A stretch of 48,920 nt of DNA from Longicatena caecimuris. Its GTDB lineage: Bacteria > Bacillota_I > Bacilli_A > Erysipelotrichales > Erysipelotrichaceae. Positions 1-48,920 of this stretch are shown here, piece by piece. Positions within the stretch are counted from its first letter, which is position 1; each line of letters opens with the position of its first letter. The translations under genes and the position numbers were made by a program. The notes beneath the pieces were generated by a model. The model had not been told where the DNA came from. It ran no database searches and saw only the letters and a list, made by a program, of their open reading frames with translations. The stretch spans positions 1 to 48,920 of the forward strand of contig NZ_SMBP01000025.1 of the NCBI RefSeq assembly GCF_004341945.1, given 5' to 3'.

Positions 1-90
1 AGAGACACGCTTTGAAATTAAAACGAACCGCCGTATACGGAACCGTACGTACGGTGGTGTGAGAGGGTGATTTATTTCACCCTACTCGAT
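1..90 (+). mobile_element. 3' end of a group II intron (domains V and VI)
   Basis: Domain V folds cleanly. A 9-bp lower helix (27-35 with 50-58) is followed by a two-base CG bulge (48-49) and a 4-bp upper helix (36-39 with 44-47) capped by GAAC. Domain VI follows: 61-70 pairs with 77-87, leaving A84 unpaired as the likely branch-point adenosine. The intron should end at the AT of 89-90. The rest of the intron, including any reverse transcriptase, lies outside the window to the left. Known of the family: domain V is the catalytic core and the domain VI bulged A makes the lariat. The intron class is not assigned here. Confidence 0.85.
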
Positions 91-198
91 TGTTATTAAG
101 TTGTTAAAAGATAGTTCCTGTTTAAAAAATAATAATATACGCACAAAGATGCATAGCCAAAGTTAAAATACAAAGTTCTTGTGTTGCTTTGGTTTCCA

Positions 199-384
199 TT
201 ATTTATGATGGCGTAGCAACCAGATTAATAAAATAGTGATCATTGCGAAGAGAACGCCATACATTTCCCTGGCATTATCATGATTGCTAATATTGTTGCT
301 TGTATAGAGTGCAAAGAGGAACAAAACAAAATTCATGGCGCAGGTTAAATATAAGAGATAGTTTGTTTTTAATGATTTCAGCAT
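199..384 (-). CDS. Small two-helix membrane protein, unknown function
   Basis: This 61-residue frame has a short basic N-terminus (MLKSLK), a hydrophobic helix at about 8-27, a polar loop (NNISNHDNAREM) and a second helix at about 42-57, ending in RHHK. That composition is typical of a real small membrane protein. No convincing ribosome site precedes the ATG, so the call rests on composition alone. It lies downstream, in the same direction, of the aminotransferase terminator at 513-551, and next to the group II intron end. I recognise no family and infer no function. Confidence 0.45.
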   Translation of the reverse strand: MLKSLKTNYLLYLTCAMNFVLFLFALYTSNNISNHDNAREMYGVLFAMITILLIWLLRHHK

Positions 385-512
385 ATGTATATTACAGGAA
401 ATCGATAAGAATAGAGCGTATTGCTTTCATCAATAAAGAAAGCATTCGTTACGATAACCTGGTTTCCTTTCTGTTTCAATATTTATAAATGTAAAAAGCC
501 AATGTTTCCATA

Positions 513-551
513 AAGAAAGAAGGGCATTTCTATGAGGAAATGCCTTTCTCT
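513..551 (-). terminator. Intrinsic terminator after the aminotransferase gene
   Basis: AGGGCATTTC (521-530) pairs with GAAATGCCTT (537-546). Reading on the minus strand, a T-rich run (CTTCTTTCTTT) follows. It sits directly after the stop of the 552-1718 gene. Confidence 0.7.
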
Positions 552-1718
552 TTAACGAAATTTTTTCATGAATGCATCTATACGCTCAATGGCTTCTTTA
601 ATATGCTCAATGCTATAAGCATAAGATACACGAATAAAACCTTCTCCGGCATCACCAAAAGCGGTACCAGGGACACAAGCAACTTTTTGCTCATTCAATA
701 GCTGCTCACAGAATTCATCACTCGTTAAACCAGTTGAGCGGATATCCGGAAAGATATAAAATGCTCCCTGAGGTAAATGCGTAGGCAGACCAATGCGATT
801 AAACCCTTTTGTAATGAAATTACGGCGTGACATATAGGCCTCTTTCATTTCTTGGACATGAATATCGCCATTGCGCATCGCGTCAATTGCACCATATTGT
901 GCACCGGTAGGGGCAGACATGATGATATATTGATGAATCTTATTCATCGCCTCTGTAAAGGTTTGGTTAGCTAAAACATATCCTAAACGCCAACCGGTCA
1001 TCGCATATGCCTTAGAAAAACCACTGATAATGATAACTTGATCTTTAATTTCATCAAAATTTGCTAAGGAATAGAAATTATCCTCATAAGATAATTCAGC
1101 ATAGATTTCATCGCTGATAACGATCAGTTTATGTTTTTTAATAATCGGTACTAATTTCGCATAATCTTCCTTCGTCATGACACCACCGGTAGGATTACTT
1201 GGGAAATTCAGCAAGATTGCCTTCGTCTTTGGCGTAATGGCAGCCTCTAATTTTTCCGGTGTTAGTTTAAACTGTTCTTCGTGTTCCAGTTTTACATGCA
1301 CCGGTATGGCACCGGTTAACTGTACACTTGGGGTATAGGCAACATAACTAGGCTCCATCAAAATGACTTCATCACCAGGATTTACTATCGCTCGCATGGC
1401 AATGTCGATACCTTCACTTCCGCCAACGGTGATGATGACGTTATGAACGGGATCATAATCTAAATGAAAACGGCGTTTTTGATAAGCACAGATTTCTTCT
1501 CTTAATTCCAGCAGTCCCTGATTCGCTGTATAATGTGTTTTTCCACTTTCAATGGAATATATAGCAGCTTCACGAATATGCCATGGGGTATCAAAATCAG
1601 GTTCTCCAACACCCAGTGAGATGACACCTTCCATTTCACTCGCTAAATCAAAAAATTTACGGATACCGCTAGGTTTAATTTCCTGTACTTTTTTACTTAA
1701 GAAATTTTCGTATTGCAT
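552..1718 (-). CDS. PLP-dependent class I/II aminotransferase (AlaT/PatA-like)
   Basis: This 388-residue protein is a fold-type I aminotransferase that moves an amino group between an amino acid and a 2-oxo acid in the cytosol. Visible motifs in order are the substrate loop VGEPDFDTP (37-45), NPTGG with Asn175, DEIYAEL with Asp203 facing the pyridine nitrogen, SGFSKAYAMTGWR with the Schiff-base Lys236, and FIRVSYA with Arg363 for the substrate carboxylate. The length is normal. Its ATG overlaps the stop of the Lrp-type regulator gene (TAATG), so the two are translated together. The same pairing occurs in Bacillus alaR-alaT, which makes an alanine aminotransferase likely, but aspartate or aromatic substrates cannot be excluded. 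Confidence 0.9.
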   Translation of the reverse strand: MQYENFLSKKVQEIKPSGIRKFFDLASEMEGVISLGVGEPDFDTPWHIREAAIYSIESGKTHYTANQGLLELREEICAYQKRRFHLDYDPVHNVIITVGGSEGIDIAMRAIVNPGDEVILMEPSYVAYTPSVQLTGAIPVHVKLEHEEQFKLTPEKLEAAITPKTKAILLNFPSNPTGGVMTKEDYAKLVPIIKKHKLIVISDEIYAELSYEDNFYSLANFDEIKDQVIIISGFSKAYAMTGWRLGYVLANQTFTEAMNKIHQYIIMSAPTGAQYGAIDAMRNGDIHVQEMKEAYMSRRNFITKGFNRIGLPTHLPQGAFYIFPDIRSTGLTSDEFCEQLLNEQKVACVPGTAFGDAGEGFIRVSYAYSIEHIKEAIERIDAFMKKFR

Positions 1719-2206
1719 TATGGTGTTACAACCAATCTTTCTTCAGGTTTTTCTTCATCACCAAAGACAACGCCGTTAACTTTGTATTCTTTTAATACGA
1801 AAAATGTCGATGTGGATGTGACATGGTCAGTCGTCGCTAATTTTGAGCCTACAAAATTAGAAACTTCCTGCATGGTCTTGCCATAAATTATGACGATAAA
1901 CTCGCTTTTCCCGCTCATCAGATACATTGTATCTACTTCTGGATAACGATAAATATTTCTAGCAATACGATCATAGCCATAATCACGTTCCGGTGATACT
2001 TCAACCTCGATCATCGCCATGACTTTATCACGGTTTGTTTTATCCCAATTGATAATGGTATGATACCCGCATATAATTTTCTTTTTCTCAAGTTCATTCA
2101 TGGTATGAATGACACTGTCTTCATCTTCCAGTAAAATGTCAGCTAAATCTCTCGTGGAGTAACGGGCATTTGTTTCCAGAAGGGAAAGTAATAATTCTTG
2201 TTTCAT
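1718..2206 (-). CDS. Lrp/AsnC-family regulator (AlaR-like)
   Basis: A 162-residue Lrp/AsnC-type DNA-binding regulator. Residues 1-60 form the N-terminal winged helix-turn-helix (RYSTRDLADILLEDEDSV followed by a recognition-helix region). Residues of about 65-145 form the ligand-binding RAM-like alpha/beta domain, with the typical pattern YLMSGKSEFIVIIYGKTM. The start is supported by the ribosome site AGGGTGATGA just upstream. It is the first gene of a two-gene operon, and its stop overlaps the aminotransferase start by one base. By analogy with AlaR it probably senses an amino acid and controls this operon. The ligand is inferred, not seen. Confidence 0.88.
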   Translation of the reverse strand: MKQELLLSLLETNARYSTRDLADILLEDEDSVIHTMNELEKKKIICGYHTIINWDKTNRDKVMAMIEVEVSPERDYGYDRIARNIYRYPEVDTMYLMSGKSEFIVIIYGKTMQEVSNFVGSKLATTDHVTSTSTFFVLKEYKVNGVVFGDEEKPEERLVVTP

Positions 2207-2372
2207 TTCATCACCCTTTTTCTGTATAATACTTATATTTTAAACCGATAGCGGCATTTAGTAAATAAAGAATATCATGAAACTGAATGTAAATGGGGAA
2301 TGTTAAGAAGATTTAAGATATCCTCTTATGGATTATTCTAGTATATGAAAAAAATTCAAAAGAATGAAATGT

Positions 2373-2378
2373 TATAAT
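2373..2378 (+). promoter_or_regulatory. Extended -10 promoter for the ECF sigma operon
   Basis: TGTTATAAT ends at 2378, giving a TG extension followed by a consensus TATAAT, 38 bases before the ATG of the ECF gene. No good -35 element is visible at 17 bp. It resembles a housekeeping promoter rather than an ECF autoregulatory one. Confidence 0.45.
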
Positions 2379-2415
2379 AAAGATAATCGTTTACTATATG
2401 AAGGAGATATAAAGG

Positions 2416-2913
2416 ATGGTTGAACATGGGGAAGCTGTCTATACACTAGAAGAGCTGCTAGCAGAGTATGGCGATATGATTTATCGCATAGCGATGCATA
2501 ATATGCGACATAAGGCAGATGCAGAAGATATCGTTCAAGATATTTATATAAAATTGCTGCACAACATGCCTTCTTTTCAGAATGCCGAAATGCAAAAGAA
2601 ATGGATCATTCGTGTTACCATCAACACTTGTCATGATCGCTGGCGTTATTTGCGTTTACGTACTGCTTTTTCCTTAGATGAACGTTATGATGTCATGGAA
2701 GAACATAAACAAGAGTATGGCTTATTGTATTATGTCAGAGAACTTCCGGAGAAATATCGAAATGTCATTTATTTGCATTATTATGAAGGTTACAGTGTTA
2801 CGGAAATCGCCGAAATTTTACATCGTAAAGAAGCAACGATTTTAACATGGTTACATCGCGGCAGAATAAAGCTGAAAGAGCGCTATGAAGGAGGAGAGGA
2901 ACATGTGGGATGA
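2416..2913 (+). CDS. ECF-type RNA polymerase sigma factor
   Basis: A 165-residue sigma-70 family factor of the ECF type, with only regions 2 and 4. Region 2 covers about residues 15-85 (MIYRIAMHNMRHKADAEDIV, the -10 and core-binding part). Region 4 covers about 108-157 (ELPEKYRNVIYLHYYEGYSV, then the recognition helix with TILTWLHRGRIKLKE). The ribosome site AAGGAGATATAAAGG fixes the start. The next gene begins before this one ends and encodes a single-span membrane protein, the usual arrangement for a sigma factor held by a membrane anti-sigma factor. The signal it answers is unknown. Confidence 0.92.
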   Translation: MVEHGEAVYTLEELLAEYGDMIYRIAMHNMRHKADAEDIVQDIYIKLLHNMPSFQNAEMQKKWIIRVTINTCHDRWRYLRLRTAFSLDERYDVMEEHKQEYGLLYYVRELPEKYRNVIYLHYYEGYSVTEIAEILHRKEATILTWLHRGRIKLKERYEGGEEHVG

Positions 2914-4036
2914 ATATCGAAAAGAAATAGAACAATTACATCTAGATGACAGTGTTATAAAAGACATACAGCAGAATTCGTTAAAAAAGCATCCCCATGC
3001 GTTTTGGAAGCATAAAGGAAAATGGGCTTTCGCTTTTGTATTTGTGGCATGCTTCTGTATAGGTGGCTTCATGCTTTTGAAACAGCCTAAAGAAACGGTT
3101 ATCCTTCATCAACCGAAAACATATAAAACAATATCAAAGACGCAAAAGCAAGATACTTATTTGAAAGGAAAGGATACTACAATACCATTGCCTAGTGAAG
3201 ATTATGGAAGTGCTAAACCTAAAACAGGAAGTGCGGAAACCATAAAATATCCAGTGTATGAACAAAGCTATCCACAAGATCTTAAGGGGATTTATAAAAA
3301 ACAAGTTTCAAATGATACAAAGCAAGAAATTTTAAAGGAATTCGCTGAAATATTTCATATTAAAAATGGAAGTTATACGGATACTTCGCTTAAAGATGAT
3401 ACCGTGTGTGTAAAAGTGATGGAAAATGGAACGATTGAAGTAGCTTTCTTTGAGGATAAGAAAACTAATGAATATATAAGCAGGGAAATGCTGTTAGAAA
3501 ACGCAACAGCGATTTATAAAAAGTATCCTAAGCTACAAATGGATAATCCTATGTGGAAAATAAAAATTGATTATCGCGATGGTATGTTAGAGTATCAGGT
3601 ACTTCTTTATGATGAAACAAAAGCCTTATGGAATCAGGAGTTAAACAATATAACATTCTATGTCACCTATCAAGAGAAAAACAATGTACTCTATTCTACA
3701 TTGCATATGCGCATAAAAACAATAGCGCGGCTGCAACAGCGGCAGAGCTATGAGATTATAACCGAGAAAGAAGCGAAGAAGCGATTTCTACAAAAGGAAT
3801 ACATGCAATTGGACACAGATACAAAATATTTACCAGATAAAGATGATATTGTCAGCGTGCAATTGCAATATTTAGATTCAGCAGATGAGGCATATCGCAG
3901 TATGCAGCCCCTTGTTTACCCGATCTATCGGTTTTATTTAAAAGACGATCAAGGGAAAGAGCATCTTGTGGATGTACCCGCTTTAAAAGAAAAAGATTGG
4001 CGAAAGCTAGAGGTGGAAATTAATGAAAACAATTAA
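2903..4036 (+). CDS. Membrane-anchored probable anti-sigma factor
   Basis: I place the start at 2903 (MWDEYRK) because GGAGGAGAGG lies just ahead of it; an ATG 18 bases upstream lies within that site. The 377-residue product has a cytoplasmic N-terminus of about 40 residues, one membrane helix at about 41-59 (WAFAFVFVACFCIGGFMLL) and a large outer domain rich in Lys, Tyr and Gln. That topology, plus the 11-base overlap with the ECF sigma gene, suggests that the N-terminus binds the sigma factor. No classical zinc anti-sigma motif (HxxxCxxC) is visible, so the role is inferred from position and topology. Confidence 0.75.
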   Translation: MWDEYRKEIEQLHLDDSVIKDIQQNSLKKHPHAFWKHKGKWAFAFVFVACFCIGGFMLLKQPKETVILHQPKTYKTISKTQKQDTYLKGKDTTIPLPSEDYGSAKPKTGSAETIKYPVYEQSYPQDLKGIYKKQVSNDTKQEILKEFAEIFHIKNGSYTDTSLKDDTVCVKVMENGTIEVAFFEDKKTNEYISREMLLENATAIYKKYPKLQMDNPMWKIKIDYRDGMLEYQVLLYDETKALWNQELNNITFYVTYQEKNNVLYSTLHMRIKTIARLQQRQSYEIITEKEAKKRFLQKEYMQLDTDTKYLPDKDDIVSVQLQYLDSADEAYRSMQPLVYPIYRFYLKDDQGKEHLVDVPALKEKDWRKLEVEINENN

Positions 4037-4985
4037 ATATATTCTTATATTTGCTATATGCGGAAGTCTCATGGGCTGTGGCGCAAAAGCGCAGCCGCAA
4101 GAATGGAAACCATCACGGATTGCTCATGCACAAGGCGATGGAATCTTATATGCGGATACCATCGATGATTTAGTTTCTACGATGAAAGTTCCGGAAAAAT
4201 TACCGGTATTAAAAAGTAAATTGGAGCGAGATGATATGGGAGAATTGGTGATGCCACTCTCGATAAAACAAAGAATGGAGAAAATGAAAGCATTTATAAG
4301 AAAATATGAATTAACGGATACTTTCCAATATTCCAGTAAATTAGATATCGTTTCCGCACAAGGTGAGCGCTATGAGATAACAGCAGAAACAGATGGAGAT
4401 ATTTTATTGACAATAAATCGACAACAACCACAGAAAGTCACAACACAAAAGCAGGCAGATGCCTATCTTCAGCAGGTAATGAAAGAATATCCGGCATTTT
4501 TTAAGAATTATACACAAGATAAACCAGAATATTCACGTTTTAATGATCATGGATTCGCTTTTACGGCTTCATGGCATAGGACACAGAAAAATATCATAGA
4601 TACAGCGATTGCACAATATACGGATACCATCACGTATGCACCTAATGATGCATTTATAACGCAAGATATGTTTCGCTTTTCACAAAAAGCGGTGAAACAA
4701 AGTCAGAATTATAAAGTTAAGACGGTAAAGGAAGCAGAACTTGAAATGCGTAATGGTAATTATATTTCGGTTCTTGATGAGATAAAGGATATAAAGAAAC
4801 TTAAAGTTAAAGGTGCTAGCATAACCTATATAAATGTTAATAGTACATATCTTTATCCGTGCTATATGTTCTTTTTGGAAACAACACCATTTAAGGGAAT
4901 GCCAGGTTTTCAGGTTGTTTATGTTCCAATGCTTTATGAAGAGGATTTAAAGATGTATCGTAATACGAATGGTACATTGTTATAG
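4023..4985 (+). CDS. Lipoprotein encoded with the ECF sigma factor, unknown function
   Basis: A 320-residue protein with a lipoprotein signal peptide: MKTIKY, a hydrophobic stretch, then the lipobox LMGC with Cys19 as the lipidation site. The mature part shows no family I can name. It overlaps the preceding gene by 14 bases, giving a tightly coupled three-gene operon of sigma factor, membrane regulator and lipoprotein. Both downstream products have secretion or membrane signals and similar Lys/Gln/Tyr-rich outer domains, so they may work together outside the membrane as the sensory part of the ECF pathway. The gene ends just before a strong terminator. Confidence 0.75.
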   Translation: MKTIKYILIFAICGSLMGCGAKAQPQEWKPSRIAHAQGDGILYADTIDDLVSTMKVPEKLPVLKSKLERDDMGELVMPLSIKQRMEKMKAFIRKYELTDTFQYSSKLDIVSAQGERYEITAETDGDILLTINRQQPQKVTTQKQADAYLQQVMKEYPAFFKNYTQDKPEYSRFNDHGFAFTASWHRTQKNIIDTAIAQYTDTITYAPNDAFITQDMFRFSQKAVKQSQNYKVKTVKEAELEMRNGNYISVLDEIKDIKKLKVKGASITYINVNSTYLYPCYMFFLETTPFKGMPGFQVVYVPMLYEEDLKMYRNTNGTLL

Positions 4986-4990
4986 GAATG

Positions 4991-5032
4991 AAAATAGCGA
5001 TAGCGGTATTAAGTCCATATCGCTATTTTTCT
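4991..5032 (+). terminator. Intrinsic terminator after the ECF operon
   Basis: AAAATAGCGATA (4991-5002) pairs perfectly with TATCGCTATTTT (5018-5029), and the 3' arm ends in a T run. Confidence 0.85.
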
Positions 5033-5181
5033 GTAAATAGACTCGTACATCAGAGATATAACTTATAAGCACAAAAGAAAATTGGTCGAGGCTTTTTTAG
5101 TGATATTATACAGTGAAATTCTAGGAAGATCTTGTTTTTCAATCGTACGGTTAGGTAACTTTAATTTCTTACAGATATTTA

Positions 5182-5195
5182 TGAAAACGCTTAAA
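5182..5195 (+). promoter_or_regulatory. cre-like catabolite-repression site
   Basis: TGAAAACGCTTAAA matches the CcpA operator consensus TGNAARCGNWWWCA at all but one position. It lies directly upstream of the -35 element of the promoter for the 5373 gene. That position suggests control by carbon status, but this is inference from a short motif. Confidence 0.45.
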
Positions 5196-5201
5196 TTTTT
5201 G

Positions 5202-5229
5202 TTGAAAAATAAAAAAAACGTTGTAAAAT
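5202..5229 (+). promoter_or_regulatory. Probable promoter of the 5373 gene
   Basis: TTGAAA (5202-5207), a 16-bp spacer and TAAAAT (5224-5229) with a TG immediately before the -10. Transcription would start near 5236 and leave a leader of about 135 bases. I see no recognisable riboswitch in that leader. The rest of 5033-5372 is AT-rich and holds nothing else I can support. Confidence 0.45.
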
Positions 5230-5372
5230 GAAGATAGATATACCTTTCTATACAATTTTAATGAATATATGAATTTATTTATTCATACACTATAGATGTA
5301 GTATTGCATCATCAGACAACATAGTTCCATTGATCTTCAAATGTAAAATACGACTGGGAAAGGAGGAGAACT

Positions 5373-6209
5373 ATGGCTATTTATGATATTTTGAATGGGG
5401 TAAAAGACATTCGTGAAAGTGGTGAAGGAATTTGCACGTTTAATGGATTCCTTGAGGATTACCTTTCCATCATTGAGGCTGATGAGGGGAAGGAAGAAGT
5501 ACGTGAGGTATTAGAAACGCTCTTTGAAGAGGATCATAATCTGAAAGTTGCAGTAGATTTGCACTTGAATATTAATAAAGAGGCAATTGCTAATCAGATC
5601 ATTCGCTACAAAGATTCATTTAAGTTGCCGCATGGAACGATTTGTTGTCCATATGTAGTGTATGGAAAATTTGATGATTATCAAAAGGCCGTAATTTTAA
5701 CATTAGGAGATAAGGAAGAATATGTCATTGCTAAGGCATTGTACTATGTAATGAGTGAACCGGAAAATGAATATGAGGGAACACGAAATGAAATCATCGC
5801 GATGTCAGTGAATAAAGATACGATTGAGCGCATGATGGAAAATGTGATTGCATTTTTTATGCAGAATCAGAAAGCCGGTATCGTTCAAAGACGTCTTGAC
5901 AGTAAAGTATTTGAGAACTATGACGAGATGTATGAAATGGCGAAAGAAATGGGATCCTGGCAACAGGAACATTTACAAAAACTGTTAGAAGAAAGTAAAA
6001 ACCGTGAAAAAACAATTAATGAAATCATTGCGAAATGGTTCTTATTGAAGAAATTCTCTTATGTGCAATACATGATGGATAAAAACAATTTGAACCGTGT
6101 GCATGAAGGTAATGTAAAGAAACAGCGCCAGGTAGCTAAGGAAAAATGTGATGCTATTGGTTTTGTATCTTATAGTGAATTGTGGAAAATGGTGAAGGAT
6201 ATGCACTAA
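5373..6209 (+). CDS. Conserved-looking cytosolic protein, unknown function
   Basis: A 278-residue soluble protein with a strong ribosome site (AAAGGAGGAG) and a clear terminator behind it, so it is a genuine single-gene unit. It is acidic in the first half (EADEGKEEVREVLETLFEED) and becomes basic and helical towards the C-terminus, with a likely coiled region at about 195-230. A double cysteine (TICCPYV) sits near residue 91. No signal peptide or membrane segment is seen. I do not recognise the family. The cre-like site upstream hints at carbon-dependent expression. Confidence 0.75.
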   Translation: MAIYDILNGVKDIRESGEGICTFNGFLEDYLSIIEADEGKEEVREVLETLFEEDHNLKVAVDLHLNINKEAIANQIIRYKDSFKLPHGTICCPYVVYGKFDDYQKAVILTLGDKEEYVIAKALYYVMSEPENEYEGTRNEIIAMSVNKDTIERMMENVIAFFMQNQKAGIVQRRLDSKVFENYDEMYEMAKEMGSWQQEHLQKLLEESKNREKTINEIIAKWFLLKKFSYVQYMMDKNNLNRVHEGNVKKQRQVAKEKCDAIGFVSYSELWKMVKDMH

Positions 6210-6234
6210 AGGAAACCTGCTAAGGTTTCTTTTA
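6208..6234 (+). terminator. Intrinsic terminator after the 5373 gene
   Basis: AAAGGAAACC (6208-6217) pairs with GGTTTCTTTT (6224-6233). The arm overlaps the stop codon and its T-rich end serves as the release tract. Confidence 0.7.
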
Positions 6235-6275
6235 ATGTTATCATGGCTATAATAATGATGGAAGGAAGGATGTCT

Positions 6276-6794
6276 ATGAAATTTTGCAGTGCATGCGGTA
6301 ACGCATTAATTATGAAAAAACATGAACACGAGGGTTGCATTCCATATTGCACGACTTGTCAGAAATACATATTTCCACAATTTAATACTGCTGTATCCCT
6401 GGTGGCATTATCACCGGATGAAAAGCAAATACTGTTGATTCAACAATATGGTAAACAGCGGAATGTTTTGGTGGCTGGTTATGTGAATCAAAAAGAAAGT
6501 GTTGAAGATGCGGTGTGTCGTGAGATGCAGGAAGAGATAGGTAGAAGAGTTGTTGCATATCGCTATTTGAAAAGTGAATATTTTGAAAAAACAAACACCT
6601 TGATGCTAAGTTTTGCCGTTCTGTTAGATAGTACATCTTTAGCAGACGTATCGGATTGGGAGATCGATGAGGCCAAGTGGTATTCATTTGATGAAGCTCT
6701 TAAAGCAATCGCTCCAGCATCATTAGCACAGCGCTTTTTATTGAACTTTATTCATTGTTATGAAAAAGAAGCTAAGGGAAACTTTTTTAAATAG
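6276..6794 (+). CDS. Nudix hydrolase with N-terminal zinc ribbon (NudC-like layout)
   Basis: The start is taken at 6276 because GAAGGAAGG at 6261-6269 is well spaced for it; upstream ATG codons are not. The 172-residue product begins with a zinc ribbon (Cys4, Cys7, Cys25, Cys28). A complete Nudix box follows at 68-90: Gly68, Glu74, then REMQEEIG with the metal-binding glutamates Glu86 and Glu87. Such enzymes hydrolyse a diphosphate linked to another group, releasing two phosphorylated parts. The ribbon-plus-Nudix order is shared with NAD(H) pyrophosphatases, but the NudC SQPWPFPxS motif is not visible, so the substrate is open. Confidence 0.85.
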   Translation: MKFCSACGNALIMKKHEHEGCIPYCTTCQKYIFPQFNTAVSLVALSPDEKQILLIQQYGKQRNVLVAGYVNQKESVEDAVCREMQEEIGRRVVAYRYLKSEYFEKTNTLMLSFAVLLDSTSLADVSDWEIDEAKWYSFDEALKAIAPASLAQRFLLNFIHCYEKEAKGNFFK

Positions 6795-6858
6795 AAATAG
6801 GAATATACATTTTTATATAGGATAAGGAAAACTTTGCACCGGGATCTGAAATCATCTA

Positions 6859-6891
6859 ATGTGAACGATTTACTTTTGTTCATGTTTTTTT
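6859..6891 (+). terminator. Intrinsic terminator after the Nudix gene
   Basis: ATGTGAAC (6859-6866) pairs, with two wobbles, with GTTCATGT (6878-6885). Seven T residues follow. Confidence 0.65.
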
Positions 6892-7044
6892 AATCTTACA
6901 AGCAAATACCATAAACGCAAAGCATTCACAATGAAATTAAGTATTATTTTATCCTGCAAAGCTAGTTTCAAAAATTTGTATTCTATCGTTACACATAAGA
7001 CATATCTTGTCATAAAAAGACAGGAAAAGTTTCATGCTTATCGT

Positions 7045-7050
7045 TATAAT
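7045..7050 (+). promoter_or_regulatory. -10 element for the AraC-type gene
   Basis: A consensus TATAAT lies 10 bases before the AAGGAGG ribosome site at 7060-7066. The -35 region is weak. This position supports the downstream start at 7075 over the longer frame that opens at 6931. Confidence 0.4.
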
Positions 7051-7074
7051 AAAGATTATAAGGAGGCATCTAAC

Positions 7075-8475
7075 ATGGAATGGATAAACATTGTACAAAA
7101 GGCTTTAAATTATATGGAAGATCATTTGCTTGATGATATACATAGTGAACAGATAGCAGAAGCGATGTACATATCAAACGCTTATTTTCAAAAAACATTT
7201 AAAATAGTGACTGGATTAAGTGTAAGTGACTATTTGCGAAATCGTCGCTTATCATTAGCAGGAGAAGAACTCTTACTGAAAAACAGCAAGGTCATGGATA
7301 CAGCATTAAAATATGGGTATGAATCCAGTGAGAGTTTTACTAAGGCATTTACACGATTTCACGGCATTACACCATCCGTTGCTCAGAAAACTGCTGGCAA
7401 GCTTCGCTACTTTTCACCATTGAATATTGAGATACACATCGATGGGGGCTTTATCATGTCGCGAAGATTAATTCCGAATGTTGAAAAGCTATATGAGAAT
7501 AAAGCAGAAAATTATATGTTCCCCAGCTGTATGCGATCTGCTATGTCTGCTTTGAATGAAGATGAGAATTATGATTTTGCGTTCTTTGCGGCAGTATGTG
7601 GTGATTTTTTCACACAGACCTGGTTAGAACCAAAATGGCGCTATAACGATTCTTATTCAAATGTATGGAAAGATCAACAGCTTCCCATCCAACAGGCATT
7701 TGATGCTTGTGGTTATGAATATACTTATGTGCGACACGATGAAATAGTGGCAAAGGAAGAAGCTATTCAAAAGCAAATTGTTGAATCTATTGATAAAGGC
7801 TTACCGGTTTTAAGTTTTGGTATCGTAGGGCCACCGGTATGTTCCATTATTTGCGGCTATTCTGAGGATGGAAAGGTACTTATTGGATGGTCCCAATTTC
7901 CTGGAGAAATGTGTGATGATGAGATTTTCGATCACGTGTTTTCAAAAAATTATTTTCAAGTTCGCAATCAATTAAAAAATGTTGAAGCACTAATCTTTTT
8001 CGGTAAGAAGAAAAAACGTGAAACGATTGCCGAAAATATGGAAAAGGCCATCTTACGCATCAAGGATTATAAGAAAATGGTGTCAACGGAAGAGGTGTAT
8101 TTTGGTAAGGCTGCATTTGATGCATGGGCTGATTCTTTGTTATGTGATGAAGATTTTCAGACTGAGCAGCAGCTAGAAGGTCCCTTAGATACTTATCGCA
8201 GTTGTGTTGTGCAAACAGGGACTAATCTATATCATATAGAAGATTTTCTTAGAAGAGCGCAACAGTTGTGCCCTAACCTAACGAATGAGATACAACATTT
8301 ACAAGAAGGTTTCCAACAAGAAAAAGAAGCCTTTGAAAAATTGATTGCGTTTCAAGGTGGTTACTTCTTTGAAAGAGATAGAAAAGCTTTATTAGATGCA
8401 GAATTTCGTAAAACACTATCACAACATGTAAAAAGAGTTGGGGAATGCTATCAAAAGGCTATCGAAGAAATATAA
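7075..8475 (+). CDS. AraC/XylS-type regulator fused to a large C-terminal domain
   Basis: The start at 7075 is set by AAGGAGG at 7060-7066. Residues 1-105 are an AraC-type pair of helix-turn-helices: first IHSEQIAEAMYISNAYFQKT, then ALKYGYESSESFTKAFTRFH ending in GITPS. The DNA-binding part is therefore at the N-terminus, unlike most AraC proteins. The remaining 360 residues contain a segment starting MFPSCMRSAMSALNED (Cys152) with later GLPVLSFGIV and ICGYSEDGKVLIGW blocks. These recall the papain-like fold of BtrH_N/C39-like proteins, although this is a pattern impression only. It probably binds a ligand and regulates transcription; the target is unknown. Confidence 0.85.
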   Translation: MEWINIVQKALNYMEDHLLDDIHSEQIAEAMYISNAYFQKTFKIVTGLSVSDYLRNRRLSLAGEELLLKNSKVMDTALKYGYESSESFTKAFTRFHGITPSVAQKTAGKLRYFSPLNIEIHIDGGFIMSRRLIPNVEKLYENKAENYMFPSCMRSAMSALNEDENYDFAFFAAVCGDFFTQTWLEPKWRYNDSYSNVWKDQQLPIQQAFDACGYEYTYVRHDEIVAKEEAIQKQIVESIDKGLPVLSFGIVGPPVCSIICGYSEDGKVLIGWSQFPGEMCDDEIFDHVFSKNYFQVRNQLKNVEALIFFGKKKKRETIAENMEKAILRIKDYKKMVSTEEVYFGKAAFDAWADSLLCDEDFQTEQQLEGPLDTYRSCVVQTGTNLYHIEDFLRRAQQLCPNLTNEIQHLQEGFQQEKEAFEKLIAFQGGYFFERDRKALLDAEFRKTLSQHVKRVGECYQKAIEEI

Positions 8476-8580
8476 AAAAAGAATTCCTTTTATAGTGAGC
8501 ATACAATGATGAGCAACCTTAATAAGAATGTTGAAATTATGAAATACGGTAGTGCAACAAATACTTTAACAAATAAATAA

Positions 8581-8622
8581 AAGGAGGCTGTTTATGATCT
8601 AGCATAAACGGCTTCCTTTCTT
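8581..8622. terminator. Long hairpin, probable bidirectional terminator
   Basis: Sixteen bases at 8581-8596 pair, with wobbles, with 8603-8618. On the plus strand a weak T tract follows. On the minus strand CCTTTTATTTATTT follows, which would serve yigZ. It divides the converging AraC-type and yigZ genes. The rest of 8476-8792 shows no gene. Confidence 0.6.
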
Positions 8623-8792
8623 GCTGTATGTCCTAAAGTGAGTAAGAACCTGTTTGAAAGAATGCTCCCCTTAAGGATATAAGCATATTTTTTTAGCCTT
8701 ATTTTGCCAATGGCAAACTATCATGAAAAAGGCTCATAAAGGCTAGCGAATTATCTTACTATATATTGATGTATGGCAGAGAAGGTTCAGAC

Positions 8793-9431
8793 TCATGAAG
8801 CTGTTAAATCTGTTTTTACACCTTGTAATTCTACATCTATTATACATTCTTTGATAAAGACTGGAAGATAAGCACCATTGGTGATTTCAGAGATTTCATC
8901 ATCTAAGGGGTGTTCACATAAATACGTATAAACAGCATTTTCTTCATATTGCTTGTCAGATACTTCAATATCGTGAGTACGGAAAAGATAATCCATCTTA
9001 CCAATGAGATGATATGGAAAATGTAAGGTATATACAAACATTTTCTGTTTACGGGTAAGACAGGCACTCGCAAGTGCATGCGATACACTTTTAGCATATG
9101 CGCGAATCAATCCGCCTGCCCCTAATTTAATACCGCCGAAATAACGTACGGTAACTGCTACGATATCTTGCATCTGATGTTTCATCAAACATTCTAACAT
9201 GGGCACACCTGCTGTACCGGCAGGTTCTCCGTCATCATTACTGCGTTGTATTTCGTTTTGTTCGCCTATGATAAAGGCATAACAGTGATGTCTGGCATTA
9301 GGGTGTTCTTTTTTTATCTTGTTAATAAAAGTCTTTGCCTCTTCTTCACTGTTACAACGGTGAAGGTAACAAAGGAAACGACTTTTTTTGATTTCAAATT
9401 CATCCATATGATCTTCTTTTAAACGATACAT
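8793..9431 (-). CDS. yigZ: YigZ/IMPACT family protein (UPF0029)
   Basis: A 212-residue member of the YigZ/IMPACT family. The family signature is complete: NARHHCYAFIIG (45-56), RSNDDGEPAGTAGVPML and VTVRYFGGIKLGAGGLIRAY. The C-terminal ferredoxin-like domain covers about 135-205. Bacterial members are soluble proteins of uncertain function; the eukaryotic relative IMPACT acts on translation control through Gcn1. AGGTGAT precedes the ATG and a TATAAT lies just upstream on the minus strand. It is a single gene between two terminators. The family assignment is secure, the molecular role is not. Confidence 0.92.
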   Translation of the reverse strand: MYRLKEDHMDEFEIKKSRFLCYLHRCNSEEEAKTFINKIKKEHPNARHHCYAFIIGEQNEIQRSNDDGEPAGTAGVPMLECLMKHQMQDIVAVTVRYFGGIKLGAGGLIRAYAKSVSHALASACLTRKQKMFVYTLHFPYHLIGKMDYLFRTHDIEVSDKQYEENAVYTYLCEHPLDDEISEITNGAYLPVFIKECIIDVELQGVKTDLTAS

Positions 9432-9467
9432 GTTATCACCTGTTTCATTATAATATAGATAAGGACA

Positions 9468-9495
9468 GAAAAAAAGAATCGATAGCGATTCTTTT
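9468..9495 (-). terminator. Intrinsic terminator after the GH13-like gene
   Basis: AAAAGAATCG (9472-9481), loop ATAG, and CGATTCTTTT (9486-9495) form a perfect 10-bp stem. On the minus strand it runs into seven T residues. Confidence 0.85.
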
Positions 9496-9599
9496 AAAAA
9501 GTAATTATTGGTATTTTAATTTAAGGTATTCCTAATCGTCAATCTTCATTATGGAGATTATCAACAAATAACTTATCTTAAAACCATCTTGTGAAAGAA

Positions 9600-11636
9600 T
9601 TAAGCTTTTTGTCCATCAGTTGATTTACTAGCTTTAAATTCGATAAACTTTACTTCACCACATTCAAAATCTAATGGGAGATTGCGGAAAGAGTCCTGCG
9701 GTACATCATGAATATATGGGTCTGAAGTAGAGAAGATTTGATGAATTTCTGCTACTGTAAAAGGCAATTCACTATATAAATTCTCGGTATGAATATGTAA
9801 ATGACTGGCTGTATTAATGTTTGTATTACAAATAACCATTAATGCACGATCTTCTAAGATAAAACTATACCCAATGCCAAAGTCTTTCGGAGAATCAAAC
9901 CATACGGGAACACAGCTTTCTTCTTTACTAATGGCATCAAGATATGTATTACGTATTGCGGAACAACGCTCTAATAAAGAAGGCAAAACATTGAGATCCG
10001 GCGTACGATAATTAAAATAGTAAGAATCTAAATAAGCCTGTTGACGGTAGCGGAGATCTTCTTTTGGCAGAGAAGATAGATATTTTTTGTCCCCATACTC
10101 ACTCAACTGCATTGGCTGTACCTCAAAGCATTCAACACCATTCATCAGCATCGGAATACCATTGGGTAAGAATTGATTCATAACACTTAACATGATCATC
10201 AATTTTTTACCATTTTCCAATGAGCACACTCTTCTGGCATCATAAAATTCACTAGCCGCAAACATGGGACAGGCATTGCCTTTTAAACGATATGCAAAGG
10301 TATGGAAACGGAAGTCCCAAATATTGGTTTCTTCATAACCACTATTTCCACTAATGGCATCAAAGCCTTTTGCAACCCATGCACTACTATTTTCCATGAG
10401 CGTATCTTCTGCAATCATGGCAAAGTGACGGTTTCCTTTGCGCGCTGTCTTTACCAATTCCTTTTGCAGTTTTTCAGGTAATAAATATGTTTTTTCCAAA
10501 TAAATACCATCAACGCCGAGTGTTTGTTGATACCATTGAATGGTTTCATTTAACATATCCCATAAACTACGCAAAGCCTTTTTTCCCGGATGCAAATCAT
10601 AACGAATGCTGTCTTGCATTAGATAAGGTGCACAATTTGCAGGTAATGCGTTTTTTGGTACATGAATATGAAAATCTTCAAAGAAACGGAATACAGTACC
10701 ATCTTCATCAACAGGTAAATGTGCATTGATTTGATCTGAGAACATTGGCGCAATCGTGATATGTTCTAGTTTTTCTATAGCAGCTAAATCCATATCTGTG
10801 GGCTCTGGTGCATTACGGAAGAAAGCTAGGTGTGCTTTTACATCTTCGCTGCGATAAAAATCTTTTAACGCATACGTATGCGGTATTGTGTTTTGCGGTA
10901 GCGCATTACAAATCGGCGCATGATAATTTCGCAATTCATCATATGTCATCCAATAAAACCATTCCGGATGTTTCTGATAATATGTATTATCTCTGGCAAG
11001 CTTACCTGGACAAAATTCTAAAAGAACACGGATACCATGCATATGGCAAGCTTCAATAAATGCTAAGCATTGTTCCAGAACATTTAATTCCGGTACAAGT
11101 GGATCATGTAACGTTTCATCTATATCTGTAAAACTACGCACACATTCCTTTGCGGCATACGTATGAGGCGTCTGTGTTTTGCTTAAAGCAAATGGCTGGT
11201 GCATAAGTATGGTGTTTATACCCATGCGTTTTAAGTAGGGAATTAATAAAATACTCTTCAAAAAAGTGCCATTATCACTTAAATGATACAAATTATCATG
11301 TGGCAATGCATCATCACGATCGTGATCCCATGCCGTGGCAGTACGTACCATGAGGGAATATATACTGGACTTTTTCAGCCAGCTGCCTTTTGAAGCTTTA
11401 GCATCTTGAAAAGGAATGCTTTTTTTCACTTTTCCTTGTTCATCCATTAAGATGTGGCGCAAAGTAAAAAGATAAAAACGGTATGGATTGACCAGAATTT
11501 CACGGCTGCGTAAGTTTTTCTTATCTGGATAGCCATACATATTCCATGCATTAGGAATTGCATAATTGTAAATGTCATCGTGGTGGAGTTTCTCTTCTTT
11601 CTCTAATGCATGATAAAGTGCTGTAACATGGTTCAT
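9600..11636 (-). CDS. GH13/GlgE-like alpha-glucan protein with altered catalytic motifs
   Basis: A 678-residue protein whose central part follows the GH13 (alpha-amylase clan) barrel. The segment GIRVLLEFCPGKLARDN with KHPEWFYW (about 201-229) resembles the GlgE type region I. GVDGIYLEK (374-382) occupies region II, where active enzymes have GxRxD: the Arg is Tyr379 and the nucleophile Asp is Glu381. FAMIAED offers Glu410 as a candidate acid. A C-terminal beta-domain follows. It may be an inactive binding protein, or an enzyme with a changed mechanism. It is transcribed away from a solute-binding lipoprotein gene, hinting at a shared carbohydrate. Start supported by AAGGGGG upstream. Confidence 0.7.
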   Translation of the reverse strand: MNHVTALYHALEKEEKLHHDDIYNYAIPNAWNMYGYPDKKNLRSREILVNPYRFYLFTLRHILMDEQGKVKKSIPFQDAKASKGSWLKKSSIYSLMVRTATAWDHDRDDALPHDNLYHLSDNGTFLKSILLIPYLKRMGINTILMHQPFALSKTQTPHTYAAKECVRSFTDIDETLHDPLVPELNVLEQCLAFIEACHMHGIRVLLEFCPGKLARDNTYYQKHPEWFYWMTYDELRNYHAPICNALPQNTIPHTYALKDFYRSEDVKAHLAFFRNAPEPTDMDLAAIEKLEHITIAPMFSDQINAHLPVDEDGTVFRFFEDFHIHVPKNALPANCAPYLMQDSIRYDLHPGKKALRSLWDMLNETIQWYQQTLGVDGIYLEKTYLLPEKLQKELVKTARKGNRHFAMIAEDTLMENSSAWVAKGFDAISGNSGYEETNIWDFRFHTFAYRLKGNACPMFAASEFYDARRVCSLENGKKLMIMLSVMNQFLPNGIPMLMNGVECFEVQPMQLSEYGDKKYLSSLPKEDLRYRQQAYLDSYYFNYRTPDLNVLPSLLERCSAIRNTYLDAISKEESCVPVWFDSPKDFGIGYSFILEDRALMVICNTNINTASHLHIHTENLYSELPFTVAEIHQIFSTSDPYIHDVPQDSFRNLPLDFECGEVKFIEFKASKSTDGQKA

Positions 11637-11828
11637 TGGAAAACCCCCTTGTCTATAGTTATAGTATAGTATACAAGCAGGAAAAAGCCAAACGAATCTT
11701 TGCTTTTTTTCATACGAGAAAGCTTATATAAAGTTATCGCAAATGAAGGATACAGATGATTAAAAAGGCATATGTGAATTCGACAGAATGTGATGATAGA
11801 AGTTGTTATACTCAAAACAGGTGAGGAC

Positions 11829-12992
11829 ATGAAAAAACTAGTTTTGTTAGGTATAACAGCGTTTCTTTGTGCATGTAGTAATGCTTCAAGAGAAAAGATT
11901 GAAATGACTGAAAAAGATGCGCATCTGTTGATTCAGGTGGAACATCAGGCATATGCGGATAAGTTAAACGATTTATGGAATCGTAGCTATCCGAAACAAA
12001 AAGATGCTTTACATTTCGTTGTACAACCTTATTACTTTACCCAGGATATCAAACAAGATATTATCTGGACGAACGATATTGACGCAACTTTTTTAAAAGA
12101 TAAGCTCATGGGGATAAAGGAAGTGTCTTATACATATGATGTGCCGGATAGTTTACAGAGAGAGGAATTAAGCGATTATTATACACCTGTTATTGGGGAG
12201 GGACTGGTGTTTTGTTATCGCAAGGATTTGTTAGAAAAAAATAAATTGTCGGAAGAAGATCTAGTTAGTTTTGAGCAAATGGCAGAAAGTCATGTACGTT
12301 ATTATCATAATCATATGGGAGAATATGTATATCCGTTTTTCGCTAAACTACTTCCTAAGGAAACAATTCCATTTACCAATCTTTTTCCTAAAGAGCAGAC
12401 AATCAAGCAATTAAAAGCATATAAGGAAATAAATACAAAATTGGATATGCCGGATGATTTGATACAGCAAAAGGATTTTTATAATGGTGATGATTATTTA
12501 TGTGGCTTACTGTCGACAAAGTTTCAGTATGAAAATAGAAGTGCCTATCAAAATGGTAATCTACATTTCATGGCGATGCCATCCTGGCAAGAAGAAACCA
12601 TAGCACCGCCATTTACGACGTTTGGATTTGCTGTAACAAAAGAATGTAAATACCCGAATACAGCAAGACAGTTTCTAGCTATGGTGCGATCGAAGAAAGG
12701 GATACAGGCATTATTAGACACTAATATGAAAGTACCTTTATTATGTAGTGAGGATGTAAAAGATTTCTATATTTATGATCATGCTAAAAAGGAACTCATA
12801 GAGGCTGTAAATACAACACAACTATATAATCTGTCAATGATAGAAGAAAATCCGGGAATCACAATGGAAATGCTGATAAATCAAAGTGATTTTACATCGA
12901 TCTTACAAAACTATATTTGTAGTAAAGATTCCTCAGCTAAAGTTTATAAGGAATTGGTAAAGAATTTAAGGACATGGAGCATTGGTAAATAA
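11829..12992 (+). CDS. Extracellular solute-binding lipoprotein (sugar-type, MalE-like fold)
   Basis: Starting at 11829 after GGTGAGG, the 387-residue product has a lipoprotein signal (MKKLVLLGITAF, lipobox LCAC, lipidated Cys16). The mature chain has features of family 1 solute-binding proteins: a YTPVIGEGLVFCYRKDLL strand-helix block at about 122-139, then FAVTKECKYPNTARQFLAMV near 275-294. No permease or ATPase gene is adjacent. It is divergent from the GH13-like gene, so an oligosaccharide ligand is plausible, with partner subunits elsewhere or a purely sensory role. A TGTTATACT extended -10 ends at 11812. Confidence 0.72.
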   Translation: MKKLVLLGITAFLCACSNASREKIEMTEKDAHLLIQVEHQAYADKLNDLWNRSYPKQKDALHFVVQPYYFTQDIKQDIIWTNDIDATFLKDKLMGIKEVSYTYDVPDSLQREELSDYYTPVIGEGLVFCYRKDLLEKNKLSEEDLVSFEQMAESHVRYYHNHMGEYVYPFFAKLLPKETIPFTNLFPKEQTIKQLKAYKEINTKLDMPDDLIQQKDFYNGDDYLCGLLSTKFQYENRSAYQNGNLHFMAMPSWQEETIAPPFTTFGFAVTKECKYPNTARQFLAMVRSKKGIQALLDTNMKVPLLCSEDVKDFYIYDHAKKELIEAVNTTQLYNLSMIEENPGITMEMLINQSDFTSILQNYICSKDSSAKVYKELVKNLRTWSIGK

Positions 12993-12993
12993 T

Positions 12994-13021
12994 AAAAAGT
13001 GATGGTTGCATCACTTTTTAT
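12994..13021. terminator. Bidirectional intrinsic terminator
   Basis: AAAAAGTGATG (12994-13004) pairs perfectly with CATCACTTTTT (13009-13019) around GTTG. T runs exist on both strands, so it can end both the lipoprotein gene and the minus-strand gene at 13134. Confidence 0.85.
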
Positions 13022-13133
13022 ATGAATTCATTAGTTTTTATCTTGAACAGTTATATCTATTTCTTTAATCGTATAAGCACCTTCAGAAAAGCTTTTAACT
13101 AATCAATGTTCTTTTTAATTATAATTGATAATT

Positions 13134-13493
13134 TTATTTTTTAAAGAACTCATCAAATACCGCTTTTACTCTTTCTGCTTCTTTCTTATCTTCCATGTAA
13201 AGATCAGAATTAAACAATACAGGATTCTCTGAAATATAAACAGCTAAAGTTTCATTTGCAGTCGTAGTGATTTTAATTCCCACATACAATTTAGGTTCTA
13301 CAGCTATAAAAGAGGAAGCACCACCAAGTACCTGATGAAGAAAAGGTTCTGCTTTTCCACGATAATTTGCATGTTCATTTAAAATACTATATTTTTTAAT
13401 TTCTGATAACTTGTATTCTCCCTGTGTTCCATCTTTAATAGTATAAGTGTTTGAATCTGCGTCAATTACGATACTCCTAAATTCTTTCATCAT
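13134..13493 (-). CDS. Small soluble protein, unknown function
   Basis: A 119-residue protein preceded by AAAGGAG, which serves either of two adjacent ATG codons. It is mainly beta-strand in pattern for residues 1-95 (RSIVIDADSNTYTIKD, LYVGIKITTTANETLAVYIS) and ends in a charged helix (DKKEAERVKAVFDEFFKK). No signal peptide or membrane segment is seen. The strand pattern and C-terminal helix resemble a PH-like fold, but this is only an impression. It is a single gene; neighbours give no clue. Confidence 0.65.
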   Translation of the reverse strand: MMKEFRSIVIDADSNTYTIKDGTQGEYKLSEIKKYSILNEHANYRGKAEPFLHQVLGGASSFIAVEPKLYVGIKITTTANETLAVYISENPVLFNSDLYMEDKKEAERVKAVFDEFFKK

Positions 13494-13699
13494 TTTAACT
13501 CCTTTCTAATCCCTATACGTTTAGGATTTTATATCATATTTCTTATTCTATTCATCCCATGGGTATCACATCTCCTAATTAATGTTATGATTATCTTTCT
13601 ACATCCATCATACCGCTTTTTTGGGAAAAGACAAGCTTTCTATTGTGAATACCAAAGTTTTAGTGTTTGTTTAAATTGTATATAGCACTTGAACATACA

Positions 13700-13745
13700 C
13701 ATGGAAAAGCCTCCTACATAATCCGTTATGTAAGAGACTTTCCCG
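13700..13745 (-). terminator. Terminator of the lysine operon
   Basis: A long stem pairs 13702-13719 with 13726-13744, with a few wobbles around a CCGT/ACGG loop, seven bases past the dapB stop. The minus-strand T run lies inside the 3' arm. Confidence 0.6.
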
Positions 13746-13751
13746 TTGTTT

Positions 13752-14474
13752 TTATTCATTAAATAAGATATCTTTCATGGTATACGTACCATGGGGCTTG
13801 TTTTGGATAAAGCGTGCTGCACGTAAAGCACCATTCACAAAAATCTGTTTACTATTAGCCGTATGTTTGATTTCCAGAACTTCATCTTCCCCAAGATAGA
13901 GGACACTGTGCTCTCCGGCAACCGTACCGCCTCGTACGGCATGAATACCGATTTCTTTTTGTCGTTTGCCAATGAACCCTTCTCTTCCATGTACTTCTTC
14001 ATAGGCATGATCCTTGTTCAGAATATCAACAAGCATTTTTGCTGTCCCACTAGGTGCATCCTGTTTTTGGTTGTGGTGTGCTTCTATGACTTCCATATCA
14101 AAACTATCTTCTAACAAGGGTGTCACCATCTTAAGAATTTCCTGCATGACAGCAATACCTAGTGAGAAATTTGCTTGAAAGACAATAGGGGCATACATAC
14201 CTAAAGCATTGATTTCTTGTTTCTGCATATCACTATGTCCGGTCGTTCCGCAGATATAAGGCGTATGATGTTCCTTCACATAAGGGGCAATCCACTCTAA
14301 ATTGGCGGGATGTGAAAAGTCGATAATCGCATGCAGTTCTTCTTGCAGTGTTGATAAATCAGGTTTCTGAGTACCATCGGCAATCATTACCACCTGCATA
14401 TCTTCTTGTTTCTGAATACTGTCGACAACCAGTCTTCCCATCTTGCCAAATCCTGCGACTAGAATATTTAGCAT
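13752..14474 (-). CDS. dapB: 4-hydroxy-tetrahydrodipicolinate reductase
   Basis: This 240-residue enzyme reduces 4-hydroxy-tetrahydrodipicolinate to tetrahydrodipicolinate with NAD(P)H in the lysine/diaminopimelate pathway. The N-terminus has the dinucleotide-binding glycine motif VAGFGKMGR (7-14). The catalytic signature EAHHNQKQDAPSGTA contains His133, His134 and Lys137. The length is normal for compact bacterial DapB. It is the last gene of the operon and its ATG overlaps the end of dapA by seven bases, so translation is coupled. Confidence 0.96.
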   Translation of the reverse strand: MLNILVAGFGKMGRLVVDSIQKQEDMQVVMIADGTQKPDLSTLQEELHAIIDFSHPANLEWIAPYVKEHHTPYICGTTGHSDMQKQEINALGMYAPIVFQANFSLGIAVMQEILKMVTPLLEDSFDMEVIEAHHNQKQDAPSGTAKMLVDILNKDHAYEEVHGREGFIGKRQKEIGIHAVRGGTVAGEHSVLYLGEDEVLEIKHTANSKQIFVNGALRAARFIQNKPHGTYTMKDILFNE

Positions 14475-15352
14475 AAAGCTTTCTCCTTCATTTTAGCAGC
14501 TAATACCTCTTTATGTTCTTCTGTCATTTCACATAACGGCAGACGATATCCACCAACCTGTTTGCCCATCAGATTCAAAGCTTCTTTGACAGGAATCGGA
14601 TTGACTTCAATAAATAAAGCGTGAATGAGATCTAAATTATCTAACTGTATCCGTAAGGCTGTATCTACATCATGATGTAAATATGCCATTACCATATCGT
14701 GTGTTTCTTGTGGCATAACATTTGCCAATACAGAAATAACACCACTGGCACCTAAAGATAATAAAGGAACAATCATGTCATCATTTCCAGAATACATACG
14801 GAAATCATCATTCAGATAACGGGCGATATTTGTCGCATAAGCGATATTTCCGCTTGCTTCTTTAATACCGCAAATATGTTCATGTTTACTTAATACGGCA
14901 ACGGCTTCTTCAGAGATACTGCAACCTGTTCTGCCAGGAATGTTATACATGATGATTGGTGTATGAACGGCATCGGCTACGGACAGAAAATGCTGAATCA
15001 TTCCACTGGCATTGGCTTTATTGTAATATGGGGAAATAACCAGTAAGGCATCGGCTCCCATTTCTTCATACTTCAAGCTTTTTTCAACAGCTGTCTGTGT
15101 ACAGTTAGAACCACTACCGACAATGACCGGGATTCGCTTGTTAATCGTTTGTAAGGTAAATTCGACGACAGCATCATCTTCCTCATGCGTCATGGTGCTG
15201 CTTTCACCGGTCGTTCCTAGAACTAGTATACCATCGGTATGATTGGCAACATGCCATTCTAATAATTCATGTAACTTTTCAAAATTGACACTTCCATCTT
15301 CATGGAAGGGTGTGATAAGTGCTACAATACTTCCCTTAAGATCAAATTTCAT
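14468..15352 (-). CDS. dapA: 4-hydroxy-tetrahydrodipicolinate synthase
   Basis: A 294-residue class I aldolase that condenses pyruvate with aspartate semialdehyde. The TIM-barrel markers are present: GTTGESST (46-53), catalytic Tyr136 in MYNIPGRTG, and the Schiff-base Lys164 in GIKEASGN. AAAGGAG lies before the ATG. Just upstream of that ribosome site on the mRNA is a small CACC-GAAA-GGTG hairpin (15369-15380), which could tune initiation. It is the third gene of the riboswitch-controlled lysine operon. Confidence 0.97.
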   Translation of the reverse strand: MKFDLKGSIVALITPFHEDGSVNFEKLHELLEWHVANHTDGILVLGTTGESSTMTHEEDDAVVEFTLQTINKRIPVIVGSGSNCTQTAVEKSLKYEEMGADALLVISPYYNKANASGMIQHFLSVADAVHTPIIMYNIPGRTGCSISEEAVAVLSKHEHICGIKEASGNIAYATNIARYLNDDFRMYSGNDDMIVPLLSLGASGVISVLANVMPQETHDMVMAYLHHDVDTALRIQLDNLDLIHALFIEVNPIPVKEALNLMGKQVGGYRLPLCEMTEEHKEVLAAKMKEKALC

Positions 15353-15394
15353 AATGTTCTCCTTTCACCTTTCGGTGTTTTGTTTATAAATAGA

Positions 15395-16594
15395 TTAAAG
15401 ATCAAAGGCTTCCCCTAAGACTTCAATTGCTTTTTGTTTATCTTTTTCCTCTATGGTCAATGAGATAGAAATCTCACTTGATGTTATCATGTAATATCGA
15501 ATATTATGTGCATTTAAGGTACTTAATACTTTTGCCGCTATACCACTGTGTGTGGAAATACCGACACCGACGACCGATAGTTTCACAAAGCCCAACAGAC
15601 GGGAAATCGGATATTTGGAATTTAACTCATCGATATGCTTTAAAATGGTATCAGATTGTTTTTTATTACAGTAAAATGAAAAGTTAACTTTACCATCATG
15701 CGTCAACTGTTGCGATATTGTATCTAAATTGATATCTAATTTGGCAATCAGTGTGAATAACTCGCCAAGAAAGATACCATCATTGGGAAGATCGTTCACC
15801 CGCATAATTGCATAGTCTTCCTTGATACTAATACCGGTAATCGGCATATCTTCCAGATTTTTCGTTTTTTCCATAATAAACGTCCCCTTACTTTTATCTT
15901 TTTCTAAGGCTTTTCCTAAGAATAGGCGTACATTGTATTTACTAGCCAGCTCTACACTGCGTGTTTCCAAAACACCGGCGCCCAAGCAAGCCATCTGCAT
16001 CATTTCATTATATGTGATTTCTTTTAAACGTTTGGCTTTTGGATACATTCTTGGATCAATGGTATAAACACCATTGACATCGGTATAAATATAGCAGTCC
16101 CAGCCAAGTTTGGCAGCTAAGGCGACGGCCGTTGTATCACTGCCGCCTCTTCCTAACGTCGTAATTTCACCATGCTCAGTAGCTCCTTGAAAACCAGCCA
16201 CTACCACAACCTTTCCATCGTCCAGGTGTTTTTGTAAATTGGTGATGTCGATATCTTTAATACGCGCATGTGCATGATGATGGCTGGTAATGAAACCACA
16301 TTGATATCCGGTTAAGGAAATCGCCGGTATTCCAAGTGCATCAATCGCCATGGCTAATAGGGTGATCGTTCGCTGTTCACCGGTAGATAAAAGGGAATCC
16401 ATTTCTCTATCATTGGTATGACCACCTAATGCCGTTGCCATTTCAATAAGCTTATTTGTGGTTTTTCCCATGGCACTAGCTACCAGAATCACATTGTGAC
16501 CAGCCTCTTTCATTTCTTTGACATGCTGAGCAATAGCGCGTATCTTATCCAGATCGGCTACGCTTGTTCCTCCATACTTCTCTACTATATTCAT
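15395..16594 (-). CDS. lysC: Monofunctional aspartate kinase
   Basis: A 399-residue kinase that phosphorylates aspartate, the first committed step towards lysine, threonine and methionine. KYGGTSV (6-12) starts the amino-acid kinase domain; later GFQGATEHGEITTLGRGGSD marks the nucleotide site. Two ACT repeats occupy about 260-399 and usually bind an end-product amino acid. No homoserine dehydrogenase fusion is present. The ATG overlaps the lysA stop as ATGA. Location in an L-box operon makes lysine-specific repression likely, so this should be the lysine-responsive isozyme. Confidence 0.95.
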   Translation of the reverse strand: MNIVEKYGGTSVADLDKIRAIAQHVKEMKEAGHNVILVASAMGKTTNKLIEMATALGGHTNDREMDSLLSTGEQRTITLLAMAIDALGIPAISLTGYQCGFITSHHHAHARIKDIDITNLQKHLDDGKVVVVAGFQGATEHGEITTLGRGGSDTTAVALAAKLGWDCYIYTDVNGVYTIDPRMYPKAKRLKEITYNEMMQMACLGAGVLETRSVELASKYNVRLFLGKALEKDKSKGTFIMEKTKNLEDMPITGISIKEDYAIMRVNDLPNDGIFLGELFTLIAKLDINLDTISQQLTHDGKVNFSFYCNKKQSDTILKHIDELNSKYPISRLLGFVKLSVVGVGISTHSGIAAKVLSTLNAHNIRYYMITSSEISISLTIEEKDKQKAIEVLGEAFDL

Positions 16595-17880
16595 ACGTTG
16601 ATGACCTCATTACATTCTAAGTCTAACATGTTTTCATAGCTTTCTTTTTTAATGACGACACGGGCATGGCCATCTTTTACGAAAACGACTGCCGGACGTC
16701 CCAGCTTATTATAATTGCTGGCCATACTATAGCCATAGGCACCGGTCGTATAAATAATTAGCAGATCATTTTGTGATACCTTTGGCAATTTGGCATTCTC
16801 AATCAAAATATCTCCTGATTCACAGCATTTTCCGGCAATCGTTACGGTTTCTGTTTTATCTTCCTGCATGCGATTGGCGATATCACAGGCATATTCCGCC
16901 TGATATAATGCTGGGCGAATATTATCACTCATACCGCCATCGACAAAGATATACTTCTTATGCTCTGTTTGTTTTTGATAACCGACACGATATAAGGTAC
17001 TGCCAGCTTCCGCTACGATGCTGCGACCTGGTTCAATCATAATTTTTTCGATGTTTAATTGTTGTTTGGCATTTTCTTTCTTACAAGTATCTAAGATAGT
17101 ATGACAAACATCTTGTAAAGGAATAGGGTGATCGGCATTCGTATAAAGTGCCGCAAAGCCGCCGCCTAAATTTAAAGCTGAGATATGAATATCATATTCA
17201 GTTTGCATTTCTTTTGTAAATTGCATGAGCTTTTCAATTTCTGCTACATAAGCCTGTTTATCAAATATCTGGGAACCGATATGGGAGTGATAACCAAGAA
17301 AAGTAATTTCCGCAACGCTTGTTAATGTATGGATCATGGCGGCGATTTCTTTTTTCTTGGTGATAGAAATGCCAAACTTACTATCTAAATGGGCGGTCAC
17401 AATGTATTTATGTGTATGTGCTTCAACACCTGGATTTACTCTTAACATGGTTTTGATGCTGCGGCCACTGCGTTTTACGGCTTTTACCAGCATATCGCAT
17501 TCCATCGCATTATCGACAATGATTGTTCCAACACCATAGTCTAAGGCCATCATGATTTCATCATAGGATTTATTATTGCCATGAAAATATACACGTTCCA
17601 TAGGAAATCCAGCTTGTTTTGCGGTATATAATTCACCACCGCTGACGACATCTAAGGACAAACCGTATTGCGCGACCAGTTCTACCATGGCTTTACAGGA
17701 AAACGCTTTGGATGCATAGAGTACTTCTGTTTTAAAAGTATCTGATTGAAATAATTCATGAAAACGGCTAAGCTTTTCCGTTATTTTATTCTCATCATAA
17801 ATATACAAAGGGGTCTGGCAAGCTGTCGCAAGCTGTTCTACAGACACACCTTGGATGTGTAAAACGTTATCTTTCATCAT
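16591..17880 (-). CDS. lysA: Diaminopimelate decarboxylase
   Basis: A 429-residue PLP enzyme of the alanine-racemase fold that converts meso-diaminopimelate to lysine. Lys58 in LYASKAF forms the Schiff base. GGGFAAL and EPGRSIVAEAG provide phosphate-binding parts, and KCCESGDIL supplies the cysteine that reaches the partner active site in the dimer. GAGGTGATGA precedes two consecutive ATG codons (17880 and 17877). It is first in the operon, immediately after the riboswitch terminator, an unusual position for the last enzyme of the pathway. Confidence 0.96.
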   Translation of the reverse strand: MMKDNVLHIQGVSVEQLATACQTPLYIYDENKITEKLSRFHELFQSDTFKTEVLYASKAFSCKAMVELVAQYGLSLDVVSGGELYTAKQAGFPMERVYFHGNNKSYDEIMMALDYGVGTIIVDNAMECDMLVKAVKRSGRSIKTMLRVNPGVEAHTHKYIVTAHLDSKFGISITKKKEIAAMIHTLTSVAEITFLGYHSHIGSQIFDKQAYVAEIEKLMQFTKEMQTEYDIHISALNLGGGFAALYTNADHPIPLQDVCHTILDTCKKENAKQQLNIEKIMIEPGRSIVAEAGSTLYRVGYQKQTEHKKYIFVDGGMSDNIRPALYQAEYACDIANRMQEDKTETVTIAGKCCESGDILIENAKLPKVSQNDLLIIYTTGAYGYSMASNYNKLGRPAVVFVKDGHARVVIKKESYENMLDLECNEVINV

Positions 17881-17893
17881 TCATCACCTCGTT

Positions 17894-17929
17894 AAAAAAT
17901 GCCAGTAGGATAATGACCTTACTGGCATG
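17894..17929 (-). terminator. lysA: Riboswitch-controlled terminator before lysA
   Basis: Read on the minus strand, TGCCAGTAAGG pairs with CCTACTGGCA around a short loop and is followed by TTTTTT, about 14 bases before the lysA start. It is the expression platform of the lysine riboswitch. Confidence 0.88.
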
Positions 17930-17956
17930 TGAAATTTACTTACTACATGGACAATA

Positions 17957-18111
17957 AGATAGCACTCCTACGACTGTAGACAGTTTTATGGATGTTCTCC
18001 ATAAACCCACCACAACTTCTTGCCAAAAGTTGTAGTTCGGCGAAATTGCTTCAGCTAACTGTCAAATGCCCGCCGACTCCAATTAACTTTGTCGCTTCCG
18101 CTCCTCTATCT
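17957..18111 (-). promoter_or_regulatory. Lysine riboswitch (L-box)
   Basis: Read on the minus strand, it opens with AGATAGAGGAGCG and closes with GGAGTGCTATCT, the P1 arms of the lysine aptamer. GCTGAAGCAATTT in the middle matches the conserved GCCGAAGCAAAU block, and AGTCGGCGGGCATTTGACAG plus GGTGGGTTTATGGAG fill the other junction parts. In this class lysine binding stabilises P1 and lets the downstream terminator form. It should switch off lysA-lysC-dapA-dapB together. Confidence 0.93.
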
Positions 18112-18121
18112 GATTGGTTGT

Positions 18122-18150
18122 ATCATACCACTAATGAGATGAAATTACAA
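18122..18150 (-). promoter_or_regulatory. Promoter of the lysine operon
   Basis: On the minus strand: TTGTAA (18150-18145), a 17-bp spacer and TATGAT (18127-18122). The start point falls about at the first base of the L-box. The stretch 18151-18340 beyond it shows nothing I can support. Confidence 0.8.
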
Positions 18151-18340
18151 TAACATCATGAAAATAACAGAATAAATTTCAGAAAACATTTACACTATTA
18201 AGATATTAAGACCTTTTTCATCCCAGAATCAGGGAAATTTGTTTTCGGAAAAGCTGAGAAAGAGGATCGTTGAATGGAAACAATTCGATACTTGTTTTTT
18301 CAAACAGAAACAGCTGCCACCTACATCACCAAATGACGAT

Positions 18341-18416
18341 ACAAAAAAAGACACGTGTCTTTAACATGTTTGCCAATCATCACCATGTGGCTTGTACATT
18401 GATAAGACGTGTCTTT
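18341..18416 (-). terminator. Terminator after the first tiny membrane-protein gene
   Basis: On the minus strand AAAAGACACGT (near 18414) can pair across about 50 bases with ACGTGTCTTTTTTT (near 18343). The palindrome AAAGACACGTGTCTTT at 18346-18361 can also fold locally. Either form ends in a T run. Confidence 0.6.
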
Positions 18417-18444
18417 TATATGATATGGTATGGTTTATCGTTCT

Positions 18445-18591
18445 TTATTTCGCGAAGATATTAATGACTACTAATAGTACTCCCAACACAATTGCACATA
18501 GAAGTACATTACGAAAACTGAAGATCTCCCCTAATAAATCACGCTCTTCTTCTGGCATCGGCTTTTCCGGATGCATGTTTTTCTCTATCAT
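18445..18591 (-). CDS. Tiny single-span membrane protein A, unknown function
   Basis: A 48-residue frame behind GAGGGGTGAGAGG. It starts MIEKNMHPEKPMPEEER, has an acidic amphipathic middle, then FRNVLL leading into one hydrophobic helix (about 28-45) and the end INIFAK. A TGCTATAAT extended -10 promoter lies at 18622-18627. The neighbour at 18685-18834 has the same plan: an HP(E/D) motif near the start, an RN(V/I)L motif at the membrane boundary, and one C-terminal helix. I recognise no family. Start, ribosome site, promoter and terminator together make it a real gene. Confidence 0.75.
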   Translation of the reverse strand: MIEKNMHPEKPMPEEERDLLGEIFSFRNVLLCAIVLGVLLVVINIFAK

Positions 18592-18621
18592 ACCTCTCAC
18601 CCCTCAGTTCATGGTTCACCT

Positions 18622-18627
18622 ATTATA
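18622..18627 (-). promoter_or_regulatory. Extended -10 promoter for tiny membrane protein A
   Basis: On the minus strand, TGCTATAAT ends at 18622, about 30 bases before the start codon. The -35 region is poor. Confidence 0.5.
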
Positions 18628-18684
18628 GCACACTTCTCTTATTTTGCATGAAAAGTCATGAAATTGTAAGAATCTTCTCGTGTA

Positions 18685-18834
18685 CTAGGTGAATAAATAA
18701 AAAGATAAGATAAAGACAGCCATTAGACCAATGACAATCAGGATGTTACGTGGTTTCACAATTGCCGTCAGTATGGTATTATCCGGATGTGTTGTCGCAA
18801 TCGTTGTATTCGTGGTAAGATCTTTCCCTTTCAT
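18685..18834 (-). CDS. Tiny single-span membrane protein B, unknown function
   Basis: A 49-residue frame preceded by AGTGAGGTGACTGAT. It is Thr-rich at the start (MKGKDLTTNTTIATTHPDN), then KPRNILIVIG enters one hydrophobic helix (about 31-47) ending SFYLFT. It parallels protein A in length, direction, HP(D/E) motif, RN(I/V)L membrane-entry motif and promoter type, so the two look like diverged duplicates. No signal peptidase or lipobox site is seen, so the C-terminal helix is probably a stop or tail anchor. Function unknown. Confidence 0.75.
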   Translation of the reverse strand: MKGKDLTTNTTIATTHPDNTILTAIVKPRNILIVIGLMAVFILSFYLFT

Positions 18835-18875
18835 ATCAGTCACCTCACTTCGTAAGTGTTTGTTTATCTAACCGC

Positions 18876-18881
18876 ATTATA
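18876..18881 (-). promoter_or_regulatory. Extended -10 promoter for tiny membrane protein B
   Basis: On the minus strand, TGCTATAAT ends at 18876, 41 bases before the start codon. It has the same TGC extension as the promoter of protein A. Confidence 0.5.
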
Positions 18882-19059
18882 GCATGATTCTTTTTTTGAT
18901 AGGGGTGTATTACTAAAATGTAAGACAATCTTTAGAAAAATTAAGAATTTTTTATGATATTTTTTTGTCTATCTTTATAATCAGCACTCCTTCACTAAGT
19001 TAACGAAAGAAAAAGCCAAAAAGTTTCATTCTCACTACTTTTTTTTAAAATGATGCACG

Positions 19060-19088
19060 TTGTGAAGAAGATGGTCTTATGGTATGAT
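19060..19088 (+). promoter_or_regulatory. Promoter of ung-folC
   Basis: TTGTGA (19060-19065), a 17-bp spacer and TATGAT (19083-19088). It lies inside the longer open frame beginning at 19050 and therefore supports the ung start at 19113. Confidence 0.7.
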
Positions 19089-19112
19089 TACTGCGTTTGG
19101 AAGGTGATGCAT

Positions 19113-19772
19113 ATGAAGTGCTGGAATGATTTGTTTCAACAGGAAAAAGAGAAGCCTTATTATCAAGAATTGATGGCTTTTTTAGATGAAGAATATAAAA
19201 CCAAGACGATTTTTCCTCCACGTGAGGATTTGTTTACCTGTTTTGATGTTTGCCCATATGAAAAGGTGAAAGTAGTGATTTTGGGGCAGGATCCTTATCA
19301 TCAGCCAAATCAGGCACATGGTTTGTGTTTTTCCGTGCGCAAGGGGGTAAAGCTGCCGCCAAGTCTGCGTAATATATATAAGGAACTAAAGACGGATTTG
19401 GATATTGATATGCCCTCACATGGCTATTTGCTAGATTGGGCCAGACAGGGTGTTTTCATGATGAATGCAGTGTTAAGTGTCGAGTGTGGAAAAGCCGGTT
19501 CTCATCGTAAAAAAGGATGGGAAATTTTTACCGATACAGTTATTCGCGCATTGAATGAAAAAGAAGAAGGTATTGTATTCCTTTTATGGGGGAATTGGGC
19601 ACAACAGAAAGCAGAACTCATTACCAATCCACTACATCATATCATAACTTCAGCACATCCTTCTCCTTTATCGGCCTACCATGGATTCTTTGGCAGTCAG
19701 CCATTTTCTAAGACAAATACAGCTTTGTTAAAGATGGGTCATTCACCGGTGCAATGGAAGATAGAGGATTAA
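19113..19772 (+). CDS. ung: Uracil-DNA glycosylase
   Basis: A 219-residue family 1 uracil-DNA glycosylase that removes uracil from DNA by cutting the N-glycosidic bond. The catalytic water-activating motif GQDPYH holds Asp60, and HPSPLSAYH holds His182 in the minor-groove loop. GVFMMNAVLSVE and LLWGNWAQ complete the fold. The start at 19113 is fixed by GAAGGTGATG. The length is normal for Ung. folC follows after two bases, so the two are cotranscribed. Confidence 0.96.
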   Translation: MKCWNDLFQQEKEKPYYQELMAFLDEEYKTKTIFPPREDLFTCFDVCPYEKVKVVILGQDPYHQPNQAHGLCFSVRKGVKLPPSLRNIYKELKTDLDIDMPSHGYLLDWARQGVFMMNAVLSVECGKAGSHRKKGWEIFTDTVIRALNEKEEGIVFLLWGNWAQQKAELITNPLHHIITSAHPSPLSAYHGFFGSQPFSKTNTALLKMGHSPVQWKIED

Positions 19773-19774
19773 AT

Positions 19775-20989
19775 ATGTTTACAAAGGCAGAGGAAATTAT
19801 TCAGCTTATTGAAGGGCGGAAGAATCGCGGATATGGTTTGATGCATTTTAAGGACTATATGAAGAGCATAGGGGATCCCCAAAAGAAGCTAAAAAGTATT
19901 CATGTTGCAGGGACGAATGGAAAAGGTTCTACGACCAATGACATCCGCAGTATGCTACAGGAAGCAGGGTATTGTGTAGGCTCCTTTACCTCTCCTTATA
20001 TGATTACGCATTTAGACCGCATCCGCATCAATGATATGTATATGGATGAAAAAGAATTCATAGAAATTGCCAATACTTATTATGAAAGCTGGCTTACCTG
20101 GGATCTCAGCATGTTTGAGATTGATATGATGCTGGCATGCATCTACTTTGAAAGGCATCATGTGGACTATGCCGTGTTTGAGGTTGGTTTAGGAGGCCGC
20201 AAAGATGCAACCAATATTTTGGAACCATTGATCAGCGTGATAACAAACATCGGATTGGATCATATGGAGCTTTTAGGAGACACCTATGCAAAGATTGCGG
20301 AAGAAAAAGCAGGTATCATCAAAGCTTGTGCAGATGTGGTGAGTGCAGAAACCAGAGCAGATTGCCTGGATGTATTTTTAAAACATGCAGATGCACAAGG
20401 GGTAAAGTTGTACACCTTGGAACCGATTTGTGATCTTTCTACAAATTTGCAAACGGTATTTACCTATCGACATTTACAGGTGACACTGGCTTCTATGGCG
20501 AATTATCAGATTCGCAATGCGGCGCTGGCCTTGGAGACAATTTGGCGGCTACGTGAAAAAAGACTTGTAGAAATAAAGGATGCACAGATTTTGGCTGGTT
20601 TACGTAAAGCTGTGTGGATCGGTCGTTTTGAAATTATGCAGAAAGATCCGATCGTGATTTTAGATGGAGCGCATAATCCGGATGGTATCCAGGCATTGTG
20701 CAACTCTTTACAAGGTTATGACGATATCGCTGTTTTATTTTCTGTCTTAAAAGATAAGAACTTTGAAACGATGTTATCGATATTAGAAACCATTACAAGT
20801 GATATTACCATCACACATTTTGATAATGAGCGTTCTTTAGACATCCGTTGTTTAAAAAATCGAAAACACCTTCATCTTATTGAAGATTACCATGCGGCAT
20901 TAACGTATATGTTAAAGAAAAAGAAAACGATCGTTATTACCGGTTCCTTGTATTTCATCAGTGAAATTCGCCAATTCTGGCAAAAGTAG
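19775..20989 (+). CDS. folC: Folylpolyglutamate synthase / dihydrofolate synthase
   Basis: A 404-residue Mur-ligase-type enzyme that adds glutamate to folates (and may join dihydropteroate to glutamate) using ATP. The P-loop GTNGKGST lies at 46-53. GLGGRKDATNILEP and the magnesium-site region VITNIGLDHMELLG follow, then DGAHNPDG in the C-terminal domain. The start at 19775 is preferred because ATAGAGG lies seven bases ahead; an in-frame ATG 21 bases upstream is inside ung. It shares the ung promoter. Confidence 0.94.
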   Translation: MFTKAEEIIQLIEGRKNRGYGLMHFKDYMKSIGDPQKKLKSIHVAGTNGKGSTTNDIRSMLQEAGYCVGSFTSPYMITHLDRIRINDMYMDEKEFIEIANTYYESWLTWDLSMFEIDMMLACIYFERHHVDYAVFEVGLGGRKDATNILEPLISVITNIGLDHMELLGDTYAKIAEEKAGIIKACADVVSAETRADCLDVFLKHADAQGVKLYTLEPICDLSTNLQTVFTYRHLQVTLASMANYQIRNAALALETIWRLREKRLVEIKDAQILAGLRKAVWIGRFEIMQKDPIVILDGAHNPDGIQALCNSLQGYDDIAVLFSVLKDKNFETMLSILETITSDITITHFDNERSLDIRCLKNRKHLHLIEDYHAALTYMLKKKKTIVITGSLYFISEIRQFWQK

Positions 20990-21003
20990 TACAAATAAGC
21001 TTT

Positions 21004-21012
21004 TGGTATAAT
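21004..21012 (+). promoter_or_regulatory. Extended -10 promoter before a candidate RNA
   Basis: TTGGTATAAT gives a TGG extension and consensus TATAAT (21007-21012), directly after folC. No -35 hexamer is evident at 17 bp. Transcription would start near 21019. Confidence 0.5.
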
Positions 21013-21018
21013 ATGGCT

Positions 21019-21186
21019 ATATGCATGCTGAATAAGAAACTAGCAGTGCGAATTCCCGCTAGAGCCAAGGGGAATTGTAAAATAGTTAAACTATGGTAAA
21101 GGTTGCTTAAATGGATTACGACAATTTAGCAGATAAAAGATAGGTTGATACTTTTTATATTATGATAAAGGATCAATCTTTTTTGT
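21019..21186 (+). ncRNA. Candidate structured RNA or leader between folC and rnmV
   Basis: About 168 bases between an extended -10 and a terminator. TGCTGAAT (21026-21033) can pair with ATTTAGCA (21124-21131) as a closing stem. Inside are AATTCCC/GGGAATT (21051-21057 with 21070-21076), an alternative CTAGC/GCTAG pairing, and an ATAGT-TAA-ACTAT hairpin. I matched it to no known RNA family. It could be an independent small RNA or an rnmV leader. A 28-codon frame from 21014 also crosses it but lacks a ribosome site. Confidence 0.4.
21135..21186 (+). terminator. Terminator of the candidate RNA
   Basis: AAAAGA-bulge-TTGAT (21135-21150) pairs with GGATCAATCTTTT (21170-21182), and more T residues follow. 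The stem has a four-base bulge, so its strength is uncertain. Confidence 0.55.
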
Positions 21187-21280
21187 ATTTAAAATATAAA
21201 AAAGGCAATCCGTAAACATCAAAGAGAGGCAATAGCGTCTAAGATGAAATTGTGGTAAACTATAGAGGTAGGTGATACCC

Positions 21281-21811
21281 ATGAAAATTAAAGAAATTAT
21301 TGTTGTGGAAGGAAAAAATGATACAAACGTGCTACAAAGTTGCATTGACTGTGATACCATTGAAACACATGGTACCCATCTGTCAGTAGAAACATTGCGA
21401 CTCATTGAGCAGGCAGCCAAAACCAGAGGTGTCATCATCTTTACAGATCCTGATCATCCCGGTGAAACCATTCGTACTGCCATCAATCAGAAAATTCCCG
21501 GCTGTAAAAATGCATATATCGAGAAGCATAAAGCAAAAACAACGAAGAAGGTCGGTGTGGAACATGCATCAAAAAAAGATTTGCTGGATGCATTATCTCA
21601 TGTATTCACCTATCAAGAACAGCCTGTTGAAAGTATATCCTGGGAAGAATATTTATCTTTGGGCTTGCATGGGGGGGAAGCTGCCGCTCATCAAAGAGAA
21701 AAAGTTGCTCAGGCGCTTTATTTAGGAAGACCAAATGCCAAAACGTTGTTTAAACGTTTAAATATGATGCAGTTGACACTGCATGATGTTGAGGAGCTGT
21801 TGCGCAAATGA
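21281..21811 (+). CDS. rnmV: Ribonuclease M5 (5S rRNA maturation)
   Basis: A 176-residue TOPRIM-fold endonuclease that matures 5S rRNA in low-GC Gram-positives. The TOPRIM glutamate is in VVEGKND (8-14), and the metal-binding DxD pair is in IFTDPDHPGE. The conserved VGVEHA and ALYLGRPNAKTLFKRLN segments follow. The ATG at 21281 is used rather than the in-frame GTG nine bases earlier, because AGGTAGGTGAT sits at the right distance. The stop overlaps the next start (ATGA). Association with rsmA downstream is the usual gene order in Firmicutes. Confidence 0.94.
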   Translation: MKIKEIIVVEGKNDTNVLQSCIDCDTIETHGTHLSVETLRLIEQAAKTRGVIIFTDPDHPGETIRTAINQKIPGCKNAYIEKHKAKTTKKVGVEHASKKDLLDALSHVFTYQEQPVESISWEEYLSLGLHGGEAAAHQREKVAQALYLGRPNAKTLFKRLNMMQLTLHDVEELLRK

Positions 21812-22401
21812 AACAAGAAGAACAAAAAATCCGCAGTGTCTTTGTCCAACGTGAAACATTAGAAACATGGTTGCGGCAAATGGCTATAAAGGGATGGATC
21901 GTAAAGGATTTTACTTACATCTTTTTTGATTCGTTTTTGTTCTTTCGTTTTGTGAAAACAGCACCGCAATATGGGAAGTTTTGTATTTATGATGTAAAAT
22001 ACCTCGGTGATGAAGATATCTTCACCTCACTGGGATGGAAGTTGCTTTTGGAACATGAATCCACAATGATTTTTTATCATGAGGATATCCAAGGAAGCTT
22101 ACCATTATTAGATATGCGCATGTATTCGTTACGGCGTTTTCTAAAATCCATCAGTAATCTTGTTTTTCTGATTGCTGTAATCTTTGCGTTACGTATGGAT
22201 AATGAAACCATGCGTCAGCAGGTCTTATTTTACAGCGCTTTGCTATTGTTTGCTTTTCCTCGCTTGTATGATGTAAAAAGCACCCAAAAAGGAAGTAATT
22301 TTACGAAGTTAATTAAAAATATTGTCTTGGCTGCGGCTGCGGCTGTTCTTACCACCTTGTTGATTGAGGCAGCTATTAAAGCGTTTGCGGCTTTAGTATA
22401 G
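21808..22401 (+). CDS. DUF2812-like membrane protein
   Basis: A 197-residue protein whose first 100 residues have the DUF2812-like pattern: an E.WL..MA..GW start (ETLETWLRQMAIKGWIVKDF), then YVKYLGDEDIF-type and HEDIQ blocks. About three hydrophobic helices follow at 112-128, 137-152 and 170-192. It is translationally coupled to rnmV by an ATGA overlap and is followed 13 bases later by rsmA. In other genomes DUF2812 proteins sit beside PadR-type regulators; here the context is RNA maturation, which says little about its role. Confidence 0.65.
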   Translation: MKQEEQKIRSVFVQRETLETWLRQMAIKGWIVKDFTYIFFDSFLFFRFVKTAPQYGKFCIYDVKYLGDEDIFTSLGWKLLLEHESTMIFYHEDIQGSLPLLDMRMYSLRRFLKSISNLVFLIAVIFALRMDNETMRQQVLFYSALLLFAFPRLYDVKSTQKGSNFTKLIKNIVLAAAAAVLTTLLIEAAIKAFAALV

Positions 22402-22414
22402 AAAGGATATCATT

Positions 22415-23272
22415 ATGAAGAAACCTATCGCAACCCCATCCAGAACAAAGGAAATCTTAGAAACGCATGATTTGTTCGCAAAGAAAAACTATGGGCAAAA
22501 CTTTTTAACAGAGCCAAGCGTTGTAGAAAAAATTGCCCGCAGTGCTATTGTCAGTGATCATTGCGTTGTGTTTGAAATCGGACCGGGCATTGGCGCATTG
22601 ACACAATATTTATGTGAATATGCGAAAGAGGTTGTCTGTTTTGAGATTGATGAACGTTTACCTCATGTATTAGCAGATACACTTTCTGAATATACGAATG
22701 TTTCTGTTGTTTTACAGGATTTTTTAACGATTGATTTAAGGGAATGGGTAAATCGTTATCGTGAAAAAGGTATGGATGTCGTGATAGCGGCAAATTTACC
22801 TTATTATATTACAACGCCGATTTTGTTTAAGATTTTTGAATCTAATGCGGATATTGCGGCGATTACGGTAATGATGCAAAAAGAAGTGGCAGATCGTTTT
22901 CATGCGAAAGTAAATACAAAAGAATATAATGCGTTAAGCATTATAACGCAATATCGTTGTGATGTACGTGCTGTTATGAAGGTTCCAAAAAATGTTTTTC
23001 ATCCCAAACCGAATGTCGATAGCGCAGTGTTGCAATTTACCTTTCGCAAACATTACGCAAATTTAAAGGAAGAATCATTTTTCGCAATGGTCAAAGCTTG
23101 CTTTAAACAACGCCGTAAGACCATCTTAAATAATTTTCAGGAATATTGCAGCGATAAAGAAACCGCAAAAGCTTATTTAGAAAAGGCCGATATCGATGCG
23201 AAGAGAAGAGCAGAAAGCTTGACACTGGATGAATTTCTGCATTTATACGAGGTGATGCAAGATGATCGTTGA
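22415..23272 (+). CDS. rsmA: 16S rRNA (adenine1518/1519-N6) dimethyltransferase
   Basis: A 285-residue methyltransferase (KsgA) that dimethylates two adjacent adenines of the 3'-terminal 16S rRNA hairpin during 30S assembly. NYGQNFL (25-31) and the SAM-binding EIGPGIGALTQYL (54-66) are typical. The catalytic NLPYYITTP begins at 127. The C-terminal KACFKQRRKTILNN helix is conserved. GAAAGGATATC precedes the ATG, and ispE begins inside its last 11 bases. Confidence 0.97.
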   Translation: MKKPIATPSRTKEILETHDLFAKKNYGQNFLTEPSVVEKIARSAIVSDHCVVFEIGPGIGALTQYLCEYAKEVVCFEIDERLPHVLADTLSEYTNVSVVLQDFLTIDLREWVNRYREKGMDVVIAANLPYYITTPILFKIFESNADIAAITVMMQKEVADRFHAKVNTKEYNALSIITQYRCDVRAVMKVPKNVFHPKPNVDSAVLQFTFRKHYANLKEESFFAMVKACFKQRRKTILNNFQEYCSDKETAKAYLEKADIDAKRRAESLTLDEFLHLYEVMQDDR

Positions 23273-24101
23273 GGCACATGCTAAAATCAATCTGACATTA
23301 AATGTTGTAGGGAAACGTGAAGATGGCTATCATGAATTAGAAATGATCATGTTGCCGCTGGCCTTACATGATACGATCGAAATATCCATTGCAAAGGAAG
23401 ATATGTTCACAACAGATGATTCACAGGTTGCCATGGATGATGCAAATACCGTTGTTCGCGCTGTTCAATTGATGCGAAACACCTTTGCGTTAAAAGAACA
23501 TTTCCATGTACATCTGCATAAGCGCATACCTTCACAAGCTGGCCTAGCCGGAGGAAGTGCCGATGGAGCGGCCGTCCTTAGAGGGATTCATAATTTGTGC
23601 CATCTTTCTATCACGATGGAAGAATTAGCACAGCTAGGAAAACAGCTTGGGGCAGATGTGCCTTTCTGTGTCTTACAGGAAAGTGCCTTGGTACAAGGTA
23701 TTGGGGAAAAACTGACACCTTTTCACTTTGACTGGAAGCCACATGTGTTACTTGTAAAACCTTCTATCGGTGTATCTACCAAAGAAGCCTTTGCAACGTT
23801 GGATTTTGCGAAATGTCCACATCCGAATGCGCATACCATTAAAAAACTGTTACAAAATAAAGAGTATGAACAACTACCGCAGTATATTGCGAATTCATTA
23901 GAATATAGTGCCTTCCAACTGGTTCCCCAGATTGCTGATATCAAACAGGAGCTAATTGCCATGGGCTTTCCCTGTGTCTTAATGTCAGGAAGTGGAAGCA
24001 CCGTGTTTGCGTTGAGCGAAGATGAAACACGAATTGAAAAAGCCATCCATCATTACGCACATACGGACATGTTTGTATGTGATACAACTTTTTATCCATA
24101 A
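23262..24101 (+). CDS. ispE: 4-diphosphocytidyl-2-C-methyl-D-erythritol kinase
   Basis: A 279-residue GHMP kinase of the methylerythritol phosphate isoprenoid route; it phosphorylates the 2-hydroxyl of CDP-methylerythritol. AHAKINLTLNVVGKREDGYH (5-24) is the substrate motif, PSQAGLAGGSADGAA (90-104) the ATP loop, and LGADVPFC carries the catalytic aspartate. MSGSGSTVF is the third GHMP motif. ispF of the same pathway lies at 46245 in this window. It overlaps rsmA by 11 bases. Confidence 0.97.
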   Translation: MIVEAHAKINLTLNVVGKREDGYHELEMIMLPLALHDTIEISIAKEDMFTTDDSQVAMDDANTVVRAVQLMRNTFALKEHFHVHLHKRIPSQAGLAGGSADGAAVLRGIHNLCHLSITMEELAQLGKQLGADVPFCVLQESALVQGIGEKLTPFHFDWKPHVLLVKPSIGVSTKEAFATLDFAKCPHPNAHTIKKLLQNKEYEQLPQYIANSLEYSAFQLVPQIADIKQELIAMGFPCVLMSGSGSTVFALSEDETRIEKAIHHYAHTDMFVCDTTFYP

Positions 24102-24126
24102 CCATGCGCGAATACCGCATGGTTTT
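24100..24126 (+). terminator. Intrinsic terminator after ispE
   Basis: AACCATGCG (24100-24108) pairs perfectly with CGCATGGTT (24116-24124). Only four T residues follow, so it may be leaky. Confidence 0.6.
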
Positions 24127-24200
24127 ATATCAAATACAAGATTAGATGCTAATGATACCTATGATGGCAAAGATCATCTTACGCTAAAGGAGGTGAGGTT

Positions 24201-25118
24201 ATGTTGTTGTTTGTAAGTGGCAGGTGTGATATTCCGGCATTTTACAGTGAATGGCTGTTTCAACGTTTCAAAGCAGGTTTTGTGGACGTACGAAATCCTT
24301 TTAATCCTCACCAGATTAGTCGTATAGCACTAACACAAGACCAAATTGATGCGATGATCTTCTGTACAAAAAATCCTTTGCCCATATTGCATCGCTTATC
24401 CGAAATTCCTTTTCCCTATCTCTTTCATGTGACATTTACTCCTTATCATCAGGATATAGAGTCCCATGTCTTAGATAAAAAAGCCATTTTAGAGGGCATT
24501 GTGGAGCTATCCAAACAAATTGGAAAAGATCGTGTATATGTACGCTATGATCCGATTCTCTTAAATGAACGTTATACCATCAGCTACCATGCGCAAGCCT
24601 TTGAAAAACTTTGTGCAAAGTTACAAGGCAAAATAAACAAAATCATCATTTCCTTTCTTGACATGTATAAAAACACACAAAAACATGCACCATCTTTACA
24701 TTTACAAGAGTTGAGTCATGCACAGATGCTGGCCATAGGAAAATGTCTTGGCGAAATTGGCGCATCCTATGGTATGCAAATACAAACTTGTGCGGAAGCC
24801 ATTGATCTATCCTCTTATCATATCCAAAAGGGCTTATGCGTAGATCGTAAAGAGATAGAAGCTTTGGTAGGATATCCGTTAGCATTAAAAGAAAAAGGTG
24901 TACGAACACAATGTACGTGTTTGGCAACGGTAGATATTGGTGATTATAATTGTTGTAGTCATGGCTGCGCTTATTGTTATGCCAATTATGACGAAGATCG
25001 CATTTCACAACGAATGATGCAGCATGATCCGAAGAGTAGTGTATTATTGGGACATATCACAAAGGAAGATGTGGTCACCATGCGAAAAGAAGCCCCACGG
25101 CAACTGCGTTTATTATAA
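24201..25118 (+). CDS. DUF1848 family protein with C-terminal cysteine cluster
   Basis: A 305-residue protein of the DUF1848 type, recognised by VSGRCDIPAFYSEWL at the start, RNPFNPHQISR (31-41), MIFCTKNPLPIL and VRYDPIL. The C-terminal part carries a dense cysteine cluster: Cys238, Cys240, Cys251, Cys252, Cys256 and Cys259 (CCSHGCAYCYAN). This suggests an iron-sulfur cluster, perhaps related to radical-SAM enzymes of the spore photoproduct lyase kind, although the classical spacing at the N-terminus is absent. AAGGAGGTGAGG gives a strong start. Activity unknown. Confidence 0.75.
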   Translation: MLLFVSGRCDIPAFYSEWLFQRFKAGFVDVRNPFNPHQISRIALTQDQIDAMIFCTKNPLPILHRLSEIPFPYLFHVTFTPYHQDIESHVLDKKAILEGIVELSKQIGKDRVYVRYDPILLNERYTISYHAQAFEKLCAKLQGKINKIIISFLDMYKNTQKHAPSLHLQELSHAQMLAIGKCLGEIGASYGMQIQTCAEAIDLSSYHIQKGLCVDRKEIEALVGYPLALKEKGVRTQCTCLATVDIGDYNCCSHGCAYCYANYDEDRISQRMMQHDPKSSVLLGHITKEDVVTMRKEAPRQLRLL

Positions 25119-25198
25119 GTATCGCTGTAAGAATTGCATAAGTTCTAAACGCTATTTCATGAACATAGGATGTAATGAAGAAAAGAGGAGGAACTTAT

Positions 25199-25504
25199 AT
25201 GGAAGATACAACGAATACAAATCCTTTGCGCTTTGAAACAAATCCATACCATAACGTTGTGATAAAAGATCGTAAAGTGATGGAATTAACCGGTGTCAAA
25301 CAGATAGACAGTTTTGATTCCAGTGAATTTTTAATGGAAACCGCACAAGGCTGGATGCTCGTGCAGGGAAAAGATCTGACCTTAGGAAAGCTGGATACCG
25401 AGCGTGGAGATGTCATTATCCGCGGATTGATTGAATCCTTATCTTATGTATCCAATAAAAAAGGTAATGGAAAGGATTCGGTTATTTCTAAGCTGTTTAA
25501 ATAA
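25199..25504 (+). CDS. yabP: Sporulation protein YabP
   Basis: A 101-residue YabP/YqfC-type protein. The family pattern is clear: NPYHNVVIKDRKVMELTGVK (17-36), then SFDSSEFLMETAQGWMLVQG and LDTERGDVIIRG with a short basic end. In Bacillus, yabP is expressed in the mother cell and needed for normal sporulation. AAGAGGAGG precedes the ATG at 25199. yabQ starts inside its stop (TAATG), and divIC follows, the same order as in Bacillus subtilis. Confidence 0.92.
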   Translation: MEDTTNTNPLRFETNPYHNVVIKDRKVMELTGVKQIDSFDSSEFLMETAQGWMLVQGKDLTLGKLDTERGDVIIRGLIESLSYVSNKKGNGKDSVISKLFK

Positions 25505-25965
25505 TGCTGCTGCCGGTTCAAATACAGTCTATTCTATATCACTTTCTCATGGGCTGGGTATATGGATTAGGGTTTAGTTTTCTTTTAAATTTTGTGAAAT
25601 ATGTGCATGTTTCCTTTTTAAGAGGAACGATGGAAATCCTGTTCCATATACTGTTTACATCTTTGCTTTATTATGGTCTTTATGGCATCAATGGCGGGAT
25701 TACCAACATTTACCTACTTGTTTTTTTCCTGTTAGGTGTCATGGTGTATTATACGTGGTATCTTGCGGTATTTCAGCAATTCTTCTTCGCTCTTGTTAAA
25801 ACTTTGCGGCCTTTACGCAAAAAACTTAAACTTGTCAAATCCAAAATACTTGCTATAATAAGATTACCGAAGAAAATCAGGAGGCGAAGGATAAATGAGC
25901 GAAGAAGTAAAAAAAATAAGCGCAAAAAGAAAAAAGAAGAAACATCCATTTCGCACGTTCTTTAG
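25504..25965 (+). CDS. yabQ: Sporulation membrane protein YabQ
   Basis: A 153-residue YabQ-type protein with three or four membrane helices in the first 105 residues (MGWVYGLGFSFLLNFVKYV, a LYYGLYGINGG loop, VFFLLGVMVYYTWYLAVF). The last 45 residues are a highly basic cytosolic tail. In Bacillus, YabQ sits in the outer forespore membrane and is needed for cortex formation. It overlaps yabP by one base, and its basic tail is read in a different frame through the first 71 bases of divIC. That overlap is unusually long. Confidence 0.88.
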   Translation: MLLPVQIQSILYHFLMGWVYGLGFSFLLNFVKYVHVSFLRGTMEILFHILFTSLLYYGLYGINGGITNIYLLVFFLLGVMVYYTWYLAVFQQFFFALVKTLRPLRKKLKLVKSKILAIIRLPKKIRRRRINERRSKKNKRKKKKEETSISHVL

Positions 25966-26239
25966 TTTAGCCGCCATATTCTTATCCTGTTTTCTGATTT
26001 GGATAGCTGCGGAAGATTTGATCACAACGTTTCGTTTAAAGAAAGAAATCTCTACCAGTGAAGAGATGATCAGTTCATTAGAAAGTCAGCAAAAGGACTT
26101 AAAGAAACGTAAAGAAAATTTGGAAGATCCTGAATATGTAAAACGCTACGCCAGAGGTAAATTTATGGTGAGCAAACCAGGTGAGCAAATTTTTAAGCTC
26201 CCTTCTAAAAGTGATGATCCTGCAAATGATGGTAATTAA
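25895..26239 (+). CDS. divIC: Septum formation initiator DivIC/FtsB
   Basis: A 114-residue bitopic cell-division protein. It has a basic cytosolic N-terminus (KKISAKRKKKKHPF), one membrane helix at about 24-43, then a coiled coil at about 50-80 (KKEISTSEEMISSLESQQKD) and the FtsB/DivIC motif DPEYVKRYARGKFMVSKPGE. It joins the FtsL-DivIB part of the divisome. AGGAGGCGAAGG precedes the ATG. It follows yabQ as in Bacillus and ends at a terminator. Confidence 0.93.
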   Translation: MSEEVKKISAKRKKKKHPFRTFFSLAAIFLSCFLIWIAAEDLITTFRLKKEISTSEEMISSLESQQKDLKKRKENLEDPEYVKRYARGKFMVSKPGEQIFKLPSKSDDPANDGN

Positions 26240-26241
26240 TT

Positions 26242-26269
26242 TCCCCGTAGAGAATTCTATGGGGTTTTC
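26242..26269 (+). terminator. Intrinsic terminator after divIC
   Basis: CCCCGTAGA and TCTATGGGG form a stem around GAAT, followed by TTTTCTT. It ends the yabPQ-divIC unit just before the HAD gene. Confidence 0.75.
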
Positions 26270-26285
26270 TTGTATGGAGGTTATG

Positions 26286-26933
26286 ATGAAAAAGTGGAAA
26301 GCAATTTTATTTGATATGGATGGAACCTTATTTGATACGGAACAAATATCGCGTATTGCCTGGCTGGTTACCATGGAGCGTTTCCATCTGCCCAAAAGTG
26401 AACAATTTATTTTAGATTTGATTGGAAGAACCTATCAAAGTGCACAAGTTGTGTTTGATGCCTACATGCCAAAAGGTTGGCCTCAGGAAGAGGCGTATCA
26501 ATATCATGAAGATTACGCAATGGAGTATAAAAAAACACATGGTCCGTTGCCTAAATGTAATTTAAAGCAGCTGTTTACAGCGCTGCAAGAAAAAGGCTAT
26601 CGTTTGGCTTTGGCGAGTAGTGCGCGAAGGGAAAATGTGGAGTTTAACTTGCAGCATGAGGGCATTCAAGATGTCTTTGAAGAAATCGTGGTGGGTAAGA
26701 TGGTAGCGCATGGAAAACCTCATCCTGATATTTATCTTGAAACAGCGAAGCGTCTGGGCTTGCGAAAGGAAGATTGCCTTGTCATAGAAGATTCTAAGAA
26801 TGGCATATTGGCAGCACATGCAGCAAAGATGGATGTCATAATGATTCCAGATATGATAGCACCGGATGATGAATTAAAAGCAATGTGCTATCAGGTGATG
26901 GAGAAGCTGGAAGATATTTTAACAGTGTTATAG
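26286..26933 (+). CDS. HAD-family phosphatase (phosphoglucomutase/phosphatase-like)
   Basis: A 215-residue haloacid dehalogenase-type hydrolase. Motif I DMDGTLFDTE holds the nucleophile aspartate near residue 10. The cap is alpha-helical (about 18-80). Motif II is LASSARREN, motif III the Lys of KPHPDIYLETA, and motif IV VIEDSKNGI. The set matches the beta-phosphoglucomutase/GS1-like subfamily acting on small phosphorylated metabolites. Two adjacent ATG codons (26283, 26286) follow TGGAGG; the second has better spacing. Exact substrate not deducible. Confidence 0.88.
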   Translation: MKKWKAILFDMDGTLFDTEQISRIAWLVTMERFHLPKSEQFILDLIGRTYQSAQVVFDAYMPKGWPQEEAYQYHEDYAMEYKKTHGPLPKCNLKQLFTALQEKGYRLALASSARRENVEFNLQHEGIQDVFEEIVVGKMVAHGKPHPDIYLETAKRLGLRKEDCLVIEDSKNGILAAHAAKMDVIMIPDMIAPDDELKAMCYQVMEKLEDILTVL

Positions 26934-26988
26934 TTTTCTGCTGCGCAAGGAACTATTGTTTATAAAGTAAGCAGTTAATGTTTATGGG

Positions 26989-27048
26989 CATTAGAAAAAG
27001 CTCCTGTCATATTTAGAACAAATAAGTAGGAGCTTTGTTTTCTAATGC
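26989..27048. terminator. Long inverted repeat, bidirectional terminator
   Basis: GCATTAGAAAA plus AGCTCCT on the left matches AGGAGCT plus TTTTCTAATGC on the right, a stem of about 18 bp. It separates the converging HAD gene and the EIIB fragment and overlaps the latter's stop codon. Confidence 0.75.
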
Positions 27049-27320
27049 TTTTTTGATAAACCTTGTTGAATTTGATTCATGACTTTTTCAGCATTCATCA
27101 TACCAAAATCCTGTGATGCTATGATCATCAAAAAGACCTTGTCCGGAAGCGTTTTTCGCACTTCTTTTTCCGCAAAACGTATTTGTGGAGCTAGTAAGAC
27201 AACATCCACCGTCTGTCTTACCTCATCGAATTCTGTCATCGGCATAGCCATGACGTTTGCTTGGATTTTTCTTTTCTTAGCCTCTTCTTCAAGCTTCATC
27301 TGCAGAATGCCGGTACTCAT
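27042..27320 (-). pseudogene. N-terminally truncated PTS EIIB (lactose/cellobiose type)
   Basis: The 92-codon frame starts MSTGILQMKLEEEAKKRKI and continues with VDVVLLAPQIRFAEKEVR, matching Lac/Cel-type EIIB from just after the phosphorylated cysteine onwards. Intact EIIB proteins begin with a beta-strand and C-(S/A)-AG-MST. Here the codon before ATG is TGT, as if the three residues between Cys and Met were lost, and the strand before it (NSSYHI) is not EIIB-like. No ribosome site is present, and a terminator lies 35 bases upstream. I read it as a remnant; no EIIA or EIIC neighbours exist. Confidence 0.6.
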
Positions 27321-27354
27321 ACATATGTGATAGCTACTATTATGGAACAGATGA

Positions 27355-27393
27355 AAAAATACCCTCCTTACTGGTGAATTCGTATGGAGGGTA
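27355..27393 (-). terminator. Intrinsic terminator after the HNH gene
   Basis: On the minus strand TACCCTCC (27393-27386) pairs with GGAGGGTA (27367-27360), followed by six T residues. The AGGAGG within it is therefore part of a terminator arm, not a ribosome site for the EIIB remnant. Confidence 0.8.
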
Positions 27394-27439
27394 TAAATCC
27401 GTTAGGAAGAAGGATATCTTATCATCATAGGCTAGAAGC

Positions 27440-28483
27440 TTATTTCATGTTTTTAAAAATGTTTTTACGATGATATTCTAAAAATTGCAGGCGTTCTCTT
27501 GTCAAGAAGCAGGCAGGTAACTGATAATTTTTTCTTAATACATAAGAAGCTAAATGATCGCGTAGTAACATCTCTTCACTAAGCAGGATGTAACCGAGTT
27601 CATCAAAGGAGATATAACCTTGATCAAAAAGATAGTCGTGATTACGACATAACAATAGTCCATTATTATGATCAATTGCCTCATAAATGTGCGCACAATC
27701 CCGGAAAGGTTTAATATGAGATGCAATTAACATATGAGGAATATTTATACCACAGAGCGGGCAGGCATGATCAAATTCATGAAACAAGGTGTCCTTATAA
27801 AAGGATTGTAGTGCCTTGGTTTCATCACGATCGTGTGGTATGCCACGTCTTGGGATGATGGAAAGAATCGTTTGTTTATATTTATAATTTAACATCGGTG
27901 TTTTTGTATTTTTATAATCGATGCGCATATCTTCATGGGCAACGATACTGGAAGTAAACAGCGCAGTAAGGGCGACGGAAATTAAAGGCTCCTGTTCGTC
28001 ATCATACTCCTGTAGAATATCCGTAATACCTTTTAACAGCTTTGGCTGAAAATGACATTGCTCATTTTCTATTTCAAACAGAATGGTCTGTTGCAGCAAA
28101 CGATACACATCTGCTCCTAGCGCTTCTTCCACATCTTGCTTATCCATCCAAGCATTGTCATAAGCCAATTTTTGATAAAAGGCGTAAACAGATGCATCAT
28201 GGATGAAGGTTTCAAATAATGATAAAGCTTCAACACCGGAATTTTGATTACTCTTCGCATAAATCGTCGGTGCAGGATTTAAGTCGATACCGTTTTCGGT
28301 TTCTTTTAAGGCTTTCTTTTCATGCAGAAAATGAATGCTTTCACGAATTTCCGGTAGCTTTGTTGCATAATAATCATTTGCTAGCTCTTCATATACCCGA
28401 ATCGGTGCATGATGAAGATCGATTCCTTGTAATTCTATGGCGTCTAAAACAGCCAGAATTTTTTTAAACAACATTTTTTTCAT
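27440..28483 (-). CDS. HNH endonuclease domain protein
   Basis: A 347-residue protein with a C-terminal HNH nuclease domain of the HNH_2 type: HACPLCGINIPHMLIASHIK (239-258), then NNGLLLCRNHDYLFDQGYIS (273-292). Cys241, Cys244, Cys279 and His282 could bind zinc; His256 is the likely catalytic histidine. The first 230 residues are helical and resemble no domain I can name. Such proteins may be stand-alone restriction-like nucleases acting on modified or foreign DNA. No methylase or other defence gene is adjacent. The start follows GTGGTGAAGG. Confidence 0.8.
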   Translation of the reverse strand: MKKMLFKKILAVLDAIELQGIDLHHAPIRVYEELANDYYATKLPEIRESIHFLHEKKALKETENGIDLNPAPTIYAKSNQNSGVEALSLFETFIHDASVYAFYQKLAYDNAWMDKQDVEEALGADVYRLLQQTILFEIENEQCHFQPKLLKGITDILQEYDDEQEPLISVALTALFTSSIVAHEDMRIDYKNTKTPMLNYKYKQTILSIIPRRGIPHDRDETKALQSFYKDTLFHEFDHACPLCGINIPHMLIASHIKPFRDCAHIYEAIDHNNGLLLCRNHDYLFDQGYISFDELGYILLSEEMLLRDHLASYVLRKNYQLPACFLTRERLQFLEYHRKNIFKNMK

Positions 28484-28682
28484 GCCTTCACCACTTTCTT
28501 AATTATATGCGCGTAATCGATGATGATTTCTCCTTTTATTTTATCATGGATTCATCATGTGATACAGAAATTTAGACATTCCTTTTATAGAAAAAAACAA
28601 ATTTTTTAGAATCTGCCAGAATGTGCGTGCATTCGACAAAACAAAACAATTACAATGTAACTAATAAAAGGAGAGTGTTAAA

Positions 28683-29369
28683 ATGAAAGGTCCAGGAATT
28701 AAAGATTACTTGGAAGTTATTGAAAATTTGAAACTGACAGCGATAAAGGAGGGAAAAACCTGCATTGAGGTGAATTCTAAGCAGCTACATGCCTCTGTAT
28801 CACCTGAGCATGCGACGATGCCTACTTGCTGTCAGGCTATTTATAAAAAAATGTTAGAAGGAGATGAAATCTTACAACGCCCAAAAGGTAATACCGGATT
28901 TGGTTCCCATTTAACGGTGCGTTTTCAGTTGCATGATTTAGCAAATCGCCAGCGCATGTTCCCTGACAAAAAACGCGGTCGTCCGGCAAAAAGTGAAGAA
29001 GAAAAACTGGCAGCACGAAAAGCAAAGATGAAGCGAAATACAGAAGATTTGCGTAACCTTATCAAAGGATGGCTAAATGAACATGGCTGGGAATATGTGG
29101 AAAACAAAGACTTTATCGAGGCCCATAACGAAAACAAGCGTTGGGTCATTAATGTACAAGGGATTAAACGTGGCCGTAAACAGCCATTACCGGTGAAGGT
29201 GAGTGAAGTATTAAAGCATATTGAAGATACAAAAACACATTACAGCATTGCATTTAATGATTCTCTTTCTTATCGCCGACAATGGAATGAAATACCGGAA
29301 GCTGTTAAAAACAGTTTGAATATGAGTGTGATCTTAGCCGATAAAAAAGGAAATATCACAGAATTATAA
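28683..29369 (+). CDS. AT-hook DNA-binding protein, unknown function
   Basis: A 228-residue basic protein. At 96-104 it has KKRGRPAKS, a classical AT-hook core (RGRP) that binds the minor groove of AT-rich DNA. A second basic patch, IKRGRKQPLP, lies near residue 160. The N-terminal 80 residues look alpha/beta (IEVNSKQLHASVSPEHATM) with a paired Cys-Cys at 49-50; the middle is a charged helix. AAAAGGAGAG precedes the ATG and a terminator follows, so it is a single unit. A nucleoid or regulatory role is inference only. Confidence 0.75.
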   Translation: MKGPGIKDYLEVIENLKLTAIKEGKTCIEVNSKQLHASVSPEHATMPTCCQAIYKKMLEGDEILQRPKGNTGFGSHLTVRFQLHDLANRQRMFPDKKRGRPAKSEEEKLAARKAKMKRNTEDLRNLIKGWLNEHGWEYVENKDFIEAHNENKRWVINVQGIKRGRKQPLPVKVSEVLKHIEDTKTHYSIAFNDSLSYRRQWNEIPEAVKNSLNMSVILADKKGNITEL

Positions 29370-29374
29370 AATAC

Positions 29375-29418
29375 AAGCATCTCATGACGCAAAACATGCG
29401 AATTGAGATGCTTTTAAT
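29375..29418 (+). terminator. Intrinsic terminator after the AT-hook gene
   Basis: AAGCATCTCA (29375-29384) pairs perfectly with TGAGATGCTT (29404-29413), then TTAATTTT. Confidence 0.8.
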
Positions 29419-29479
29419 TTTGCAGCAGCCGTCACCGAAATGCAATAGCGTAATACCATAATAAAGAGGAGAATGCGAA

Positions 29480-30097
29480 ATGATTACTTCTTTCCTATTG
29501 GTTGTGGCATTAAGTTTAGATAGTTTTTTAGCATCACTTGCTTATGGTGCACAAAAGATCCGTATTCCATTACGTTCAACTTTGTTAATCGCATTGATAG
29601 GAACAAGCTTTTTGGGTGTTTCTATTTATACTGCAGGGCTTTTTCAAAAGGTATTACATCCTCAGTATGCTGCTGTTTTCTCGTTTGCTATCTTTTTCTT
29701 AATGGGGGTCAGTGCACTCTTTCAAGGAACGATTAAATCTTTTTTAAAGGATCGAAAAAGTCGTAAAGTTTCCTTTCAATACAGTGGCATATCCTTTGTA
29801 CTTGATGTTTATCTGGATGAAACACGGGCAGATGCCGATCATTCAAAAGAGTTATCATTACATGAAGCGCTTTATTTAGCGGTTGCTCTATCAATTGATT
29901 CGATCGTCAGTGGTTTTGCTTATGGCGTACAGGTACATGATCGTTTACTGGTTTTATGTATCAGTTTCACTGTCGGTTTCCTTGCGGTCTTTTTTGGTTC
30001 ATATATAGGAAGGCATGTCGCTTCCTTGGCAGATTGGAATTTATCGTGGGTTAGTGGCATCCTGTTTCTATTACTGGCATTCATGCGTATTTTATAG
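29480..30097 (+). CDS. ytaF: Sporulation membrane protein YtaF (MntP-like fold)
   Basis: A 205-residue protein with six predicted helices in two related halves. The repeated motif LSLDSFLASLAYGAQKI (about 11-27) and LSIDSIVSGFAYGVQV (about 136-151) gives the Asp-containing helix pair of the MntP/YtaF superfamily. The extra hydrophilic loop between halves (FLKDRKSRKVSF to ADADHSKEL) is typical of YtaF rather than MntP. YtaF is a mother-cell sporulation gene in Bacillus; transport substrate unproven. A true MntP lies at 43560. AAAGAGGAG precedes the start. Confidence 0.87.
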   Translation: MITSFLLVVALSLDSFLASLAYGAQKIRIPLRSTLLIALIGTSFLGVSIYTAGLFQKVLHPQYAAVFSFAIFFLMGVSALFQGTIKSFLKDRKSRKVSFQYSGISFVLDVYLDETRADADHSKELSLHEALYLAVALSIDSIVSGFAYGVQVHDRLLVLCISFTVGFLAVFFGSYIGRHVASLADWNLSWVSGILFLLLAFMRIL

Positions 30098-30120
30098 TGC
30101 CCATAAACTATCATAAAGAA

Positions 30121-30146
30121 AAATCACAAAAAGTGATGTTTTTTCT
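30121..30146 (+). terminator. Short terminator after ytaF
   Basis: ATCAC-AAAAA-GTGAT followed by GTTTTTTC. The stem is only five base pairs, flanked by A and T runs that may extend it. Confidence 0.5.
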
Positions 30147-30225
30147 ATGGGGATTGTGAACAAAACAGTTTCTAAAACAAGAAAAAGATGGTATATTTAT
30201 AAGGTAGACAGGAGGTATGGATACT

Positions 30226-31803
30226 ATGAGTAAAAGACCAGTAGTATTAGTGGTTATGGACGGTGTTGGAATCAATGCATCAGAATTTGGTAACGCCGTT
30301 AAAAAAGCATATAAACCAACATTAGACGAATTATGGGCAAACTGCCCACACACAGAAATTAAGGCACACGGTTTGGCTGTTGGATTGCCAAGTGATGGTG
30401 ACATGGGTAACAGTGAAGTTGGACACAACGCTCTTGGTTGTGGACAAATCTACTCACAAGGGGCAAAATTAGTAAATGAAAACATCGAAACCGGAGAAAT
30501 TTTCAAGACTGAAACGTGGGAAGCTTTGGTTAACAATTGTAAAGAAGGAACAATGCATTTCTTAGGTTTGTTATCGGATGGAAATGTACACTCTCACATC
30601 AATCATTTGAAGGCTTTGATCAAGAAAGCAAAAGAAGATGGCGTGAAAGAAGTTCGCATTCATGCGCTGTTAGATGGACGTGATGTTCCAGAAACTAGTG
30701 CATTGATCTATATTGAAGATATTGAAAACTACATGGCTGAATTAAATGATGATAACTTCCATGCTTGCATTGCTAGCGGCGGCGGACGTATGACGATTAC
30801 GATGGACCGTTACGAAGCAAACTGGGCAATGGTAGAAAAAGGATGGCATGTACATGTTTTAGGTGAAGGACGTCAGTTTGCTTCTGCTTCTGAAGCAGTA
30901 GAAACCTTCCGTGACGAAACAGGCGTAATTGACCAGGATCTGCCAGGCTTTGTCATTGCAAAAGATGGCAAACCAGTGGGAACGATCGAAGATGGCGACA
31001 GTGTTGTACTGTTTAACTTCAGAGGCGATCGTGCTCAGGAAATTTCGTTAGCCTTTGACGGTGATGACAGTTTTGATAAGTTTGATCGTGTGAGAATGCC
31101 AAAAGTTATGTATGCCGGTATGTTGCAGTATGATGCAGATTTGAATATCCCTCACAACTTCTTAACATACCCACCAAAGATTAAATATACATTGACAGAA
31201 GAATTATGCAAACACGGAATTCGTGAATATGCTATTTCCGAAACACAGAAATATGGACATGTGACATACTTCTGGAATGGGAATCGTTCTGAGAAATTTG
31301 ATGAGAAATTGGAAGATTATGTAGAAATCACTTCTGATGTTGTACCATTTGAACAGCGTCCTTGGATGAAATCTGCTGAAATCACCGATGTATTATGTGC
31401 CGCTATTGAATCAGGAAACTATGACTTCCTGCGTACGAATTATCCAAATGGCGATATGGTTGGCCATACCGGTAACTTTGAAGCTACTGTTATTGGTGTA
31501 GAATCTGTTGACTTACAGCTGGCTCGTGTTAAGAAAGCGGTGGATGCTGTAAATGGTATCTTAATCGTTACAGCAGATCATGGAAATGCTGATGAAATGT
31601 ATGAAAAGAAGAAAAAAGAAGATGCACCTGTTAAATCTAAGACTTCCCATACATTAAACAAGGTTCCATTTATTGTTTATGGTGCAGATGTAGAATTGAA
31701 ACAGGATGAAGATCTAGGACTTTCAAATGTTGCAGCTACGGTAGCTGATTTACTGGAAGTAGCACCAAACGAACATTGGAATACATCCATTATCAAAAAA
31801 TAA
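30226..31803 (+). CDS. gpmI: 2,3-bisphosphoglycerate-independent phosphoglycerate mutase
   Basis: A 525-residue manganese-dependent mutase interconverting 3- and 2-phosphoglycerate in glycolysis. VVMDGVG (10-15) supplies a metal aspartate. GNSEVGHNALG contains Ser63, the phospho-carrying residue. LDGRDVPETSA, FRGDRAQEIS and TADHGNADEM supply the other metal and substrate ligands. The start at 30226 is preferred over 30217, because ACAGGAGGT ends one base before the latter. It stands alone, away from other glycolytic genes, and ends at a strong terminator. In spore formers this pH-sensitive mutase controls 3-phosphoglycerate storage. Confidence 0.96.
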   Translation: MSKRPVVLVVMDGVGINASEFGNAVKKAYKPTLDELWANCPHTEIKAHGLAVGLPSDGDMGNSEVGHNALGCGQIYSQGAKLVNENIETGEIFKTETWEALVNNCKEGTMHFLGLLSDGNVHSHINHLKALIKKAKEDGVKEVRIHALLDGRDVPETSALIYIEDIENYMAELNDDNFHACIASGGGRMTITMDRYEANWAMVEKGWHVHVLGEGRQFASASEAVETFRDETGVIDQDLPGFVIAKDGKPVGTIEDGDSVVLFNFRGDRAQEISLAFDGDDSFDKFDRVRMPKVMYAGMLQYDADLNIPHNFLTYPPKIKYTLTEELCKHGIREYAISETQKYGHVTYFWNGNRSEKFDEKLEDYVEITSDVVPFEQRPWMKSAEITDVLCAAIESGNYDFLRTNYPNGDMVGHTGNFEATVIGVESVDLQLARVKKAVDAVNGILIVTADHGNADEMYEKKKKEDAPVKSKTSHTLNKVPFIVYGADVELKQDEDLGLSNVAATVADLLEVAPNEHWNTSIIKK

Positions 31804-31817
31804 TGCGACCTTTCTAG

Positions 31818-31850
31818 AGAAGACGGTTTTATATGCTGTCTTCTTTTTTT
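31818..31850 (+). terminator. Intrinsic terminator after gpmI
   Basis: AGAAGAC (31818-31824) pairs with GTCTTCT (31838-31844), followed by seven T residues. Confidence 0.85.
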
Positions 31851-31949
31851 GTTCTTTAATAGGAATATCTACATAAAGTTTTATTAGATTAGAATATTGA
31901 CAGCTTCAGCATATAAAAAAGCTCATATACAGGAAAATTCTGCCATGGT

Positions 31950-31963
31950 AGAAAACGCTTTGA
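31950..31963 (+). promoter_or_regulatory. cre-like site overlapping the levR-type promoter
   Basis: AGAAAACGCTTTGA fits the CcpA operator at all but two defined positions. It covers the -35 element of the activator promoter, so CcpA binding would block it. This fits a PTS regulon switched off by preferred sugars. Confidence 0.45.
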
Positions 31964-31988
31964 CTTTAGAAGTACAATCAACTATAAT
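31960..31988 (+). promoter_or_regulatory. Housekeeping promoter of the LevR-type activator
   Basis: TTGACT (31960-31965), a 17-bp spacer and a perfect TATAAT (31983-31988), 45 bases before the start codon. Confidence 0.85.
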
Positions 31989-32032
31989 CACATATAGAGA
32001 TGTTATGACAATTCTGAAATTGAGGTGGAACA

Positions 32033-34798
32033 ATGCTAAGGAAATCAAAAGTATTTGATTGCCTGAAACAAATGTGTCAAACCGTATCAATAAAACAGAT
32101 CATGGAAGGATATGAAGGGGTAAATGCGGCAGATCTTGCGGCGGTTTTACAAATGGACAGGGCAAATGTGAGCAAAGAGCTCAATCGTCTCGTACAGGAA
32201 AAAGTGGTTGTGAAAGTCATTGGAAGACCGGTATATTATTTTGATGCAAAGATATTACAGGAATTAAGTAAGACAAGGCTAGAACAGTACGAAGTAACAA
32301 CCTTAAAAAACAGTATACGAATGCAGGAAACCATAGGGACGGATGCCTTTTTGCATGTGATTGGCAGTGATGGCAGTTTAAAGACGGTTATCAAGAAAGC
32401 AAAAGCAGCGATGATCTATCCGCCATTTGGGTTGCATACGCTGTTGATTGGTCCTACCGGAGTAGGAAAGACAATGTTTGCGGAAATCATGTATCGTTAT
32501 GCCAAGGAACACGGTGTATTAGGTGAGGGTGCGAAGTTTATCGTCTTTAACTGTGCAGAATATGCGGATAATCCACAGCTGCTGTTGGGTCAATTGTTCG
32601 GTTATGTAAAGGGTGCTTATACAGGGGCAGAGAAAACGAATGATGGCTTAGTGGAGCAGGCACGCGATGGGGTTTTATTTTTGGATGAAATACATCGACT
32701 GCCTCCTGAAGGACAAGAGATGCTATTCATGTTAATGGATCGTAATGAATATCGCCGCTTAGGAGCGAAAGAAAATAGTACGGCAAGAACATTGATTATT
32801 GCGGCAACCACAGAAAATGTAGAATCTTCTTTACTACAGACATTTTTACGAAGAATCCCGATGACGATCACAATGCCTGCTTTGCATGAGCGAACGATAA
32901 AAGAACGTTATGAGCTGATTGAGAAATTTTTTGCCCAGGAATATAATCAGGTTATGATACCGATTCAAGTACATAATAAAGTCATGCGTTCATTATTGTC
33001 CTATGATTGTAAAGGAAATATCGGACAATTAAAAGCTGATATTCGATTACTGTGTGCCAATGGCTTTCTTGAGTCAAAAATGAAAGGATACGATGAAATT
33101 CGTATCACGACATCCATTTTGCAAGATCATATTTATCGTGGATTATTAAATGCTGAAAAGATGCAAGAAATAGAAAAAAATCTGCCACTTCATGAAGAGT
33201 ATATATTGTATGATCAAACAACCTCGGAAGAAAATTATGATGAGAAATTTTCCGATATTTATCATGAAATCAGTCGTAAGCTGATAGGTTATGAACGTCG
33301 CGGTTATTCGATTGCGGAGGCCAATTCTTTTATACGTCGTTATATTGAGCAATATATGGAAACTTTGTCAGATCGTATCACTGATGAGCATGAAGATATG
33401 GATATGTTGCATAAGATCATACCGATTCATATTTATCATGCTGTGGAGGTTTCCTTATCTTTAGCAGAACAGCGTTTAAGCTGTCATTTCTCGAAAAAAA
33501 TTTGCGTAGCTATGGCGATGCATGTTTCTGCAATAGCGGAGCATAAACGCGATACTTATGAAATCAATGATGGAATCTATAAGGTCATGCGGGAAAATCC
33601 TAATGAATATGCGGCAGCCAGAGAAATACGCGATTTTCTGGAAATGGAATTGGATATGAAACTAAAAGATCAGGAGCTCTTATTTTTCACTATGTTTTTA
33701 TGTGTGGAAAAGGAAAATGAGGGAAAGCATGGGGCGATTGGTTTACTGGCGTTAGCACATGGAAATGGGGTAGCGCGCAATATGGTGGATGTGGCAAATT
33801 CACTTTTACATACTACACATGGTCATGCGCTGGATATGAGCCTGCATCAGAATGTGGATGATTTTTTAGAGGTCGTTACGGAAAAGGTGAAGGAAATCAA
33901 TGAGGGAAAAGGGGTTTTGATGTTAGTGGATATGGGTTCTCTCTTATCCTTTGGGGACATCATTTCGCAAAAGACACAGATTCCTATTCGGACCATTGAT
34001 ATGATATCAACGCCCTTTGTATTAGAAGCATTGCGAAAAACCATGCTGCTGGAATATACATTGGATGATCTATATAAAGAATTACGTAGCTATACGCCCT
34101 ATATCGGCAAGCTATATTCAAAGAATCTGCAGCAACAAAATGGGGAACAATATGTGATTATTACGACTTGTATGAGTGGAGAAGGCGCAGCTATTAAATT
34201 AGGAGATTTAATCTGTAGTGCTTTGCCACTGGTAAAAGAATGCAGTATTGAGATTATTCCCTGCAATACCGAAACTTTTAAACAAAAGGATCTAAGTGGG
34301 AAACGGGTCTTGGCAGTTGTAGGTGCATGTGATTTGCATATTCAAGATGTAGCCTATATCTCCAGTGACAAGATTATCTTAGAAGATGGCTTTTCCCAAT
34401 TAAATCAGATTATTGCGATGAATCTAGGGGTAGAAGGCGAAGAAATCGTTTCAGCGAACTTAATGACCAATAATTTCTTAAAAGAAACGCTTGTTTTTCT
34501 AGATCCGATCAAAGCGGATGCTCTCATTCGTAAATCCTTCCGTGTCATTTCAAAAATGTTAGATATTGATGATTATAATCGTGTGTTGATTGGTTATATG
34601 CTACATGTAGGATGTATGATAGAGCGTTGTATCCGTAAGGAAGAAATGCCCTATGTCGGTATGGAAGAACGTATTAAAGCAGACGAAAAGCTATATCATA
34701 TCATCCAAACGGCATTGCGCATTTTAGAGGATGAATTTCAAATAACAATCTCTGACACAGAAATCGCTTATGTGATGGATATCTTCGACACAGAATAA
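32033..34798 (+). CDS. LevR-family sigma-54-dependent activator with PRD and EIIA domains
   Basis: A 921-residue PTS-controlled enhancer-binding protein. Order: N-terminal winged helix (about 10-70); AAA+ domain with Walker A GPTGVGKT (140-147), the sigma-54 contact loop GAYTGA (194-199) and Walker B VLFLDEIH (214-221); a PTS regulation domain (about 410-510); an EIIA-Man-like domain with the phosphorylatable His in LALAHGNG; an EIIB-like region; and a second PRD at about 830-921. Phosphorylation by HPr and by the cognate EII should set activity. A sigma-54 promoter and a Man-class PTS lie immediately downstream. GAGGTGGAAC precedes the start. Confidence 0.95.
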   Translation: MLRKSKVFDCLKQMCQTVSIKQIMEGYEGVNAADLAAVLQMDRANVSKELNRLVQEKVVVKVIGRPVYYFDAKILQELSKTRLEQYEVTTLKNSIRMQETIGTDAFLHVIGSDGSLKTVIKKAKAAMIYPPFGLHTLLIGPTGVGKTMFAEIMYRYAKEHGVLGEGAKFIVFNCAEYADNPQLLLGQLFGYVKGAYTGAEKTNDGLVEQARDGVLFLDEIHRLPPEGQEMLFMLMDRNEYRRLGAKENSTARTLIIAATTENVESSLLQTFLRRIPMTITMPALHERTIKERYELIEKFFAQEYNQVMIPIQVHNKVMRSLLSYDCKGNIGQLKADIRLLCANGFLESKMKGYDEIRITTSILQDHIYRGLLNAEKMQEIEKNLPLHEEYILYDQTTSEENYDEKFSDIYHEISRKLIGYERRGYSIAEANSFIRRYIEQYMETLSDRITDEHEDMDMLHKIIPIHIYHAVEVSLSLAEQRLSCHFSKKICVAMAMHVSAIAEHKRDTYEINDGIYKVMRENPNEYAAAREIRDFLEMELDMKLKDQELLFFTMFLCVEKENEGKHGAIGLLALAHGNGVARNMVDVANSLLHTTHGHALDMSLHQNVDDFLEVVTEKVKEINEGKGVLMLVDMGSLLSFGDIISQKTQIPIRTIDMISTPFVLEALRKTMLLEYTLDDLYKELRSYTPYIGKLYSKNLQQQNGEQYVIITTCMSGEGAAIKLGDLICSALPLVKECSIEIIPCNTETFKQKDLSGKRVLAVVGACDLHIQDVAYISSDKIILEDGFSQLNQIIAMNLGVEGEEIVSANLMTNNFLKETLVFLDPIKADALIRKSFRVISKMLDIDDYNRVLIGYMLHVGCMIERCIRKEEMPYVGMEERIKADEKLYHIIQTALRILEDEFQITISDTEIAYVMDIFDTE

Positions 34799-34819
34799 CA
34801 CACTATGCTTCGTATAAGG

Positions 34820-34848
34820 AAAAGTGCTGATGTTCACGGCACTTTTTT
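34820..34848 (+). terminator. Intrinsic terminator between activator and PTS operon
   Basis: AAAAGTGC (34820-34827) pairs with GCACTTTT (34839-34846), extended by TGA/TCA and a T run. It isolates the PTS operon so that it depends on its own promoter. Confidence 0.8.
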
Positions 34849-34852
34849 CTAT

Positions 34853-34868
34853 TGGCACGCAACTTGCT
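34853..34868 (+). promoter_or_regulatory. Sigma-54 (-24/-12) promoter of the PTS operon
   Basis: TTGGCACGCAACTTGCTA (34852-34869) matches the TGGCACG-N4-TTGC(A/T) consensus exactly, with GG at 34854-34855 and GC at 34866-34867. It lies directly after the gene of a sigma-54 activator and 40 bases before the EIIA start. Enhancer sites for the activator should lie upstream, perhaps within its own coding end. Confidence 0.93.
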
Positions 34869-34908
34869 AAAAGGAAGGTGAAAGAGTAAAAGCAGGAAGG
34901 AGGATCGT

Positions 34909-35319
34909 ATGGAAAAGGATTTGTGCATCTTTGTCTGTACACATGGAAGATTTGGTGAAGAACTTATTAAATCCGCAGAAATGATTGCAGGCAAAAGCGA
35001 AAATGTATATTCATTTTCATTACTGCCTGGCATGCCTCCAGAAGAATATAAGGAAATGATGGAAGCAGCCTTACAGAAAGAAGCCGGGAAAAAAGTTTTG
35101 TGTTTGGTAGATTTATTTGGAGGAACCCCTTGTACAACATGTGCTATCTTATCTCAACGCTATGATATGCAAGTCATATCAGGATTGAATCTAGCCATGT
35201 ATATTGAAATCACATCACAAAAAGATCATCACAGCCGGGAGGAATTGATTGATGTAGGTCTGTCAATTTTACAAAGCAGCGGGAAAGATGTTATCAAGCT
35301 GTTGAAAAACTTGTCGTAG
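34909..35319 (+). CDS. PTS mannose-family EIIA
   Basis: A 136-residue cytosolic EIIA-Man type phosphocarrier. The phosphorylated histidine is His12 in FVCTHGRFGEEL; VDLFGGTPCTTCAIL (about 70-84) forms the second conserved loop. It receives phosphate from HPr and passes it to EIIB encoded next. AGGAAGGAGGATCGT precedes the ATG. First gene of the sigma-54 operon, with 14 bases to EIIB. The cysteine-rich PCTTC is less usual than the PxN of many relatives. Confidence 0.95.
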   Translation: MEKDLCIFVCTHGRFGEELIKSAEMIAGKSENVYSFSLLPGMPPEEYKEMMEAALQKEAGKKVLCLVDLFGGTPCTTCAILSQRYDMQVISGLNLAMYIEITSQKDHHSREELIDVGLSILQSSGKDVIKLLKNLS

Positions 35320-35333
35320 AGGAGGAAAACATA

Positions 35334-35831
35334 ATGGCAGAAATTAGCTTAATACGAATTGATTTTCGTTTGATTCATGGACAGGTCGTTACGAAATGGG
35401 TAAAACAGGCCAATGCAAATCGTATCATCATTGTAAATGATATGTTGGCAAAGGATGAATTTTTGGCAAGTGTATATAAAATGGCAGCACCTTCGAATGT
35501 GAAGGTGGATATCTTTACCATAGAGGAAAGCAGTCAACGTTGGAAGGAAAATGCGTTTGGAGATGGTAAGGTATTGCTGCTGTTTAAGAACGTTGAAGAT
35601 TGTCATGCATTGTTGATGAAAGAATTCCCAATGCCAATTATTCAAATAGGGGGCTTAGGTGGCGGCTCTGGAAGAGTCAGTACACCAAGCGGCATTACCT
35701 TTGATGCAAAGGATGTCAAATTGTTAAGAGAAATGATGGAGAAAGGATGTGAAATGTATATTCAAGTCGTACCTACACAACAGAAGTATGAAGTAGATAA
35801 AGTCATAGACAAACTTGATTTTCATGAGTAG
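35334..35831 (+). CDS. PTS mannose-family EIIB
   Basis: A 165-residue EIIB of the mannose/sorbose class. The phosphorylated histidine is His15 in RIDFRLIHGQVVTKW. IQIGGLGGGSGR and VPTQQKYEVDKV are typical later motifs. It transfers phosphate from EIIA to the incoming sugar bound by EIIC-EIID. GTAGAGGAGG precedes the ATG. EIIA and EIIB are separate proteins here, unlike the fused IIAB of Escherichia coli ManX. Confidence 0.95.
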   Translation: MAEISLIRIDFRLIHGQVVTKWVKQANANRIIIVNDMLAKDEFLASVYKMAAPSNVKVDIFTIEESSQRWKENAFGDGKVLLLFKNVEDCHALLMKEFPMPIIQIGGLGGGSGRVSTPSGITFDAKDVKLLREMMEKGCEMYIQVVPTQQKYEVDKVIDKLDFHE

Positions 35832-35846
35832 AGGAGGAAAAAATTT

Positions 35847-36599
35847 ATGGACACAGGTTTATTATTAGTCGCGGCATTTTGCGGTATTTGGCAATTTGTT
35901 TCAACAACTGATTTTGGTTATACATTGAGTGATACCTTAGGCCAGCCGGTATTGGTAGGCGCTTTGTTGGGTATCATTACCGGACAGATCGAACAGGGAT
36001 TATTAATCGGTGGTTCTCTGGAACTGATGTACCTTGGTATTATTTATCCAGGCGGAACGGTTCCAGCTTGCGCATCCAGTGCGGCATTAGTAGCGATTCC
36101 CATTGCTCTTCGTACAGGATTAGACGCTCATGCGGCAACTGTCTTAGCGGTACCTTTCGGTATTCTTGGTTCCGTGTTATGGAATATTAAATATTCCATT
36201 AACTCTACGTTCACCATTCGTGCTGAAAAAAGCGTGGAGAAGAAAGATTTTAACGCGGTTACAAGAAATGCATCTGTTTATCCGATGATTTTAACCTTTG
36301 TATTAACAGCTGTACCAATCTTCTTAGCAAACATCTTAGCACCAACATTAGTAGAAAGTATGATCAATGCGATACCGGCATGGGCAATGCATGGCATTGA
36401 AGTTGCCGGTGGGGTATTACCTGCAATCGGTTTTGCCTTGGCTGTTTATACTATCGGAAAGAAAGAATTCCTTCCCTTCTTCGTTATCGGTTATTTCATT
36501 GTCATTTATTTTGAAGTAGCAACGATGGGGGTTGCCATCTTTGGTACATGTATTGCACTGTTATATCTATTCTTAAAGAATAAGGAAAGTGAGGCATAG
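35847..36599 (+). CDS. PTS mannose-family EIIC
   Basis: A 250-residue membrane subunit with several long helices, including VGALLGIITGQIEQGLLIGG (about 37-56), the family signature, and GIIYPGGTVPACASSAAL in the transport core. Together with EIID it forms the sugar channel. A TAGAGGAGG ribosome site lies before the ATG. Its closest functional relatives include channels for mannose, fructose, sorbose, gluconate and amino-sugar derivatives; the sequence alone does not settle the substrate. Confidence 0.94.
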   Translation: MDTGLLLVAAFCGIWQFVSTTDFGYTLSDTLGQPVLVGALLGIITGQIEQGLLIGGSLELMYLGIIYPGGTVPACASSAALVAIPIALRTGLDAHAATVLAVPFGILGSVLWNIKYSINSTFTIRAEKSVEKKDFNAVTRNASVYPMILTFVLTAVPIFLANILAPTLVESMINAIPAWAMHGIEVAGGVLPAIGFALAVYTIGKKEFLPFFVIGYFIVIYFEVATMGVAIFGTCIALLYLFLKNKESEA

Positions 36600-36601
36600 T
36601 T

Positions 36602-37429
36602 ATGGCAGAGAACACAAATGAAAGAAAGATTACCAATAAGGATATTTTTCAGGCATATAATAAATGGTATTGGCTGTGTGAAGTTTCACACTGTTACGAT
36701 CGTTTGCAGTCATTAAGCTTCTGCGCGTCTCAGCAGAATGCATTGCGAAAGCTATATCCAAATGATGATGATTATCAGGAAGCATTGCAACGTCATTTAC
36801 AGTTCTTTAATACTGAAGGTACGATTGGCTCTGTTATTCATGGTATTACCTTATCTTTAGAAGAAGAGAAAAGTATGAATCCGGATGATATTTCTGGAGA
36901 AATGATCATCGCTTTAAAAACGGGTCTGATGGGACCAATTGCCGGTATCGGTGATACGCTGATATGGGGAACATTAAAACCAATCTGTCTGGCTTTGGCT
37001 ACGACGATGGCTTTAAGTAACAATCTCATTGGAGCATTCTTCGTGCTGTTATTCCCATTAGCCGGTTATTTTATTGGCTTGTATATGTGTAAATTAGGGT
37101 ATTCTTTAGGACGTAATGCTATCGGTAAACTGATTCAAAGCGGTTTGATGAATCGTATTATTGATGCTTGCAGTATCTTAGGGTTAATGATGATGGGAGC
37201 ATTATCAGCGAGTTATGTATCCTTAACTACAACTGCTGGTTTCAAATTGGAAAACAGTGATCCGATTCTGTTACAAAATATTTTAGATGGAATCATGCCA
37301 GGATTATTGCCATTTGCATTAATTGCCGGAATTTATTTCTACATGAAGAAAAAAGGTACGAAATATGGTGGAATCTTGCTTGGTATCATCATTGCATCTA
37401 TTGTGTTAGCCTTCTTTGATATCGTGTAG
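36602..37429 (+). CDS. PTS mannose-family EIID
   Basis: A 275-residue EIID. The N-terminal half is cytosolic, with the conserved NTEGTIGSVIHGITLSLEEE block (about 75-95) followed by GLMGPIAGIGDTLIWGTL (about 115-132). The C-terminal half has helices GAFFVLLFPLAGYFIGLYM and LGIIIASIVLAFF. It completes the permease with EIIC. It begins three bases after the EIIC stop, so translation is coupled; GTGAGG lies before the start. Confidence 0.95.
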   Translation: MAENTNERKITNKDIFQAYNKWYWLCEVSHCYDRLQSLSFCASQQNALRKLYPNDDDYQEALQRHLQFFNTEGTIGSVIHGITLSLEEEKSMNPDDISGEMIIALKTGLMGPIAGIGDTLIWGTLKPICLALATTMALSNNLIGAFFVLLFPLAGYFIGLYMCKLGYSLGRNAIGKLIQSGLMNRIIDACSILGLMMMGALSASYVSLTTTAGFKLENSDPILLQNILDGIMPGLLPFALIAGIYFYMKKKGTKYGGILLGIIIASIVLAFFDIV

Positions 37430-37440
37430 GGGGGACATTC

Positions 37441-38643
37441 ATGGAACGTAAAGACATAAAGCAGCTCTGTGATGAAAGTGTAGAGGAGAACTTAGAACAT
37501 CTTTCTAATATCGCTAGTTATCTTTACATGAATCCGGAAATTGCTTTTCAGGAACATAAGGCGTGCAAGGTATTATGTCGTGAATTAAGAGAACAAGGCT
37601 TTACGGTAAAGGAAAAAGCAGGCGGTTTAGATACCGCCTTCCATGCCGTATATAAAAAAGGAGAAGGCCTGCGTATTGGAGTAATTGCCGAATATGATGC
37701 ATTAGCCGATATCGGACATGCTTGTGGTCACCAGTTGATTGCGACAAGCGCAATGGGAGCTGCGCTGGCAGTCAAAAAGGTGTTGGATGAAAGTGATCTG
37801 TGTGGCAGCATTGAAGTCTTTGGCACACCGGCAGAAGAAGAAGGCGGTGGCAAGATCATCATGCTAGATAATCATGTATTTGATGGTGTAGATGTGTTAT
37901 ATTTCATGCATCCGACAAGTGCTATTACTAGAATTGGCGGTGAATGTGCAAGTTTTACAGATTTTATAATTGAGTATCATGGAAAAAGCGCTCATGCGGA
38001 AAGCCATCCGGAAAATGGAATTAATGCTTTGGATGCAGCTGTCTTATTCTATCAAGGAATTGGTCTGTTGCGTCAGCAATTAAATGATGATATTCATATC
38101 TGTTGCATCTTACCAAAAACCAATCAGGATATCGGCCGAATCAGCGATTATACCAAGGTAGAAGTGGAAATCTCCACCATGCAAGTGGCAGATATCGCAA
38201 AAACCAGAGAAAAGATTTATCAAATGGCAGAAGGAATGGCTATGGCTACAGGTTGTAAGGTTCACTACAAAGAAATTCCCGGCTATTTAGGCAGAACCCC
38301 CAATGCTATTTTAGGAGATCTTTTAAAAGCGGAACTTACCTATTTAAAAGAGCCATTGATGGAAGGAATGCCAGCTGATAAAGGTGGAGAAGATTTAGGT
38401 AATGTATCGCGCGTGATTCCTGCCTGCAATTTATTTATGACGTTATTGCCTGAACGTAAGATCAGTGGACATACAGAAGAATTCCGCGAATTAGCAAACG
38501 GAGAAGCAGGAAGACGTTGTTTAAAAATCAGTGCAATCGCGATGGCAAGGGCAATTGTAGAAATCTTGTTAGAACCTTCAATCGCCGCAAAAGCCAAAGC
38601 CGAATTACAACAGCGTATCGCTGATGAGGTGGCTTATGCATAA
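37441..38643 (+). CDS. M20D-family metal-dependent amidohydrolase
   Basis: A 400-residue amidohydrolase of the M20D group (AbgB/PM20D2-like), cytosolic, splitting an amide bond with two metal ions. The signature EYDALADIGHACGHQL places Asp86, Cys95 and His97 at the site. TPAEEEGGG gives the catalytic glutamate at 132-133, and FMHPTS gives His157. A dimerisation lid covers about 180-290, and SGHTEEF holds the late histidine. Its place between the PTS and gnd suggests it releases an acyl or amino acid part from the imported phosphorylated compound. That coupling is inference; GGGGGACATTC precedes the start. Confidence 0.9.
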   Translation: MERKDIKQLCDESVEENLEHLSNIASYLYMNPEIAFQEHKACKVLCRELREQGFTVKEKAGGLDTAFHAVYKKGEGLRIGVIAEYDALADIGHACGHQLIATSAMGAALAVKKVLDESDLCGSIEVFGTPAEEEGGGKIIMLDNHVFDGVDVLYFMHPTSAITRIGGECASFTDFIIEYHGKSAHAESHPENGINALDAAVLFYQGIGLLRQQLNDDIHICCILPKTNQDIGRISDYTKVEVEISTMQVADIAKTREKIYQMAEGMAMATGCKVHYKEIPGYLGRTPNAILGDLLKAELTYLKEPLMEGMPADKGGEDLGNVSRVIPACNLFMTLLPERKISGHTEEFRELANGEAGRRCLKISAIAMARAIVEILLEPSIAAKAKAELQQRIADEVAYA

Positions 38644-40036
38644 ACAGATAGGATTGTATGGATTAGGTGTGATGGGACAATCGTTGGCTCGTAATATTGC
38701 CAACAAAGGGTTTTCCATCAGTGTCTTTAATATTGAAACAGATGTGACAAAAGCTTGTTGTCAAAAATATCCATTGTTGCATGGCTATGAAAATATCGCA
38801 GATTTTGTGGATAGTTTAGAAAAACCACGTAAGATCTTATTGATGGTGACAGCGGGGAAAGTTGTGGATAGCGTAATTTCTTCTTTAGTTCCGCTTTTGA
38901 GTCAAGGCGATATTCTTATGGATTGCGGGAATTCTTTCTTCCTTGATACAGAACGTCGGCAGCAGGAATTAAAAGAAGCCGGTATCCGTTATATTGGCTG
39001 TGGTGTATCCGGTGGCGAAAAAGGGGCATTAGAGGGGCCAAGCATTATGCCCGGTGGAGATCGTAAGGCATATGCAGAAGTGGCTAGCATCGTAACCGCA
39101 ATGGCTGCACAAAATGATGATGGATCTGCTTGCTGTACTTATATCGGGGAAAAAGGTGCCGGACATTTCGTTAAGATGGTTCATAATGGTATTGAATATG
39201 CGGATATGCAATTAATTGCGGAAAGTTATGCATTGTTAAAGAACTATTATCAGCAGGATATGAAAAAGATCCAAACGGCATTTCAACGTCTCGCACAAGG
39301 CCCATTAAATTCCTATCTGATGGATATCACTTGTGATATTTTACGTCGCAAGGACGATAAAAAGGAAGGCTGGTTAGTAAATTATGTCAGTGATGTTGCC
39401 AGACAGAAAGGGACAGGGAAATGGACAAGTCAGATTTCCTTTGATTATAGTGTGGCAATACCAAGTCTTACTGAAGCAGTTCAGACACGTTTTCTATCTA
39501 TGAACCACGTGGAACGCACCCAGGCATCTGCCTTATATCCGCATGCATCCTGTAAGATGGAAATAACAGAAGAAGCTTTCTTACAGATGTTGGAAAAAGC
39601 CATGTTAGCAGCGAAAATGAGCATCTATGCCCAAGGCTTTTCCTTAATCACCAGTGTATCAAAACAGAAAGAATATCATATTGATTGCATTGCCTTAGCA
39701 AATATCTGGCAGAATGGCTGTATCATCAAATCGGCCTTTCTCAAGGATATCATGCAGGCGTTTAAAGAAGAATGTGCTTATGATAATCTGATCTTATCAA
39801 GTGTTTATCAGAAAAAGCTGTCCGAAACGCAACACGATTTACAAAACTTGGTAAGTCTGGGTGTTTTACAATCCCTGCATTTGCCTATCTTTACAAGTGC
39901 GTTACAATACATGCAGGGGATTACCTGTGCTACTTTGCCGACAAATCTAATCCAGGCACAGCGTGATTGTTTTGGTGCACACACCTATGAAAGAACAGAT
40001 GCACAGGGAAGTTTTCATAGCGATTGGCAAGCATAA
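38636..40036 (+). CDS. gnd: 6-phosphogluconate dehydrogenase (decarboxylating)
   Basis: A 466-residue Gnd that oxidises 6-phosphogluconate to ribulose-5-phosphate and CO2 with NAD(P)+. The nucleotide fold has GLGVMG (9-14); GCGVSGGEKGALEGPSIMPG (121-140) is the family signature. Lys180, Asn184 and Glu187 in HFVKMVHNGIEYAD are catalytic. The C-terminal YERTDAQGSFHSDW tail is complete. I place the start at 38636 after GATGAGGTGG; it overlaps the M20 gene by eight bases. Being last in a sigma-54 PTS operon suggests that the PTS delivers gluconate-6-phosphate or a precursor. Confidence 0.95.
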   Translation: MHKQIGLYGLGVMGQSLARNIANKGFSISVFNIETDVTKACCQKYPLLHGYENIADFVDSLEKPRKILLMVTAGKVVDSVISSLVPLLSQGDILMDCGNSFFLDTERRQQELKEAGIRYIGCGVSGGEKGALEGPSIMPGGDRKAYAEVASIVTAMAAQNDDGSACCTYIGEKGAGHFVKMVHNGIEYADMQLIAESYALLKNYYQQDMKKIQTAFQRLAQGPLNSYLMDITCDILRRKDDKKEGWLVNYVSDVARQKGTGKWTSQISFDYSVAIPSLTEAVQTRFLSMNHVERTQASALYPHASCKMEITEEAFLQMLEKAMLAAKMSIYAQGFSLITSVSKQKEYHIDCIALANIWQNGCIIKSAFLKDIMQAFKEECAYDNLILSSVYQKKLSETQHDLQNLVSLGVLQSLHLPIFTSALQYMQGITCATLPTNLIQAQRDCFGAHTYERTDAQGSFHSDWQA

Positions 40037-40042
40037 TCATCA

Positions 40043-40098
40043 TAAAGAGGCTGTGGGACAATGTTAAGTGATACAATTGTCGTAACACCTCTTTTTTA
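40043..40098 (+). terminator. Terminator of the PTS operon
   Basis: AAAGAGG (40044-40050) pairs with CCTCTTT (40088-40094), an inner GACAAT/ATTGTC arm extends it, and a T run follows. Confidence 0.75.
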
Positions 40099-40471
40099 AA
40101 TAGGGATAAAATATCGCGAAGTAAGCAATTTTCAATAGCAGAAAAGAAATGTCAATGCTGGAATACGCATGCCATAATGGTTTTAAAGATAATTGAAAAT
40201 ATGCACAGGATAAGGAAAAGCTTTGCGAACACTTTGAAGTTTATACATCTTCTTGATGAAAAGCACATCACCGTTACCTGCCATCTGCATACGATAAAAG
40301 AGTATACGTATTGAAAATCTGGACATACTATAGAAACTATGCAATAAGCTTGCGATTTAATAAAACGTAGCATTTAAAAGATACACAAAAAGTGAAAGAT
40401 TTTGTTACAAAGTTACATGTTCTATGATAGACTATAAGTGATTTGCACAAAGAAGGAAAGGAAGGAATTGT
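40099..40471. other. Intergenic stretch with a possible coding remnant
   Basis: A plus-strand frame is open from about 40096 to the TGA at 40314. From its first ATG (40177) it would give 45 residues (MVLKIIENMHRIRKS..., later DEKHITVTCHLHTIKEY). No ribosome site precedes it, and the opposite strand is also open, so coding is doubtful. A decayed gene is possible. Nothing else is supported here. Confidence 0.2.
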
Positions 40472-40909
40472 ATGGAAAATTATGTAATCCGAAGAATTAC
40501 CACAAACGATTACCATGACATCCATGAATTAAACCTTAAACTAGGTTATGCATACGATGAGGAGAAAGTGGCAGAACGTATTCAAAACATATTGGATGCC
40601 GGCATTGACTTGATTCTAGTCGCAGAGCTTGAGGGAAAAGTAGTCGGCTATGTTCATGGAACACCTTATGGTACACTGTATTCTGATAATCTTGTCAGTA
40701 TCATTCAAATGGTATTCACGAATGAAACAAGAGAAAATAAGGAAATGACAAGTGAAATTATTAAAGAGTTTGAAAAGGTTGTAAAACGTAATGGTTATCA
40801 TGGTATCCGCATGGCAGCTGATATTGATCGTAAGGTGCTATATGAAATCATGATGGAAAATGGTTATGAGAATAAACGAGATCTGAAACACTACATCAAA
40901 TATTTCTAG
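40472..40909 (+). CDS. GNAT-family N-acetyltransferase
   Basis: A 145-residue GCN5-related acetyltransferase. The N-terminus YVIRRITTNDYHDIHELN is the usual beta-1/alpha-1 region. LVAELEGKVVGYVHGTPYGT forms beta-3 and beta-4 before the acetyl-CoA loop, but the canonical Q/RxxGxG/A turn is poorly kept (TNETRENKEMTSEI). The C-terminal KRNGYHGIRMAADIDR and NGYENKRDLKHYIKYF complete the fold. AAGGAAAGGAAGG precedes the ATG. Acceptor unknown; it stands alone. Confidence 0.82.
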   Translation: MENYVIRRITTNDYHDIHELNLKLGYAYDEEKVAERIQNILDAGIDLILVAELEGKVVGYVHGTPYGTLYSDNLVSIIQMVFTNETRENKEMTSEIIKEFEKVVKRNGYHGIRMAADIDRKVLYEIMMENGYENKRDLKHYIKYF

Positions 40910-40937
40910 GATGGATCCAAAGGTTCATCTTTTTTTT
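40910..40937 (+). terminator. Intrinsic terminator after the first GNAT gene
   Basis: GATGGATC (40910-40917) pairs, with wobbles, with GGTTCATC (40922-40929), followed by eight T residues. Confidence 0.75.
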
Positions 40938-41139
40938 GGTATTTATCCAAAAAATCACGGTTTGAAATAGATAAACAAGAGAAGCGAAACAATGTGCAAA
41001 CATAATTTGCGAGAATATTTATATGAAAAGATACTGTTTGAAAATATCACAGCAGGATTTTAACATAACCCAAATAGTATTTTATGATGTAAAATGGGAT
41101 ACTGTTAAAGAAAAGTTTAATTTGAGGAGTTAAAAGTAA

Positions 41140-41724
41140 ATGAATACACCTATCTTAGAAACAGAACGTTTGATTTTGCGAAAATTTACGGAAGCAGATA
41201 TGGAAGCTCTTTTCCTTATCCTAAAAGATGAAGAAGTTAACAGATTTTTGCCTTGGTATCCGGTAAAAAACATGGCAGAAACAAAGACGTTTTATAAAGA
41301 AAGATATGCGGAAAAATATAAACAACCCCAAGCCTATGCTTATGCAATTTGCTTAAAAAATGAAAATTTCCCCATTGGCTATATGAATGTTGAGATGGAG
41401 GAACATCACGATTTTGGTTACGGGCTTCGCAAGGAGTTTTGGCATCAGGGAATTGTTACAGAAGCAGGGAAAGCTGTTATAGAACAGGTAAAAAAGGATG
41501 GGCTTCCATATATTACAGCGACGCATGATAAAAATAATCCAAGAAGTGGAAATGTTATGAAGAAATTGGGCATGCAGTATTGTTATTCATACGAAGAACA
41601 GTGGCAACCAAAAGATATTTTTGTGATCTTTAGAATGTATCAATTGAATTTTTACGGTACTGCCGATTTTGTTTATAAGAAGTATTGGGATCATTCTGAG
41701 CATCATGTTATCGAAGAATTGTAA
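41140..41724 (+). CDS. RimJ/RimL-type GNAT acetyltransferase
   Basis: A 194-residue acetyltransferase of the RimJ/RimL branch. ILETERLILRKFTEADMEAL (5-24) is the branch signature. PIGYMNVEMEEHHDFGYGLR leads to the acetyl-CoA segment HQGIVTEAGKAVIEQV. NNPRSGNVMKKLGMQY is the conserved asparagine-containing motif. A C-terminal extension of about 25 residues (FYGTADFVYKKYW) is longer than usual. Substrates in this branch include protein N-termini and small amines; none can be chosen here. TTTGAGGAG precedes the start. Confidence 0.87.
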   Translation: MNTPILETERLILRKFTEADMEALFLILKDEEVNRFLPWYPVKNMAETKTFYKERYAEKYKQPQAYAYAICLKNENFPIGYMNVEMEEHHDFGYGLRKEFWHQGIVTEAGKAVIEQVKKDGLPYITATHDKNNPRSGNVMKKLGMQYCYSYEEQWQPKDIFVIFRMYQLNFYGTADFVYKKYWDHSEHHVIEEL

Positions 41725-41786
41725 GTCAATTAGCTAGCACAGCTTACAATTTGTAGCAGATGGTATTTGAATTTTCTGGTTTTGGT

Positions 41787-41813
41787 AAATAAAAAATCCT
41801 CGAATTTGAGGAT
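41787..41813 (-). terminator. Orphan minus-strand intrinsic terminator
   Basis: On the minus strand AATCCTC-AAATTC-GAGGATT is followed by TTTTT. The nearest upstream minus-strand gene (rarA) ends 415 bases away, so something transcribed in between, or read-through from rarA, may use it. Confidence 0.6.
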
Positions 41814-41944
41814 TCCCGTAGTGTTTGAAGGTGATGGATAGAACATTTTAAAACTAATAACCCCCAATAGCTTGCTTCACATTGATCTGTATCTTCTTTT
41901 TTGCGTAAGATACTTTTGATAAATTGAAGACTCCATTATCAGCA

Positions 41945-42101
41945 TTAGTTTTGCGCTAAAAAAACGACGATAAGAGAACTGCATTTTATCAGTATTTCAA
42001 TGTTTTCTAAAAGGTTGGTACTATTACCTATCCTATTCGAACTTGTCATTGCCATAAGAATGAATCCGAAAATTAAAAGATATATCCTATCTTTTTTTCA
42101 T
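41945..42101 (-). pseudogene. Small hydrophobic reading frame interrupted at an A7 run
   Basis: An ATG at 42101, with AGAGGCG a few bases upstream, is followed by seven A residues and a stop after four codons. Removing one A would give a 51-residue product with a signal-like start (MKKDRIYLLIFGFILMAMT), a polar middle and a second hydrophobic stretch (SSLIVVFLAQN). It may be a decayed gene, a slippage-dependent gene or coincidence. It precedes the orphan terminator at 41787 in the same direction. Confidence 0.3.
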
Positions 42102-42228
42102 AAGGCGCCTCTATATGTATAAGGGCATTACCTCATTCTTTTATGTTATACGCAAGATATCCCTAGACTTAATTAAGACTTACCATCATCTTATAATGTA
42201 CTTTTTAAGATTTAACCCCTTTTTTCTC

Positions 42229-43488
42229 TTATCGTTTTTTCTTTAAGGCCGCTAAATTACTTGAACGTTTTACCTTTCGTAATTTTTCTAAATTCTGCGC
42301 AAGAACTTTTTCATAAGAAGAATTCATCTGTGGATGATAGAATTGGATATCCTTTAAAGCATCCGGAAGATATTGAATCTGATTCCAGATATCACTGCGA
42401 TTATAATCATATTGATCCTCTTCCTTCATATTTACAGGGGTAAAGCGAAGATAATCCGGTACTTTATAAGAAGTATGGCGCAATACTGACATGGCAGCAT
42501 CAATGGCACTTTCCGCACTTTTGGATTTAGGCGATAAACAAAGATCAATGATAGCCATTGCTAATGGAATCCTTCCTTCAGGAAAGCCAACACGCTTAGC
42601 CGCATCAATTGCCTGCACACAGCGGGCAACTGCCGCAGGATTGCCTAAACCGATATCTTCATATGCCGTAACAAGTAATCTTCTTTCAATGCTATCCATA
42701 TCATTTGCCTCAATCATGATACCAAGGTAATATAATGCGGCATCCACATCGCTGCCACGTATGGATTTTTGAAATCCACTTAAAACATCATAATAGCCAT
42801 CTCCATCGCTATCCATGCTCATGTTTGGTATTTGCGAGAATTGCTCTACTAAAGCCTTACTAATACAACCGTCACTAGCGATAGCACAGATTTCCAATAT
42901 ATTTAAAGCATAGCGGATGTCTCCGTTACTGTGGCGAGAAATGATATGCAAAGCATCCTCTTCAATTGTAATTTCATTATTTAAACCTTTCGGTGATTGC
43001 AGAGCTTTGCATAATGCTTCTTCAATATCTGTCTGCGACAGTGCTTTAACTTCAAATAAATGACAACGAGAACGTATAGCAGGATTGATGGCATGCAATG
43101 GATTACTGGTGGTTGCGCCAATCAAGGTAATATTGCCATTTTCTACATGTGGCAATAATAAGTCCTGTTTATCTTTATTTAAACGATGTACTTCATCTAC
43201 AATTAAAATAAGCCCCGGATATAAGCGGGCTTCCGCAAAAATTTGTTCCAATTCTTTTTTGTTGCCGGTTACAGCATTAAACAAACGATAAGGTAGTTCT
43301 AGTTCATTTGCTAATACCATGGCCAAAGTTGTTTTCCCTGTTCCCGGAGGACCATAAAATATCATAGAGAAGATACGTTTCGCAGCTAAGCATTTACGAA
43401 GGACGTTTCCTTCTCCGATTAAATGTTTTTGCCCGATGATTTCTTCTATTTTTTGCGGTCGCATGCGAAAGGCTAAAGGTTCCTGCAT
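42229..43488 (-). CDS. rarA: Replication-associated recombination protein A (MgsA/RarA ATPase)
   Basis: A 419-residue AAA+ ATPase related to clamp loaders, acting at stalled replication forks. Walker A GPPGTGKT lies at 46-53, Walker B LILIVDEVHR at about 95-104, sensor 1 GATTSNP follows, then NGDIRYALNILE (sensor 2). The C-terminal tetramer domain has SIRGSDVDAALYYLG and AYEDIGLGNP, the RarA hallmark. The ATG at 43488 is preferred over a GTG nine bases upstream, as GAAGTGAT is placed for it. The adjacent mntP is not in the same operon, since it is upstream with its own riboswitch. Confidence 0.95.
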   Translation of the reverse strand: MQEPLAFRMRPQKIEEIIGQKHLIGEGNVLRKCLAAKRIFSMIFYGPPGTGKTTLAMVLANELELPYRLFNAVTGNKKELEQIFAEARLYPGLILIVDEVHRLNKDKQDLLLPHVENGNITLIGATTSNPLHAINPAIRSRCHLFEVKALSQTDIEEALCKALQSPKGLNNEITIEEDALHIISRHSNGDIRYALNILEICAIASDGCISKALVEQFSQIPNMSMDSDGDGYYDVLSGFQKSIRGSDVDAALYYLGIMIEANDMDSIERRLLVTAYEDIGLGNPAAVARCVQAIDAAKRVGFPEGRIPLAMAIIDLCLSPKSKSAESAIDAAMSVLRHTSYKVPDYLRFTPVNMKEEDQYDYNRSDIWNQIQYLPDALKDIQFYHPQMNSSYEKVLAQNLEKLRKVKRSSNLAALKKKR

Positions 43489-43559
43489 TATGATCACTTC
43501 ACTTTCTATCTTATTTTATCATGGATATGGATGGACATGCCAACTATTAATGAAACGAA

Positions 43560-44117
43560 TTATAGGGTGTGTTCAATTACGATCTTAATACCGATCAATA
43601 GTAAGATAATACCACCTAAGATACCGGCATATTTTTCAAGCAGGCCGCCCATAAAATGTCCGATAAACACCGCTAGAAAACTTAATACAAAGGTCGTGAT
43701 GCCAATTATGACGATTGCTAAGACGATATCTACTTCCAACAAGGCAAAGCTAATGCCCACAGCCAGCGCATCAATGCTGGTGGCAATCGCAAGAATCAGA
43801 ATCGTCTGTAGAGATAAAGATGCGTCTTGTTGATCGAGGTCAGGATGGAGAGCTTCTCTAATCATATTGATGCCGATGATTGCCAGTAAACCAAAGGCAA
43901 TCCAATGATCAAAAGAGGCGATGATTTCCTGAAAGTAACTGCCAGCAAGCCATCCAAGCAAGGGCATCAAGGCCTGAAACATTCCGAAGAATACAGCGAG
44001 GATTAAGGCATAACGAAGGACTTCATGCTTTTTCATCGTCATACCTTTGGCGATGCTTACAGCGAAGGCATCCATACTCAAACCGATACCTATGAAAAAT
44101 ACAGAAATTAAACTCAT
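43560..44117 (-). CDS. mntP: Manganese efflux pump MntP
   Basis: A 185-residue MntP exporter with six helices in two inverted halves. The acidic motifs GIGLSMDAFAVSIAKGM (about 10-26) and AIATSIDALAVGISFAL (about 109-125) hold the conserved aspartates needed for Mn2+ transport. A yybP-ykoY riboswitch precedes it, which fits induction by excess manganese. GGAGGTATGAA provides the ribosome site, and rarA follows 71 bases downstream, possibly receiving read-through. Confidence 0.95.
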   Translation of the reverse strand: MSLISVFFIGIGLSMDAFAVSIAKGMTMKKHEVLRYALILAVFFGMFQALMPLLGWLAGSYFQEIIASFDHWIAFGLLAIIGINMIREALHPDLDQQDASLSLQTILILAIATSIDALAVGISFALLEVDIVLAIVIIGITTFVLSFLAVFIGHFMGGLLEKYAGILGGIILLLIGIKIVIEHTL

Positions 44118-44132
44118 ATTTCATACCTCCAA

Positions 44133-44266
44133 AGAAAAAAAGACTTAGGCGCAAGAAAATCTTACGTATAAGTCTCGTTGTTTAATACTTAAGCCAGATT
44201 CAATACCTGAATCATCATGTTGACTTAACTACTCATCATGAGCCAACTACTCCCTTAACGGTGGCT
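44133..44266 (-). promoter_or_regulatory. yybP-ykoY manganese riboswitch with terminator
   Basis: On the minus strand: GTTAAGGGAGTAG, then GTCAACAT, CTGGCTTAAG and ACAACGAGACTT, which are the conserved blocks of the yybP-ykoY aptamer. The 3' end AGACTTA pairs with TAAGTCT (44141-44147 with 44169-44175) to make a terminator with seven T residues (44134-44140). Mn2+ binding should hold the AGACTT strand in the aptamer and let mntP be transcribed. Confidence 0.92.
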
Positions 44267-44268
44267 AA

Positions 44269-44297
44269 ATCATATCAGAAATTGAACAGAAATGCAA
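44269..44297 (-). promoter_or_regulatory. Promoter of the Mn riboswitch-mntP unit
   Basis: On the minus strand TTGCAT (44297-44292), a 17-bp spacer and TATGAT (44274-44269). It lies immediately after the stop of the 44300 lipoprotein gene, so mntP is separately transcribed. Confidence 0.75.
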
Positions 44298-44299
44298 TG

Positions 44300-45118
44300 T
44301 TAAATTGTATTACTAGTTGTATTTCCAAAGTCTGTTAAGAAATTTTCAGCATTGAAATCTGCTTTTGGATAATCTTTAAAGGAAGGCATTTTGATGTCTG
44401 TCACTTGATTTGGTTTTGCAATATTCATCGTTACTTCAGCTTTCATAGGCATAGACTGTTTATCGGCAATAATATTCATATCCATATGGATAACAATAGA
44501 TTCTAACATCTTATCCTTAGCGACGACAAGATCTGCTTCATACTTATCTAATTTGGCATCAAAATTTCCATTTTGTAATTGCTTGTTTGTCTTTTTTGCA
44601 CTTTTTAAAGCATTTTGCATTGTTTTATCATTAAATACGGCATGTAAGTGATATTTACCATCTTGTTCTTTCATTGATAATTCTTTAAATTGATCCTTTG
44701 TACCAACATTTAAACTATTAGGCATCTCTTTTTCTAAGGCAGCAATTACGGGCTTTAGATTATATGCAATTTTTTCCTGATTCATCATATTCATATAAAA
44801 CATATTCTTGTTTACATATAGCTGCAAGAAATCATCCATTTTCACACCACTCATAGCCGCTCCGAAATTTGCGGCAAGTTGCAATTGTTTCTCTGCATTG
44901 TACAGCATATCTGCCGTCACTTTCATATGCATATTCATATCATCTGCATCAAATAGCATTTTCATTTTTATATCTGCACTTTTCAGCTCTTCCATCTTCT
45001 TTACCGTATCTTGATACACTTGGAATGCTTCATCACTTACTTTACTGCTACAGCCACTCATGCTAAAACCAAATGTCAGCATCAGTATTACGAGAACTAC
45101 TTTCCATCCTTTTTTCAT
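44300..45118 (-). CDS. Lipoprotein, paralogue of the next gene upstream
   Basis: A 272-residue lipoprotein with signal MKKGWKVVLVILMLTFGFSM and lipobox MSGC (Cys23). The mature part starts SSKVSDEAFQVYQDTVKKME and then shows long beta-strands in a pattern like the LolA/LppX curved-sheet fold (ADIKMKMLFDADDMNMHMKV). It is Met-rich. The 45176 product shares the plan: an A(L/Y)xxxxxAxxxMxELKSADxxxxM start, then strands around a YVN/YMD...MYMN segment. Such paralogues often sense or carry lipids or metals; unproven here. AAGGAGG precedes the ATG. Confidence 0.75.
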   Translation of the reverse strand: MKKGWKVVLVILMLTFGFSMSGCSSKVSDEAFQVYQDTVKKMEELKSADIKMKMLFDADDMNMHMKVTADMLYNAEKQLQLAANFGAAMSGVKMDDFLQLYVNKNMFYMNMMNQEKIAYNLKPVIAALEKEMPNSLNVGTKDQFKELSMKEQDGKYHLHAVFNDKTMQNALKSAKKTNKQLQNGNFDAKLDKYEADLVVAKDKMLESIVIHMDMNIIADKQSMPMKAEVTMNIAKPNQVTDIKMPSFKDYPKADFNAENFLTDFGNTTSNTI

Positions 45119-45141
45119 TTCACTAACCTCCTTTTTAAAAG

Positions 45142-45172
45142 AGGATCATTACTTAAGCAATGACCCTGTTAG
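45142..45172 (-). terminator. Intercistronic hairpin between the lipoprotein genes
   Basis: On the minus strand AGGGTCATTGC-TTAA-GTAATGATCCT folds as a stem with one mismatch region, followed by CTTTT. It probably ends part of the transcripts or protects the upstream message, giving unequal expression of the two lipoproteins. Confidence 0.55.
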
Positions 45173-45175
45173 ATG

Positions 45176-45961
45176 TTATTTTTTCTTTTCTGGATAAGTC
45201 TTTAAATCCGCTGGGAATTTAACCTGCTGGTTCTTACCAACGTTTTTAAATTCCATAGACAGTTTAATATTTGCCTCTTCTTCTTTATCATTGGCTTTCT
45301 GAGTCATGTTAAAGTTCATATCAGCTTTACGGAACTGTCCGTTTTCTAATTTAACGACTAGTTTAACTTCTTTAATGGTAGCATCTTTTACATTCGCCAC
45401 GCTATTGCCGGCTACATTTGCGTTAACAGAAGCTAAAGAATTTAAATTGTCTTTCAATTCTTTATTCAATTTTTCCTTATCGAATACTAATGTCAGTGTA
45501 TCACCTTTGATACTTGCTTCTTCTAGATATTCTTTCATTTTATCCTTAGGAATTTTTAACGTATCCTTATCTAAGGATATACTAGGAATCTGGTTCATAG
45601 TGTCTTTAATGGCTTCTTTTTCTTTCTGAAGTCCCATCATATTCGTGTAGACATAATTTGAATCCATATACATTGTTACATAGTCATCAATCTTCTGTCC
45701 GGATGCAGATAAATCAAGACCTAAAGAAAATTGTGGTTTGCTTGATTCAAAATTGTAGGTACCATCAATTCCAGCTTTCACCATTTGACCACTGGCGTTG
45801 ACTTCCATTTGGATATCATAATCCGCTGACTTCATTTCCGTTACATTCTGAATAGCAGTTTCCAGTGCATCTAAAGCTTTATCGTCAACCTTAGAACCGC
45901 TGCAAGCGCTCATAGAGAACAGAACGCCAACACTTAATAAGAGTGCTGTTAATTTTTTCAT
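45176..45961 (-). CDS. Lipoprotein, upstream paralogue of the pair
   Basis: A 261-residue lipoprotein. The signal MKKLTALLLSVGVLFSM ends at the lipobox MSAC (Cys20). After a helix (VDDKALDALETAIQNVTEM) it is beta-rich, with YDIQMEVNASG, FSLGLDLSASGQ and TLTLVFDKEKL, in keeping with a half-barrel lipid- or peptide-binding fold. It resembles the 44300 product along most of its length, so a tandem duplication is likely. GAGGGA precedes the ATG and a TATAAT (45998-46003, minus) lies upstream. No family name is certain. Confidence 0.75.
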   Translation of the reverse strand: MKKLTALLLSVGVLFSMSACSGSKVDDKALDALETAIQNVTEMKSADYDIQMEVNASGQMVKAGIDGTYNFESSKPQFSLGLDLSASGQKIDDYVTMYMDSNYVYTNMMGLQKEKEAIKDTMNQIPSISLDKDTLKIPKDKMKEYLEEASIKGDTLTLVFDKEKLNKELKDNLNSLASVNANVAGNSVANVKDATIKEVKLVVKLENGQFRKADMNFNMTQKANDKEEEANIKLSMEFKNVGKNQQVKFPADLKTYPEKKK

Positions 45962-45997
45962 TTACTTTTTCCCTCGTTTCTTTCTTCTTAATACAAT

Positions 45998-46003
45998 ATT
46001 ATA
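45998..46003 (-). promoter_or_regulatory. -10 element for the lipoprotein pair
   Basis: On the minus strand a consensus TATAAT lies 37 bases before the ATG at 45961. No good -35 is seen at 17 bp. Confidence 0.4.
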
Positions 46004-46189
46004 TTAGCATAAGAAGGCGCGAAAGTGTATTTATTTTCCAAAGAAAATCTATGGTTTTTTATCTTTACTGTTACAAGTTTGTGATTAAATAAGATATGTT
46101 ATGCAATTTAATGAAAAGTGATTTTATATACTTGAGATCTATCGTATCTACATATGCGTACATAGGATGTGATTTCTATACAACGTGAA

Positions 46190-46218
46190 TTGAAAAATGA
46201 AAGGAATTAGGGTATGCT
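46190..46218 (+). promoter_or_regulatory. Promoter of ispF
   Basis: TTGAAA (46190-46195), a 17-bp spacer and TATGCT (46213-46218), 27 bases before the start codon. Confidence 0.65.
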
Positions 46219-46244
46219 AAGATGAGTAAAGGATAGGTGAGCAT

Positions 46245-46721
46245 ATGTTTCGTATAGGACAATCCAGTGATATACATCAACTGATACAGGGTAGAAAGTT
46301 AATATTGGGTGGTGTGGAAATTGACCATGAAAGAGGATTGCTAGGTCATTCTGATGCAGATGCCCTTTTGCATGCTATTGCCGAAAGCATTTTGGGTGCT
46401 TTGGCTTTGGGAGATTTAGGAAAGCATTTTCCTGATACAGCAAAGGAATATAAGGATATGAATTCTTTATGGATGTTGCAGGAAGTATACAAGATGATGG
46501 ATAAGCAGGGTTATAAAATCAATAATTTGGATGCTCTTATCATGATTGAGCGACCAAAGATGGCTCCCCACATTGCGAAAATGCGTGAGAATGTGGCTGC
46601 TGCTTTACATTGTGATATTGATCAAGTAAGCATCAAGGCTACCAGAGGTGAAAAAATGGGATTTGTTGGTAGAGAAGAAGGCGTCTTAGCACAATGCATC
46701 GTACTTTTAATTAAAAAATAG
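46245..46721 (+). CDS. ispF: 2-C-methyl-D-erythritol 2,4-cyclodiphosphate synthase
   Basis: A 158-residue trimeric enzyme of the methylerythritol phosphate pathway; it closes the cyclic diphosphate and releases CMP. Metal ligands Asp9 and His11 are in SDIHQL, His43 in ALLHA; GLLGHSDAD (31-39) is the signature, and KATRGEKMGFVGREEG (about 130-145) contacts the CDP part. ispE at 23262 belongs to the same route. GATAGGTGAG precedes the ATG. ispD is not adjacent. Confidence 0.97.
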   Translation: MFRIGQSSDIHQLIQGRKLILGGVEIDHERGLLGHSDADALLHAIAESILGALALGDLGKHFPDTAKEYKDMNSLWMLQEVYKMMDKQGYKINNLDALIMIERPKMAPHIAKMRENVAAALHCDIDQVSIKATRGEKMGFVGREEGVLAQCIVLLIKK

Positions 46722-46729
46722 AATTTATC

Positions 46730-46771
46730 AATGTCGATGAAAGGAGCTGCCTTTTTAGACATTGTTTTTTA
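46730..46771 (+). terminator. Intrinsic terminator after ispF
   Basis: AATGTC (46730-46735) pairs with GACATT (46758-46763), an inner AAAGG/CCTTT arm extends it, and GTTTTTT follows. Confidence 0.75.
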
Positions 46772-47480
46772 TAGATTAGCGAACTATCAAGGAGTTGGAA
46801 AGAACTTAGGCTGTGGAAGTATGTACAAGTTTATGCTGATGAAGGTTCATACGATTCGTCTGGGATGCTGATGAGCAATCTTTTTTTAGCTAAACCGGCA
46901 AACAAAAGTTTGATGAACTTTGTTTCATTACTCATAACGATGAAACTTTTAATAGCGCTTGCTCTTTACCTTATGGAAAAGATAAGGAAGAAAAAAAAGT
47001 GGATGTTTTTCATAATTAAAATAATCAAATATGCTGATTTTCCTTGTAGAAGTTAGATAGAATTTGTGTAGTAGATAATAAAAGAAGATTTATTTTATGA
47101 ATGAGAAAAAACAAAAAATGATTAAAAATATGTTATTTGGGAAATGAAAAATGACAAAGCATAGATAATTATATGTATAGCAATTGCTATAGTATTTTTT
47201 TTATTGCTTTTTAGATATATGTATAGTTATTGTTAAAGTGAAAAGGTATGCTGAACATCAATATACAGAAAAACAGTATCTGCATAGACAAATAAAACAA
47301 TGAAGATACGGTATGAATAGGTTATCTTAATAATAAATTGTAAATCTAAAGACTTACATAATAATTTAAGCCGAAAACAACGAGAAATTCGTCTGAGGTT
47401 GTAAGGGAAAGCTATATAATTTTGAGGAAACTGATCTTTTTTAAAAATAAGAATATTTCTTAATTATATTCTTAAAAAGT
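46772..47480. other. Long AT-rich intergenic region with possible gene remnant
   Basis: A plus-strand frame runs without a stop from 46775 to 47056 (ISELSRSWKELRLWKYVQVY, later LLITMKLLIALALYLMEK). Its first ATG is at 46865 and no ribosome site is seen before it, so I treat it as a remnant or chance frame. From 47057 to 47480 the DNA is extremely AT-rich, with no gene, RNA or clear repeat that I can support. Confidence 0.3.
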
Positions 47481-47528
47481 GTTGACAATGATAAACTTAA
47501 GAGCTATAATGAGAACGGTTCTTAAGAA
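47471..47528 (+). promoter_or_regulatory. perR promoter with periodic CTTAA elements
   Basis: A perfect promoter, TTGACA (47482-47487), 17-bp spacer and TATAAT (47505-47510), is framed by CTTAAA at 47471, CTTAAG at 47496 and CTTAAG at 47521. These are spaced exactly 25 bp and lie before, inside and after the core promoter. The last is within the palindrome TTCTTAAGAA near the start point. They are candidate operators for autoregulation by PerR, though none is a textbook Per box. Confidence 0.7.
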
Positions 47529-47542
47529 AGGGGGCTGTTCCA

Positions 47543-47944
47543 ATGAAACGTAAATCATCAAAACAGCGCGATATGATATTAAATTATCTTAAAACGATTG
47601 ATGGACATGTAACAGCCGAAGAAGTTTTCAAGAACATGAATGAGGATGGTAATAAAATAAGTCTAGCAACCGTCTATCGTAATCTGAATATCCTGGTGGA
47701 AATGAATGAAATTAAAAAGATTGCCCATCCTGTAGAAGGATATCAGTATGATAAGACAAGTCATCCCCACTATCATCTGCATTGTGTAAGATGTGATCGT
47801 ATTCTTGATTTAGATATTCCATATATGGAAGAATGGAATCATCAAATGGAAGCACAGACAGGCCTTTTGATACGCACACATAACATGATGGCAGAAGGCA
47901 TTTGTAAAGACTGTTTAAAGAAAGAAAACAGTAGTGGTATTTAA
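47543..47944 (+). CDS. perR: PerR-type peroxide-sensing Fur-family repressor
   Basis: A 133-residue Fur-family repressor. The winged helix (1-60) contains ISLATVYRNLNILVEMNEI. The structural zinc site is Cys81, Cys84, Cys121 and Cys124. The residues of the PerR regulatory metal site are all matched: His22, Asp70, His76, His78 and Asp89, the last being the aspartate that sets PerR apart from Fur. In this family iron-catalysed oxidation of the histidines by peroxide releases DNA. AAGAAAGGGGG precedes the start. Rubrerythrin, a peroxidase, follows 47 bases downstream. Confidence 0.9.
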   Translation: MKRKSSKQRDMILNYLKTIDGHVTAEEVFKNMNEDGNKISLATVYRNLNILVEMNEIKKIAHPVEGYQYDKTSHPHYHLHCVRCDRILDLDIPYMEEWNHQMEAQTGLLIRTHNMMAEGICKDCLKKENSSGI

Positions 47945-47959
47945 GCGAAATTTTCGCTT
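47942..47959 (+). repeat. Hairpin between perR and rubrerythrin
   Basis: TAAGCGAAATTTTCGCTTG contains the near-perfect AAGCGAAA/TTTCGCTT palindrome, overlapping the perR stop. No T tract follows, so it is more likely a message-stabilising or pausing hairpin than a terminator. Confidence 0.45.
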
Positions 47960-47991
47960 GAAGATAAAAGTTAAATAGGAGGAAAAAAAAC

Positions 47992-48531
47992 ATGGAATTA
48001 AAAGGATCTAAAACAGAACAGAATTTGATGGCAGCATTCGCAGGAGAAAGCCAGGCACGTAACAAGTATACTTACTATGCACAGATGGCTCGTGAAGAAG
48101 GTATGGAGCAGATTGCAGATATCTTTGAAGAAACAGCACGTAACGAACAGGAACATGCAAAATTATGGTTTAAGGCTCTGCACGGTGATAAAGTACCTAC
48201 AACGGCAGTAAATCTGGAAGATGCAGCTGCTGGTGAAAACTATGAGTGGACAGATATGTATAAGAACTTTGCCGAAACAGCAAAAGCTGAAGGTTTTGCT
48301 AAAATTGCTTTCCAGATGGAGCAGGTAGCAAAAATTGAAAAACATCATGAAGAAAGATACTTGAAACTGTTGGAAAACGTGAAAAACGGTAAAGTATTTG
48401 AAAAAGAAGAACCAACAGTTTGGATCTGCGACATCTGTGGATACCGTCATGAAGGTACAGCAGCTCCTAAGGCTTGCCCAGTTTGTGGATACTCTGGAGC
48501 ACATTTCGCTGAAGAAGCAACAAACTACTAA
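47992..48531 (+). CDS. rbr: Rubrerythrin
   Basis: A 179-residue rubrerythrin that reduces hydrogen peroxide in anaerobes. The four-helix di-iron part has Glu19 ([11 protein letters not shown]), Glu52 and His55 (NEQEHAK), and later EKHHEERY. The C-terminal rubredoxin domain has two CxxC knuckles ([12 protein letters not shown] and CPVCGYSG). The very strong ribosome site TAGGAGG and codon choice suggest high expression. It is cotranscribed with perR and ends at a clear terminator. Confidence 0.97.
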
Positions 48532-48542
48532 TCATGAAATAG

Positions 48543-48571
48543 GACATATCTATGCGGGTATGTCTTTTTTC
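48543..48571 (+). terminator. Intrinsic terminator after rubrerythrin
   Basis: GACATA (48543-48548) pairs with TATGTC (48559-48564), followed by TTTTTT. Confidence 0.8.
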
Positions 48572-48663
48572 TTATGGTCGTTCGTAAGCAAGGGAAACGT
48601 AGATGCAGGACAACTAAAGGTGCGCAATATATAATAAAATTACCAATTATATGTATATTAACT

Positions 48664-48700
48664 ATAAAAAAAGGCCTGTCTTAAGAAAGTAAAGACAGGC
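48664..48700 (-). terminator. Second minus-strand terminator behind the candidate sRNA
   Basis: On the minus strand GCCTGTCTT (48700-48692) pairs perfectly with AAGACAGGC (48682-48674), followed by a run of seven T residues. It would end any read-through of the sRNA before it collides with rbr. Confidence 0.8.
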
Positions 48701-48713
48701 TGTTGCATATAAT

Positions 48714-48805
48714 AAAAAAGTGTTGATGCTATCAATCTGGGGGAAGATACACTGACTTGCCATATGGGTGGGGGAAGAAAAAGCAAGTCAGGCGATAGCA
48801 CCAAC
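48714..48805 (-). ncRNA. Candidate regulatory small RNA with two C-rich segments
   Basis: About 92 bases on the minus strand. The outer stem pairs GTTGGTGCTATC (48805-48794) with GATAGCATCAAC (48733-48722), and TTTTTT follows at 48719-48714. An inner perfect stem, CTGACTTGC with GCAAGTCAG (48791-48783 and 48760-48752), encloses a loop. TCTTCCCCC occurs twice, in that loop (48778-48770) and in the single-stranded 3' side (48747-48739). The predicted start coincides with the first paired base. C-rich exposed motifs resemble those that bind ribosome sites in Firmicute sRNAs. No protein frame fits. Confidence 0.65.
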
Positions 48806-48811
48806 ATGTAT

Positions 48812-48840
48812 AATATAACGTATTTGTTTATAGAAATCAA
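48812..48840 (-). promoter_or_regulatory. Promoter of the candidate sRNA
   Basis: On the minus strand TTGATT (48840-48835), a 17-bp spacer and TATATT (48817-48812). The start point would fall at about 48805. The remaining bases to 48920 show no gene. Confidence 0.65.
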
Positions 48841-48920
48841 TAAAATTTGTAACAATTTTTAAATTCTGACAGAATCTTTTGATAAAGCTGGAAATTCATG
48901 GCATGTACTTATTTTAACAG

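Follow-up and report, generated by a model that had tools for sequence, protein, structure and literature searches.

A predicted small RNA gene with conserved C-rich motifs in Longicatena caecimuris and other gut Erysipelotrichaceae

The window analysed here, a whole contig of 48,920 nucleotides from Longicatena caecimuris, carries on its minus strand a compact element with the layout of a small RNA gene (Table 1), upstream of which only about 115 bases are left before the contig end. All the parts listed by a first-pass annotation of this DNA, namely a promoter, an outer and an inner stem, two copies of UCUUCCCCC, a U6 terminator and a second terminator, are present in the minus-strand sequence. 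The promoter hexamers TTGATT (48840-48835) and TATATT (48817-48812) are separated by a spacer of 17 nt, and the outer arm GTTGGTGCTATC begins 7 bases downstream of the -10 box, in agreement with the start point that had been placed at the first base of the outer stem. This arm (48805-48794) forms 12 pairs, one of them G-U, with GATAGCATCAAC (48733-48722), which is followed directly by AC and T6 (48719-48714); the outer stem (11-12 bp) doubles as the terminator. Nested within it, the inner stem CTGACTTGC/GCAAGTCAG is perfect over 9 bp, and the first UCUUCCCCC copy (48778-48770) lies in the apical loop of 22 nt. The arms of the second terminator are GCCTGTC (48700-48694) and GACAGGC (48680-48674), followed by a T-run.

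Table 1. Features of the RNA locus and its neighbours in the window
Feature	Position	Strand	Basis
Small RNA gene, type A, about 92 nt (predicted)	48714..48805	(-)	Fold z -7.98; covariance-model matches; blastn homologues in other genera
Sigma-70-type promoter TTGATT-N17-TATATT	48812..48840	(-)	Sequence; same hexamers, spacing and distance in relatives
Outer stem, 5' arm GTTGGTGCTATC	48794..48805	(-)	Covariation
Outer stem, 3' arm GATAGCATCAAC + AC-U6, intrinsic terminator	48714..48733	(-)	Sequence; arrangement common to all type A homologues
Inner stem, 5' arm CTGACTTGC	48783..48791	(-)	Covariation
Inner stem, 3' arm GCAAGTCAG	48752..48760	(-)	Covariation
Near-invariant apical-loop motif UUCUUCCCCCACCCAU (C-rich motif 1)	48764..48779	(-)	Alignments of 12 and 24 homologues; all 32 loci
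Second C-rich motif UCUUCCCCC, 3' of inner hairpin	48739..48747	(-)	UCNCCCC..UCCCCCCAA in nearly all homologues
Second intrinsic terminator behind the RNA, GCCTGTC...GACAGGC + T-run	48666..48700	(-)	Sequence
Rubrerythrin, convergent neighbour, outside the RNA	47992..48531	(+)	Pfam PF02915, PF21349; synteny with G014
Fur/PerR-family regulator, neighbour	47543..47944	(+)	Pfam PF01475; synteny with G014

Elsewhere on the contig, Rfam models identify a lysine riboswitch (17952-18116 (-), 85.6 bits) and, at the contig start, the 3' end of a group II intron (26-90 (+)), which is probably the reason for the contig break there. Two adjacent genes at 44300-45961 (-) encode lipoproteins of 261 and 272 aa with a lipobox-containing signal peptide; one matches DUF6612, and the other has only a weak, seemingly spurious match to Phage_Tail_Tip.

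The predicted fold of the RNA has an energy of -33.3 kcal/mol against -13.6 +/- 2.5 in 200 shuffled sequences, none of which folds as well (z -7.98). Both UCUUCCCCC copies had been described as unpaired, and this stands for their Cs; in the predicted fold, a weak hairpin of 4 bp (AUCU/AGAU) encloses the second copy, which leaves the C-run in the loop, while the UCU portion may be paired. By itself the promoter match (9/12) is at chance level for that region. I do not consider it fortuitous, because the same TTGATT-N17-TATATT recurs at equal distance from the core in related genera, with identical hexamers, spacing and core distance in L054, L063 and L066 and near-identical ones in L057 and L065. 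A promoter is found at nearly all of the 32 homologous loci, and its orientation is also conserved. I infer that transcription starts from this promoter and stops at the outer-stem terminator.

Blastn against relatives identified clear copies outside the genus, among them L054/L009 with 78% identity. Covariance models R1 and R2, built on the inner hairpin plus the second motif from 12 and 24 sequences, scored the L. caecimuris locus at E 9.4e-12 and 1.1e-8, respectively. The covariance search across related genomes that had been suggested as a check detected the RNA in 29 (R1, E<=0.01) or 30 (R2, E<=0.1) of the 273 Erysipelotrichaceae genomes searched, the carriers spanning about 15 genera (15-16 by tally). 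One weak model match (L077) was dropped, as it lies inside a coding sequence, and when the pattern TTCCCCCACCCA was searched in the 273 genomes, its matches beyond those of the model were almost all antisense to Gly-rich coding codons. All 5 matches in 395 genomes drawn from the class fell within the same family, extending the search to another 43 genomes from the order brought no further matches, and the RNA was absent from the viral, plasmid and phage collections searched. When the genomes of 84,980 species were scanned with a DNA pattern, 14 stretches matched, 10 of which belong to the Erysipelotrichaceae or Erysipelotrichales, including Dielma fastidiosa and one MAG labelled uncultured Eubacterium. 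The remaining four, deltaproteobacterial and alphaproteobacterial matches (L038, L043, L045, L049), were rejected, their contexts being low-complexity or unrelated. Three of these (L038, L045 and L049, from Geobacter and other Deltaproteobacteria) are near-identical intergenic hairpin elements, rich in CCCTCCCCC and with inverted-repeat ends, which matched the pattern by chance and resemble a small mobile repeat. It is close to certain that a conserved RNA gene family exists; gut Erysipelotrichaceae have retained it over a long period.

The homologues occur in two forms. Type A, which comprises the L. caecimuris locus, L054, L057, L063, L065 and L066, begins at the outer stem, itself the terminator, with TTGATT-N17-TATATT-like promoters upstream. 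Type B (L052, L053, L056, L058-L062, L064, L067-L076, L078-L080, L084 and L085) has an additional 5' hairpin and a separate terminator, and its promoters are mostly TTGACA-N17. The latter form, which the cultured species Dielma fastidiosa carries, sits at a single conserved locus, next to either a peptidase C26/glutamine amidotransferase gene or a HAD gene; ytqB/ytqA are convergent there, and many genera have a NUDIX gene downstream. Of the six type A genomes, four (G006, G014, G054, G102) have the RNA near a cluster with an Mbeg1-like lipase and PadR, and in three of these four LuxS is within the stretch examined. The L. caecimuris contig and G014 have in common the downstream genes for rubrerythrin, the Fur family and IspF, the Fur-family gene adjoining the RNA in two genomes.

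Both forms are present in G175 and G176, two genomes of one genus, which carry a type B copy together with a diverged type A copy (L081/L168 and L166). These second copies are found at 2778-2832 (+) of L166 in G176 and antisense at about 3749 of L168 in G175; the L168/L081 copy has lost the second C motif, and some of the genes beside these copies recur next to type A copies in G006 and G054. At ytqA, none of the six type A genomes has a recognisable type B copy, though a degenerate type B remnant may be present there in G025 and G043. The candidate in G025 is L283, 3544-3605 (-) (17 bits, E 0.05), and that in G043 (L277, around 906, antisense to ytqA) was spotted by eye; both are below the usual threshold of the model and have a CCCC hairpin loop and a second C-run. 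The simplest history would be an old duplication, after which most genera lost one of the two copies.

The nested layout is common to all 32 loci when each sequence is folded separately, although in a flank shuffle test the outer stem fell short of significance on its own at some type B loci. Compensatory changes, named in advance by the first-pass annotation as one of the features on which its proposal should stand or fall, are present in both stems. In 22 distinct sequences, 90.5% of the inner-stem cells are paired, compared with 59.6% after shuffling and at most 43% when slid, and changes on both sides occur in 9 of 9 pairs, in an alignment that was fitted to the model and is hence biased towards structure. 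For the outer stem of type A, 98.7% of the cells are paired versus 83.8% in shuffles, with both-sided changes in 9 of 11 pairs, using a MAFFT alignment that was not fitted to the structure, the structure itself having been derived from the same sequences. The stem sequences are almost wholly different between genera, whereas UUCCCC(C)ACCCAU in the apical loop hardly varies; a version of the second motif, such as UCUCCCCCAA or UCCCCCCAA, is found in nearly all homologues. Since the stems drift and compensate while the loop hardly changes, selection acts on the loop sequence and on the shape of the scaffold.

Rfam 15, which includes RsaE, LhrC, csRNA and 6S, gave no match at the gathering threshold for the L. 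caecimuris locus and 12 homologous loci, and a permissive scan of the locus returned sub-threshold matches only, so the earlier failure to recognise a named family was justified. In the literature searched, the family is undescribed and no small RNA has been described for gut Erysipelotrichaceae; the 3161 unnamed candidate motifs from the human microbiome (PMC8040213) could include this motif. The RNA appears to represent a new family of C-rich-loop regulatory RNA, in a mechanism class that is not new.

With promoter, terminator and stems conserved across related genera, the proposal of an independent small RNA gene is borne out at the level of sequence, and on that basis the locus is a stand-alone gene for a presumed small regulatory RNA, the type A member of a new Erysipelotrichaceae family. 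Of the features expected of this functional kind, a promoter of its own, an intrinsic terminator and conserved, predicted unpaired C-rich motifs are present. By analogy with the systems discussed below, the RNA probably acts in trans, and its C-rich loop would pair with the G-rich ribosome-binding sites of particular messages. The stems would serve as a scaffold, free to change in sequence as long as pairing is kept (the retention of pairing being what the covariation shows), and on this scaffold UUCUUCCCCCACCCAU, in the apical loop, and UCUUCCCCC, next to that loop, would be displayed as single-stranded C-rich motifs. The two motifs probably seed base-pairing in trans with G-rich stretches, mostly ribosome-binding sites, of several messages, and the translation of the target messages would be blocked or altered, as with C-rich-loop RNAs in other Firmicutes.

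C-rich unpaired motifs serve target recognition in LhrC (PMC4132741), IsrR/FsrA (PMC9410917), RNAIII (PMC2837412) and RoxS/RsaE (PMC5419742). LhrC of Listeria monocytogenes resembles the present RNA in its redundant C/U-rich motifs, located in a hairpin loop and a single-stranded stretch, and in being multicopy; in LhrC these motifs pair with Shine-Dalgarno sites (PMC4132741). However, the CUCCC motifs of LhrC lie in two loops, including that of the terminator, and it occurs in five near-identical copies (PMC4132741), whereas the RNA described here has one C5-ACCC loop and one flanking motif, nested stems and one or two diverged copies; sequence, structure and taxon all differ. RoxS/RsaE of Bacillus and Staphylococcus comes close as a small trans-acting Firmicute RNA whose C-rich regions seed pairing with G-rich targets (PMC5419742), but its architecture differs, and neither its sequence nor a covariance model matches. 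IsrR of Staphylococcus and FsrA of Bacillus have conserved single-stranded C-rich regions in or beside hairpins, which discriminate G-rich Shine-Dalgarno sites in an AT-rich genome (PMC9410917). A further likeness to these two iron-sparing RNAs is the Fur-family gene and rubrerythrin adjoining the L. caecimuris RNA, but this neighbourhood is absent from most homologues, and the stems of IsrR are conserved in sequence, while those of the present RNA covary freely. RNAIII of S. aureus is a 514-nt multi-hairpin RNA of the agr system and is unrelated in sequence. Its likeness lies in a C-rich apical hairpin loop that docks onto ribosome-binding sites (PMC2837412).

Targets were surveyed in 449 kb of the L. 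caecimuris genome (a 400-kb sample and the 48,920-nt contig), with 421 sampled genes for the comparison of binding. In this genome of 36% GC, where runs of G are rare and cluster at Shine-Dalgarno sites, GGGGGA is observed 3 times in 7.3 kb of Shine-Dalgarno windows against 42 times in 898 kb of strand, about nine times denser than overall, with only three occurrences. Motif 1 is predicted to bind at -14 kcal/mol to 8.6% of translation starts versus 4.0% of coding windows, and motif 2 at -12 kcal/mol to 12.6% versus 7.4%. In the 421 sampled genes, however, the motifs bound starts no better than composition-matched scrambles. The first-pass annotation had also proposed that the RNA represses messages with GGGGGAAG-like ribosome sites and that these could be found by a search near start codons. 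This part of it is not supported in that form, as such sites are few and mostly intragenic and the best one is not conserved; the genome has 14 occurrences of TGGGGGAA that an ATG follows closely enough, almost all of them intragenic. The strongest candidate, a MATE-transporter gene with the one clear Shine-Dalgarno match, was rejected, its G5 site being restricted to the L. caecimuris genome and to one relative, whose copy is 94% identical, and missing from more distant homologues. Searches for the exact complement ATGGGTGGGGGAA in 18 genomes (<=1 mismatch) returned as exact matches almost only the RNA genes themselves, and the one-mismatch sites examined all lay within coding sequence.

Sites of TGGGGGAA..ATG or GGTGGGG..ATG type, anchored on the Shine-Dalgarno position, were mostly intragenic too, with true-looking starts at only 6 of the 60 sites examined, one of them shared by two congeneric genomes. 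At position 1500 (+) of L224 and L241 (G049, G174), a conserved membrane-protein gene (MTKHRNKMNQLMMLAAVFGFWLF...) has an unusual GGTGGGG Shine-Dalgarno sequence in both genomes; this is complementary to the CCCCACC core, making the gene a candidate target in that genus. The pattern, Shine-Dalgarno-anchored and binding surveys together found no conserved target. By analogy, pairing is likely to occur through shorter G-rich seeds.

Alternatively, though I consider this doubtful, the stems may hold up a C-rich recognition element of a hitherto unknown type, made up of the near-invariant loop and the second C-run, which binds a single specific partner. This partner would be either a protein that binds RNA or a regulatory RNA rich in G, and the RNA would act as a protein-binding or sponge RNA and not on many messages. 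The failure of the target searches to find a conserved mRNA complement would agree with this, as would the repetition of the motif in the loop and next to it, and the conservation of the apical UUCCCC(C)ACCCAU over 12-13 nt, with ACCCAU included, a length and rigidity beyond those of typical seeds. CsrA binds GGA, and the likeness of the present RNA to the Csr/Rsm RNAs is one of titration logic only. The authors of the LhrC study liken repeated loop motifs to these protein-binding RNAs (PMC4132741). However, no partner protein is linked by synteny, and the C-rich unpaired motifs of Firmicute sRNAs have repeatedly turned out to bind mRNA.

That the element is a cis-acting leader, controlling read-through at its terminator into the downstream gene, is improbable, even though at many type B loci a NUDIX gene of the same strand follows immediately after the RNA and its terminator. 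The NUDIX gene is missing in several genera that retain the RNA, which there faces ytqA or ytqB convergently; among type A loci the downstream genes vary and the next one is often convergent, and in L. caecimuris two terminators separate the RNA from the convergent rubrerythrin gene. As no downstream gene is consistently tied to the RNA, action in trans fits better than a leader. It is very improbable that the locus is a short coding gene, with the conserved loop read as FLPPPI in one frame. An open frame does run through the RNA in L. caecimuris, and LPPPI is in the same frame in a few homologues, but the frame of the core varies, several homologues lack a start or have few codons, the start codons have no Shine-Dalgarno sites, loop-stem indels disrupt the frame, and the stems evolve by compensation. 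Equally remote is a mere terminator or chance inverted repeat that only ends transcription, for although U6 closes the outer stem, the promoter, inner hairpin, two loop motifs and their order are conserved in about 15 genera, and termination does not need an invariant 13-nt loop.

Most trans-acting small RNAs are restricted to one genus. The RNA described here differs from them in spanning about 15 genera of gut Erysipelotrichaceae. If the reading with one specific partner were true, it would constitute a new two-locus regulatory RNA system of this family. With more than 30 homologues, a covariance model and two paralogous loci, there is a ready basis for finding its targets or its protein partner.
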